Virus record (IMG/VR): IMGVR_UViG_3300043444_000155
Coordinates: 1-42,838 of that record
Length of the DNA stretch: 42,838 bases
DNA from: a virus
Strand: one strand, 5' to 3'
The notes under the pieces: generated by a model
The model's database searches: none
The model's input: the letters and a program-made list of their open reading frames with translations, nothing else
Told to the model about the DNA's origin: nothing
Part shown: one piece after another, positions 1-42,838 of the stretch
How positions within the stretch are numbered: the stretch's first letter is position 1
Layout of the letters: each line of letters begins with the position of its first letter
Made by a program: the position numbers and the translations under genes

Positions 1-1345
1 TGGCGTGACGCTTGACGAGGTCAGGTCGCACCGCTTCAACTTCTTGGGCAATCACACCGCGTTGCGGCATTCCCATCATTGTGTAGTCATAAATTCCCAC
101 GCCAATTGCGTGAGTGCCGACGCGCTTAATGTTTGACTTCAAGCGACGATCGGAGAACATAAACGCGGCAGATCCAAGCTGTGCGCCGGCGCCCAAGAGG
201 TTGCCGAATGCAGCGTTCTGCGCGTTGGCCGCGCCCAGCTGCGCGTCGTAACCCATCTGTGTCGCGCCCAGGATGTTGGGCGTCTCAGCGCGTTGCGCAG
301 CCGCGAACGATGGCATCTGAGGCATGCTGACTTGCTGGCCAGACAACAACGCGTTCATCTCGTTCAGAGACATGCCGCGGCGCTGTGCCTGCTCTGCGAT
401 CGCCTGCTGGCGGATCTGGTTCATCTGGTTCGCATACTGCTGGTTCAAGCCGTACTGCTGAGAGATCGCGCTGTTCTGCGCTCCCATGTTTGCAAGATCC
501 AACGCAGAAGCCTGGCCAAGAGCCTGGTTCTGAAACTGAGCTGCGCCCAAGTTCTGGTTGAAGTTCTGCTGCTGCGCTGCGTTGCCAAACTGACCGCCTT
601 GCAAGTCTTGATTGAACGCTTGCTGCGCTGTGCCCATCTGCATGTTGTACAGACGCTGGGCCTCGCTGCCGGCGCTGTCGAGCGCGTTGAATCGCTCGGC
701 TGCCTGACGCGAGTTCAATTCATTCAAAGCGCGGTTGTATGCCTCAGAGCCTTGCGTGAAGCCCTGGTTGGCCAACTTTGTCTCGAGCTGCTTTTGCTGG
801 TAGTCATAGACCGGCTGCATCTTCTGCATGAGCTGGTTTGCGACTGTGTCGCGGTAGCTCGAGTCGAACTGAGGCAGCGCTGGATTGTCAGCAGTGTTCA
901 AAGACGTCTGAGGGCCGCCAAAGTTGAAGCCCGTGCTCAAGCCTGCGGAGTAGTCCTTCACGCCCGTGTACAAATTGCCAGGCGCGTTGGCCGAGGTCAG
1001 CTGTGGCAGGTTCTGGTAGTCAAACGGCTTTGAGTATTCACTGGCCACGCGGCCCATGAAACTGTTGGCCAGATCACTGCGGCCACCTTGGATCGCGATT
1101 TGATCGTTCAGCGCATCTTGGAGACCAGGCGCAAGCGTGTTGTTCTGAGTCCACTCCGTGACCGCCTGGCCAGTGGCCGGATCAGTGACTGACCGCGTGC
1201 CCCAAGTTTGCGAACCAAACGGCGTGTTGATAACAGGCCGGTTGGCATAGTTTTGAATGTTGGTTAATTCTTTCGACGCTGCCGCCTGAGTATTGGCTGC
1301 GCCAATGTAATCAGGTGCTGCTGGTGCTGACGACTTTCCGCCCAT
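1..1345 (-). CDS. Gln-rich tail protein with C-terminal S74 chaperone, haplotype A, 3' end cut by window edge
   Basis: The gene reads from ATG 1345 (MGGKSSAPAAPDYIG) leftward off the window without a stop, giving at least 448 residues. It is Gln/Asn/Ala-rich, with a predicted helical middle, and ends in SDRRLKSNIKRVG and GVIAQEVE, the hallmarks of the peptidase S74 intramolecular chaperone (Ser-Lys dyad in SDRRLK). S74 domains trimerise the preceding protein and cleave themselves off. The homologue at 36806-38095 is 429 residues long; this copy has about 30 extra residues, mostly in the Gln-rich middle (a FNQDLQGGQFGNAAQQQ-type expansion), and lacks only about the last 11 residues. Its start overlaps the preceding GNAT-like gene by 35 nt. 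Likely virion tail role; the exact position in the particle is not known. Confidence 0.8.
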   Translation of the reverse strand, partial: MGGKSSAPAAPDYIGAANTQAAASKELTNIQNYANRPVINTPFGSQTWGTRSVTDPATGQAVTEWTQNNTLAPGLQDALNDQIAIQGGRSDLANSFMGRVASEYSKPFDYQNLPQLTSANAPGNLYTGVKDYSAGLSTGFNFGGPQTSLNTADNPALPQFDSSYRDTVANQLMQKMQPVYDYQQKQLETKLANQGFTQGSEAYNRALNELNSRQAAERFNALDSAGSEAQRLYNMQMGTAQQAFNQDLQGGQFGNAAQQQNFNQNLGAAQFQNQALGQASALDLANMGAQNSAISQQYGLNQQYANQMNQIRQQAIAEQAQRRGMSLNEMNALLSGQQVSMPQMPSFAAAQRAETPNILGATQMGYDAQLGAANAQNAAFGNLLGAGAQLGSAAFMFSDRRLKSNIKRVGTHAIGVGIYDYTMMGMPQRGVIAQEVEAVRPDLVKRHA

Positions 1346-1751
1346 GTTCCTTCTCCTTGATCCAGCGGCACTCGTCGTGCCTCATTTCAAACATCACACA
1401 ATCAACGGTCTCAGCGATCTGCCGAAACCCCAGCTTGCGGTTCATCCTTAACGCATCATCCAAGTGCTTTGGTGTGAGGCCGTAGACCGCTTCCTTGCCG
1501 CATGTAATCAGCGGATATTCGAAAGCCGCACGCCAAAGCTCACGGGTCAAACTGTGCGGGGTGTCAAATGCAACGTGCATCCAGCACCCCTTTTCTGTCC
1601 ACGCGTTGTATGCGACAGCAGCCCCAATTGTGCCGTCATCGCGCATCGCTGCTATCGCTCGCAGGTCACTACTCCAAGGCAGGTGAGTCCTCCGGTTCAT
1701 CCATTCCCAGATGACCGGATACTCGCCTGGCTTGTCAGTAGTGAGCCGCAT
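1311..1751 (-). CDS. GNAT-like acyltransferase of the tail module, haplotype A
   Basis: A 146-residue protein. The pattern (N-terminal KPGEYPVIWEWMN, central DGTIGAAVAYN, then GCWMHVAFD, and a late NRKLGFRQIAETVD) fits the compact GNAT-like fold often found as a single gene within podovirus tail modules. The NRKLGF segment resembles the C-terminal GNAT motif, in which a residue follows the acetyl-CoA strand. Substrate unknown. It starts 3 nt after the stop of the repeat protein, and its end overlaps the S74 gene by 35 nt because the final residues (KVVSTSST) run into that gene. The copy at 38088-38516 ends earlier and overlaps by only 8 nt. Family assignment is by pattern recognition, not a search. 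Confidence 0.65.
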   Translation of the reverse strand: MRLTTDKPGEYPVIWEWMNRRTHLPWSSDLRAIAAMRDDGTIGAAVAYNAWTEKGCWMHVAFDTPHSLTRELWRAAFEYPLITCGKEAVYGLTPKHLDDALRMNRKLGFRQIAETVDCVMFEMRHDECRWIKEKEHGRKVVSTSST

Positions 1752-1754
1752 GCG

Positions 1755-3077
1755 TCAAAACTCCAAACTTCCCCAGGTTTCATCAAAGACAGACTTTCCG
1801 CCGCCTGTCGTGCCAGCTCCGGGGGATTGCTGTTGGCTCAACCACTCGTTGTAGATCTCCAGCTCGCTCGGTTCCAAAAGCTCTGGATAGTCAAAAGTCT
1901 GGGACCTGCTGCCCTGATCGTCCAAAGCAATAGGACCGCTGACAACCTCAATCGTGACGTTGGGAACCTTTGGTCTTGTCAAATCCGAAATTTGATCTGC
2001 GGTCAAACCTGACGTAGCACCGCTGCTGTCCAGACCAGCAAACGAACTGTCTACTGAGGCAATTGCGTCGGTTATCGCGTCGCGAATAGAGGCGCCACCG
2101 CCAGACGATGGCTCTGTGATCGGGTCATCACTAGGCGACCCTGGGTCGCCTGGAGCGCCTGGTTCCGTAAAGGGATCACTTGGTCCGGTAGGGCCAACGT
2201 ATATAGGGTCATAAACAGGATCAAATACTGGATCCACAACGGGATCGACTGAAGGACCAACAACAGGGCCCACCGTAGGATCAACTACTGGATCCACAAC
2301 AGGATCTACAGAAGGATCAACAACGGGATCAACCCAAGGGTCCACCCATGGATCAACCCATGGATCAACCACAGGATCAACCACAGGATCAACCACAGGA
2401 TCAACCACAGGATCTACTGCAGGGTCCACAACGGGGTCAACAGCTGGCCCGTCTGGATCAACTACAGGATCAACCACGGGGCCGTCTGGATCTACAACGG
2501 GATCGACCACAGGGTCCACGACTGGATCTTCTGGATCAACAACGGGATCCTTTGGCGGTTCTGGATCGACAACAGGATCCTCTGGATCAACAACGGGATC
2601 TTCAGGATCTACCACCGGATCTTCAGGATCTACCACCGGATCTTCTGGATCAACGACAGGATCTTCAGGATCGACCACAGGATCCTCTGGACCAACCCAT
2701 GGATCAATCCACGGATCAACCCATGGATCTACCCATGGATCTACTGGGCCCGCAGGTTCACCGCCAGGCAGAACTACTTCTGGCGCGACATACTTTGAAG
2801 GAGTCAGGGCAGCTGGATCGTTTGCGCCGCGATAAGCGCGAGGGTTAAAGCTGAGAGGCGCTCCATTAGCGCCATTGGCGTACCGCGTGAAGCCAGGATT
2901 TGCAGGGCCTGAAATCTTGCGCAACGCGGAAATCAAATCTGAACGGCGCACGTCTGGCTTGGCAAACTCAGCGTTTGAACCTTGTCGCAAAAGAGAAGCG
3001 GCCAACCTTGGCGCTGAAGCAATCAGCTGTAGCGTCTCATCTGGTAGCCCGTAGGTTTCTTGCTTCACTGCCATCAC
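1755..3077 (-). CDS. Proline/aspartate repeat protein (VDP repeats), haplotype A
   Basis: A 440-residue protein with three parts. The N-terminus (GLPDETLQLIA) and the C-terminus (TFDYPELLEPSELE ending in ETWGSLEF) are conserved with the homologue at 38520-39557. Residues of roughly 105-300 consist of short units such as DPVVDP, DPEDPVVDP and DPWVDP. Such Pro/Asp-rich arrays probably form an extended, non-globular stalk. The other haplotype has a Thr/Gly-rich and acidic segment instead. The start overlaps the preceding stop by ATGA, so translation is probably coupled to the gp10-like gene. Located among tail genes, so a virion surface or tail role is inferred. No enzymatic motif is visible. 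Confidence 0.75.
   Translation of the reverse strand: MMAVKQETYGLPDETLQLIASAPRLAASLLRQGSNAEFAKPDVRRSDLISALRKISGPANPGFTRYANGANGAPLSFNPRAYRGANDPAALTPSKYVAPEVVLPGGEPAGPVDPWVDPWVDPWIDPWVGPEDPVVDPEDPVVDPEDPVVDPEDPVVDPEDPVVDPEDPVVDPEPPKDPVVDPEDPVVDPVVDPVVDPDGPVVDPVVDPDGPAVDPVVDPAVDPVVDPVVDPVVDPVVDPWVDPWVDPWVDPVVDPSVDPVVDPVVDPTVGPVVGPSVDPVVDPVFDPVYDPIYVGPTGPSDPFTEPGAPGDPGSPSDDPITEPSSGGGASIRDAITDAIASVDSSFAGLDSSGATSGLTADQISDLTRPKVPNVTIEVVSGPIALDDQGSRSQTFDYPELLEPSELEIYNEWLSQQQSPGAGTTGGGKSVFDETWGSLEF
2221..2760. repeat. GGATC-rich tandem repeat array
   Basis: The DNA behind the VDP array is an imperfect minisatellite with units such as GGATCAACCACA and GGATCTTCAGGATCTACC. Because Asp-Pro is encoded as GATCC(N), the tract carries more than 30 GATC sites in about 540 bp, where about two would be expected. 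It is prone to slippage and to assembly error, so the repeat number shown may not be exact. Confidence 0.85.
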
Positions 3078-4672
3078 ATCACTCCACCTAATTCAGTCAT
3101 CATGTGCGCCGATGTAAACACCGTCGCAGGTAGCCCGCGCACCTTCATGCGCATCGAGCCGTAGTAACCCAGGCCAGCCGTGCCGTACCAAGCCTGGTAG
3201 GTGTTCTGGCCAACCCAAGAGGCCGCGTTCCACACGCTGGCGTCCCAGATCCCGTTATCCGTCCCGTTGAAATACGGCGAGCCGCCCACGGGGCTCAAAT
3301 TGAACTGGGTGTTAATTTGCAGCTTCACCGAGGGCGCAGCTGTCGCGATAAAGACAGGGCGAACCATGCCGAACTTTTTGAGCTGCGCAGGAGTGCCAAA
3401 GTTTTGGAACGACGTCTGCATGTCGCCTTCGACGTAGTTACCGCCAGCGCCAACGCTGTCAACGCCGTCGCGATCGCCGTACAGGCCTTTGCAGGTAAAG
3501 CCGTCCTCAGTGCCAAAGAACAGCTCGCCATTGATCACGGCCACGCTGCGCATTGGCATGCCAACAAACTGACACCAGGCGCCTGTCGTGACGTTCATCG
3601 CAAACTGGCGATATGTGCCACCGTCTGCCGGCAGCTTGATCACCAGCACCTCGGACGAGGGCACGACAAAGACGTCGAAATACTTTTCGTCAATCAGCCT
3701 GCGCACCAGGGGCGCAAAGACTGACTGGATCTTGGACGCGGGGCCGATCTGCTGATCCTGGCTGTATTGGCCTGTGATCAGTCTGGACATGGGAACCAGG
3801 CCCAGCTCAGAGACGACCATCACGTCACCGCCAAACGGCGTGAAGTAGACGCCATGCCGAGGCACGGGGCCGACGTACCAGACGCCCTTGATCTGAAAGG
3901 TGGTCGCGCTGGTGGGGTCTGTGCCCTCCCAGACGGCCACGTCACCCTCTGTGCCGATCGCGACCAGGTAGTCGTCGATCGACAAGCCGGCATCCATCGT
4001 CCAGTTAATCAGCGCGGAGACGTAACCGCCGTTGCGGAGAATCGAGCCCATTGGGAACGATGTAGCCGTGCCAGTGATCGCGTCCACGGTGTCCATGTAG
4101 TAGACGTTCTGGTCTTCCAGGCATGTGAACCACACGCGGCGCTTCCACACGGCCACCGTGCGCACGCTGGTAGGTAAGCCGGTCACAGAGCGCTGCAGCC
4201 ATCCGCTGCCCGTGCTGTAAGTCCAGTAACCGGCGCCAGGCGAGACGGCCAGCAGGAACGTGTCCGCGGCAGTCGAGAACTGAGTGGTCCACCACTCGTC
4301 GTCGGTGCTCCCTGTGCCCGTTACAGCGAGCACAGGGGCGCCACCAGCGGTGACGTCGTAGATGTCTCCACCGACTGCAATAAATACTTTGTCGTCCGCG
4401 TTGTCGGGCGCCTTGTAGCTAAACACCGATTCAACAGGATCGCCAGGCAAGGTCACAGAGTCTGCGTAGACCTGATACCCCTTGCGGAGCTCGCAGCCCT
4501 GCTGACGCGGAATAAAGTTGGTCAGCACCAAAGCATCGGCAGGCGTCATGGCCGCGATCGGGTCGCGGTAGTTGAGGCCGCCTGTTGGCGCTGGAATGAC
4601 ACCGACCTGCGCAGTTTGTGCGGCGGCTGCCCTTCTAGGTGTCTTGAAAGGCTTGAGAGGCACCAATGGCAT
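3074..4672 (-). CDS. P22 gp10-like tail hub / packaged DNA stabilisation protein, haplotype A
   Basis: A 532-residue protein with the features of podovirus tail accessory factors of the P22 gp10 type. The N-terminus (APTGGLNYRDPIAAM) precedes a beta-rich body with repeated VW/WF strands (WKRRVWFT, VAVWEGTDP, KGVWYVGPVP), as expected for a beta-propeller hub that closes the portal channel after packaging. No signal peptide or coiled coil. It begins 2 nt after the adaptor gene and ends in an ATGA overlap with the repeat protein. The homologue at 39557-41152 is 531 residues and closely similar. The name rests on position and general pattern, so the exact family is moderately certain. Confidence 0.65.
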   Translation of the reverse strand: MPLVPLKPFKTPRRAAAAQTAQVGVIPAPTGGLNYRDPIAAMTPADALVLTNFIPRQQGCELRKGYQVYADSVTLPGDPVESVFSYKAPDNADDKVFIAVGGDIYDVTAGGAPVLAVTGTGSTDDEWWTTQFSTAADTFLLAVSPGAGYWTYSTGSGWLQRSVTGLPTSVRTVAVWKRRVWFTCLEDQNVYYMDTVDAITGTATSFPMGSILRNGGYVSALINWTMDAGLSIDDYLVAIGTEGDVAVWEGTDPTSATTFQIKGVWYVGPVPRHGVYFTPFGGDVMVVSELGLVPMSRLITGQYSQDQQIGPASKIQSVFAPLVRRLIDEKYFDVFVVPSSEVLVIKLPADGGTYRQFAMNVTTGAWCQFVGMPMRSVAVINGELFFGTEDGFTCKGLYGDRDGVDSVGAGGNYVEGDMQTSFQNFGTPAQLKKFGMVRPVFIATAAPSVKLQINTQFNLSPVGGSPYFNGTDNGIWDASVWNAASWVGQNTYQAWYGTAGLGYYGSMRMKVRGLPATVFTSAHMMTELGGVM

Positions 4673-4674
4673 GG

Positions 4675-5424
4675 TCAGCCTCCATAGCCAGTGTCTGGCG
4701 TGTTAACCAGGGGCTGGATGTAAGGGAAGCGGAAGTCGCGGGCCATTGACAGGACCGGAGCACCTTTTGCTGAACCCTTGCGGTTTTCAAATGAGAGCTG
4801 GAAGTCACGCATCGCTGCGCTAGAGTCCAGGCCCTTCATCTCGAGCCATTTCACGCGTGTGTACAGCGTGATCAATGTGGCATCGAGCAAAGCCACATCA
4901 CCGTTCTGTGTGATGCGGTTCTTGTAAAGAGTCGGATCGTTCTGATCGCGCACCCAGGCCTGAGACATGTAAAACACGTTCATCGTCTGAGGCGAGTTTG
5001 GAGGCGCGAGCACATAGATCATGTTGTCGCGCACCTGCCAGTAGAACGACAGCGTGGGCAACGTTGTGCGGATCAGCAGCTGCTGCCACATCTGTGGCGA
5101 GACAGGGCCGAGGGACGGGAACTGCGTCGTAGCGTTCCAGTTGGTTTGGTCGATCCAATCAAAGAAGTCCTCTGGCAGAGGGAATGCTTTTTCCTTCTGG
5201 CCGTTGGTGTCGGCAGTGATTGGGATCTGGTAATTCTTGATCAGCTCTTGCCAATCAAACATGGTGAGCAGCTCGATGCCGGCCATGTTGGCGGCCTGCA
5301 CGAACTGCTGCACCGCTGGATCTTCTGATCCAGCTGGATCGTTGGGGACGGGGAAGGCCACCATCGAGGCCACGTTCTGCACGATGGCCGAGAGGGTCGA
5401 TTCGTTAACGATTTGAAAGGCCAT
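4675..5424 (-). CDS. Head-tail adaptor (P22 gp4-like position), haplotype A
   Basis: A 249-residue protein beginning MAFQIVNESTLSAIVQNVASM and containing FPLPEDFFDWIDQTNW and VKWLEMKGLDSSAAMRDF. Helical at both ends with a short beta region, it fits the connector proteins that dock below the portal in podoviruses. Start ATG 5424 follows a GGAGTAGGGG-like ribosome-binding site. It lies between the coiled-coil protein and the gp10-like hub, which supports an adaptor role. The second copy at 41155-41910 differs mainly in the loop near residue 70 (TADTNGQKEK versus QSDPLIPNQRER). Confidence 0.6.
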   Translation of the reverse strand: MAFQIVNESTLSAIVQNVASMVAFPVPNDPAGSEDPAVQQFVQAANMAGIELLTMFDWQELIKNYQIPITADTNGQKEKAFPLPEDFFDWIDQTNWNATTQFPSLGPVSPQMWQQLLIRTTLPTLSFYWQVRDNMIYVLAPPNSPQTMNVFYMSQAWVRDQNDPTLYKNRITQNGDVALLDATLITLYTRVKWLEMKGLDSSAAMRDFQLSFENRKGSAKGAPVLSMARDFRFPYIQPLVNTPDTGYGG

Positions 5425-5437
5425 CCCCTACTCCTAT

Positions 5438-6052
5438 TTACTCAGCTTCAGCTGTTGCTGGCGCCACGTTGCGCTTGGCGGGCTTGGCGCTGGCTTGCAG
5501 TGCCTCGACCATCGTGCGCAGGTTCTCGATCTCCGCGTCGCGCTTTTGCAGCTCGGCGTTCATCTTCTCGATCGGGGCGTTGTTGGCCGCGACCTCCATA
5601 AATGCCTTGGCGCGTTGCTTGTCCGATTGAAAAGACATGAACTTGCCGCCCAAGTTGTCGTTCGCGTCTGCGAGCTGCTCAACCGTGACGATCTTGAAGA
5701 ACTTGTATTCCTCGACCTTGGACGCGTTCATGCCTGGCAAAGCGCTCAATGGAGTGCCGGTGACAGCTTCTTCCTGGCCAGCCTTCCATTTGTTGTATCG
5801 GTCCTGGAAGCGAAAGATGTCCTGCTGACTCAGAGGACGCTCAATCACAGAGGACTTGTCGCCCGGCACATGAATGCGGACGTAATCGACTTCCTCGTAC
5901 ACAGCGCGGCCAGCTTCACGGCTCTTGCCGGGTTGCATGACAGGCTTTCGGAAAAACTCGATGTAGAGCTTGTTATCGGCGGCAAAGCGGGTCTCATCCG
6001 GTTTGGAAAAGTCGCTGGGCTCGTCGAAGATGGTTGGTGTCGTGGGTTGCAT
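5438..6052 (-). CDS. Conserved phage structural-module protein with C-terminal coiled coil, haplotype A
   Basis: A 204-residue protein, MQPTTPTIFDEPSDFSKPDE. Its centre has a conserved VRIHVPGDKSSVIERPL segment followed by RFQDRYNKWKAG. Residues about 160-190 (IEKMNAELQKRDAEIENLR) form a clear coiled coil and the tail is Ala/Lys-rich. I recognise it as a conserved hypothetical of podovirus head-tail modules but not its function. Start ATG 6052 is preceded by AAGGTCAGAG. The homologue at 41923-42537 is nearly identical up to the coiled coil and diverges after it. Confidence 0.65.
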   Translation of the reverse strand: MQPTTPTIFDEPSDFSKPDETRFAADNKLYIEFFRKPVMQPGKSREAGRAVYEEVDYVRIHVPGDKSSVIERPLSQQDIFRFQDRYNKWKAGQEEAVTGTPLSALPGMNASKVEEYKFFKIVTVEQLADANDNLGGKFMSFQSDKQRAKAFMEVAANNAPIEKMNAELQKRDAEIENLRTMVEALQASAKPAKRNVAPATAEAE

Positions 6053-6073
6053 CTCTGACCTTTTTTATTTGAA

Positions 6074-6259
6074 TTACACGTTGGTCTCGATCACTAGATC
6101 GGTACCAGGGGAGCCACCGATGCGTGAGCCACCGATGGATGCACCGTCAACGCCTGTCAGGCCAATGCCTTCACAGACTGCGCCGGTGGATTGGGATGCA
6201 GCCGTGTCAACGACTGCGGGAGCTGCTGCGGAAACTGCGCCGCTAAATGTTGCTGCCAT
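6074..6259 (-). CDS. Small 61-residue protein downstream of the capsid gene, haplotype A
   Basis: Encodes MAATFSGAVSAAAPAVVDTA, followed by a Gly/Ser-rich GIGLTGVDGASIGGSRIGG stretch. It has a good ribosome-binding site (GGAAGGAAT, 6 nt upstream) and is conserved in both haplotypes (42559-42744). It sits immediately downstream of the capsid gene across a structured RNA element. Position and size suggest a minor capsid or decoration protein, but nothing in the sequence proves that. Confidence 0.6.
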   Translation of the reverse strand: MAATFSGAVSAAAPAVVDTAASQSTGAVCEGIGLTGVDGASIGGSRIGGSPGTDLVIETNV

Positions 6260-6276
6260 GATTTATTCCTTCCGTT

Positions 6277-6330
6277 AAAAAACCCGAGGGGTTGTGGGTC
6301 TCCCCAGTCCCTCGGGAAAGGGAGACCCAC
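6277..6330 (-). terminator. Post-capsid attenuator: two mutually exclusive hairpins and a U tract
   Basis: In the minus-strand RNA, GTGGGTCTCCC (6330-6320) pairs perfectly with GGGAGACCCAC (6304-6294). The loop of that hairpin holds CCCGAGGG (6316-6309), which pairs perfectly with CCCTCGGG (6290-6283), directly followed by six U (6282-6277). The two stems cannot easily coexist because the connecting loops are only 3-4 nt, so they look like an antiterminator/terminator pair or a strained pseudoknot. The element sits between the capsid stop and the 61-residue gene and is identical in the other haplotype. It probably limits transcription past the capsid gene. Confidence 0.7.
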
Positions 6331-6345
6331 GACGGCCCACCAAAA

Positions 6346-7317
6346 TTAGTTTTGGATACGACCCTGGAACTGAGCACCAGAGGTGGTCAGGTTGCCGGCC
6401 CAAGCCAAGATCTGAACTTCAGCGTCCTGGTTGATGGCATAGCGACGGTTGGGGCTCAAAGGAACCATGTTGCGGTCCTTGTGAGGGCGCCACTTGATGT
6501 ACTTGCTGTTGAGCATGAAGCCGGTGTTGGCAGGGCAATAGCCGCCAATACCGCCGTCCAGAACAACGTCAGCATCCATGAACTTCAATGTGGGGAAGCC
6601 CAAATTGCCAGTCTCAGGAGATGTGAAACGCTGCTGGGCTTGCAAGCTGCCCATGTAGTAAGACCAGTAGTTGTTGTCCAACACGACCAAGTCAGGACGG
6701 TCAGTGCCGCGGACCAACTGAGCCCAGAGTGCATTCAACGCAGCCTGCATAGTGGTTGCGCTGGGTGTCACGCTTTGAGCGCTAAAGTCGTACAGCTTGG
6801 AACGCCAGAAGGTCCAAGTTGCGCGGTTGATGCCACCGTAAGTGCCAGTTGTGGGGTCAGCAGGCACAGCGGCGTTCAAGCCGGTGACTTCTTTACCGCC
6901 AGAGCCAGTGCCGTCAGAGTAGATGGACTGGGCCAACTGGTTGACCATGGTGGACTCAGCCACGTTCAAGCGAGCTTCGAGCAAGTCGATGAACTGCTCT
7001 TTGCCGCTGTTTTGCAACATCTCGAGGCCAGACATCACGACGGGCACTGCGTACTGCTTGATTTGGAATTCAGCAGCAGAGATGACGTCTTGAGCAGCCA
7101 CAGGCAGCAAGTCGTAACCTGAGTAGAAACCGCCGTTCGCGTTTTCAGCGAATGAGAGTTCTTCAAAGATTGTGTTACCACCAGAGATGGTTTTGACGTT
7201 GCCGCGCTGGTTCAAGCGGGACAACAGGGCGTTATTTTTAGTAACGTTGTCAGCGATCTGACGTGTGCGCGACTGGATCGTCGTCGCAACAATATCCGAG
7301 ACATTCGGGAAGCTCAT
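6346..7317 (-). CDS. Major capsid protein
   Basis: A 323-residue protein, MSFPNVSDIVATTIQSRT, with the segment order typical of HK97-fold coat proteins: an N-terminal helical arm, FEELSFAENANGGFYSGYD, a long spine-like helix around residues 105-135, and a C-terminal beta-rich P-domain (DRPDLVVLDNNYW, GGYCPANTGFMLNS). It lies just after the scaffold gene and HNH insertion, and its start overlaps the HNH stop by ATGA. A GGAGA ribosome-binding site lies 8 nt upstream inside the HNH coding end. A strong attenuator follows its stop, consistent with high expression of this gene relative to those downstream. Confidence 0.85.
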   Translation of the reverse strand: MSFPNVSDIVATTIQSRTRQIADNVTKNNALLSRLNQRGNVKTISGGNTIFEELSFAENANGGFYSGYDLLPVAAQDVISAAEFQIKQYAVPVVMSGLEMLQNSGKEQFIDLLEARLNVAESTMVNQLAQSIYSDGTGSGGKEVTGLNAAVPADPTTGTYGGINRATWTFWRSKLYDFSAQSVTPSATTMQAALNALWAQLVRGTDRPDLVVLDNNYWSYYMGSLQAQQRFTSPETGNLGFPTLKFMDADVVLDGGIGGYCPANTGFMLNSKYIKWRPHKDRNMVPLSPNRRYAINQDAEVQILAWAGNLTTSGAQFQGRIQN

Positions 7318-7925
7318 GATGTTTCTCCATAAAAACGGTTGCCCTTGCGAGCATTTTCTCCATGTGTGAGTAACTGCAAGTTGTACTCAACATGAAGGCC
7401 ACTTACTGTCTTGCCCCGCAGAGGGACAATGTGGTCTACCGTCATGTTCATACGCTGGGCCTCAGCGTAGATGGCATCTATGGCTTCCCGGTTCGCCCAA
7501 GTGGGAGTGCGCATCTTCAGCGCAACATCTCTTAGACGTACCCTCTGCACAATCTTGGCGTAATGCCTTTCGTATTTGGTACGGTCGTAACGCTGAAACG
7601 CATCAGGGCGCTCGAGTCGCAACTGCTTTAGTCTTTCCGCTTCACGTTCCAGGTACTCTGGATGGCGCTCTCGGTAAGTCAAAGCGTTTTTCTTTCCTCG
7701 CTCCTTCGACCTTTCGTGATCCTTGTAGTAAGACTCACGAACATGACGACGTCGCATTTCAAGAAACTGCTCATCTCCTGCCTCGCGTTTTTTGCGTTGC
7801 CGTTCGTTTACCGCTTCACGACTGCACGCCACACAAGACCTGTTAGAGAGTCGCCGCTCGCCACTTAGTTCTGGGTGCTTTTCGCACACCTTGCCAAAGT
7901 AACGAGTCGGCTTTCTTTCCAACAT
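7314..7925 (-). CDS. HNH endonuclease, probable free-standing homing nuclease
   Basis: A 203-residue protein. The N-terminus has a zinc-site pattern (C14-x2-H17 and C31-x2-C34), followed by a basic helical region of repeated Arg/Glu/Lys, and a C-terminal HNH domain: DH at 164-165, H178, N182 and K194 in VDHIVPLRGKT and NLQLLTHGENARKGN. It is inserted between scaffold and capsid genes, where selfish HNH genes commonly sit, and ends by overlapping the capsid start. AT content appears higher than in its neighbours, suggesting transfer. It lacks a convincing ribosome-binding site, but a promoter-like sequence lies just upstream. Confidence 0.85.
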   Translation of the reverse strand: MLERKPTRYFGKVCEKHPELSGERRLSNRSCVACSREAVNERQRKKREAGDEQFLEMRRRHVRESYYKDHERSKERGKKNALTYRERHPEYLEREAERLKQLRLERPDAFQRYDRTKYERHYAKIVQRVRLRDVALKMRTPTWANREAIDAIYAEAQRMNMTVDHIVPLRGKTVSGLHVEYNLQLLTHGENARKGNRFYGETS

Positions 7926-7931
7926 GGTGTG

Positions 7932-7960
7932 ATTATGGCATCAGCGTGAGGTCATCGTAA
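7932..7960 (-). promoter_or_regulatory. Possible promoter for the HNH gene
   Basis: On the minus strand TTACGA (7960-7955) is separated by 17 nt from CATAAT (7937-7932), a 5/6 match to the -10 consensus with a weak -35. It overlaps the end of the scaffold gene and lies just upstream of the HNH start at 7925. An own promoter is common for free-standing homing genes. This is a consensus match only. Confidence 0.3.
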
Positions 7961-9077
7961 TGGCCGCCTCAATCGCAGAGCGCACGTCGGTGGCTTCCTG
8001 GCGCAATGCACCGACGGGTGCGGCACCGGAAACCTGCACAGCAGCTGAGCGCGCCTTCTGTGCTGCCTGGGTGCTTTGCTGTGCGCCTTTGGCCTTCACG
8101 CGCTGGGTGATTACCGCACGCACGTTGTCGTTCAGCAGGCAAGCCTTCTTGTAGGCATCGGCCAACGACAGGTTTTGACCCTTGCGCTGTGCCGCCTCGA
8201 GCAAGTCGGCCATGTCTTCGCGCACGTCGTTGCCAAATTCAGCCTGGTCGAGGAAGGTTGCTACTTCGCTTTGCGCGGCTTGCGCGACCTGTTGCTGCTG
8301 CGCAATCTGGGCCTGCTGGAACTGCGTGAGCATGTTCTGCATGGGCGCCAGGCGCTGGTTCAGCACCTGCTCCATGGCAATCTGCTGCGGGTCTTGCTGG
8401 GGCGTCTGGCCAGCCAGGGCGCTGTCGAGCATCTCGATAAAGCCATTGCCAAAGCGGCCGGTGCCGTACTGGTTGACGATGCCGGCCACCAGGCTGGCGA
8501 GCTCGGGCGCGGTGCCCGTGCGCAGGCGTGCGGCCGTGCTCATCAGGTTGTCGATCGCCTGGATCGGGTTGCTGTTCTCCGCCTTGATGAACGCCTCATA
8601 CGGGGCGATCGTCCTCAGCATCGCGTCGTAGTTCTTACGCGCTTCTGACGATTCCTGGATGAACCTGGCGTGCTCAACTTCGCGGCGCTGGATCTCAGAG
8701 CGCACGGTGTCGGGCAGCTGGGCCCAGTGCTCGCGCACCTCGGGACGCCAAGCTTGCGGAGCTCGATCGGCCTGCTGCTTGGGTCCAGATTTGGGACCCG
8801 CTTGCATACCTTGCTCTAGCGGCTCCTGGGCTGGCGTCTTTTCCTTGAACTTGCCTTGCTCATCGCGGGGCTTGTCGTCCACGGGTGTGTCTTGTGCCAG
8901 TGCGTTAAGGTCCTGGCTCGCGTCCTGAGCCTGCGGTGTGGTATCGACAGCTTCGCCGGTATTTGCCGGCTCGTTGTCCACCGGCGCAAGCGCGGGCGTG
9001 TCTTGTTGCAGAGGCTCGTCGGCCTCCTTGAACGCGGCCTCGAGGGCATCGCGCATGGTTGTCGTGGGTTCGCTCAT
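7941..9077 (-). CDS. Scaffold / capsid assembly protein
   Basis: A 378-residue, highly charged, Gln/Ala-rich protein: an acidic Pro-rich N-terminus (MSEPTTTMRDALEAAFKEAD), a helical middle with QQAQIAQQQQVAQAAQ, and a C-terminal AIEAAITMTSR. It lacks globular motifs, as expected of a scaffold, and sits two genes upstream of the capsid gene. I chose ATG 9077 because AGGTGATAACC precedes it. A GTG at 9086 that overlaps the previous stop is an alternative and would add three residues. Assignment rests on composition and position. Confidence 0.7.
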   Translation of the reverse strand: MSEPTTTMRDALEAAFKEADEPLQQDTPALAPVDNEPANTGEAVDTTPQAQDASQDLNALAQDTPVDDKPRDEQGKFKEKTPAQEPLEQGMQAGPKSGPKQQADRAPQAWRPEVREHWAQLPDTVRSEIQRREVEHARFIQESSEARKNYDAMLRTIAPYEAFIKAENSNPIQAIDNLMSTAARLRTGTAPELASLVAGIVNQYGTGRFGNGFIEMLDSALAGQTPQQDPQQIAMEQVLNQRLAPMQNMLTQFQQAQIAQQQQVAQAAQSEVATFLDQAEFGNDVREDMADLLEAAQRKGQNLSLADAYKKACLLNDNVRAVITQRVKAKGAQQSTQAAQKARSAAVQVSGAAPVGALRQEATDVRSAIEAAITMTSR

Positions 9078-9082
9078 GGTTA

Positions 9083-9406
9083 TCACCTGTTTTGGAGGAT
9101 GTGAATTGCGCGCTCTATGTCGGCACGCTTAAATGAACCGCCTTCGGTCATATACCGTTCGCGGCTTTCTTTGGCTTTCGCCCAAGAATCTTTGAAGTCG
9201 TCCATCGTGGTCAGGCCTTTGGCCTTCATGTAGTCACGATGCTTGCTGCGTGAAGAAATGTCGGTGCCGTCAGGTGCTTGCATACCTTCATACGATCGGT
9301 CGCCCCAGAGAGCGCCAGAATCGGTGCGCAGCTCAGGTTGATAGTCGGCGGTGACCTCGATCAGCTCGCCTGTTTTTCGGTCTTGAATCCAGCGGCGTCT
9401 GGTCAT
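9083..9406 (-). CDS. Small conserved head-module protein
   Basis: A 107-residue protein, MTRRRWIQDRKTGELIEV, with ISSRSKHRDYMKAKGLTTMDD and a basic C-terminus (RADIERAIHILQNR). I recognise this architecture from proteins encoded just before scaffold genes in podoviruses, but not a function. Translation is coupled upstream by ATGA overlap at 9403-9406, and it ends 5 nt before the scaffold ATG. Confidence 0.65.
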   Translation of the reverse strand: MTRRRWIQDRKTGELIEVTADYQPELRTDSGALWGDRSYEGMQAPDGTDISSRSKHRDYMKAKGLTTMDDFKDSWAKAKESRERYMTEGGSFKRADIERAIHILQNR

Positions 9407-10380
9407 TTCTTCTTCCTTAATGAGTCAACCATTTCCTGCAATTTTTGTTTTGAGTCATCAGACACAGCCAACGAGCCACCCACGGCCATGCCAGCAAGCA
9501 GGTCGTTTTCATTAACGCGGGCGGGGTCAAAGGCGGCAAAGCGGGAGCGCTCAAGGTTTGCCGGATTGGCGCTGCGCATGATTGGAATAGACGCTGGGCC
9601 ATCTGCAAACCGTTGCGTGCGGTCATAGCCAAACTCATAAATTGAGTTTGCATCTGTAAACAAAGTTTTTGCAGGCACACGACGGCTAACGATTTTGTAA
9701 TCCCCGTTTAGAACGCTTTCGCCGTGGTCTATTGCGTATTGCTTGTCAGGAGTTACCCAATCTCCGTGTTGCAAATTATTTGGCGCGTCCTTTGGAACTG
9801 CGCGATGCGCCCACATTCCTTCGTCAGGTTTATTTCTAACCGCCTGCAATCGACGCACAAGCGATGCGTCGCGAATTTCATCCGCGCCGTCGCCGTAATA
9901 ACGCGCCCCCTGCGAGGAATAAATGTCTTCGGGATAGACTCGCTCAAGCTGATGCGCTGGGGCGCCAACGTCATCTGCCGACATTGGAGCGGTGTGCTGG
10001 CTTCTATACGAACCAAGGCGATCTTCCGCATACTCCAGCGCTTTAGCGCGATCCATTGCCGTATTGTTTTTTGGCAATCCAAGCATCTTCACGGCGTTTT
10101 TGCGAGCGGCCTCTAACGCCTCGGACTGAGGGCCAACAATTTTTGTCATGCCCATTGGGTTGTAGGACTCAGCCATCGCCCTCGCCAAACGATCGGTCGC
10201 AGGGCCGCGGCCTGGGCCTTCGCCTGCAGCCGCGTAAGTCATGTTCATGAGGTTGCCAGCGCGATCGTTGGCGTCTCCAACGATTTGCTCGAGCTTTGCG
10301 CGTGGGTTGCGAAGGGTGTCCACCAGCTTTCGCTTGAAGCTGTCGCTGGCGCTGTAGATCTCTGCAAGTGGTCCTGCCAT
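9403..10380 (-). CDS. Head-module protein with a putative ADP-ribosyltransferase-like domain
   Basis: A 325-residue protein. Residues about 185-260 read MWAHRAVPKDAP, HGDWVTPDKQYAIDHGE, YKIVSRRVPAKTLFT and NSIYEFGYD. That order (an Arg on a first strand, a GDWVT segment, then a strand ending in a Glu near the active-site turn) resembles the R-S/T-E layout of ART-like domains in phage polyvalent proteins. The N-terminal half is helical and Ala-rich. The C-terminus is basic (QEMVDSLRKKK). It lies between portal and scaffold genes, so it could be packaged and injected. Base composition appears more AT-rich than in adjacent genes. The enzymatic assignment is tentative. Confidence 0.5.
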   Translation of the reverse strand: MAGPLAEIYSASDSFKRKLVDTLRNPRAKLEQIVGDANDRAGNLMNMTYAAAGEGPGRGPATDRLARAMAESYNPMGMTKIVGPQSEALEAARKNAVKMLGLPKNNTAMDRAKALEYAEDRLGSYRSQHTAPMSADDVGAPAHQLERVYPEDIYSSQGARYYGDGADEIRDASLVRRLQAVRNKPDEGMWAHRAVPKDAPNNLQHGDWVTPDKQYAIDHGESVLNGDYKIVSRRVPAKTLFTDANSIYEFGYDRTQRFADGPASIPIMRSANPANLERSRFAAFDPARVNENDLLAGMAVGGSLAVSDDSKQKLQEMVDSLRKKK

Positions 10381-10388
10381 AACTCACC

Positions 10389-10748
10389 TCACTCCAAAGT
10401 CAACATAAACTGCGTTTGCTCGTACAAGCGCAGGACCTCATCAATCGTGTTTTGCAACGATGTCTCGTCCTTGTCGCAGATCTGGTAGCGGTACATCTCG
10501 ATCCACTCAGCGCGAAACGACAGCAAGTCGCGGATGTCGTCGTCGTTGCCGTCTTCGCGCTTGATGGTCATGCGCCCGCCGTAGTAGCCCTGGTACTGCT
10601 CGACAAAACCGTCGATCAGCTCGAGCAGCGCGTCGTAAAACTCGTTCAAGGCCTTGTGCTCGGCGTAGCTCTTGGTCTTCCAGTGCGCGATGTGCGCGGC
10701 ATCGCGGTCAAAAAGCACCTTGCTGACAAATTCTTCTGCTTTGTTCAT
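10389..10748 (-). CDS. Dps/ferritin-like helical protein (DUF5856-type)
   Basis: A 119-residue all-helical protein. The N-terminus reads HIAHWKTKSYAEHKALNEFYD, resembling the HWNVKG...H segment of Dps. His22, His31, Asp46 and Glu50 reproduce the Dps ferroxidase spacing between the second His and DxxxE (15, then 4 residues), although the first interval is 3 shorter. I believe related viral proteins are filed under DUF5856. It lies directly upstream of the ART-like gene and downstream of the portal. Iron binding or a structural role is inference. Confidence 0.5.
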   Translation of the reverse strand: MNKAEEFVSKVLFDRDAAHIAHWKTKSYAEHKALNEFYDALLELIDGFVEQYQGYYGGRMTIKREDGNDDDIRDLLSFRAEWIEMYRYQICDKDETSLQNTIDEVLRLYEQTQFMLTLE

Positions 10749-10756
10749 GTGTTACC

Positions 10757-12703
10757 TCACTGCATTGGGGGCATGCCGTTGCCAGCCTGCGGCATTTGGG
10801 GCGCTGCTGGTGGCAGCTGGGGCTGTGGCTGCAAAACGCCCATCGCACGCAGCTGGGCCTCTTTTGCGGTCGCTTCCATGTTGGTGTTTTTGGCCTTGGC
10901 CATGCGCTCGGCAGCTCCTGCCTGCTTTTCGGCCACTTCGGCCTCTTGCATGGGGTTGGGCTGCTGAGGCTGAATGCCCTGCTGCTTCATGCCGGTGATG
11001 GCCTGGTCGAGCACGCTCTCGATTTGTGTCGAGACGCGGAACTTGGAGACGCTCCACTGGAGGAGTGACATCAAAACAGGCGCCGCCTGCGGCACTTGCT
11101 GGGCCATTGGCGCCACCTGGGAGATAAATGCGCCCAGGCCCTGCATGAACTGCACGGCCGCGTCACGTTCAGCCGCCCAGTCCAATGCGGCCATCGAGTC
11201 AGCCTCGATGTTGATGCGGTACTCAGACAGAGCCTCATCCTTCAGCAGCTGGATGGCCTGCATGGCCAACGGTGCGTCAGGCGTGCGCTCGATGTTGGTA
11301 CGGCGCAGGATCGTCTCGGGCTGGAAGTGCTTGCAGATGATCTCGGCCTTGATGCGCAGGGCTTGCGTGATCCACTCGGCAATGTAGAACTGCTTGAGCT
11401 GAATACGCGTGCTGCCAAACTGCGCCTTGATCTGCTGAGCTGCAGCGGTTTCGCTGGCCTTGGAACTGCCGCGCATGATGTCGGAGATGCCCAGCACCTC
11501 GTAGATCTGCATGACTTTGTCCTGGCGGTAGTTGCGCAGGTGATCGATGGCGTTCACCACCTGGTCGATCGGTATCCAGTCCACTTGGCCCTTGATGCCG
11601 CCCTTCTCAGCAAACATCGCCCAGTTGTCCACGGGGATCAGCTGGTTTTCAGAGCCCTGGTTGAATACGCGCTGAATGCCCTCGGCCGCCTTGTCGTACA
11701 CGCCCACCACCTTGGCTGCACGCGTGAGCCAAGTAATGCGGGTGTTGATCTCATCGAGCTCGTTGAATTGGTCTTGAGCAAAGACATAGTCAGCGCGGGG
11801 CTGGAAGTTGCTCGAGGTGACGTTGGCCACCACAGGACGTGGGCAGGGGAAAAAGTTGTCTAGGCCCAGTGGGTCATCCTTCACGTCGAGGATCACGTCA
11901 CAGCCTTTGGCATACCAGTAGACCTTGCGCTTTTCTTTGCACCAGATCTCGAAGACTTCAGCCTTGCTCCAGGGGTCGAACTTGGTGGTTTGATCGTTGG
12001 TGTCTTTGGGCTTGGTGTTGCCTGACAGAGGAACGATCTTGGCAATCTCTTCACCAAAGCGCGCATTGAGTTGGTCTTGCGTCATGTACACGCGGCGCGC
12101 TACCCAGCGCACCTCATGCCAGGTGCGAGCGGGTGACCAGAAGAAGTCTTCCCAGTAGATGTAATCGCAGGCAGCCTCTTCGTTGGTGATCTTCTCGGCC
12201 ATCTCCGCAGGGCTGAGCTCCTGGCCATACTCGTCAAACACGGGAGGGATTTCGTACTCTTCGGTTTCGACTTCGTAGCGCAACCAGATCTGACCCATGC
12301 CGACAACAAGCCAGTCCTCAATGCCCTGGCGCACGTTCGCGTCCCAGGGTGAGACGTTGTCGTCAAACGAGCGGTTGAGCATGCGCTGCAGCATCGTGCC
12401 GGCAACGCGTGCCACGTCGTCGTCGTAGTCTTGCCAGCTGCGCGATACATCAGCCTTCGGTGGCCGTGCGTACAGCATCGACAAGAGCACTTGCATCGTG
12501 GACCAGAACAAATTGACTTTGCTCTCGTCGCGGCCGTAGGCATCACGCTTGTCGAGGTAGCGCTGAGTGATGCGGTTGGCATCCTTGTGGAAGTTGCCCA
12601 GCTCCTTGCTGGCCGCTTCAATTTCTGTGTTCCAGCGCGCAGCTAATCCCGTGGGGGAGTTGTTGAAGTCGCTGTCACTGGTGATCTTTGCTTGATCCAT
12701 CAT
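10757..12703 (-). CDS. Portal protein
   Basis: A 648-residue protein. I chose ATG 12703 (MMDQAKITSDSDF) because it overlaps the terminase stop as ATGA and has a GGAAGGA site upstream. Features include FWSTMQVLLSMLYARPPKAD near residue 65, WEDFFWSPARTWHEVRWVARR, a long tail-proximal helix with QAAPVLMSLLQWSVS, and a Gln/Pro-rich C-terminus (PQPQLPPAAPQMPQAGN). Length and position after the large terminase fit a podovirus portal ring protein through which DNA enters and leaves the head. Confidence 0.85.
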   Translation of the reverse strand: MMDQAKITSDSDFNNSPTGLAARWNTEIEAASKELGNFHKDANRITQRYLDKRDAYGRDESKVNLFWSTMQVLLSMLYARPPKADVSRSWQDYDDDVARVAGTMLQRMLNRSFDDNVSPWDANVRQGIEDWLVVGMGQIWLRYEVETEEYEIPPVFDEYGQELSPAEMAEKITNEEAACDYIYWEDFFWSPARTWHEVRWVARRVYMTQDQLNARFGEEIAKIVPLSGNTKPKDTNDQTTKFDPWSKAEVFEIWCKEKRKVYWYAKGCDVILDVKDDPLGLDNFFPCPRPVVANVTSSNFQPRADYVFAQDQFNELDEINTRITWLTRAAKVVGVYDKAAEGIQRVFNQGSENQLIPVDNWAMFAEKGGIKGQVDWIPIDQVVNAIDHLRNYRQDKVMQIYEVLGISDIMRGSSKASETAAAQQIKAQFGSTRIQLKQFYIAEWITQALRIKAEIICKHFQPETILRRTNIERTPDAPLAMQAIQLLKDEALSEYRINIEADSMAALDWAAERDAAVQFMQGLGAFISQVAPMAQQVPQAAPVLMSLLQWSVSKFRVSTQIESVLDQAITGMKQQGIQPQQPNPMQEAEVAEKQAGAAERMAKAKNTNMEATAKEAQLRAMGVLQPQPQLPPAAPQMPQAGNGMPPMQ

Positions 12704-14040
12704 CCGATCCTTCCCGATTCTTTCGGCCGGCAATCCCAAATGTCATTCAACGCGAAGGCGTAGTTCGAGCTTCTGGGCATTGATGAGATTGTAGTAACAC
12801 GGGAAGATTTCCGCGACACTGGTTTCGCAGCAAGAGCCAGATATCGGAACGAATCGGCGCCGTGCGAATGTTGATCATGCTTAGGTTTGTTGCGGTAGGT
12901 TTGCGTGCGTTCATCCCACTCGCGCATGTACGCACGAAGGTGTTCAAGCCCTTCATACGTTGCCTCTTCATCGAAGTAGCACTGAGGGATCACCAGGCGC
13001 GCCGCCTCGATGCCGTCCTGGAGTGACATCTCGGGCACCAGGTTGGGCCGGATGCCGTTGGCCAGGAACTGCTCGATGATCGACTTGCCGGTCTGCAGCG
13101 ACTTCGCTTTGGCGTCATGGGGCAAGAAAATGCCCTTAGGGTTGACGGTGTACGGCCGCGCCTTGATCCAATCGATGTAATGTTGGATCGGCTGGTTGTC
13201 GTCCTCGTAGAAATCTACGATTCGCGTGCCGTCGCGGGTGTCTTGCCAGCCCCACCAGCTGCATGAGTCGGTGTAACCCAAGTCAGCCACCAGGTTGACG
13301 GGGAATGCGGGGTCAACAGGGAATTTCGCCACCCTGCCCTCGTTGTACGCATCCCCCAATAGCTTGGCGAAGTACGCACCAGGAACGGCAGCGTCAAACG
13401 AGCACTCGTACTCGACCAAAAACGCGTCTTCGGTCATCTGGACCTTGGCGTCCCTCAATTCATCGGGGTGAATAATCCCCGTTTTGCTTGCCGGGAGCTC
13501 GAGGAGCTGGTGCGTTTTGGGGTTTAGCCTGGCTTCCTCTCTGAGGTTCCAGAACATGTTCTTGCCGGCGGGGGTTCCGGCGAAAATCGCCCACCCGCGG
13601 CGGTCTGACAGCGCGGGACGCAGCACCGTGTACCAGGCAGAGGGCCGAATTTGGCCTGTCTCGTCCAAAACGACGCCATCGAAGTACATACCGCGCAGGG
13701 CATCGTAGTTATCGGCGCCCGCGACGTAGATCGTGGACTCACCACCGTGGCCATTGTTGAGCGTGATCTTGAGCTCGGACTCGTTTGGCGGTTTGGACCA
13801 GTACGGCCGCGACAAATCTTTGAGGTAGGTCCACGCCACGCGCTTGGCCTGGTCCCGTTGGGGCGCCAGGTACGCAAATTGGGGCTTAGGCAGCGCTGTC
13901 TCGAGCGCGCCGATCACCAGGTCAGCGCACATGGCCACCGTTTTGCCGGCACGCCGGTGTGCAACGACGACAGTCCAGCGCTTGTCCCGGTTGTGCAGCG
14001 GCAGGAACACGTCCCGCGGTTGGTATTCCGCGAGATTCAC
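12700..14040 (-). CDS. Large terminase subunit
   Basis: A 446-residue protein with the two terminase domains. The ATPase has Walker A HRRAGKT at residues 28-34 and Walker B YFDGVVLDET, followed by a coupling FAGTPAG motif. The nuclease has VADLGYTDS (first Asp), a middle LPHDAKAKS and a C-terminal DQHSHGADSFRYL. It pumps DNA into the prohead and cuts the concatemer. Its start overlaps the DUF3310 stop and its end overlaps the portal start, as in a coupled packaging operon. The packaging mode (headful or cohesive) cannot be read from this. Confidence 0.95.
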   Translation of the reverse strand: MNLAEYQPRDVFLPLHNRDKRWTVVVAHRRAGKTVAMCADLVIGALETALPKPQFAYLAPQRDQAKRVAWTYLKDLSRPYWSKPPNESELKITLNNGHGGESTIYVAGADNYDALRGMYFDGVVLDETGQIRPSAWYTVLRPALSDRRGWAIFAGTPAGKNMFWNLREEARLNPKTHQLLELPASKTGIIHPDELRDAKVQMTEDAFLVEYECSFDAAVPGAYFAKLLGDAYNEGRVAKFPVDPAFPVNLVADLGYTDSCSWWGWQDTRDGTRIVDFYEDDNQPIQHYIDWIKARPYTVNPKGIFLPHDAKAKSLQTGKSIIEQFLANGIRPNLVPEMSLQDGIEAARLVIPQCYFDEEATYEGLEHLRAYMREWDERTQTYRNKPKHDQHSHGADSFRYLALAAKPVSRKSSRVTTISSMPRSSNYAFALNDIWDCRPKESGRIG

Positions 14041-14369
14041 TTGCCCAACCTCTCGAGCTCACGGTCCAGGTACCAGCGCGCCTTCTTCAGGTCCTCGATC
14101 GGGCTGTCGGACTTTAGGCCTGCGCGCCAGATGTACTTCATCGCGTTGCCCAAGCAGAAATTCATGTGCTCGGTGATCTGGATGCACTCGACGCCCGAGG
14201 GGTGCTCGGTGTAGTGCTTGGGGTGGTTGACCGCATCGTTAGGCTTTTTGGTCTTAGGGCTTTGGTCCCAGCTGGGCGCAAAGATGCAGTCGGGCTTGTG
14301 GGCCTCGATCGGGGAGGTTTGGCAGTCAGGGCAGTGCCAGGGGCCGATGGGTGGTGTCGTGGTGCTCAT
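14037..14369 (-). CDS. DUF3310 protein with N-terminal Cys cluster
   Basis: A 110-residue protein. The C-terminal half (NHPKHYTEHPSGVECIQI to LGNAMKYIWRAGLK to DLKKARWYLDREL) is a clear DUF3310 domain, common in phages and often placed near nucleotide metabolism genes. The N-terminal WHCPDCQ...C has a possible zinc ribbon. Start ATG 14369 is preceded by GAGAAAAACGC. The 183 bp upstream (14370-14552) are GC-rich and I see no gene there. Confidence 0.85.
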   Translation of the reverse strand: MSTTTPPIGPWHCPDCQTSPIEAHKPDCIFAPSWDQSPKTKKPNDAVNHPKHYTEHPSGVECIQITEHMNFCLGNAMKYIWRAGLKSDSPIEDLKKARWYLDRELERLGK

Positions 14370-14552
14370 GTTGCGTTTTTCTCAGAGTGCTTTTTTTGGT
14401 TTCAGAAATTGGGGAGGGGGCCCCGGCCCGCGCCTGACACCCCCCTGCCGATCGACGGGGGGTGGGGGGTCTGGAAATTCCAAGACGGGGCCAAGGCCTG
14501 GCCAGATCGACGCAGGCGAGGCGATCGACAGCGAGGCAAGGGCCTGGTAGCG

Positions 14553-15155
14553 TCACGGTGCATTAGCGTCTCCTACGGGCTCCTGCCCTGCCGTGCCTGC
14601 CGCCGCCGGCGACCCTGCCGCCGCTGGTACCGGATCAATAATCCGGTATGCCCCGCTCGAATCCCTTTGTAGATCAACAACTTGCGTGACTACGTCCGCA
14701 GGTTGTGCCACGGTTGTGCCAATCTGACGCGTGCCAAGCCATGAAAGCTGCACCTGCACGCCGCCTTCGACGTTCGCGTTGATCTGTGTCGGCAGCACCT
14801 TGCTCACCAGGCCCACGAACGCGGCCCGATCGCTCGAGGTGCCCTCGGCCAGCTTGGCCAAGTACTGAGCGCCGCCGACCTGGTCGAACGCCTCGAGCAC
14901 GGCCTCGCGCAGGTTGGTGAGCCGGTTCTTTGTGCCTGGTGCGCGCCCTGGGCCGGCCGGCACCGGCTGCCCGTTTTTCGGGCTCACCGCCGTCCCCTTG
15001 GGGCGCGGCTTGCCGTCCCTCGGATTCCAGGGCTTTTCCGGTCTTTGCGGCGTTTCTGACGCGCCAGGCGTTGAGTCAGCCTCAGCGGGCATCGCCGCCC
15101 TCAGCACAGCCTCTTGCAGCTGCTGACCGATGTCCTGTTGTTGGGTTTCAATCAT
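14553..15155 (-). CDS. Small terminase subunit-like protein
   Basis: A 200-residue protein. After a Pro-rich N-terminus, GPGRAPGTKNRLTNLREAVLEAFDQVGG leads to a helical LAKLAEGTSSDRAAFVGLVSKVLPTQI, the pattern of phage small-terminase/DNA-recognition proteins (DUF5681-like start, then a helical oligomerisation region). The C-terminus is Ala/Gly/Pro-rich. It lies two genes upstream of the large terminase, supporting the assignment. Start ATG 15155 follows GGGAGAATCGC. Confidence 0.7.
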   Translation of the reverse strand: MIETQQQDIGQQLQEAVLRAAMPAEADSTPGASETPQRPEKPWNPRDGKPRPKGTAVSPKNGQPVPAGPGRAPGTKNRLTNLREAVLEAFDQVGGAQYLAKLAEGTSSDRAAFVGLVSKVLPTQINANVEGGVQVQLSWLGTRQIGTTVAQPADVVTQVVDLQRDSSGAYRIIDPVPAAAGSPAAAGTAGQEPVGDANAP

Positions 15156-15170
15156 GTCGCGATTCTCCCA

Positions 15171-15329
15171 TCACGCGTTAGACGCGACAGCCGCGAACAG
15201 CAAAAAGACCAGGAAGCCTTGCCAGCCCCCGATCGAATACCCAGCCACTGCCGCGCAGATGTAGAGCGCTGTGGCTACCTCATGCTTAGCCCTTTCGGCC
15301 TTGATCGCTCTCAATTCCAAGTCGCTCAT
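15171..15329 (-). CDS. Small membrane protein, 52 residues
   Basis: Encodes MSDLELRAIKAERAKHEV followed by a single hydrophobic helix (ATALYICAAVAGYSIGGW, then FLVFLLFAAVA). One or two membrane helices are likely. Start ATG 15329 overlaps the previous stop as ATGA, so it is translated in the coupled chain. Function unknown. Confidence 0.6.
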   Translation of the reverse strand: MSDLELRAIKAERAKHEVATALYICAAVAGYSIGGWQGFLVFLLFAAVASNA

Positions 15330-15634
15330 ATGCGTTTCTCCTGACAGTCCGGTGCACCCAAAATCTGCACCGCACTTAACTCACACTCTATACAGAGTGA
15401 GTGCGGTGCACCCCTGGAGGGGGTTGCACGCACACTTGCACTCGACTGCGCCGCACTCTGCTCCGAACTAGTTCGATGCACTTCGGTGCAGCCCATCCTA
15501 GCCGGGCAATTTCTGCCCTGGTTGCAGTTGCCATAGCATGGTGGGCATGTCTTATTCCTGCCAAAGATCCTGTCCCAGCTCTCTTGGTAGCCCTGCCCTG
15601 GCCTACGGCCTGAACCTTTACCGCCATCGCTCAT
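15326..15634 (-). CDS. Cys-rich small protein overlying a palindromic DNA element
   Basis: A 102-residue protein beginning MSDGGKGSGRRPGQGYQESW, with DRIFGRNKTCPPCYGNC and CNQGRNCPAR, a compact Cys cluster possibly binding zinc. The second half (from about residue 50) is low-complexity, and its DNA carries nested palindromes and TGCAC repeats, so that half may be shaped by DNA constraints. ATGA overlaps at both ends show translational coupling. Similar small proteins occur in freshwater and Comamonadaceae-type phages, function unknown. Confidence 0.65.
   Translation of the reverse strand: MSDGGKGSGRRPGQGYQESWDRIFGRNKTCPPCYGNCNQGRNCPARMGCTEVHRTSSEQSAAQSSASVRATPSRGAPHSLCIECELSAVQILGAPDCQEKRI
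15352..15494. repeat. TGCAC repeat cluster with nested palindromes, candidate origin or operator
   Basis: Within 143 bp there are at least seven TGCAC/GTGCA elements (near 15352, 15366, 15406, 15425, 15436, 15477 and 15488). TGCACCGCAC (15366-15375) and GTGCGGTGCA (15401-15410) form a perfect 10-bp inverted repeat around the operator-like palindrome at 15385-15398. A perfect 12-bp palindrome CGAACTAGTTCG lies at 15464-15475. The cluster is about 600 bp downstream of the primase-helicase gene, as iterons often are. Confidence 0.5.
15385..15398. promoter_or_regulatory. Operator-like palindrome ACTCTATACAGAGT
   Basis: The arms ACTCT and AGAGT flank ATAC. It matches the switch operator at 18516-18529 (ACTCAATACTGAGT) as ACTCWATACWGAGT, suggesting a second binding site for the same repressor or Cro-like protein inside the replication operon. 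Confidence 0.45.
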
Positions 15635-15873
15635 GTGTTCTTCTCCTTAAGTTTGGCTTCAATGGCTCGGTAAAAAACACTACCTTGACCGCTATAACAC
15701 TCCCACACTTCCTCATCCGTCAGCCCTACCCATGCGCGCTCTGGCTGCAAATTAACAATTGCCCATTCCAACGAGCCAAGCTCAGCAAGATCGAAACTGT
15801 TCTTGTGGTCACGCGACTTCAAAAAGTCCACGCGCCGTTGTAGGGTCTTCAGGTGTTCACTGGGCATTCTCAT
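15631..15873 (-). CDS. Small helical protein of the replication operon
   Basis: An 80-residue protein, MRMPSEHLKTLQRRVDFLKS, with ELGSLEWAIVNLQ and DEEVWECYSGQGSVFYRAIEAKLKEK. Predominantly helical and acidic. ATGA overlaps with the glutaredoxin gene upstream and the Cys-rich gene downstream show it is a genuine member of the coupled chain. Function not recognised. Confidence 0.65.
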   Translation of the reverse strand: MRMPSEHLKTLQRRVDFLKSRDHKNSFDLAELGSLEWAIVNLQPERAWVGLTDEEVWECYSGQGSVFYRAIEAKLKEKNT

Positions 15874-16109
15874 GCTTTGCCCTCCAAGATCTGAAGCGCC
15901 GCCTGGAAGCCCGCCAAACCACCCACCCGCTGATCCCCGATGAAGATCTGGGGCATCTGCTTCACGTCAGGGTAGGCAGCCATGAAGTTAGCTCTGCGCT
16001 CGCCCACCTCGATGTCCACCTCCTGGACCTCGAGCCCTTTGATGTGCGCCAGCTTCTTGGCGGCCACACAGTTAGGGCAGTTGGCTTTTGTGTAGATCGT
16101 GACTTTCAT
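15870..16109 (-). CDS. Glutaredoxin
   Basis: A 79-residue thioredoxin-fold protein: MKVTIYTKANCPNCVAAKK, active-site C11-P-N-C14, the cis-Pro in VKQMPQIFIGD, and GGLAGFQAAL. This is the expected glutaredoxin length. It probably supplies reducing power, for example to ribonucleotide reductase or for thiol repair. Start ATG 16109 follows GGGAGGAAGC and overlaps the primase-helicase stop. Three in-frame codons upstream also read as a start, but that option has no ribosome-binding site. Confidence 0.9.
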   Translation of the reverse strand: MKVTIYTKANCPNCVAAKKLAHIKGLEVQEVDIEVGERRANFMAAYPDVKQMPQIFIGDQRVGGLAGFQAALQILEGKA

Positions 16110-18241
16110 GCTTCCTCCCTTTGCGACCACGCAGGCCCAGCACCTGATCCCAGGGCCACGCGTGTACTACCTTGCTCGGTCAGTGCCAACCGATAGCCGA
16201 TGCCTCGGTTGCCCTTTTTGTATGGCTCCATGTGCACCAGCTGCTCGACCTCGAGGTCACGCAGCATGGTGAAGAAGCCTTTGCGGTCCAAGCTGCCTGG
16301 ATACTCTGGGTCATCACGCAGGCACACATAGGCATTGGTTGGTGCGTTGACCTTTGTGGACATGTTCACGCCCTGGTCAGCGTGACGTTTGACTAATTTC
16401 AGAATCGCAGCACGTTGGGCGTTTCTCACCAGCGTGGCCGCAAGCTTGTTGCCTGGTGCAGTACCAAAGCGCTTGAACACCTTGGCGCCGGTGTCGAACT
16501 CGAGGCGGATCTCTTCCTGGAGCGGGCCCAGGTTGCACTTCTCATGACGCACGACGATCGCGCCTGAGTCCTCACGCACCATGGCCCAGCGTGACCGTGC
16601 ACTGTTGTTCCAGGCAGTGGACCCAGAGAACGTGCTGTTGCTGTCCAGGCCTGCGCCAGCTCGCACACTGGCTTTGTCAACGTGGGCCAGGAGCAGCATG
16701 CCGGCGCCTGTGCCGTGAGCAATCGTGTTCAGGCAGCGCATGAACCCGCGCACGCATGTCCGATCGTTCTCGTTGTCCGCGAACACGTCGGACGCGTTGT
16801 CGATGATCACTGTCTCAGCACGGTGACGCACGACAGCATCAGCCAACCACTGCATACGCTCGGTGGGTGCACCGTTTCTCCAGAGCACACAGTCTGTTTG
16901 CGTCATGTCGTACACCATCATCCTGCCGGCGAGCTCTGACATCTGGATGCCCAGGTCTTGGCAGATGTTGGCCACGCGGAAGTGAACCGTCCTGCCCTCG
17001 TCCTCACCAGAGATGACAAGCACGCGGCTGGGTTTGGTGGACACACCAACAAATTCACGGCCGGTGGCCAGAGCTACGCCGGCCTGAAGGGATAGGTTGG
17101 ACTTGCCCACGCCACCATTGGCAGCCAGGAGCGTGACGGTGCGCTCAGGCAGCCAGCCCTCGATGCGCCACTGGGTTGGCTCAGGCTCTATGCGTTCAAG
17201 CTCATCCCAGTCCAGGGGCGCGAGTTGACCATTTGTCGGTTGAGGGCTTTGTTCACTTTGATCTAGGTTCAAGTTGACGGTAATCTGCGGCGCTTTCCGC
17301 TCTTCGGGTAAGTACTTCTCCGCAGACTTAACGGCACGCGGGACCTCAGCGCGCCGCGTTTGCCACCGACGCAGCTCCTCCTCATCACGCGTCGATGGCT
17401 TGACCTGATCCATCAGGCTGTACAGGAATTCGACCGCGGCGCCTGGGAACATGCCGCCTGAAATCAATGATGCTGCGAGGCGTGTGATGTTTTCATGGTA
17501 GGCCCGTTGCTCCGGTTGGGGATCAGTCAGGCCAGCGATCATCTCGCCGGCATGAGTGCCTGTGCCCGACCCTTTGGTGCTCGAGCTGGTGCGCTCGATC
17601 GCGGCCGCCATGCGCAGGTTGTCCAGGTCCACGCCAAACGCGGAGCACGCATCAGCCAGCGTCCAGCGAATGTTGGGGTTCCACATAACCATCTGCACCT
17701 TCCACGGGCCCGCGGCGCGAGGCTTGGTGTTGGTGCCCTCAGGCAGCCGGACGTAGCGCACGCAGGCATTGCCCGACGCGTCATTGCTTCGACCTCGAGC
17801 TGCAAACGAGCTCATCACGCGGTCGATCAGCTGGCGGTTGTAGGTGTCGGGATCGTCACAGTCCAAGAAGATGCCGACCTGGTGCTTGCCTGGGCTGGTT
17901 TGCAGCGCGTAAGAACAGTTGTCGATCTCTTCGATCGGCACGTCGTCCAGCGTCAGCACAGCCAGGCGCACGAAGCAGTCTTTGCGCCGGAAGAACTCGC
18001 CGTCGTCAGTTGGCTGCAGCACAGCCGTGCAGAAGTACGCGTTGTCATCCTTCGCGTTGTCGATCAAGCCAGCCTGTGCAGGCGTGCCCTTGTAGAAGCG
18101 CCCACCCCAAACGAGGGGCGGCGCATTGCCGGGATCGGCTCGGAAGGTGGTGATCCATCCGAACTCGTTATCGCCCAGGGCCCCGTACACCTCGGCCAGG
18201 AAATCGCTGTTGGTCATGGTCTGTTGTTGTTCGTACACCAT
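16106..18241 (-). CDS. Fused primase-helicase replication protein
   Basis: A 711-residue protein from ATG 18241, the first start after the Cro-like stop. The N-terminal region contains FLDCDDPDTYN and a RepB-like primase segment with SGNACVRYVRLPEGTN, followed by a linker. A central RecA-like ATPase carries Walker A GGVGKSN (K380), ISGEDEGRTVHFR, Walker B-like VIIDNASDVF and HVDKAS, as in RepA/AAA_25 helicases. The C-terminus (GFFTMLRDLEVEQLVHM) looks like a winged helix. It unwinds and primes phage DNA. ATG 18217 is a less likely start. Confidence 0.85.
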   Translation of the reverse strand: MVYEQQQTMTNSDFLAEVYGALGDNEFGWITTFRADPGNAPPLVWGGRFYKGTPAQAGLIDNAKDDNAYFCTAVLQPTDDGEFFRRKDCFVRLAVLTLDDVPIEEIDNCSYALQTSPGKHQVGIFLDCDDPDTYNRQLIDRVMSSFAARGRSNDASGNACVRYVRLPEGTNTKPRAAGPWKVQMVMWNPNIRWTLADACSAFGVDLDNLRMAAAIERTSSSTKGSGTGTHAGEMIAGLTDPQPEQRAYHENITRLAASLISGGMFPGAAVEFLYSLMDQVKPSTRDEEELRRWQTRRAEVPRAVKSAEKYLPEERKAPQITVNLNLDQSEQSPQPTNGQLAPLDWDELERIEPEPTQWRIEGWLPERTVTLLAANGGVGKSNLSLQAGVALATGREFVGVSTKPSRVLVISGEDEGRTVHFRVANICQDLGIQMSELAGRMMVYDMTQTDCVLWRNGAPTERMQWLADAVVRHRAETVIIDNASDVFADNENDRTCVRGFMRCLNTIAHGTGAGMLLLAHVDKASVRAGAGLDSNSTFSGSTAWNNSARSRWAMVREDSGAIVVRHEKCNLGPLQEEIRLEFDTGAKVFKRFGTAPGNKLAATLVRNAQRAAILKLVKRHADQGVNMSTKVNAPTNAYVCLRDDPEYPGSLDRKGFFTMLRDLEVEQLVHMEPYKKGNRGIGYRLALTEQGSTRVALGSGAGPAWSQREEA

Positions 18242-18243
18242 GA

Positions 18244-18486
18244 TCAAGCCTCGAGGGCAGCCAGCTCCTTTAACGTCAGGCGCACGCGGCGTTCCTGGGC
18301 GAGTCGCATGAGCTGCGACCAGTGCCTCTGGGGTATCACCCCGCCCGTACCTTGGGGGAATGGCGAGCACCAGCGCGAGAGCGTCGAGGTGGCCAGGTCC
18401 AGGTGCTGCGCGACCTGGCTCTTGCCGCCGAGTTTCTCGATCACGGTGTATGCGGGCTCGAGGGTATGAATCGTGGGAATGGTCAT
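18244..18486 (-). CDS. Cro-like HTH regulator (carph-isopro-type)
   Basis: An 80-residue protein. MTIPTIHTLEPAYTVIEKLGG leads into a helix-turn-helix (SQVAQHLDLATSTLSRWCSPF), then GVIPQRHWSQLMRLAQERRVRL, the layout of short DNA-binding proteins at the head of Burkholderiales phage lytic operons. Divergent to the CI-like gene at 18543 across a 56-bp operator region, it should play the Cro role. AGGAGAAACACAAG precedes the start. The lytic operon begins here. Confidence 0.8.
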   Translation of the reverse strand: MTIPTIHTLEPAYTVIEKLGGKSQVAQHLDLATSTLSRWCSPFPQGTGGVIPQRHWSQLMRLAQERRVRLTLKELAALEA

Positions 18487-18506
18487 CTTGTGTTTCTCCT
18501 ACTGAA

Positions 18507-18535
18507 TTGCGATTGACTCAATACTGAGTATATGG
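18507..18535 (+). promoter_or_regulatory. Candidate repressor promoter, overlapping the divergent lytic promoter
   Basis: Plus strand: TTGCGA (18507-18512), 17-nt spacer, TATATG (18530-18535). Minus strand: a -10-like TATACT at 18532-18527 overlaps it, with no clear -35. A single palindrome (18516-18529) covers both. Transcription from the plus promoter would start about 18542, next to the ATG. Confidence 0.45.
18516..18529. promoter_or_regulatory. Switch operator ACTCAATACTGAGT
   Basis: A perfect 5-bp inverted repeat ACTCA/TGAGT around ATAC, located between divergent CI-like and Cro-like genes and overlapping both candidate promoters. The motif recurs as ACTCTATACAGAGT at 15385-15398. Confidence 0.55.
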
Positions 18536-18542
18536 CACCTTT

Positions 18543-19142
18543 ATGCTTACCATGACCATGCAGACCGATTGGTTCAAACAGAAGCTCGCTGAACGCAAGC
18601 TGTCACAGCGCCAGCTGGCCAAACAAATGGGGCTCGATCCTGCGGCCATCTCGCTGATGTTTCGTGATCAGCGCAAGATGACCAATGAGGAAGCGCACTT
18701 TATCGCAAGCACGCTAGGCGTCCCTGTTACTGAGGTGCTGCGCCAGGCAGGCATCGAGGTAAGTGAAGATGTCAGGCGCGTGAAAGTCACTGGGTATATT
18801 GGCAAGGACAGCTGCGTGACGCTGTTTCCCAAGCGCACGCACGACAAGGTGATCGGCCCTGCTGACTGCCCCGAGGGAACGTATGCGCTGCAGGTGCGCA
18901 ACCCTAGCAGCCCGAAAGACGGTTGGATGTTTTTCATCTCACCAGCTGAAGACGATCCGCGTGCGAACCTTGGCCGCGTGTGCTGCGTGGCACTCGAGAA
19001 CGGCGAGCACATCATCGCCGTCGTGCAGCGCGGCTACCGCACTGGCACGTTCAATCTGATCAACGGCTCCAATGGCGAGGCGGTGCGCACTGACGCAGGC
19101 CTTGTCTGGTCGTCTCCCATACTCTGGATCAAGCCCACCTGA
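18543..19142 (+). CDS. CI-like repressor with degenerate S24 domain
   Basis: A 199-residue protein. Residues about 14-60 (KLAERKLSQRQLAKQMGLDP, then MTNEEAHFIASTLGV) are a classic XRE helix-turn-helix. The C-terminal half (YIGKDS..., GTYALQVRNPSSPKDGWMFFIS, GEHIIAVVQRGYRTGTF) has the strand order of an S24/LexA fold, but the SM-P serine region reads NPSSPKDG and the expected catalytic Lys is absent (AVVQRG). It may therefore not self-cleave. ATGs at 18543, 18552 and 18558 are possible; no ribosome-binding site precedes any, consistent with a leaderless mRNA. Confidence 0.8.
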   Translation: MLTMTMQTDWFKQKLAERKLSQRQLAKQMGLDPAAISLMFRDQRKMTNEEAHFIASTLGVPVTEVLRQAGIEVSEDVRRVKVTGYIGKDSCVTLFPKRTHDKVIGPADCPEGTYALQVRNPSSPKDGWMFFISPAEDDPRANLGRVCCVALENGEHIIAVVQRGYRTGTFNLINGSNGEAVRTDAGLVWSSPILWIKPT

Positions 19143-19149
19143 TGAGCCT

Positions 19150-19164
19150 GGGGGTAATAACCCC
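19150..19164 (+). terminator. Weak hairpin after the repressor gene
   Basis: GGGGT and ACCCC form a stem with loop AATA directly downstream of the repressor stop. There is no U tract, so it could stabilise the repressor mRNA end or attenuate transcription into the following genes. Confidence 0.3.
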
Positions 19165-19256
19165 ATGCTCTTGTCGGGATAGTGTTGTGCTTTTCGCATC
19201 GTTGTGGCCAAATCACTTTCACAGCAATAACGCTGTTGAACTAAGGAACACAAACG

Positions 19257-19466
19257 ATGAACGCAGAACAGAAATACCGCGCAGCCCTCGCCAGTCACGA
19301 CTGGTACTACGACTACAGCGACGACTACAGCGCCTGGTCTCGTGGCCGTGACGAGCGCAATGCTCTAAACGCCGCACGCCGCACGCTCGATGCAGACAGC
19401 GCCATCTGGAACGAGTACGCGCCCAAGCAATACCAAGCAATCACAAAAACGGAAACATCAAAATGA
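19257..19466 (+). CDS. Small acidic Tyr-rich protein, 69 residues
   Basis: MNAEQKYRAALASHDW is followed by YYDYSDDYSAW, in which the DNA repeats a GACTACAGCGAC-like unit, then RDERNALNAARRTLDAD. The ATG follows AAGGAACACAAACG. Its acidic, small and early position is typical of phage accessory or host-takeover proteins, but no family is recognised. Its stop overlaps the start of the next gene by 4 nt (ATGA). Confidence 0.55.
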   Translation: MNAEQKYRAALASHDWYYDYSDDYSAWSRGRDERNALNAARRTLDADSAIWNEYAPKQYQAITKTETSK

Positions 19467-19636
19467 AACTCTCTCACTACCAAACCCCCCGCACCCTCGC
19501 TGACTGCACATTCGAAGTTGGCCACCCTGAAGCTCGCGGCAGCGAGCCCATGCTCGAAAGCATTGCCGGCTACATCCTGGCCATCGCGATCGGTGTCGGC
19601 ATGGCCTGCTTGCTCGTTGCATGGTGGTCGTCATGA
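19463..19636 (+). CDS. Small single-pass membrane protein, 57 residues
   Basis: MKLSHYQTPRTLADCTFEVG, then a hydrophilic linker and a C-terminal membrane helix (YILAIAIGVGMACLLVAWW). It overlaps the next gene as ATGA (19633-19636). Too short and simple to assign. A membrane-anchored early accessory role is inferred. Confidence 0.55.
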   Translation: MKLSHYQTPRTLADCTFEVGHPEARGSEPMLESIAGYILAIAIGVGMACLLVAWWSS

Positions 19637-19896
19637 GCGAACCAGCATTTCCTTTACACGCACACATTGACCGTTACAAAGACGGTGAACACACGGTGAA
19701 TGAAGGCATGTCCTTGCGCGACTACTTTGCTGCCAAGGCATTGCAAGGCATTTTGACCAACGGTGGCTGGGTATCAATGTACGTTGAAACAGTTTCCAAG
19801 GATGGCCCTTTAGAAAACATGTCACTGGTCGCGGAATTGCTTTGTGATGATGTTTACTCTTTCGCAGACGCCATGCTGAAAGTGAGGGGCGAATGA
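19633..19896 (+). CDS. Conserved hypothetical phage protein (SLRDYFAAKA family)
   Basis: An 87-residue protein, MSEPAFPLHAHIDRYKDG, with the very widespread phage segment GMSLRDYFAAKALQGIL and a C-terminal YSFADAMLKVRG. The family is a common component of phage early operons with no known function. ATG 19633 was chosen over the upstream in-frame codon because it overlaps the preceding stop. Confidence 0.7.
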   Translation: MSEPAFPLHAHIDRYKDGEHTVNEGMSLRDYFAAKALQGILTNGGWVSMYVETVSKDGPLENMSLVAELLCDDVYSFADAMLKVRGE

Positions 19897-20078
19897 ACTG
19901 TCCCCGCTGCGGCTCATGGTCTGACGTACTAGAGACGCGCACGCGTTTGGATGGCAGCAAGCGCCGCCGCTACCAGTGCGCCAATTAGCACCGCTTCAGC
20001 ACAGAAGAACGACATGTCGCTGAACTCAAACCCAAACCCTTCGCACAAAAGATCATCGAAAAACTTTCAAATGACTGA
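19893..20078 (+). pseudogene. Zinc-ribbon gene interrupted by in-frame amber codon
   Basis: From ATG 19893, MNCPRCGSWSDVLETR reads through RRRYQCAN, then TAG at 19986-19988, and continues in the same frame as HRFSTEERHVAELKPKPF to TGA at 20076-20078. CPRC before the codon and QCxNxHRFST after it form one zinc-ribbon pattern, so the amber splits a single domain. The ancestral product would be 61 residues, with one residue replaced by the stop. It starts in a 4-nt overlap with the previous gene. It could be a decayed gene, an assembly error or readthrough. Confidence 0.65.
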
Positions 20079-20126
20079 TGCGAATTTCACAATCCCACGA
20101 CGGCCTCAACTTTTAAGGAAATAAAA

Positions 20127-20873
20127 ATGGCTTTTGATCTCTCCTCCATCTCGCGCACAAAGCGCATGCGTGCCCCCAAGATCGTCATTGCCGGCCCCGG
20201 CAAGATCGGCAAGACGACCTTTGCGTCGATGGCGCCCAACGCGATCGGCATCTTGACCGAGGACGGCGCCGACGCAGTCGATGCGTCTGCCTTCCCCCTG
20301 GCCACATCACTCGACCAGGTCTACGAAGCGATCGGCACGCTGCTCGAGCAAGAGCACGACTATCAGACAGTCTTCATGGACTCGCTCGACTGGCTCGAGC
20401 CGCTGATTCACGCGCACGTCTGCAAGGCCAACAAGTGGGCAACCATCGAGGCAGCCGGTTACGGCAAGGGCTACATCGCTGCAGCCGATGAGTGGCGCAA
20501 CCTGCTCAACGGCCTCGAGGCCTTGCGCCAGCAGCGCAACATGGCCGTGATCTTGATCGCGCACGACAAGATCAAGCACTTCGAATCACCACTGCACGAC
20601 GGTTATGACCAATACGTTTTGAAGCTGCACGACCGCGCTGCAGCTTTGGTCCAGGAATGGGCAGACGTCATCGGCTGGGCCAACTACCGCATCGTCACGA
20701 CGCAGTCAGACGCCGGCTACGGCAACAAAGAAACAAAGGCCCGCACGACGGGCGACCGAATTCTTCACGTCGAACCTCACCCCGCTCACATGGGCGGCAA
20801 CAGGTTTGGCTTGAAGAACATGAAGCTCGACTGGGCTGAATTCGCTGCGGCATTGACCGCGTCTCAAAACTGA
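20127..20873 (+). CDS. Sak4-like RecA-fold ATPase
   Basis: A 248-residue protein. Walker A GPGKIGKT at residues 23-30 (K29), a Walker B-like segment TVFMDSLDW, and AVILIAHDKIKHF correspond to the phage nucleotide-binding proteins that include Sak4, a minimal RecA-like recombinase acting with an SSB. The next gene is a DUF669/SSB-like protein, the known Sak4 partner arrangement. ATG 20127 follows TTAAGGAAATAAAA. Likely role: strand annealing or exchange during recombination-dependent replication. Confidence 0.8.
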   Translation: MAFDLSSISRTKRMRAPKIVIAGPGKIGKTTFASMAPNAIGILTEDGADAVDASAFPLATSLDQVYEAIGTLLEQEHDYQTVFMDSLDWLEPLIHAHVCKANKWATIEAAGYGKGYIAAADEWRNLLNGLEALRQQRNMAVILIAHDKIKHFESPLHDGYDQYVLKLHDRAAALVQEWADVIGWANYRIVTTQSDAGYGNKETKARTTGDRILHVEPHPAHMGGNRFGLKNMKLDWAEFAAALTASQN

Positions 20874-20892
20874 AACTAGGAACCTTTCAAAC

Positions 20893-21372
20893 ATGGCACT
20901 CATTAACTTCAAAGCATCTGCAATCCAGATCGAAGAACGCTCCAACTCATTCGGCCCCTTGCCCGCAGGCGAGTACGAAATGATGATCGTGAAGTCGGAA
21001 ACCAAACCGACCAAGGCCAACACCGGCCACTACCTCGAGCTCGAGATGCACGTCATCTCTGGCCAGCACTCTGGCCGCCGTCACTGGGAGCGCTTGAACC
21101 TGGACAACCCCAACCACCAGGCAGTAAAGATTGCCCAGGAGTCACTCGCCAAGCTCTGCATGGCCATCGGCATCGATGACGTCGAGGACAGCGAGCAGCT
21201 GCACGACCAGCCCTTTGTGGCCGAGATCGGCATCGACAAAAAGGACGAGACGCGCAACGTGATCTGGGGCTACCAGGGCATCGGCGGCCACATCAACAAC
21301 GCCAAGCCCAAGGCTCCCGCGGCGCCAGCTCCCTCAGCTGCTCCCGCTAAATCTGCAAAACCTTGGGGCTGA
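20893..21372 (+). CDS. DUF669 SSB-like protein
   Basis: A 159-residue protein: MALINFKASAIQIEERSNSF, then beta-rich GEYEMMIVKSE and YLELEMHVISGQHSGR, a Lys-containing middle, and an Ala/Pro-rich disordered tail ending in KPWG. This is the DUF669 pattern; members behave as single-strand DNA binding proteins beside Sak4-type recombinases. Ribosome-binding site AGGAACC precedes it. Forms an operon with the Sak4-like gene 19 nt upstream. Confidence 0.8.
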   Translation: MALINFKASAIQIEERSNSFGPLPAGEYEMMIVKSETKPTKANTGHYLELEMHVISGQHSGRRHWERLNLDNPNHQAVKIAQESLAKLCMAIGIDDVEDSEQLHDQPFVAEIGIDKKDETRNVIWGYQGIGGHINNAKPKAPAAPAPSAAPAKSAKPWG

Positions 21373-21374
21373 AC

Positions 21375-21662
21375 ATGAACACACCAGAACAAATCACACA
21401 CCGCACCAGCGTGACACTCAACGGCATGCAGGCCAAGGTCAAGCAGACCGTCTACACCGTTCTGCCTGACACGACGACCACGATCTGCCAGCTGTTCATG
21501 GAGAACGGCTACGTCATTCTCGGGACCAGCGCCTGCGTTGACCCAACGAAATTCAACAAGGCGCTTGGTGAGAAGTACGCCTACGAAGACGCGATCAACA
21601 AGGCATGGCCGCTCGAAGGCTATCTGCTGGCTGAAGAAATCTTCCAGCGCAACAAGGCCTGA
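21375..21662 (+). CDS. Phage gp49/66-family protein (N4 gp49 / Sf6 gp66-like)
   Basis: A 95-residue protein. The core (TICQLFMENGYVILGTSACVD to EDAINKAWPLEGYLLAEE) matches the N4 Gp49/Sf6 Gp66 family signature, a small phage protein of unknown function. ATG 21375 follows the DUF669 stop directly, so the genes are coupled. Confidence 0.8.
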   Translation: MNTPEQITHRTSVTLNGMQAKVKQTVYTVLPDTTTTICQLFMENGYVILGTSACVDPTKFNKALGEKYAYEDAINKAWPLEGYLLAEEIFQRNKA

Positions 21663-21667
21663 TTAAC

Positions 21668-21714
21668 GGGGCCGCTGCCTCTGGGGGTTCCCGGAGGGCC
21701 GGAACAGCGGCCCC
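21668..21714 (+). terminator. Large GC hairpin between gp49-like and nuclease genes
   Basis: A perfect 10-bp stem GGGGCCGCTG (21668-21677) with CAGCGGCCCC (21705-21714), enclosing a second partial stem. It is followed by ACCTTTTAAG, so a weak intrinsic terminator or attenuator is plausible. It sits just upstream of the nuclease ribosome-binding site region. Confidence 0.5.
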
Positions 21715-21736
21715 ACCTTTTAAGAACGAGAAAACG

Positions 21737-22924
21737 ATGGCACAAATACCCGAATCCCAACACACCACCAGCGCGGCGATCGTGCGCTGGTACGAATCCA
21801 AGCCACAGGAGCAACGGCCACACATGGGCGCCTCACTGATTGGCCACGATTGCCAGCGCTACGTCTGGCTGACCTGGCGCTGGGTGCTCAAGCCCGAGTT
21901 CAAGGGCCGCATCCTGCGCCTGTTCAGCACCGGCCAACGCGAGGAGCCCCGCATCCTGGAGGAGCTGCGCGGGATCGGCGCAACCGTTTGGGACACTGAC
22001 CCTGCTACCGGTGACCAGTGGCGCGTGAGCGACATCAATGGCCACTTTGGCGGCTCGCTCGATGGTGTCGCCAAAGGGCTGCCTGAGGCGCCAAAGAGCG
22101 TGTGCGTCCTCGAGATGAAGACCCACAGCGACAAGTCATTCATGGACCTACTCAAGAACAAGGTCCAGCACTCCAAGCCCCAGCACTATGACCAGATGCA
22201 GGTCTACATGGGCCTGATGGAGATCGATCGCGCCATGTACATCGCGGTCAACAAGAACACCGACGACGTGTATTGCGAATGGGTCCACTACGACAAGGAC
22301 CGGTTCTACGTCCTGCGCGAGCGCGCCCGCTATCTTATCGAGGCGCCTAACCCGCCCGACAAGCTCAGCGAGGACCCCGCCTACTACATCTGCAAGATGT
22401 GCAGCATGTGGAAGCACTGCCACGGTGGCCTAGCTGCCGAGGCCAACTGCCGCACCTGTTGTCACGCCACACCTGTTGAGAATGCGGCATGGAATTGCCA
22501 GCATCACAACGCGGAGATCACCACCGAGATGCAGCGCCAAGGCTGTGGCCAGCACTTAATGATCCCGACACTGGTGCCATACGGCGAGCCGGTTGACGGT
22601 GGCCAAAGCTGGATTGCCTACAAGCACCGCACGACGGGCGCGTACTTCTCCAACTCCACCGGCCCCTGCTCCGACTACGGCCCGCACTTCTCGAGCAAAG
22701 AGCTGCACAACTGCCCTGGCGAGCTGCTCACCCAGGTGGCAGAGCTCAAGAACGAATTCCCCGGCAGCAAGATGGTGAGCGGCACGGTTGACACCACCTG
22801 GGACGACTTAGCCACACACCCCGACGACATCCCCGTCAAGGCTGACAGCCCGCCTAAGCGCGAGCAACGCCGCAAGACTGCTGCCGCAGTCGAGGCCATG
22901 AAAAAGATGGGCGGTGAAGCATGA
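21737..22924 (+). CDS. Cas4-like PD-(D/E)XK exonuclease
   Basis: A 395-residue protein. Nuclease motifs: an N-terminal Glu region (GQREEPRILEEL), D109 (SLDGVAKG), E126-x-K128 (LEMKTH) and the QMQVYM Gln. Cysteines C39, C219, C222 and C228 (CKMCSMWKHC) give the C...C-x2-C-x5-C pattern of the 4Fe-4S cluster of Cas4/AddB-type nucleases. A further C-terminal Cys/His cluster (C238, C241, C242 and later C/H residues) may bind zinc. It likely resects ends for the Sak4/SSB system. It overlaps the next gene as ATGA. Confidence 0.8.
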   Translation: MAQIPESQHTTSAAIVRWYESKPQEQRPHMGASLIGHDCQRYVWLTWRWVLKPEFKGRILRLFSTGQREEPRILEELRGIGATVWDTDPATGDQWRVSDINGHFGGSLDGVAKGLPEAPKSVCVLEMKTHSDKSFMDLLKNKVQHSKPQHYDQMQVYMGLMEIDRAMYIAVNKNTDDVYCEWVHYDKDRFYVLRERARYLIEAPNPPDKLSEDPAYYICKMCSMWKHCHGGLAAEANCRTCCHATPVENAAWNCQHHNAEITTEMQRQGCGQHLMIPTLVPYGEPVDGGQSWIAYKHRTTGAYFSNSTGPCSDYGPHFSSKELHNCPGELLTQVAELKNEFPGSKMVSGTVDTTWDDLATHPDDIPVKADSPPKREQRRKTAAAVEAMKKMGGEA

Positions 22925-23040
22925 GCTGGCTTGTCAATTTCTCGATTGCCATGGCGGTGAGCTACGCGCTCATCGGCCTGCTGGGCTTCATGTGCAAGCT
23001 CTGGTTCCTCCTCTTCATGTTTGGGTGGAACCTCTTATGA
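22921..23040 (+). CDS. Small membrane protein, 39 residues
   Basis: MSWLVNFSIAMAVSYALIG and LLGFMCKLWFLLFMF form two hydrophobic stretches. It overlaps its neighbours by ATGA at both ends, which is the main reason to accept so short a gene. Function unknown. Confidence 0.5.
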   Translation: MSWLVNFSIAMAVSYALIGLLGFMCKLWFLLFMFGWNLL

Positions 23041-23216
23041 GCTTTATCAAGCAATCCATTCACCTGAACGGGAGCTCTCTGCGTCCCGTTCATCAACTCA
23101 AGCTGTGCAGCAGTTGCAAGAGCGATCGCGTGCCTGAGGGCGGCATCGAACTGAGGCCAGGCCGTTGGGTCTGCGCCGCGTGCTGGGCAAAACGAGCCAT
23201 GTCGAGGAAACCATGA
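23037..23216 (+). CDS. Small zinc-ribbon protein
   Basis: A 59-residue protein, MSFIKQSIHLNGSSLRPV, with LCSSCKSDRVPEGG and WVCAACWAKR, two CxxC knuckles spaced as in a zinc ribbon. Start ATG 23037 overlaps the previous stop. Likely nucleic-acid or protein binding; precise role unknown. Confidence 0.6.
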   Translation: MSFIKQSIHLNGSSLRPVHQLKLCSSCKSDRVPEGGIELRPGRWVCAACWAKRAMSRKP

Positions 23217-23605
23217 AATTAGAGCGCGGTGCAGTGGTGCGCGAGATCCTGCGCATGCTTGATGAAGAAGGCCCCATGACGCGTGCAGAGATCTGCCTGC
23301 GTCTGGGCCGTCGCAAGGACGAGATCGCCGCGGTGGTCACGCGCCTGAACAAACGCACGCCAGTCTCTGGCAAGCGGATCCACATCAAAGAGTACGTCTA
23401 TGACATGGAGGGCGAGCGTCGTTACCCGCGAGCCGTCTATGCCATAGGCCCGCTCAAAGATGCCCCCAAACCAAAGTCTGACCCTAAGGAAACCAAGCGG
23501 CGGTATTGGGCCAGGGCGCAGCTCAAGCTGCGCACCAACAGTGTGTTCAACCTCGGCCTGTCGCGCAGACAGTTGCAGGCCAACAAAAAGAAAGCAGAGC
23601 AGTAA
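23213..23605 (+). CDS. Winged-helix DNA-binding protein
   Basis: A 130-residue protein. MKLERGAVVREILRMLDEE, GPMTRAEICLRLGRRKDEIAAVVTRL and KRTPVSGKRIHIKEYVYD give a helix-helix-wing pattern, followed by a basic region (RRYWARAQLKLRT). Start ATG 23213 is preferred over an upstream in-frame codon because of the 4-nt overlap with the previous gene. It may regulate the recombination operon or a target elsewhere. Confidence 0.6.
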   Translation: MKLERGAVVREILRMLDEEGPMTRAEICLRLGRRKDEIAAVVTRLNKRTPVSGKRIHIKEYVYDMEGERRYPRAVYAIGPLKDAPKPKSDPKETKRRYWARAQLKLRTNSVFNLGLSRRQLQANKKKAEQ

Positions 23606-24082
23606 ATGCAATACATCATCGGCGTCGATCCAGGCGCATCAGGAGCGATCGCCATCCTCGAGGACAACGGCAAGCTGGTGCACGTCTTTGACATGCCCAG
23701 CGTGGAGATCATCACAGGGGGCAAGGCCAAGCGCCGCGTAAGCCCTGAAATGCTGGCCGCTGAGCTGCGCCTCTACGCGGACCAGGGAGCGGTGGCCTAC
23801 GTCGAGCAGGTGGGCGCCATGCCTGGCCAAGGGGTGAGCTCGATGTTCGCCTTTGGCCAAGCGTTTGGCATCGTCTTGGGCGTCATGGCTGGCTTGGCCA
23901 TTCCCACCCAGACGGTGACGCCTGGCAAGTGGAAGAAGGACCTAAAGCTTAACGGTGGCAAGGACGCTTCACGGGCCAAAGCTGCCCAAGTATGGCCAGC
24001 GCAGGCAGGTGAGTTCAAGCGCGTGAAGGACGACGGCAAGGCCGAGGCTGGGCTGATTGCTTTGTGGGGTGTCGGCGTATGA
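23606..24082 (+). CDS. RuvC-like Holliday junction resolvase
   Basis: A 158-residue RNase H-fold protein. Residues D8 (IIGVDPGASGA), E67 (AYVEQVG) and the KDDGKAEAGLIAL motif (D142/D143, E147) give the expected acidic centre of a RuvC-type resolvase, which cuts four-way junctions. It begins exactly one base after the previous stop and overlaps the methyltransferase-like gene as ATGA. It completes a recombination module with Sak4, SSB and exonuclease. Confidence 0.85.
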   Translation: MQYIIGVDPGASGAIAILEDNGKLVHVFDMPSVEIITGGKAKRRVSPEMLAAELRLYADQGAVAYVEQVGAMPGQGVSSMFAFGQAFGIVLGVMAGLAIPTQTVTPGKWKKDLKLNGGKDASRAKAAQVWPAQAGEFKRVKDDGKAEAGLIALWGVGV

Positions 24083-24666
24083 AAGTGCTTGTTGCCTGCG
24101 AATACTCAGGACGAGTGCGGGATGCGTTCATTGCTCAAGGCCATGAGGCTATGAGCTGTGACTTGCTTCCCACTGACGCGCCTGGTCCTCACTATCAGGG
24201 CGACGTGTTTGACGTTGTCGATTACCCGTGGGATTTGATGATCGCTCACCCGCCCTGCACCGATCTCGCGGTGTCGGGCGCCGCCTGGTTTGCCAACAAA
24301 CGCCTTGTGGGCGCGCAACAAGCCAGTGCCTCGTTCTTCATGAAGCTGGGGAGGGTCAACATCCCTCGCATCGCGATCGAGAACCCTGTGTGCGTGATGT
24401 CGTCGCTATGGCGCAAACCTGACCAAGTCATCCAGCCGTGGATGTTTGGCCACATGGAGCAAAAGGCCACCTGCCTTTGGCTGAAGGGGTTGCCTGCACT
24501 TACCCCCACCAACAACGTCAAGGAGGAAATGATGCAGTTGCCAAAGAATCAGCGTGAGCGCCTGCACTATCTCCCGCCCTCGGCCGACAGGTGGAAGTTG
24601 CGCAGTGAAACCTATCTGGGCATCGCGGAAGCCATGGCCGCCCAGTGGGGTTCGCTTGTGCCATAA
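24079..24666 (+). CDS. DNA cytosine methyltransferase-like protein
   Basis: A 195-residue protein. VACEYSGRVRDAF (residues 5-17) is an AdoMet-binding start, D28 follows, and AHPPCT (residues 56-61) sits where cytosine-C5 enzymes have PCQ. IAIENPV corresponds to the ENV-like motif. Length is short for a full C5 methyltransferase, lacking a normal target recognition domain. Start ATG 24079 overlaps the resolvase stop. It could protect phage DNA or act on nucleotides. Confidence 0.75.
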   Translation: MKVLVACEYSGRVRDAFIAQGHEAMSCDLLPTDAPGPHYQGDVFDVVDYPWDLMIAHPPCTDLAVSGAAWFANKRLVGAQQASASFFMKLGRVNIPRIAIENPVCVMSSLWRKPDQVIQPWMFGHMEQKATCLWLKGLPALTPTNNVKEEMMQLPKNQRERLHYLPPSADRWKLRSETYLGIAEAMAAQWGSLVP

Positions 24667-24707
24667 ATATCTGTTGCGTTTTTCTTGACTAGTTGCCATA
24701 ATTGCAT

Positions 24708-24726
24708 CGCTGCGGTTTTCGCAGCG
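24708..24726 (+). promoter_or_regulatory. Hairpin upstream of integrase
   Basis: A perfect 7-bp stem CGCTGCG/CGCAGCG with loop GTTTT, 17 nt before the integrase ATG and just before the GAGGA ribosome-binding site. It may dampen or time integrase expression. No U tract follows. Confidence 0.35.
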
Positions 24727-24742
24727 TTCAACGAGGACAACG

Positions 24743-25705
24743 ATGGCAACGAATCAAAAACCTGTACTGCGCGGCGACACCTACTGGATCAACGTCCAGA
24801 TCGAGGGCAAGCGCCTGCGCAAGAGCCTGAACACGCAAGACGCCAAGCTGGCCGCTGAAGCGTTCACGCGTGAGCTGGCCGAGTTCTACCGCACGCGCAA
24901 GTTCAAGGAGATGCCCAAGAAGACCGTCAACGACGCGTTCGACAAGTGGCTGGACGAGCGCAGCGCCAAGCGCTCTATCGAGGACGACGAGCGCAAGGTC
25001 AAATTCCTCCGCGCCAAGATCGGCAGCACCCAGCTGTCGGAGCTCACCGTTTCCATGATCGAGGACGCCATGCCCCAGGGCGTGAGCCCGTCCACGCGTA
25101 ACCGCTACCGCGCCCTGATCCGCGCCATCCTGCGCCGGGCCATGCGCAAGTGGCAGTGGCTCAACAGCGTGCCCGCGATCGAGGAAGAGGACGAGCCCGA
25201 GGGATACACCGAGCACCTGACCAAGGACCAGGCCGAGCGCCTGATCGCGGAGCTGCCTGAGCGCTACCGCAAGCCCGTGCGCTTTGCCCTGCTGACCGGC
25301 CTTCGCCGCGCCAACGTGTTTGGCCTGACCTGGGACAAGGTCAACCTCGAGAGCGGCACGGTGGTGGTCGAGGCCAACACCGCCAAAGGCAAGCGCCGTT
25401 TCCTGGTCCCGCTGAACGCGAGCGCCAAGGCTTTGCTGGAGTCGGTGGAGGGGCGCGAGGGCCGCGTCTGGGGCGACGTGACCCACGTCTGGCAAAACGT
25501 CTGGGAGGACGCCTGCAAGCGGGCCGGCGTGAAGATCAAGTTCCACGGCCTGCGCCACACCTGGGCGACGTGGCATGCGGAAGCAGGCACGCCGCTTGAC
25601 GTGCTTCAGAAGCTGGGCGCGTGGGCGACGCACTCGATGGTGCTTCGCTACGCTCACCGGCCGGCCGACTACCTCGCGCAGGCTGCTGAGGCGGTTGCCT
25701 TGTGA
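24743..25705 (+). CDS. int: Tyrosine integrase
   Basis: A 320-residue tyrosine recombinase. After an N-terminal arm-binding domain (YWINVQIEGKRLRKSLN) and a core-binding domain, the catalytic residues are R188 (LTGLRRANVFGLTW), a Lys in AKGKRRFLV, H268 and R271 (HGLRHTW), W294 in the His/Trp position (LGAWATHS) and the nucleophile Y303 (LRYAH). The last codons run into an inverted repeat, and the attachment site lies 60 bp downstream, the standard int-attP arrangement. GAGGA precedes the start. Confidence 0.95.
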   Translation: MATNQKPVLRGDTYWINVQIEGKRLRKSLNTQDAKLAAEAFTRELAEFYRTRKFKEMPKKTVNDAFDKWLDERSAKRSIEDDERKVKFLRAKIGSTQLSELTVSMIEDAMPQGVSPSTRNRYRALIRAILRRAMRKWQWLNSVPAIEEEDEPEGYTEHLTKDQAERLIAELPERYRKPVRFALLTGLRRANVFGLTWDKVNLESGTVVVEANTAKGKRRFLVPLNASAKALLESVEGREGRVWGDVTHVWQNVWEDACKRAGVKIKFHGLRHTWATWHAEAGTPLDVLQKLGAWATHSMVLRYAHRPADYLAQAAEAVAL

Positions 25706-25726
25706 CAGTGGCACATTTCTGTCACA
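25701..25726. promoter_or_regulatory. Inverted repeat spanning the integrase stop, possible arm-type site
   Basis: TGTGACAG (25701-25708) and CTGTCACA (25719-25726) are perfect inverted copies around TGGCACATTT. The TGGCACAWTT motif recurs at 25894 and, in variant forms, at 26956 and 26967. Candidate integrase arm-type site and/or a transcript-end hairpin. Confidence 0.4.
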
Positions 25727-25764
25727 CCTGTATTCCGCTGTCATAGGCACTCATCGTAAGTGCC

Positions 25765-25821
25765 TGGTGCGAAAGGGGGGACTCGAACCCCCACGGGGGT
25801 AACCCGCCGGAACCTAAATCG
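25765..25821 (-). other. attP: Attachment site 1: 3' half of tRNA-Leu(UAG)
   Basis: The minus strand carries the 3' part of a tRNA-Leu from the anticodon loop (GATTTAGGTTCCGG, anticodon UAG), through a variable-arm hairpin (CGGG/CCCG) and a T stem-loop (GGTTCGAGTCC), to the encoded CCA. No 5' half is present, so this is an attachment site that would restore a host tRNA gene on integration. It lies 60 bp after the integrase gene. Confidence 0.85.
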
Positions 25822-25867
25822 AAAAAAGGAGGTAGCGAGTAGTTAAAAATCAATCACTTAAAACCGA

Positions 25868-25890
25868 CGGGGGCCCGGTATTGGCCCCCG
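25868..25890. terminator. GC-rich hairpin between attachment site 1 and the cassette
   Basis: CGGGGGCC (25868-25875) pairs with GGCCCCCG (25883-25890) around a 7-nt loop. No U tract on either strand, so its strength as a terminator is doubtful; it may structure the attachment region. Confidence 0.35.
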
Positions 25891-25940
25891 AATTGGCACA
25901 ATTATGTCACAGCAACACAGTAACAAAGAAGGACAGTTTT

Positions 25941-26522
25941 ATGAGCAACACACAACCCGAAGCCCTCCGGCTGATCCAGCACATGGACGACGAATGGCCC
26001 GAGGACTGGGACGGCCTGGCAATCCGCGCCGAACTGCGCCGCCTGCATACAGAAAATGAGTTCTTGAGGGGGCAGTCATTGGTCAAAGCCGGGCCGCCAT
26101 ACAAATTCCAGAGATTCGTTGCAGGGCAAAAGCGTGCCCAAGATGTTGTCATCGAGAAAGAGGAACAACTGCAACGCGCCGTCCTCAAGGCAGCAAGGAT
26201 TTGTCCTCCTGCGGAATTGACAGTGCTTGTCTACACCAGTCAACAGCCAGCCGAGCCTTACGATGAATTGACGCAGGCGCTAATCGAGCGCGATGAATAC
26301 CACGCCATTGCTGACGAACTTGCCGAAAAGATTGTGGAAATCACGGGCGCAGACATTGGCGAACACAGCAGCGCAAATAACCCGTGGCTGAAGGCGTTGG
26401 AGGTTGCGGACGATTGGCTCATGCGCCACAAAACGTTTGAGCCCGACTACTACGTCTACAACATTGACGGCGTGTATCGCTTGGCCGATCCGCAGCCAAC
26501 CATCCGCTGGGGGAATAAATGA
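25941..26522 (+). CDS. Cassette gene 1, hypothetical protein
   Basis: A 193-residue acidic protein, MSNTQPEALRLIQHMDDEWP. N-terminal helices (RAELRRLHTENEFLRG) and FVAGQKRAQDVVIEKEEQLQRAVLKAA suggest a coiled coil; the C-terminus is DPQPTIRWGNK. Start ATG 25941 follows AAGAAGGACAG. Not recognised. It lies between two attachment sites with cassette gene 2, outside the main recombination operon. Confidence 0.6.
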   Translation: MSNTQPEALRLIQHMDDEWPEDWDGLAIRAELRRLHTENEFLRGQSLVKAGPPYKFQRFVAGQKRAQDVVIEKEEQLQRAVLKAARICPPAELTVLVYTSQQPAEPYDELTQALIERDEYHAIADELAEKIVEITGADIGEHSSANNPWLKALEVADDWLMRHKTFEPDYYVYNIDGVYRLADPQPTIRWGNK

Positions 26523-26764
26523 AGCTAACCAAAACCCGCATCGGAAATTATCTGCGCCGCCACATGCTAGGCGACCAGCCGACATTTAGGAAAGGGTTCA
26601 AAGAAGGCGTTGCGTTTGCACAAAACAGCCAGCCCTTAACTGAAGATCAAATATTTGATTTGGAGAACAACTTGCCTGACGACGCAGTATCAGACAGGCG
26701 TTGGACAATCGAATTGGCGCGTGCCGTCGAAAGAGCGCACGGCATCGGCGCCGGATCTTTGTGA
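26519..26764 (+). CDS. Cassette gene 2, hypothetical protein
   Basis: An 81-residue protein, MKLTKTRIGNYLRRHMLG, with an acidic middle (TEDQIFDLENNLPDD) and WTIELARAVERAHGIG. Starts in an ATGA overlap with cassette gene 1, so both are co-translated. Helical; function not recognised. Confidence 0.55.
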   Translation: MKLTKTRIGNYLRRHMLGDQPTFRKGFKEGVAFAQNSQPLTEDQIFDLENNLPDDAVSDRRWTIELARAVERAHGIGAGSL

Positions 26765-26772
26765 CACAAAAA

Positions 26773-26804
26773 TGGCACACCCATCGGAGTTTCCGGGTGT
26801 GCCA
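26773..26804 (+). terminator. Hairpin ending the plus-strand unit
   Basis: TGGCACACCC (26773-26782) and GGGTGTGCCA (26795-26804) form a perfect 10-bp stem just downstream of cassette gene 2, with a further GGA/TCC pairing inside. No U tract, so it may be inefficient. Confidence 0.45.
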
Positions 26805-26818
26805 CAGTGGCAAGCTAT

Positions 26819-26875
26819 TGGTGCGAAAGGCGGGAGTCGAACCCGCACGGATTTTGTCCGCCGGAACCTAAATCG
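26819..26875 (-). other. Attachment site 2: second tRNA-Leu(UAG) 3' half
   Basis: Exactly the same 57-nt extent as site 1 but different sequence (9 of 57 bases differ). Variable arm CGGA/TCCG and T stem GCGGG/CCCGC still pair, so this was copied from another functional tRNA-Leu gene rather than mutated from site 1. No 5' tRNA half. The core (GATTTAGGTTCCGG and the CCA end) is identical to site 1. Confidence 0.85.
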
Positions 26876-26893
26876 CTTCGCGCCAGTTTTCCC

Positions 26894-26920
26894 AAAAAAA
26901 GGCCCTGAGCAATCAGGGCC
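26894..26920 (-). terminator. Rho-independent terminator of the lytic operon
   Basis: On the minus strand GGCCCTGA/TCAGGGCC form a perfect 8-bp stem with loop TTGC, followed by seven U (from A at 26894-26900). It lies 58 nt past the Rz stop, at the end of the long minus-strand unit and facing the plus-strand unit. Confidence 0.85.
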
Positions 26921-26977
26921 TTAAGTCTCAATGGCATCTACAAACAGCTCTCGCTGTGGCACGATTGTGGCACAAAT

Positions 26978-27448
26978 TCAGGGGTTCAGGCAGACGTTCC
27001 GAGCGTACCCCTGCAAGCCTACGACGATCGCTGCCAGGCGGTCAGCTTCTCCCGCCATTGCAACAAGAGTTGTCGCACAGCTTCCGAGTAGCTCCCGCTC
27101 GACGCCGGCTCGACCATCAGCTCTGAGGGTGGCGGCGGGATTTTTGGGACCTGGGGCGGCGATAGCGTAGAGCTCGTTGCGCAGCCCATCAAGCTCAGCG
27201 CGAGCGCGAGTGGCAGCACCAGCCGCCTGCCGTTTCTGAAGTACATATTGATCCTCCGCTTTCTGTCTTGCCGCGAGCAAGTCATGCTCCCGGCGCCTGG
27301 CCAGCTCCTCGGCCTTTTGCAGGCTCTGGGCGTAGGCCTGCTTCATCTGGGCCACCTTGGTGTCGTAGCGCCATTCCTGGACCTGCCACGCGCCCCAGAA
27401 CGCCATCACAGCGGAGACGAGCGCGGCGGCGACGTGTGTGTAGACCAT
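26978..27448 (-). CDS. Rz-type inner-membrane spanin subunit
   Basis: A 156-residue protein. An N-terminal membrane anchor (AAALVSAVMAFWGAW) is followed by a long periplasmic coiled coil (KQAYAQSLQKAEELARRREH) and an Ala-rich C-terminus ending in NVCLNP. This is the usual i-spanin layout. The o-spanin Rz1 is embedded in another frame inside it. Fuses the inner and outer membranes at the last lysis step. Starts one nt after the endolysin stop. Confidence 0.85.
   Translation of the reverse strand: MVYTHVAAALVSAVMAFWGAWQVQEWRYDTKVAQMKQAYAQSLQKAEELARRREHDLLAARQKAEDQYVLQKRQAAGAATRARAELDGLRNELYAIAAPGPKNPAATLRADGRAGVERELLGSCATTLVAMAGEADRLAAIVVGLQGYARNVCLNP
27019..27246 (-). CDS. Rz1-type outer-membrane lipoprotein, embedded in Rz
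   Basis: A 75-residue protein, MYFRNGRRLVLPLALALS, with signal and lipobox LSLMGC, then a Pro-rich PPQVPKIPPPPSE and a short helical C-terminus. ATG 27246 is chosen because it gives a correctly placed signal peptide. Lies wholly within the Rz gene in a different frame, the classical Rz1 arrangement. Confidence 0.9.
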   Translation of the reverse strand: MYFRNGRRLVLPLALALSLMGCATSSTLSPPQVPKIPPPPSELMVEPASSGSYSEAVRQLLLQWREKLTAWQRSS

Positions 27449-27449
27449 A

Positions 27450-27905
27450 TCAACCCCCTTGGCACTGCTGAAATTCGGCCTGGCGCCGTTTGGTGAGGCC
27501 GGCCAGGGGCTTTCCCTTGAACTTGTCCCAGCGCAGGATCTCCTTGCACGCGCCCTCGTAATCCTCGGTGTTCAGCTTGCGTACCAAGGTCGAGCCGCAG
27601 AACGCGGCGGGGCCGATGTTGTAGGTGAGGGACGTGTAGGCGTCGTATTCCCACTGGTGCAGCGGGACCCTGACGCAGCGCTTAATCGCGCCCTCGTATT
27701 GCTGGATGTCTTGCAGTGCTCGTTGCAGAGCTTTGGGCGGGGTGATGCTGTCGCCCATCTTCACGTTCTCGGTGGTCCCAAAGCCGATTGTCGGCTTGTC
27801 GCCAGGCACTGGGATGATGGCCTTGCTGGTGTAGTCCTCATGCAGGGCAATGCCCACCAGCGCGACCGCGCTCAGGGTGAGGCCAGCCAGCTGCGTGCGG
27901 TTCAT
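27450..27905 (-). CDS. SAR endolysin, GH24 lysozyme
   Basis: A 151-residue protein. The N-terminal hydrophobic stretch (LAGLTLSAVALVGIAL) looks like a signal-anchor-release segment; E23 (HEDY), D36 and T44/T45 (GDKPTIGFGTT) give the GH24 catalytic layout. CVRVPLHQWEYDAYTSL and YNIGPAAFCGSTL are typical. It overlaps the holin stop by one nt. The membrane anchor implies release and activation on collapse of the membrane potential. Confidence 0.9.
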   Translation of the reverse strand: MNRTQLAGLTLSAVALVGIALHEDYTSKAIIPVPGDKPTIGFGTTENVKMGDSITPPKALQRALQDIQQYEGAIKRCVRVPLHQWEYDAYTSLTYNIGPAAFCGSTLVRKLNTEDYEGACKEILRWDKFKGKPLAGLTKRRQAEFQQCQGG

Positions 27906-28150
27906 CAGTCGTCCCGCATGCGCCGCTCATGCTCGAGCTGTTGGCGCTGGTCTTCCTTGTGCCGGTAGTACCAGTTGATGGCAAAGCCGCCAACACCAAG
28001 AAGCAGACCAAAGATCACCCCGAACTCCGACGAGAGCATCCATCCCAAAACGCTTGCGCTTGCCCCCGTGTAGGTGGCTTTACTGCCAAAGGCGGCCAGT
28101 GTTGCGTCGACTGTGGCTTGTGTTTCCTGCTGCACGGGGCGCTCCTTCAT
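27905..28150 (-). CDS. Holin, probably pinholin-like
   Basis: An 81-residue protein. Residues about 27-42 (YTGASASVLGWMLSS) and 44-63 (FGVIFGLLLGVGGFAINWYY) are two hydrophobic segments, the first weaker, followed by a charged tail (RHKEDQRQQLEHERRMRDD). This is the layout of P21-type pinholins, matching the SAR endolysin next to it. Directly abuts the preceding gene's stop. Confidence 0.8.
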   Translation of the reverse strand: MKERPVQQETQATVDATLAAFGSKATYTGASASVLGWMLSSEFGVIFGLLLGVGGFAINWYYRHKEDQRQQLEHERRMRDD

Positions 28151-28321
28151 TTAAGTCTCTTGCGCCGTAGCAGGCTCTTCTTCCTGATGCGGCAGTTGCT
28201 CTTTAGCCTGAGCGCGGATCTTGGCCGCAATGGGCCAGGTGTTGGTGCTAGTGGGCAGTTGCCCGATCGCATCAAGTACCGCGTTGACTTCGTTCAGCTC
28301 GAGTTGAATTGAAATTTCCAT
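28151..28321 (-). CDS. Small hypothetical protein before the lysis genes
   Basis: A 56-residue protein, MEISIQLELNEVNAVLDAIG, ending HQEEEPATAQET. I take ATG 28321 as the start because the upstream reading is in composition a shadow of the opposite strand. It contains a beta-rich first half and acidic tail; similar small proteins precede holins in related phages. Function unknown. Confidence 0.6.
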   Translation of the reverse strand: MEISIQLELNEVNAVLDAIGQLPTSTNTWPIAAKIRAQAKEQLPHQEEEPATAQET

Positions 28322-28382
28322 TTGATTCTTTCGTGGGAGTCGTGGGTTGATGTGGTTGTTTTTATGTGTGGCGATTATCGCA

Positions 28383-28829
28383 TCAGGCAGTCGGTGCTTC
28401 TGGCCACTGAATGTCCCAAGGAAACCCCGTCTGCGAGCTGATGTCACGCAGTGCCTGGCGGTAGGTTGCCCAGGCTGCTTTGTCGCCTGGAGCGTCCGCG
28501 ACCTGTGTCCAGTCGCAGTCAGCCAGGCGCGTGTTACGCGTAGACCTGACCGACGCGGCTTGGGTGGTGTCAAGCGCGGCCTTGGCCTGGTCATCGATGT
28601 CGCTCGCGCTGTACTTGGTAAACCACTTGCCATCGATCTGCTCGACGCCATCGCGGAAGGCCACCTGGTAGCGCGTGGGCTGGGCCTGTGGGCCTTCGAA
28701 CACGATGTCAGCGCCCATGTCGTTGATGAGCTGCTCGCTCAATTGCGCGGGGAATGACGTGTTGGGATGCAGAGCGCGGAACTCGCCCTCGTACATGACC
28801 GCGCCTGTTGCTCTGATTCTTACTTGCAT
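28383..28829 (-). CDS. Phage tail assembly chaperone-like protein
   Basis: A 148-residue protein. The N-terminal half has a beta-rich FEGPQAQPTRYQVAFRDG. The C-terminal half (RLADCDWTQVADAPGDKA, WATYRQALRDISSQTGFPW, QWPEAPTA) is a clear tail assembly chaperone signature seen after tail-fibre genes. It probably helps fold or attach the receptor-binding fibre directly upstream (stop at 28839). Confidence 0.8.
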   Translation of the reverse strand: MQVRIRATGAVMYEGEFRALHPNTSFPAQLSEQLINDMGADIVFEGPQAQPTRYQVAFRDGVEQIDGKWFTKYSASDIDDQAKAALDTTQAASVRSTRNTRLADCDWTQVADAPGDKAAWATYRQALRDISSQTGFPWDIQWPEAPTA

Positions 28830-28838
28830 GATGTTCCT

Positions 28839-30749
28839 TTATGCGATTGCCAAGAAGATGTAAGTGCCGCCGTTGGCGTTGATGCCTGCGGCTGTGCTGA
28901 CGATTTGGAACCCACCAGTTGTGGTGTAGACGCTGTTGGCGTTGACTTCAGCCGCCGAACTGTTGAGCAAGAGTGATGGGTCATTACCAGATACCATGCC
29001 TCGAACCGTATCCCAAACGTACCAGTCACCAGTTGAATCGATGCGCTTTACCATGACCCATCTTGCACCGCCAGTAAATCCGCAAGAGATGGTCTGCGTT
29101 GCGCCTGTGCCTGTGTATGAGCCTACTTTGGAAACACCTGCACAAGTGGCGAATAAGTAGGCGACATAGGTAGAACCACTTGCGTTAACTTGAGCATTTG
29201 CCGCTCTAACAGTAAATGCTGTTGAAGTTGGGGCTGTGGAATTCCACATATTGTCAGCCTGAAACGCATTAGTTAGGTCTAAAAAGCCAACATACGAGGC
29301 TGTCAAAGGTGCGGCATAAACAGCCCAACTTGCTGTTGCTGATGCTCTACGCTTAACAATTATCAACTCAGGCGCAACACCAAGATTATGCGTTTCCGTG
29401 TGAGTAACTCCCGTCCCTGTATAGCAAACCTCATCAAAGAAGCTGGGGGCTCGTCTGAAGAACCAATTGATGTATGTGTATCCGCTTCCGTTTACATCAA
29501 AATTTCCATCAGCACCAAGTGTTACTCCATCTTGCCCATAAGCCATAACAGCGTCTGTGTACGATGTTTCTGCACTTGTCTGGTTAGTCGCTATCCGCAA
29601 GTTTGGCCCACGCAATCTGTCCCACATACTGCGAGTCCAGCTTGTTGAACGCATTGTGTCAAGCAACATATCTGGAGGGAATCCAACACCAGTTACATTT
29701 GCAGTTGCTCCTGTTCCTGTCCGTGAAATTGCGTTGTACACCTTAGTCGCATCCGTAGGCACTTTCATCGGGCCTCTACGAATGGCTACATAAACATAAG
29801 TTGCACCACCAAGAACACCACCAACATTAAAGCCAGTACTTGATGCTCGGCATTCGTCACCATCTGATTCTGCAGCGGTTGAATTAGGAACTAACTTTCT
29901 TGAATAGCTACCAGTTTGAGGAGTTGCAACCAATCCACGCATGTTGTCAAACAACATCCAACCTTCAGCTCCGCTAGACCTTTTCATCAAAACCCATTGG
30001 GCTTCATATCCAAGATTTACTGTTGCATTGCCAGAGCCATCAGTAGTAAACGACCCACACGAAATCACATTGTCCGTGCCCGTCAGGCCAAAGCCTCCTG
30101 CGTTATGGGCGAATAGGTAGGCAACGTAGGACACGCCATTAGCATTTGTCGCTGAGTTTGTTCCAACAGTGAAAACTGTGTCTGTTGGTGTTGTGCTATT
30201 CCACGCTGAAGGAGTGTTTGAAGCAGCAGCAGTTAAATTCAAAAACAGTGACTGCGAATTTAGTAGAGAACGGTGATAAACAAACCAATCATCCACTGCA
30301 CTTGTTGGGCGAACAATCATGCAACCCGGAACTGAGCCAAGACTGTGAGCAATAGTACGGCCTGCTGTGCCATTCCCCGTATAAGTCACAACATCAAAGA
30401 ACTTTGGTTGCTTGCGGAATGTCCATGAGACGTAGGAAAAGCCGTTTGAGGCTAAACCCGTATAACCGTTTGAATTAAACGTAAATCCAAAACCAGAAGT
30501 TTGGGCGGATGTTGTGTTTGAAGATATCGCGAAGTCTGTTCCTCTAGCAGAATCTACCAGCCAATTGTTTTGAACATTAGCTCGACTTTTCCACCAAACA
30601 AGTCCGCCTTTACCAGCCAAATCAATATCATTAGTGACAGTTGTGGAGGCTCCTGCGCCTGTGTAGAGGTATGTGCTGAACACATCCTCGATGTAGGTGG
30701 CTGGAGCTGCCGCGCCAGCCGCCGCCATGATGATTTCAGACGCGCTCAT
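28839..30749 (-). CDS. Receptor-binding tail fibre with DUF7483-type repeats
   Basis: A 636-residue protein from ATG 30749, which overlaps the previous stop as TAATG. After a short N-terminus (MSASEIIMAAAGAAAP) there are three related modules, each with SFFDEVCYTGTG or FFDVVTYTGNG, a HSLG/HNLGVAPELIIVKR segment, and a closing YVAYLFA or YIFLAIA. I recognise this as the DUF7483 type of carbohydrate-recognition repeat. GC content appears well below the neighbours, pointing to recent exchange. Host range determinant. Confidence 0.75.
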   Translation of the reverse strand: MSASEIIMAAAGAAAPATYIEDVFSTYLYTGAGASTTVTNDIDLAGKGGLVWWKSRANVQNNWLVDSARGTDFAISSNTTSAQTSGFGFTFNSNGYTGLASNGFSYVSWTFRKQPKFFDVVTYTGNGTAGRTIAHSLGSVPGCMIVRPTSAVDDWFVYHRSLLNSQSLFLNLTAAASNTPSAWNSTTPTDTVFTVGTNSATNANGVSYVAYLFAHNAGGFGLTGTDNVISCGSFTTDGSGNATVNLGYEAQWVLMKRSSGAEGWMLFDNMRGLVATPQTGSYSRKLVPNSTAAESDGDECRASSTGFNVGGVLGGATYVYVAIRRGPMKVPTDATKVYNAISRTGTGATANVTGVGFPPDMLLDTMRSTSWTRSMWDRLRGPNLRIATNQTSAETSYTDAVMAYGQDGVTLGADGNFDVNGSGYTYINWFFRRAPSFFDEVCYTGTGVTHTETHNLGVAPELIIVKRRASATASWAVYAAPLTASYVGFLDLTNAFQADNMWNSTAPTSTAFTVRAANAQVNASGSTYVAYLFATCAGVSKVGSYTGTGATQTISCGFTGGARWVMVKRIDSTGDWYVWDTVRGMVSGNDPSLLLNSSAAEVNANSVYTTTGGFQIVSTAAGINANGGTYIFLAIA

Positions 30750-33352
30750 TACTTCACGTCCTTTCCAAGCACCAAGCCCGTCCAGGTTGAGCCCGCGTCG
30801 TAAGTAAAGAAGCCCAGCACATCGCGGCCAGAGCTTGTCAGTGTCGGAGCTGTACCGCCGGCCCACTTCACGTTTGACCACCAGTTGACTGTCGCGCTGC
30901 CGCCGTTCGTTAGGTCAAGGATGAAGCTGGCCGCAGTGCCAGTCGTTGGCGTGTTTGACACAGTGAATGTCGTCGTGCCGCTGATCGTCTTGCTGAAGTA
31001 GTTGGCCGTCGCCAGGTCAATCGCGCTGGCGCTGATCGTTGCCTTCAATTCCTGCAAAGCACCACCAGTCAAACGCGTCTCGCCCTTGTGGGTGATACGA
31101 AGGCGCTCGGCTGGGCCAGAGCCACCGTCCGCTGTAGTACCAAACACCAGGTCAGTAGGCATGTCGTTAGTGCCAGGCGTCGCGCTCACCAGCGCATTGA
31201 TAAACGCGCCCTGCAAATACTGCGTGCCATCAAATCCGCGGAACACTAGGTTGCCCATCACGTCGCCGCTTTGGACAATCGCGCCGCTGCGGTTCTTCTC
31301 AAGCACAACATAAGACGCATTGCCGTCTGCGGTGGTGTTCCGCTGCACCAGCTGCGGGTAGTAGCCGCTGTTGGAAACCAGCGCGATGCCAGCTGACGTC
31401 ACGTTGTCCGGTGTAGTTGTTCCGATGCCCAAGACACCAGTCGAGCTCACCACCAGGGGCGTCGCGTCGGATGCCACGTCTTCGATGTAGAGCGCGTTGC
31501 CAGAGCCCACTTGCGTGATGCTTAACGCATCGCTTGATGTGTTAACGCTAATGATCTGGTTGGCCGTGAATGTGTTGGTCGCGCCAAGTTGTGCGTAACC
31601 AGACGCAGGCAAGTAAGCCGTTATCCAAGCCGCGCCGTCATAGACGCGCATCTCATTCGATGTCGAATTCCAGTACAGGTTGCCCTCTACCAACGCGCCG
31701 CCAGAGTTGTTGACTGTTGGGTCTGAAGACTTGCTGCCAAGGTACTGGTTGTTGAACGTGGTGTATGAGCTCGCGGCAGAAGTCGCAGAGCCAGCTGCAG
31801 CCGTTGCGCTACCAGACGCGCTAGAGGCAGACGCTGCCGCGGCAGAGGCAGAGGACGCCGCAGCAGCTGCGGACGCAGCAGCCGTGGTCGTTGAACCAAA
31901 GATTGTGTCGATGTAGTTCTTGGTCGCTGCGTCTTGAGCCAATGTGGGATCGCCGAGGCCGGTGATCTTGTTTGTGCCCATCGCGATCGCGCCCGACATC
32001 GTGCCGCCAGTCAGGTTCAGCTTGAGCGCCAAAGCGGCGTCAACCTGGGCCTGTGTGTAGGCGTCAGTGATGCCAAAGCCGGCCAAGGTCGTTGGGTTTG
32101 TGCCAGCAGTCACGCGGCCATACGCGTCAACAGTCACCGACTTGTAGGTCGATGCAGTCACGCCAGTCGTGGCCAGGTCGATGTCGTCAGTGCCGACAAC
32201 GATGCGAGACGCGGACGCTGTGCCGACGTTGATTGTGTTGCCAGACTTGAACAGACCAGCGCCAGCAGTGATCTGGCCAGCGCCTGAGAACTGCTCCCAG
32301 GTGACAGCTGTGACGCCCAATGTCCCACCTGCTGGGGATGTGCAGACCCAGCCAGAGTTGTCGTTGACTGTGCCTTCTTCTACAAACGTGAAAGCGCCTA
32401 CCAGCTCTGCCCAAGTGTCAGCGTCAGTTGAACGCGACCAGGAGCCTGCAGCCACGACATAGATGCCGTTCTCAGCTGCGCTTGACTGGTTCTTAACCAG
32501 GACGCGTTCGCCTGCGATCACGGCCACGCCGTCGATCGTCTGAGTGCCCGACAGCGTGATGTTGGCCGTTGTGCCAACGCGGCAGGAGCCCTTGACATCG
32601 AGGCCCTGGGCGACGCTGTCAACGTAGGCCTTTGTGGCCGCGTCCTGGTCAGCCGTTGGAGTGGCCAGGCCCGTGATCTTGCTGGAGCCCATTGCAATGG
32701 CCCCAGACATCGTGCCGCCCGTCAGTGCCAGGCGAAGCGCGTCTTGCGAGTCAACGTAGGCCTTGTTGGCTGCGTCGGTGGGGTTTGTAGGAGTGCTCAA
32801 GCCGGTGATGGTCGCGGAGCTGCCGGCAGTCATGTCCAGCGCTCCAGTGACAACCAGGTCGTTGAACGTCGAAGTGCCAGAGCCAGCCGTCACGTTGCCG
32901 GTGACGTTGCCAGTAACTCCACCCGTTGCGGTGATCGCACCAGTCACGGCCAAAGTTGAGGCCAAGGTAGCCGCGCCGCCTACAGAGAACGTGCCAGCCA
33001 CTGAGGCGTTACCGGCAGCAGTCAGAGCCTTGCCAAAGGGAATCGTCAGGCCGACAGTCGAGAACTGAGCGGTGTTGACGCCTAGGACAGACATCCAAAC
33101 TGAGCCTGAGCCTGAGCGATACAGGCCGGTGTTGGTTTCGTTCAAGAACGAAAGGCCAGGCGCGCTCACAGCACCATCAGCAATGCGGAAAGGCGCTAGC
33201 ATTCCACCAGCGCCCGTGCGAGACAGGGAGTTGGTTAGCGCGTCAGCCACGTCCTCCAGCGTCGTGTTGGCCCATTCGGCTTCGATTACGTCACCAGGAG
33301 TGACGGGGTTGCCGCCTGGCAGCGTGTAAATTCCTGATGCGTTGCGTGGCAT
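30749..33352 (-). CDS. Tail fibre with repeated collar units
   Basis: An 867-residue protein. The N-terminus (MPRNASGIYTLPGGNPVTPG, EAEWANTTLEDVADAL) is the virion-attachment type. Three related units with MSGAIAMGSSKITGL and TKAYVDS repeats follow, then an Ala/Ser-rich coil (AAASAAAAASSASAAA) and beta-helical segments with GSGPAERLRITHKGETRL. A C-terminal lectin-like region ends it. It forms the shaft that carries or accompanies the distal fibre downstream. Confidence 0.8.
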   Translation of the reverse strand: MPRNASGIYTLPGGNPVTPGDVIEAEWANTTLEDVADALTNSLSRTGAGGMLAPFRIADGAVSAPGLSFLNETNTGLYRSGSGSVWMSVLGVNTAQFSTVGLTIPFGKALTAAGNASVAGTFSVGGAATLASTLAVTGAITATGGVTGNVTGNVTAGSGTSTFNDLVVTGALDMTAGSSATITGLSTPTNPTDAANKAYVDSQDALRLALTGGTMSGAIAMGSSKITGLATPTADQDAATKAYVDSVAQGLDVKGSCRVGTTANITLSGTQTIDGVAVIAGERVLVKNQSSAAENGIYVVAAGSWSRSTDADTWAELVGAFTFVEEGTVNDNSGWVCTSPAGGTLGVTAVTWEQFSGAGQITAGAGLFKSGNTINVGTASASRIVVGTDDIDLATTGVTASTYKSVTVDAYGRVTAGTNPTTLAGFGITDAYTQAQVDAALALKLNLTGGTMSGAIAMGTNKITGLGDPTLAQDAATKNYIDTIFGSTTTAAASAAAAASSASAAAASASSASGSATAAAGSATSAASSYTTFNNQYLGSKSSDPTVNNSGGALVEGNLYWNSTSNEMRVYDGAAWITAYLPASGYAQLGATNTFTANQIISVNTSSDALSITQVGSGNALYIEDVASDATPLVVSSTGVLGIGTTTPDNVTSAGIALVSNSGYYPQLVQRNTTADGNASYVVLEKNRSGAIVQSGDVMGNLVFRGFDGTQYLQGAFINALVSATPGTNDMPTDLVFGTTADGGSGPAERLRITHKGETRLTGGALQELKATISASAIDLATANYFSKTISGTTTFTVSNTPTTGTAASFILDLTNGGSATVNWWSNVKWAGGTAPTLTSSGRDVLGFFTYDAGSTWTGLVLGKDVK

Positions 33353-33364
33353 GTCTTGCTCCTA

Positions 33365-35227
33365 TTACTGTGTATCCATCTGAATCGCTGTCTGAGCTGC
33401 GTATGGACGCAAAATCTCGACAAGCGTTTTGGGGTCCTTAGCCGCCATTATCCTTGCTGCCGTCTTGGGGTCTGTCAGAGCTCGAGCGAGCAGCTGCTCA
33501 GTCTGGCTCTGTGTCATTTTGAATGGGAAACCCATCACGCCAGCGGCCAGTCTGCCCACCATGGAGTCAGCTGCGGACTGCGGGATTCCCAGCGGGCCCA
33601 AGAATTGACGCACCACGTTCTGCGCGCCCAGGTACTGAGCTGTCGGTGAACCTGGCACTCTGGCGAGCTCCTGAGCACCGGCGTAGCGCGCCATGTCCTG
33701 GCCGATGCCGTTGATCTGGGCCATCTGTGCAGGGTCCATGACGCCTTCCATCGTCGCGCTTTTGAGGCCGGTAGCTGTGCGAGCAGTCTTGTCCGCGTTG
33801 CGCAGTGCGTTCGCATAGCTGCTTGCGTTGACGCGAGCGAGCGAGTCGTTGCTGAAATCTGTCAGCGCGGGCAATGCCGTGTCGCGTAGCTTTTGGCCGA
33901 TGGCCATTTGATTGATCGGACGCGACATCGCCGCAAAGGTGCGGCGGGCCTCACCATGCATCGGTGACGCCATGTCCAGGTAGGCCAGGAGCTTGTCTTG
34001 CGTATCCTTGAGCGCCCCGGCCAATTCCGCGTTGCCGGACGTTTTGGCCGCTCCGATCTGGCCATCAAGAGCTTTCTTAACGAATTGCAAGCCTTCAACG
34101 CTGCCAGCGGGATCGTCAATCTTGATGCCTTTTTCACGCGCCAGCTGACGCGCTTCGCTCATGGCGCGCTGCACTGAAGGCCGCTGCATGAGGTCTTTCA
34201 TCAACACGTTGGCCTCACGCGTGGGAGCTAGACCAGCAGCTCGAGCCTGGCCATAGAGGTCGTCAGCGGCCGTGTTACGGGCAGCGGTGAAGAAATCCAT
34301 GCGGCCATCGTTACCGGCCAGGTCATCGAGCACGCCCTTGTAGCCGGCGAACTGACGGCCACGGGATTCAGCCAAGGCAGACGCCACGTCGGACGAGCTC
34401 GCGGCCGCGCCACGTTGCAGCTGAGCAATGCCTGGGTCCATGGTGGCCTCGGCCAGCGTGGGTGTCACGCCAGGCACATACTCCACCGGATTGGCTGCAG
34501 CTGCGCGAACCTTGGCAGGATCAGTTGCAAAGCGATCCAGCGTGCGCCTCAGGATGCGCTCGCGCCCACCTTGCCACAGAGGCTCTAGCGTGGCCTTGGC
34601 GCCGCCATAAGCAGCCGATAGCACCCTACCCCCTACCTCGCCTGCTGTGCCCGCCAGAGCGCCCGTTGTGGCACCCCCAGACATGTCCTCTGGGGTTGTT
34701 ATGGCACCAATGACTCCACCGGACCCGGCTGCACCGACATAAGGTGCCGCACCCCTGAAAGCGCCGGCAGCTCGAGGAAGCACGCGAGCGCCCGCCTGCA
34801 CGCCCTTGGTGATCGCTTGGGCGCCCTTTACGCCAGGCACAAACGTCAGCGCGGCGTCAGTAAGGCCCTTGCCCCACGCGCCTGCGCTGGTGTCCATCAA
34901 AGGCTTGTCCAGGGCCTCGTCAGCCTTGGCAGCAGCCTCGTCGTAACCGCCAATGCCGATCATGTTGCCCACTCGTTTTACTGAGCGGCCAATGTCGGTG
35001 AATGCCTTGCCGGCACCTGCCGCGAGCTTCTCGGTGGTGGACATGGAATTGACCAGGTCCTTTTGCAACCGATCGCGCTCGGTGTCGTAGTCGATGTTGT
35101 TGTAAAAGCGGCTGGGAGGAATGTCGCTGTAATACTTCCTGCGCAATGCAATCAGCAACTGGTCGTCGTTCAAGTCTCCGTACATTGGAAACTTCTCGCG
35201 AATCTCGGAGACTTTGATTTTGTCCAC
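33365..35227 (-). CDS. Internal virion / DNA ejection protein candidate
   Basis: A 620-residue protein. The N-terminus (VSEIREKFPMYGDLNDDQLL, then ALRRKYYSDIPPSRFY) is the motif found in podovirus ejection proteins. A Gly/Ala-rich region at residues 125-215 (AGSGGVIGAITTPED, GALAGTAGEVGGR) could insert in membranes, and the rest is helical. Length and place after the minor tail genes match the large ejection proteins. No enzymatic motif seen. Confidence 0.6.
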   Translation of the reverse strand: MDKIKVSEIREKFPMYGDLNDDQLLIALRRKYYSDIPPSRFYNNIDYDTERDRLQKDLVNSMSTTEKLAAGAGKAFTDIGRSVKRVGNMIGIGGYDEAAAKADEALDKPLMDTSAGAWGKGLTDAALTFVPGVKGAQAITKGVQAGARVLPRAAGAFRGAAPYVGAAGSGGVIGAITTPEDMSGGATTGALAGTAGEVGGRVLSAAYGGAKATLEPLWQGGRERILRRTLDRFATDPAKVRAAAANPVEYVPGVTPTLAEATMDPGIAQLQRGAAASSSDVASALAESRGRQFAGYKGVLDDLAGNDGRMDFFTAARNTAADDLYGQARAAGLAPTREANVLMKDLMQRPSVQRAMSEARQLAREKGIKIDDPAGSVEGLQFVKKALDGQIGAAKTSGNAELAGALKDTQDKLLAYLDMASPMHGEARRTFAAMSRPINQMAIGQKLRDTALPALTDFSNDSLARVNASSYANALRNADKTARTATGLKSATMEGVMDPAQMAQINGIGQDMARYAGAQELARVPGSPTAQYLGAQNVVRQFLGPLGIPQSAADSMVGRLAAGVMGFPFKMTQSQTEQLLARALTDPKTAARIMAAKDPKTLVEILRPYAAQTAIQMDTQ

Positions 35228-35229
35228 GA

Positions 35230-36429
35230 TTACCTCCGCAGATTCAATGGATCATTGTTAGCAGCAGGCGCTCCACCAGGTCCGTTCTGAGGCAACGCAC
35301 GGCCAGCGCGGGATTGCAGCGCCTTCATGTAAACGTCGTAGCTGGCAGTCTTTTGCGCGACTTGGCCAGGCTTGTCACCAAGCTGTGGCACCAGCTCACG
35401 CACCTTTTCATTTGCCTCATACATGTTCATGCCGGCACCAGTGGCAGCACGCAAAAGTGCCTCAGACATTGATCTGGAAGCCTGAACAAATTGCTGGCGA
35501 TCGTCGGGGCGCAAGTAGTTTGCGAAGTCCTCGCCCACGCCTGGAATGAAGCCAGCAGCTCGCTCGCCTACCGTTGGATAGGCGGCCGCGGAGTTGTTTT
35601 TGATAACTCTTTCCATGTTTCGGCGGGCGTTGTCAGCCTGGAAGAACCAGCCTGCTGCCTTGCGCTCATCCTCGGAAGGCTGTGCGCTGCTAGCTTTGGG
35701 CGCCACAGCTCCCTGGTAAGGGATTGCCTGGCCACCGTCGTCATAGGTGAACAGTTGGCCGTTCTTCTGTCTAAACACCGGCTCGTTGTTGGGACCGGAG
35801 CCGATCTGTTGAGCCACGCCCGTGCCCAGGCCGCCACCGCCGCCGGTGGCAATCATGCGTTGCGTGTTGGCGTTCATCAGGCGGATTTCGTTGACCACCG
35901 CGTCTTGCGAGGCCTGATAACGAGCGCGCTCTTGTGCGGTTTGCGCCGTCTCTGCCATCTGCTGGTAGGCACGGGCCTGCTGCATAAGAAACTCAGCCTT
36001 GCGGTTTTGGCCGACTTCGGGGTCCTTGATGTACTTACCGTCAGACGTGATCATGCCGCTGCCCATCTTCATGGGTTCAGTGGCCGCGGACGCCTTCTTA
36101 AGCAGCTGCTGCTGCATAGGTGCAAAGCTCTCGCCGGCAAACTGAGCAGCCATCGCGGCAAGCATGGAGCGATCGGCCTGCTCACCGCGCTGTTTAGCAA
36201 ACGCCTGAAACTCGCTCATGTCGGGCTCTTGGTCGTAGAGCTCGGCACCTTGTTGATACAGTTGTGCGGCTCGGCCGCGCAGTGCTTCGATTGAGTTGGG
36301 CAGCATCGTGCGCGGTGCTGTCACGTTGCTAGACAACGTGTCACCAGCGGACGTGATGCGCGCTTTGGCTTTTTTGAGGAGTCCGTAGGACGGTTGCTCC
36401 TCTTCGGGGTTGAAGAGGCTGTAATCCAT
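35230..36429 (-). CDS. Ejection-module helical protein
   Basis: A 399-residue, Gln/Ala-rich, largely helical protein: MDYSLFNPEEEQPSYGLLKK, AQLYQQGAELYDQEPDMSEF, MQQARAYQQMAETAQTAQER and a C-terminal NGPGGAPAANNDPLNLRR. Its place between the ejection candidate and a small helical protein suggests another component packaged inside the head. Starts 2 nt after the previous stop. Confidence 0.6.
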   Translation of the reverse strand: MDYSLFNPEEEQPSYGLLKKAKARITSAGDTLSSNVTAPRTMLPNSIEALRGRAAQLYQQGAELYDQEPDMSEFQAFAKQRGEQADRSMLAAMAAQFAGESFAPMQQQLLKKASAATEPMKMGSGMITSDGKYIKDPEVGQNRKAEFLMQQARAYQQMAETAQTAQERARYQASQDAVVNEIRLMNANTQRMIATGGGGGLGTGVAQQIGSGPNNEPVFRQKNGQLFTYDDGGQAIPYQGAVAPKASSAQPSEDERKAAGWFFQADNARRNMERVIKNNSAAAYPTVGERAAGFIPGVGEDFANYLRPDDRQQFVQASRSMSEALLRAATGAGMNMYEANEKVRELVPQLGDKPGQVAQKTASYDVYMKALQSRAGRALPQNGPGGAPAANNDPLNLRR

Positions 36430-36431
36430 GA

Positions 36432-36809
36432 TCAGTACCCCGAGTTAGGCATAGGGAAGTTGTAATCACCCGTGTCCATAGAGCCGTCACCGGTCAGGCC
36501 CATTTGCTTGCGGCGCAGGCGCTCGCGCATTTGCTGCAAAGCCATTGCCTGGTTGGAATTCATGTCGCGCAACTTGGAGTCCACGCCCTTCTGCTGCTGT
36601 CCCGCCAGGTAGCCTTGGCCCATCTGAGCGATTGCCTGACCGATGCCAGGCGCTACATAGTGGTTGCCCACCATCTGGCCTTGCAGCGGCGCCATAGCGT
36701 TGCCGCGCAATGCATCGACCATGGCCTGCTTCTTCTTGAGCTCGGCTTCCTCAGGACGCATTTGGCCCATTTGGACCAGGTACTCAAACATCATTTCGTC
36801 ATTCATCAC
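36432..36809 (-). CDS. Small helical protein of the ejection module
   Basis: A 125-residue protein beginning MMNDEMMFEYLVQMGQMRP, with a Lys/Gln-rich helix (EAELKKKQAMVDALRG) and RERLRRKQMGLTG. Start at 36809 overlaps the S74 gene stop (ATGATG). Composition is like small ejection proteins. No certain function. Confidence 0.6.
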   Translation of the reverse strand: MMNDEMMFEYLVQMGQMRPEEAELKKKQAMVDALRGNAMAPLQGQMVGNHYVAPGIGQAIAQMGQGYLAGQQQKGVDSKLRDMNSNQAMALQQMRERLRRKQMGLTGDGSMDTGDYNFPMPNSGY

Positions 36810-38095
36810 AGGCCTCCGTAATTCACCATCAAATAACCGTTGGCGTGACGCTTGACTAGGTCAGGACGTACAGCCTCTACTTCTTGCGCAATCACACCGC
36901 GTTGCGACATTCCCATCATTGTGTAGTCGTAAATGCCCACGCCAATCGCGTGAGTGCCAACCCGCTTGATGTTGGTCTTTAAGCGACGGTCAGAGAACAG
37001 GAACGCGGAGCCCAGCTGAGCACCGGCGCTGAGCAAGTTGCCAGAGGCTGCGTTCTGAGCGTTGGCCGCGCCCAGGGCTGCGTCGTAGCCCATCTGTGTC
37101 GCGCCCAGGATGTTGGGTGTCTGTGCCTGGCCGGATTGCGAGAACGACGGCATGTTGGGCATTGCCACTTGCTGGCCAGAGAGCAATGCGTTCATCTCGT
37201 TCAACGACATGCCACGGCGCTGCATCTGCTCGGCAATCGCTTGCTGACGCAGTTGGTTCTGTGCGTTGGCGTATTGCTGGTTGAGGCCAAACTGCTGCTG
37301 CATTGCCTGGTTCTGAGCCTGCATGCGTGACTGATCCAGCGCGGACGCCTGGCCCAGTGCCTGGTTCTGGAACTGAGCCGCGCCCAGGTTTTGGTTGAAC
37401 GATTGCTGAGCGGTGCCCATCTGCATGTTGTACAGACGCTGCGCCTCATCACCAGCCGTGTTGAGCGCGTTGTAGCGCTCGGCTGACTGACGCTGCGACA
37501 TGTTGTTGAGCTCGCGGTCGTAACCTTCAGTGCCTGGGCGGAAGCCCATGTTGGAGAGCTTTGTCTCGAGCTGGCGTTGTTGGTAGTCATGCACCGGCTG
37601 CATCTTCTGCATTAGCTGGTTGGCCACCGTGTCACGGTAGCTCGAGTCAAACTGAGGCAGGGGCGCACCAAAGTTAAATGACGAGGTGAGGCCCTTTGAG
37701 TAGTCGCCTACTTCCGTCTGCAAGTCCGATGGCTTGTTAGCCGATGTCATTTGCGGCATGCCGGAATAGTCGAACGGCATCGCGTATTCAGTTGCCACGC
37801 GATCCATGAAGTTGCTGGCCAGGTTGCTGCGGTCAGCCTGCAAGCCTGTTTGCGCATCAAGCGCGGACTGGAGTGCCGGCGCGAGCGTTGTGTTCTGCGT
37901 CCATGCCGTGACATCCTGACCCGTTGCAGGATCGGTGACAGTTTGGGTGCCCCAGGTCTGCGATCCAAACGGTGTGTTGATCGTTGGCCTGTTGGCGTAG
38001 TTTTGCATGTTCAGGTTCTCTTTCGAGAGCTGACCCTGCAACTGTGTTGCGCCGATGTAATCGGGCGCTGCTGGTGCCGATCCTTTGCTACCCAT
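36806..38095 (-). CDS. Gln-rich tail protein with C-terminal S74 chaperone, haplotype B
   Basis: A complete 429-residue protein. The middle is Gln/Ala-rich. The last 62 residues start with SDRRLKTNIK; S368 and K373 are the S74 dyad, and GVIAQEVEAV follows. That S74 segment is shorter than the roughly 100 residues usual for endosialidase-type chaperones. In haplotype A the 3' end is missing from the window. It overlaps the GNAT-like gene by 8 nt. Confidence 0.8.
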   Translation of the reverse strand: MGSKGSAPAAPDYIGATQLQGQLSKENLNMQNYANRPTINTPFGSQTWGTQTVTDPATGQDVTAWTQNTTLAPALQSALDAQTGLQADRSNLASNFMDRVATEYAMPFDYSGMPQMTSANKPSDLQTEVGDYSKGLTSSFNFGAPLPQFDSSYRDTVANQLMQKMQPVHDYQQRQLETKLSNMGFRPGTEGYDRELNNMSQRQSAERYNALNTAGDEAQRLYNMQMGTAQQSFNQNLGAAQFQNQALGQASALDQSRMQAQNQAMQQQFGLNQQYANAQNQLRQQAIAEQMQRRGMSLNEMNALLSGQQVAMPNMPSFSQSGQAQTPNILGATQMGYDAALGAANAQNAASGNLLSAGAQLGSAFLFSDRRLKTNIKRVGTHAIGVGIYDYTMMGMSQRGVIAQEVEAVRPDLVKRHANGYLMVNYGGL

Positions 38096-38516
38096 GATTC
38101 ACCTCTTCCGTTTCTTTTGTCTTAATCCATCTGCACTCGCTGTACAGCATTTCAAACATCACTGAGTCAACAGTCTGTGCGATCTCTCGATACCCCAAAC
38201 GCTTGACCAAGTTCAATGCTTCATCGTTGTTCTTGTAAATCAGCCCATACACCGCGTCCTTGCCGCACTGAATGAATGGGTACTCAAACGCGTTCTTCAG
38301 TAACTGCCTTGTCAGACTCTGCGGATTATCGAACGCCACATGCATCCAGCACGCTGAGTCTGACCAACAATTAAATCCAACTGCTGCCGCTATTGTCCCA
38401 TCGCTTCGCATGGTGGCCATTGTCCTAAGGTCGCTGCTCCAGGGCAGGCGAGTCTTGCGGTTCATCCATTCCCAGATGACCGGATAGTCTCCCTGCTTGT
38501 CTGTTGCGAGCTGCAT
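38088..38516 (-). CDS. GNAT-like acyltransferase of the tail module, haplotype B
   Basis: A 142-residue protein, MQLATDKQGDYPVIWEWMNR, that matches the protein at 1311-1751 over its whole length except the tail (EVNHG here, KVVSTSST there). Conserved DGTIAAAVGFN, ACWMHVAFD and VKRLGYREIAQTVD support the same GNAT-like assignment. Retention in both haplotypes suggests a useful role. Confidence 0.65.
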   Translation of the reverse strand: MQLATDKQGDYPVIWEWMNRKTRLPWSSDLRTMATMRSDGTIAAAVGFNCWSDSACWMHVAFDNPQSLTRQLLKNAFEYPFIQCGKDAVYGLIYKNNDEALNLVKRLGYREIAQTVDSVMFEMLYSECRWIKTKETEEVNHG

Positions 38517-38519
38517 ACG

Positions 38520-39557
38520 TCAGAACTCCAGCATGCCTAGTGTCTCGTCAAGTGCTGGCTTGCCTACACCAGCGCCACCCCCGCCCTGCGTGGCCATCCA
38601 GGCCTCATACGCCTTCAACTCGTCGGGCGACAGCAGCTCGGGGTAGTCAAACGTCATCGAAGTTGCGCCGGTGTCTTGATCAAGCGCGGGGCCGCTGGAC
38701 TCCAAAGTGACTGAAGCCACCTTAGGCTTTGTCAGTGCCGTGATCTGGTCAGCAGTCAGACCAGACGCAGAGGTGAGCGAACTTGTACCGCTGTCTACGC
38801 CGGCAGCTGAGTTGTCAATCGATCCTGAGCCACCCATGGCTGCCACGATGGCGTCGCGCAAATCACCGGTTCCGCCTGTGGAACCAGTTCCCTCTGTGGT
38901 TACACCAGTGCCCGTAGTGCCCGTGCCGCCATTGCCGCCAGTGCTAGTGCCACCGGTTCCAGCGGTTCCAGTACCACCAGTACCGGTGCCATCCGTGCCA
39001 CCTGTGCCACCTGTGCCGTTACCATCCGTACCGCCATTACCGTTGTCAGTAATGACAGTGCCAACAGGCACAATTGGATCCTCTAAGTCGTCATCGTCAG
39101 TAATGACAGTGCCAACGGGAACATATGGATCATCCAAAACGACGCCATCGTCAAGAATAATGTCGTCGTCAATGATTTCGTCGTCTTCCTCGTCATCAAT
39201 GATTCGCGGCCCCAAGACGATAGGCTCAACAATGCGCGGCGGCCGCGTCTGCGTCTCAGCACCTGGCAGTATCACGTCGCGATTGGTGCGAGACATCGTC
39301 AATCTCGCAGGATTGAACAAGCTACGACGCACCGTGCGAGCGGTGGCAGATTCATGGCTAGGTGGGTTCGCGTATTGCGTCACACCGGCGTTATCTGTAC
39401 CGCTGGCGCGCAACGCGTTGATCAAGGAGCTCGGCGCCAAGCGCGAGTTAGTTGATGGACGTTGCTGGAGATACTTGCCACCGGCAAATAGGTCAGGTGA
39501 CCCCGCAATGAGTTGCAACGTCTCGTCTGGTAAACCGTATTCGTTTTTTCGTGCCAT
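38520..39557 (-). CDS. Thr/Gly-rich variable repeat protein, haplotype B
   Basis: A 345-residue protein from ATG 39557 (MARKNEYGLPDETLQLIAG), in TAATG overlap with the gp10-like gene. N- and C-termini match the haplotype A protein (1755-3077), but the centre is different: an acidic stretch (DDEEDDEIIDDDIILDD), a duplicated DP-VPVGTVITD unit whose DNA repeats at 39045 and 39096, then TGGTGGTDGTG-type repeats. It looks like a swapped stalk between conserved anchors. Confidence 0.75.
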   Translation of the reverse strand: MARKNEYGLPDETLQLIAGSPDLFAGGKYLQQRPSTNSRLAPSSLINALRASGTDNAGVTQYANPPSHESATARTVRRSLFNPARLTMSRTNRDVILPGAETQTRPPRIVEPIVLGPRIIDDEEDDEIIDDDIILDDGVVLDDPYVPVGTVITDDDDLEDPIVPVGTVITDNGNGGTDGNGTGGTGGTDGTGTGGTGTAGTGGTSTGGNGGTGTTGTGVTTEGTGSTGGTGDLRDAIVAAMGGSGSIDNSAAGVDSGTSSLTSASGLTADQITALTKPKVASVTLESSGPALDQDTGATSMTFDYPELLSPDELKAYEAWMATQGGGGAGVGKPALDETLGMLEF

Positions 39558-41152
39558 TACATTACCCCGCCTAATTCGGTCATCACGTTGCAAGACGTGA
39601 AGGTTGTTGCTGGCAAACCGCGCACCTTCATGCGCAGTGAGCCGTAATATCCAAGACCAGTCGTGCCGGCCCAACCCTGGTAAGTGTTTGTGCCTACCCA
39701 AGTTGATGTGTTCCAGATGCCTTCATCCCAGACAGCACCGCTGTCCTTGGTAAAGAATGGCGAGCCGCCCACAGGGCTAAGCTGAAACTGCGTGTTGATC
39801 TGTAATTTGATTGCAGGCGCGGCCAGGGCAATAAACGTCGGACGCACCATGCCAAACTTCTTGAGCTGGGCTGGCGTGTTGAATGCCTGGAAGGACGTTT
39901 GCACGTCTCCCTCGACGTAGTTGCCGCCGTCGCCATTGGCGTCCGCGCCGTCCTTGTCGCCGGTCAGGCCTTCGCAAACAAAGCCGTCAGTCGTGCCAAA
40001 CAAGAGGCGGCCACCAATGATGCCGGCGCATCGCATTGGGATGCCAATAAATTGACACCAAGCGCCAGTGATCACGTTCATCGCGAACTGACGGTAAGTG
40101 CCACCGTCGGCAGGCAACTTGATCACCATCACGTCGGATGACGGCACGACAAAAACGTCGAAATACTTTTCATTGAGCAGCTTGCGCACCAAAGGCGCAA
40201 AGACTGACTGGATCTTGGACGCGGGGCCGATCTGTTGGTCTTCGGTGTACTGGCCATTGATCAGCTTCGACATGGGCACTAGACCCAGCTCGCTGACGAT
40301 CATCACGTCACCGCCAAATGGTGTGAAGTAGGTGCCGTGCTTAGGCACGGGACCGACGTACCAAACGCCCTTGAGACTGAACGTATCGGGGCTGGTGGGG
40401 TCAGTGCCCTGCCACACGCCAATGTCGCCCTCAGTGCCAACGACGATCAGGAAGTCATCGATCGAGAAGCCGGCATCCATCGTCCAGTTGATAAGCGCGG
40501 AGGCATAGCCACCACTGCGCAGGATTGAGCCCATCGCGAAGGATGTGCAGCTACCGGTCACCACATCAACGCTGTCCAAGTAGTAGACGTTGGAGTCGCC
40601 TTCGGCAGTAAACCAAACGCGTTGCTTCCACACAGCCACGGTGCGGACGTTGGCAGGCAGGCCGGTAGTCGTCGCCGTGCGATCGACCCAGCCAGTGCCC
40701 GTGCTGTAAGTCCAGTACCCGGCGCCAGGCGAAACGGCCAACAGGAAGGTGTCGGCAGGCGTGGAGAACTGCGTGGTCCACCACTCGTCAGCATCACTGC
40801 CCGTGCCTGTTACAGCAAGCACGGGGGCGCCGGGGTCAGTTACGTCATAGATGTTGCCGTCGGCCGCAATGAAGCGCTTGTCGTCCGCGTTGACGGGCGC
40901 CTTGTAGCCAAACACCGACTCAACGGGGGTTTCCAGGGACGTGGTGTAAGAGAACCAGCCCTTGCGCAGCTCCACGCCCTGCTGACGTGGGATGAAGTTG
41001 GTCAGCGCCAGCGCGTCGAGTGGCGACATGGCCGCGATCGGGTCGCGGTAGTTCAGGCCACCAGTGGGCGCAGGGATAACCTGCACTTGCGCAACTTGTG
41101 CGGCGGCAGCCCTTCTAGGGGCTTTGAAGGGGGCGAGTGGAACCAGCGGCAT
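39557..41152 (-). CDS. P22 gp10-like tail hub, haplotype B
   Basis: A 531-residue protein, closely similar throughout to 3074-4672. Conserved N-terminus (APTGGLNYRDPIAAM), WKQRVWFTAEGD and MRMKVRGLPAT-like end. It starts 2 nt after the adaptor stop. Confidence 0.65.
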   Translation of the reverse strand: MPLVPLAPFKAPRRAAAAQVAQVQVIPAPTGGLNYRDPIAAMSPLDALALTNFIPRQQGVELRKGWFSYTTSLETPVESVFGYKAPVNADDKRFIAADGNIYDVTDPGAPVLAVTGTGSDADEWWTTQFSTPADTFLLAVSPGAGYWTYSTGTGWVDRTATTTGLPANVRTVAVWKQRVWFTAEGDSNVYYLDSVDVVTGSCTSFAMGSILRSGGYASALINWTMDAGFSIDDFLIVVGTEGDIGVWQGTDPTSPDTFSLKGVWYVGPVPKHGTYFTPFGGDVMIVSELGLVPMSKLINGQYTEDQQIGPASKIQSVFAPLVRKLLNEKYFDVFVVPSSDVMVIKLPADGGTYRQFAMNVITGAWCQFIGIPMRCAGIIGGRLLFGTTDGFVCEGLTGDKDGADANGDGGNYVEGDVQTSFQAFNTPAQLKKFGMVRPTFIALAAPAIKLQINTQFQLSPVGGSPFFTKDSGAVWDEGIWNTSTWVGTNTYQGWAGTTGLGYYGSLRMKVRGLPATTFTSCNVMTELGGVM

Positions 41153-41154
41153 GG

Positions 41155-41910
41155 TCAGAATCCATAGTTGGTATCTGGCGTATTGACCAGGGGCTGGATG
41201 TATGGGAAGCGGAAGTCACGCGCCATGCTAAGCACGGGCGCGCCCTTGGCTGAGCCCTTACGGTTCTCAAATGCGATCTGGAAGTCACGCATTGCCGCAG
41301 ACGTGTCCAGACCCTTCATCTCGAGCCACTTCACGCGGGTGTATAGCGTGATCAACGTGGCATCAAGCAAAGCCTTGTCACCGTTCTTGGTGATGCGGTT
41401 CTTGTAGAGCGTCGGGTCATCCTGATCCTGCACCCAAGCCTGAGACATGTAAAACACGTTCATGATCTGGGGCGAATTGGGAGGAGCCAAGACGTAGATC
41501 TTGTTGTCGCGCACCTGCCAGTAAAACGACAAAGTGGGCAACGTCGTGCGAATCAGCAACTGTTGCCACATCTGTGGCGACACAGGGCCGAGCGACGGGA
41601 ACTGCGTTGTCGCGTTCCAGTTGGTTTGATCAATCCAATCAAAGAAGTCCTCAGGTAGAGGAAAACTGCGCTCGCGCTGGTTGGGGATCAGCGGATCGGA
41701 TTGAATCGGGATCTGGTAATTCTTGACGAGCTCTTGCCAGTCGTACATGGTCAAGAGCTCAATGCCAGCCATGTTTGCGGCCTGCACAAACTGCTGCACC
41801 GTCGGATCAGGATCACCGGCGGGGTCGTTAGGGACGGGGAAGGCCACCATCGAGGCCACGTTTTGCACGATGGCCGAGAGGGTCGATTCGTTAACGATTT
41901 GATAGGCCAT
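41155..41910 (-). CDS. Head-tail adaptor, haplotype B
   Basis: A 251-residue protein matching 4675-5424, with the same start (MAYQIVNESTLSAIVQNVASM). The difference is concentrated in the loop QSDPLIPNQRERS. Starts after GGAGTAGGGG. Confidence 0.6.
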   Translation of the reverse strand: MAYQIVNESTLSAIVQNVASMVAFPVPNDPAGDPDPTVQQFVQAANMAGIELLTMYDWQELVKNYQIPIQSDPLIPNQRERSFPLPEDFFDWIDQTNWNATTQFPSLGPVSPQMWQQLLIRTTLPTLSFYWQVRDNKIYVLAPPNSPQIMNVFYMSQAWVQDQDDPTLYKNRITKNGDKALLDATLITLYTRVKWLEMKGLDTSAAMRDFQIAFENRKGSAKGAPVLSMARDFRFPYIQPLVNTPDTNYGF

Positions 41911-41922
41911 CCCCTACTCCTA

Positions 41923-42537
41923 TTACTCTGCCGTCTCAGCCGTGGCCGCTACAGCGCGTTTGGCGCCCTTGGCATTCGCCTGCAGTGCTGTGACCATCGA
42001 ACGCAGCTCTTCGAGCTCTGCGTCACGTTTGGCCAGCTCAGCGTTCATCTTCTCGATCGGGGCGTTGTTGGCCGCGACCTCCATGAATGCCTTGGCGCGT
42101 TGCTTGTCTTGCTGGAACGACATGAACTTGCCGCCCAGGTTGTCGTTCGCGTCCGCGAGCTGCTCCACCGTGATGATCTTGAAGAACTTGTATTCTTCGA
42201 CCTTCGATGGGTTCATGCCTGGCAGAGCGTTCAATGGAGTACCGGACACAGCTTCTTCCTGGCCAGCCTTCCACTTGTTGTATCGGTCCTGAAAGCGGAA
42301 AACGTCCTGCTGACTCAGAGGACGCTCGATCACCGAGGACTTGTCGCCCGGCACATGAATGCGGACGTAATCGACTTCTTCGTACACGGCGCGGCCAGCT
42401 TCACGGCTCTTGCCGGGTTGCATGACAGGCTTGCGGAAAAACTCGATGTAGAGCTTGTTATCGGCGGCAAAGCGGGTCTCATCCGGTTTGGAGAAGTCGC
42501 TTGGCTCGTCGAAGATGGTTGGTGTCGTGGGTTGCAT
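41923..42537 (-). CDS. Conserved protein with C-terminal coiled coil, haplotype B
   Basis: A 204-residue homologue of 5438-6052. The first 160 residues are almost identical; the coiled coil and tail (ELAKRDAELEELRSMVTAL, then AKGAKRAVAATAETAE) have diverged. Confidence 0.65.
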   Translation of the reverse strand: MQPTTPTIFDEPSDFSKPDETRFAADNKLYIEFFRKPVMQPGKSREAGRAVYEEVDYVRIHVPGDKSSVIERPLSQQDVFRFQDRYNKWKAGQEEAVSGTPLNALPGMNPSKVEEYKFFKIITVEQLADANDNLGGKFMSFQQDKQRAKAFMEVAANNAPIEKMNAELAKRDAELEELRSMVTALQANAKGAKRAVAATAETAE

Positions 42538-42558
42538 CTCTGACCTTTTTTTTGATTT

Positions 42559-42744
42559 TTAAGTGTTGGTATCGATCACCAGATCAGTACCAGGGGAGCC
42601 ACCGATGCGTGAACCACCGATGGATGCACCGTCAACGCCTGTCAGGCCAATGCCTTCACAGACGGCTCCAGTGTCTTGGGATGCAGCCGTGTCTACGACT
42701 GCGGGAGCGTTTGCGGAAACTGCGCCGCTAAATGTTGCTGCCAT
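42559..42744 (-). CDS. Small 61-residue protein, haplotype B
   Basis: Matches 6074-6259 with few substitutions (AAP to NAP, QST to QDT, DTNT end). Its start lies inside the 127-bp exact repeat. Confidence 0.6.
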   Translation of the reverse strand: MAATFSGAVSANAPAVVDTAASQDTGAVCEGIGLTGVDGASIGGSRIGGSPGTDLVIDTNT

Positions 42745-42761
42745 GATTTATTCCTTCCGTT

Positions 42762-42815
42762 AAAAAACCCGAGGGGTTGTGGGTCTCCCCAGTCCCTCGG
42801 GAAAGGGAGACCCAC
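42762..42815 (-). terminator. Post-capsid attenuator, haplotype B copy
   Basis: Identical to 6277-6330: the same two competing stems and six-U tract. Confidence 0.65.
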
Positions 42816-42830
42816 GACGGCCCACCAAAA

Positions 42831-42838
42831 TTAGTTTT
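42831..42838 (-). CDS. Last codons of the major capsid gene, cut by window end
   Basis: Only the stop and the last codon and a half of the capsid gene are present, identical to 6346-6353. The rest is presumed to be the sequence at 6354-7317. Confidence 0.7.

Follow-up and report, generated by a model that had tools for sequence, protein, structure and literature searches.

Cis-mobilizable elements (CIMEs) have lost the genes for integration and transfer, retain their att sites, and can be moved by a neighboring element after accretion (PMC5704250). CIMEs and tandem accretion were first described for the ICESt1-related elements of Streptococcus thermophilus (Pavlovic 2004 and Bellanger 2011, cited in PMC5704250). 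In Dehalococcoides, islands at ssrA that lack an integration module are bounded by direct repeats of the 3' end of the RNA gene and have been proposed to be cis-mobilizable (PMC3146451). The small cassette described here lies within a phage genome and carries no integration gene of its own. It stands in tandem with an integrase-encoding element, the phage itself, whose integrase gene adjoins the first of two flanking sites, and by sequence both of these putative att sites combine a tRNA core with arm pairs of the type found in the attP sites of related phages. A literature search found no natural phage genome reported to carry two attP sites, which falls short of proving that none exists.

The phage, here called U, was analyzed in a window comprising the whole 42,838 nucleotides of IMG/VR record IMGVR_UViG_3300043444_000155, where the composite locus reads integrase, attP-like site 1, two-gene cassette, attP-like site 2, and lysis genes. 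Each site contains the 3' half of a tRNA-Leu(UAG) gene on the minus strand, at 25765 to 25821 for site 1, where it extends from the anticodon loop to CCA, and at 26819 to 26875 for site 2, which represents another allele. The initial annotation had described two 57-nt halves in the same orientation, 1,054 bp apart, and self-comparison of the window recovers them as described, with this spacing from start to start and with 48 of 57 positions identical (84.2%, E ~3e-10). No other such repeat was found by this comparison, apart from the duplicated flanks of the window and the internal repeats of structural genes. Two sites enclosing two genes are a real feature of this genome, beyond what chance would supply. 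The window contains no complete tRNA, and a search for RNA families near both sites returned sub-threshold, terminator-like matches alone.

The nine differences between the halves, and the pairing said to survive them, are confirmed by alignment of the two sites. All nine are confined to the variable and T arms, and most are compensatory: the T stems of the two sites read GGGGG/CCCCC versus GCGGG/CCCGC, and the variable stems CGGG/CCCG versus CGGA/TCCG. The strands that would pair with the missing 5' half (the 3' strand of the anticodon stem, the 3' strand of the acceptor stem, and CCA) are the same at both sites. Since the changes within the arms are paired, each half appears to derive from a functional tRNA gene. 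The further claim that two host genes were the source holds up in part. Site 1 shows 2 mismatches in 57, a variable-loop change and another at the outer edge, against the 3' half of a chromosomal tRNA-Leu(UAG) gene in one Burkholderiales genome, called by ARAGORN as tRNA-Leu(tag), and it is also close to the tRNA-Leu(UAG) genes of eight further genomes from the same Burkholderiales family. Its core thus approximates the 3' part of a tRNA gene, as expected of an attP that restores the gene upon integration. Site 2, at up to three mismatches, matched none of 300 genomes of the order Burkholderiales. The halves seem to descend from two distinct, functional tRNA alleles, with a candidate host group for site 1 alone.

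One way to explain two alleles in one genome is selection for a dual attP, with the two versions restoring tRNA-Leu in hosts that carry different alleles and the cassette being a bystander. As every difference lies in an arm that pairs with itself, either half could complete a tRNA together with the conserved 5' half, but by the same logic a single half would serve both hosts and the second would bring little gain. The absence of any host with the site 2 allele among the genomes searched also weighs against this explanation, which we consider most improbable.

Two identical records of the locus bear on whether it could be an artifact. Positions 1 to 6.4k of the window are homologous to 36.8 to 42.8k (71 to 81% identical in the self-comparison), and a 71,149-bp record, IMGVR_UViG_3300047554_000338, holds window positions 6573 to 42838 and 1 to 6337 at 100% identity, together with the rest of a second phage, V, and the integrase of that phage, so that the record contains two integrases. 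Homologous ends and a record with two integrases would be compatible with two prophages in tandem, the two halves marking their boundary, but U and V each hold one gene set, V uses tRNA-Ser rather than tRNA-Leu, and the relative G003 exists as a complete single unit of 36,166 bp, terminally redundant over 127 bp, with a U-like layout. Moreover, one exact 1,007-bp repeat (6227 to 7233) carries both phage-to-phage joins, V to U in the window and U to V in the 71-kb record; it is a probable assembly junction outside the cassette and far from any att site. Contig ends lie exactly 127 bp from branch points, as in de Bruijn assembly. On the strength of the 71-kb record and the exact repeat, tandem prophages were dropped as an account of the window, and we give them a negligible chance.

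The window ends exactly 127 bp into the 1,007-bp repeat, and its start shares exactly 127 bp with the end of a 27,630-bp contig that contains V alone and is 99.996% identical to it, as expected for edges in a de Bruijn graph (k = 127). The contig is probably chimeric, with approximately its first 6.2 kb belonging to the co-occurring phage V and joined to U through the repeat. The simplest reading would be that U (~36.5 kb, about 6227 to 42711) and V (~34.9 kb) were merged in assembly, and exact identity over 1 kb between phages otherwise 70 to 80% alike suggests recent recombination between them. The V part also contains, at 2205 to 2746, a tandemly repetitive coding sequence with several copies 65 to 76% identical in a structural gene. 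The cassette locus lies ~19 kb from the chimeric junction and is 100% identical in the 71-kb record, and the longest exact match between sites 1 and 2 is 18 bp, which makes misassembly driven by a repeat very unlikely there. The concern raised in the initial annotation that site 2 could be an assembly chimera is thus answered against.

That annotation had also suggested looking among relatives for a phage without the cassette, and had regarded fixation of both sites in all relatives as fatal to its reading. V and G003, the two relatives at hand, are both single-site phages lacking the cassette, in which the order is integrase, one tRNA half, minus-strand terminator, and lysis genes, although the half is from tRNA-Ser rather than tRNA-Leu. 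The double-site arrangement itself is seen in one phage only, in two records perhaps from related samples.

The anatomy of these relatives allowed the surroundings of each tRNA-Leu half to be compared with ordinary attP sites. The integrase of U (24743 to 25705, plus strand, 320 amino acids; Pfam PF00589, E 1.9e-25; PHROG_1 integrase, E 3e-58) is 57% identical to that of V and 52% identical to that of G003, stops 60 bp to the left of site 1, and is taken to be the recombinase for both sites. In V and G003, the core is flanked on each side by one pair of (T/G/C)G(G/A)CAC(A/G) repeats with an 11-bp period. When a matrix trained on the four arm pairs of V and G003 alone was run over both strands of 36.3 kb of U, four of the five best positions proved to be the flanks of sites 1 and 2 (25709, 25894, 26762, and 26957), with scores of 16.1 to 18.1. 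The best score in 20 shuffles was 16.1, which two of the four U arm scores (16.12) only equal, and the split test was strong but not fully blind, as the motif had first been spotted by eye in U and V jointly before training and test sequences were separated. A count made independently of the matrix placed 12 of the 31 TGKCACA words in the 71-kb record within ~120 bp of its three cores. The remaining top position, TGGCACA-N4-TGGCACA at 14704 to 14721 on the minus strand, lies within a coding region and has counterparts at 43225 in V and 1761 in G003; it could be an extra binding site or reflect a coding constraint.

The predicted arm sites, all on the plus strand, give each core one pair on either side. 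At site 1, a P-side pair (25709 to 25726) and a P'-side pair (25894 to 25911) both read TGGCACA-N4-TGTCACA, the latter forming the left end of the cassette. At site 2, the P-side pair, TGACACA-N4-TGGCACA (26762 to 26779), forms the right end of the cassette, and the P'-side pair, TGGCACG-N4-TGGCACA (26957 to 26974), lies just before the lysis module of U (spanin, endolysin, and holin by Pfam and PHROG searches; 26978 to 28150, minus strand), which normally follows attP. The distance from left arm to core is 56 bp at site 1 and 57 bp at site 2, versus 72 and 77 bp in V and G003, and that from core to right arm is 73 and 82 bp, a difference of 9 bp between the two sites, versus 72 and 71 bp. A hairpin occupies the interval between core and right arm at all four sites. 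In site 2, it is the late-operon (lysis) terminator (26899 to 26922, minus strand), similar in sequence to the V hairpin and identically placed, while in site 1 a terminator-like hairpin (25868 to 25890, minus strand) is positioned like those of V, G003, and site 2. On the basis of the four arm pairs, the similar geometry, and the hairpins, each half is by its anatomy part of a complete attP-like site with predicted arms, a feature that the initial annotation did not see and that is new here. This completeness makes recombination between site 1 and site 2 plausible.

As claimed, two genes lie between the halves, in open reading frames at 25941 to 26522 and 26519 to 26764 on the plus strand. 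X1, of 193 amino acids, is a mosaic phage accessory protein (phrog_6628, E 4e-9) with homologues in three other loci (L039 to L041), and X2, of 81 amino acids, has a start that overlaps the X1 stop and gave no Pfam or PHROG match. In L039, an ordinary phage early region, a homologue of the X2 N terminus comes immediately after that of X1, and the C-terminal part of X2 has weak relatives in many viral contigs. Neither protein, and they are the only ones encoded by the cassette, matched a recombinase or integrase family in Pfam or PHROG. Phage satellites are recognized by an integrase of their own or by packaging or interference genes that act on a helper; the cassette does not show these traits, as X1 and X2 gave no integrase, packaging, or defense match. 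A defense or toxin-antitoxin pair was considered and rejected, with no PADLOC hit and no useful Pfam match, as was a copy of early genes of U, V, or G003, for which tblastn returned nothing significant. X1 had no tblastn match in 50,697 phage records and none in 250 Burkholderiales genomes, the latter a search run without a positive control.

From left to right, the ~1.05-kb cassette consists of the minus-strand hairpin, the P' arm, X1, X2, and the P arm, which the X2 stop codon overlaps, comparable to the integrase stop just before the P arm of U itself. The hairpin at the left end reads on the minus strand beside two plus-strand genes, an arrangement that fits the end of the late operon of another phage. 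A different source for this DNA would be aberrant excision, in which site 1 or site 2 is an old chromosomal att remnant and the cassette is host or island DNA that never belonged to a phage. The GC content of the cassette, 53.2% against 58.1% for U, is compatible with such an origin, as are the arrays of old att halves found at chromosomal tRNA loci with relatives of the U integrase. However, arm-type repeats at both ends of the cassette would not be expected in plain chromosomal DNA, and X1 and X2 resemble the accessory genes found in early regions of phages (L039 and L040); we consider this source very unlikely.

These observations point, we think with reasonable probability, to a model in which the cassette is a decayed, integrase-less prophage or satellite that became accreted to U, was excised along with it, and can still be recombined by the U integrase. 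A second prophage or satellite using the same tRNA-Leu(UAG) site would have integrated in tandem with U and then lost its integrase and nearly everything else, keeping its ends: the core, late-operon terminator, and P' arm on the left, and the P arm and core on the right. Recombination by the U integrase between the outermost sites would then have excised U and the remnant together, yielding a composite phage genome. Tyrosine integrases recombine directly repeated att sites by excision. As both sites retain a core and arms, the U integrase should be able to recombine them with each other or to integrate through either. In the first case, the cassette would be released as a 1,054-bp circle, leaving a ~35.4-kb phage with one attP. 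In the second, integration through site 1 or site 2 would put the cassette at one prophage end, left or right, from which it might remain in the tRNA gene or be picked up by a later phage. The order of these events, recognition of the sites by the integrase, and present-day activity are all inferred.

The initial annotation proposed that the cassette was carried by att-site recombination. Arm-type repeats flanking both halves and the cassette-less genomes of V and G003 bear this out as far as anatomy is concerned, and mobility by the phage integrase is plausible from the sequence. The viral collection contained no sequence of an empty site, an excision junction, or a transferred state, and no second phage with the same tRNA-Leu half; the cassette was not found alone, so the case for activity rests on anatomy. 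A parent phage with ends of the cassette type was likewise not found, although the ends themselves (a P' arm with minus-strand hairpin, and a P arm) are of phage type. A tRNA-Leu half with arms was encountered in one other locus (L260), the end of a different phage adjoining a full tRNA-Leu; there, at 50 to 290, the half is followed by GGCACA-type repeats just before a full second tRNA-Leu gene, in what looks like a prophage end. Among the matches listed for a loose tRNA-Leu(UAG) pattern, the sole locus with two (L187, 5095 to 6295) has a truncated tRNA-Leu copy 1.15 kb from a full gene, around a metallophosphoesterase-like gene. It belongs to a virus with its own tRNA array and was rejected as an att pair.

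It is also possible, though in our judgment unlikely, that the same tandem integration and co-excision left a frozen scar, with one site now dead and the cassette a plain part of the phage genome. The cassette is identical in both records, the viral collection offers no contig with an empty site, and site 2 lacks the third right-arm repeat present in V and G003, all of which a scar would accommodate. A long-dead site would be expected to lose its arms and core, and in this sequence neither the four arm pairs nor the two cores have decayed, which speaks against a scar.

The accretion process on which the preferred model depends is visible in chromosomal relatives of the U integrase, as read from their sequences. 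In a Betaproteobacteria metagenome-assembled genome (L055), an element with an integrase and a Rep_trans replication gene at tRNA-Asn adjoins a 2-kb element (1906 to 3950) that carries a HEPN/nucleotidyltransferase pair (PADLOC candidate PDC-M05) and only a fragment of an integrase; tRNA-Asn halves (1906 and 3903) bound it, and the full gene lies at 7034. Separately, in a Thiobacillus metagenome-assembled genome (L050, 2171 to 3724), downstream of an integrase come a tRNA 3' half, two small genes, and then, 1.48 kb beyond the first copy, a second 72-nt copy (93%) of core and right-side sequence; this is possibly a second att-bounded segment of two genes.

Temperate phages gain accessory genes mostly by recombination, by a route that is unknown. 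If the model is correct, a cassette bounded by two complete attP-like sites would offer a defined and reversible route, driven by integrase, by which genes are gained and lost at the boundary between integrase and lysis genes, and it would connect island accretion, as modeled for bacterial chromosomes, with the evolution of phages. What the model predicts is simple, namely a 1,054-bp circle together with a phage that has a single attP. We regard as doubtful the broader notion of a regular class of tiny mobile units, integrase-less att cassettes each flanked by P' and P arms of its own, that travel from one temperate phage to another on the integrases of the phages themselves, akin to gene cassettes that use an integron integrase.

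Set beside known systems, the locus shares its parts with the ordinary attP regions of V and G003, which have a tyrosine integrase, arm pairs, core, terminator, and lysis genes with identical order and similar spacing. Those phages have one site with nothing between integrase and terminator, whereas in U the unit is duplicated, with differing sequence, and encloses two genes. Like the Dehalococcoides ssrA islands, the cassette is integrase-less and bounded by direct repeats of the 3' end of an RNA gene, but those islands depend on a serine recombinase, target tmRNA, and form a chromosomal array outside phage genomes. The nearest counterpart on record is the CIME: both are without an integrase, are bounded by att sites, putative ones in U, at the 3' end of a tRNA or other gene, and have a neighbor whose integrase could excise the two together or each separately. 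The CIMEs described so far are islands of the chromosome that travel with conjugative or mobilizable elements, in contrast to a 1-kb cassette inside a temperate phage, between its integrase and lysis genes. By its anatomy, then, the cassette appears to work like a CIME, but one housed within a phage genome.
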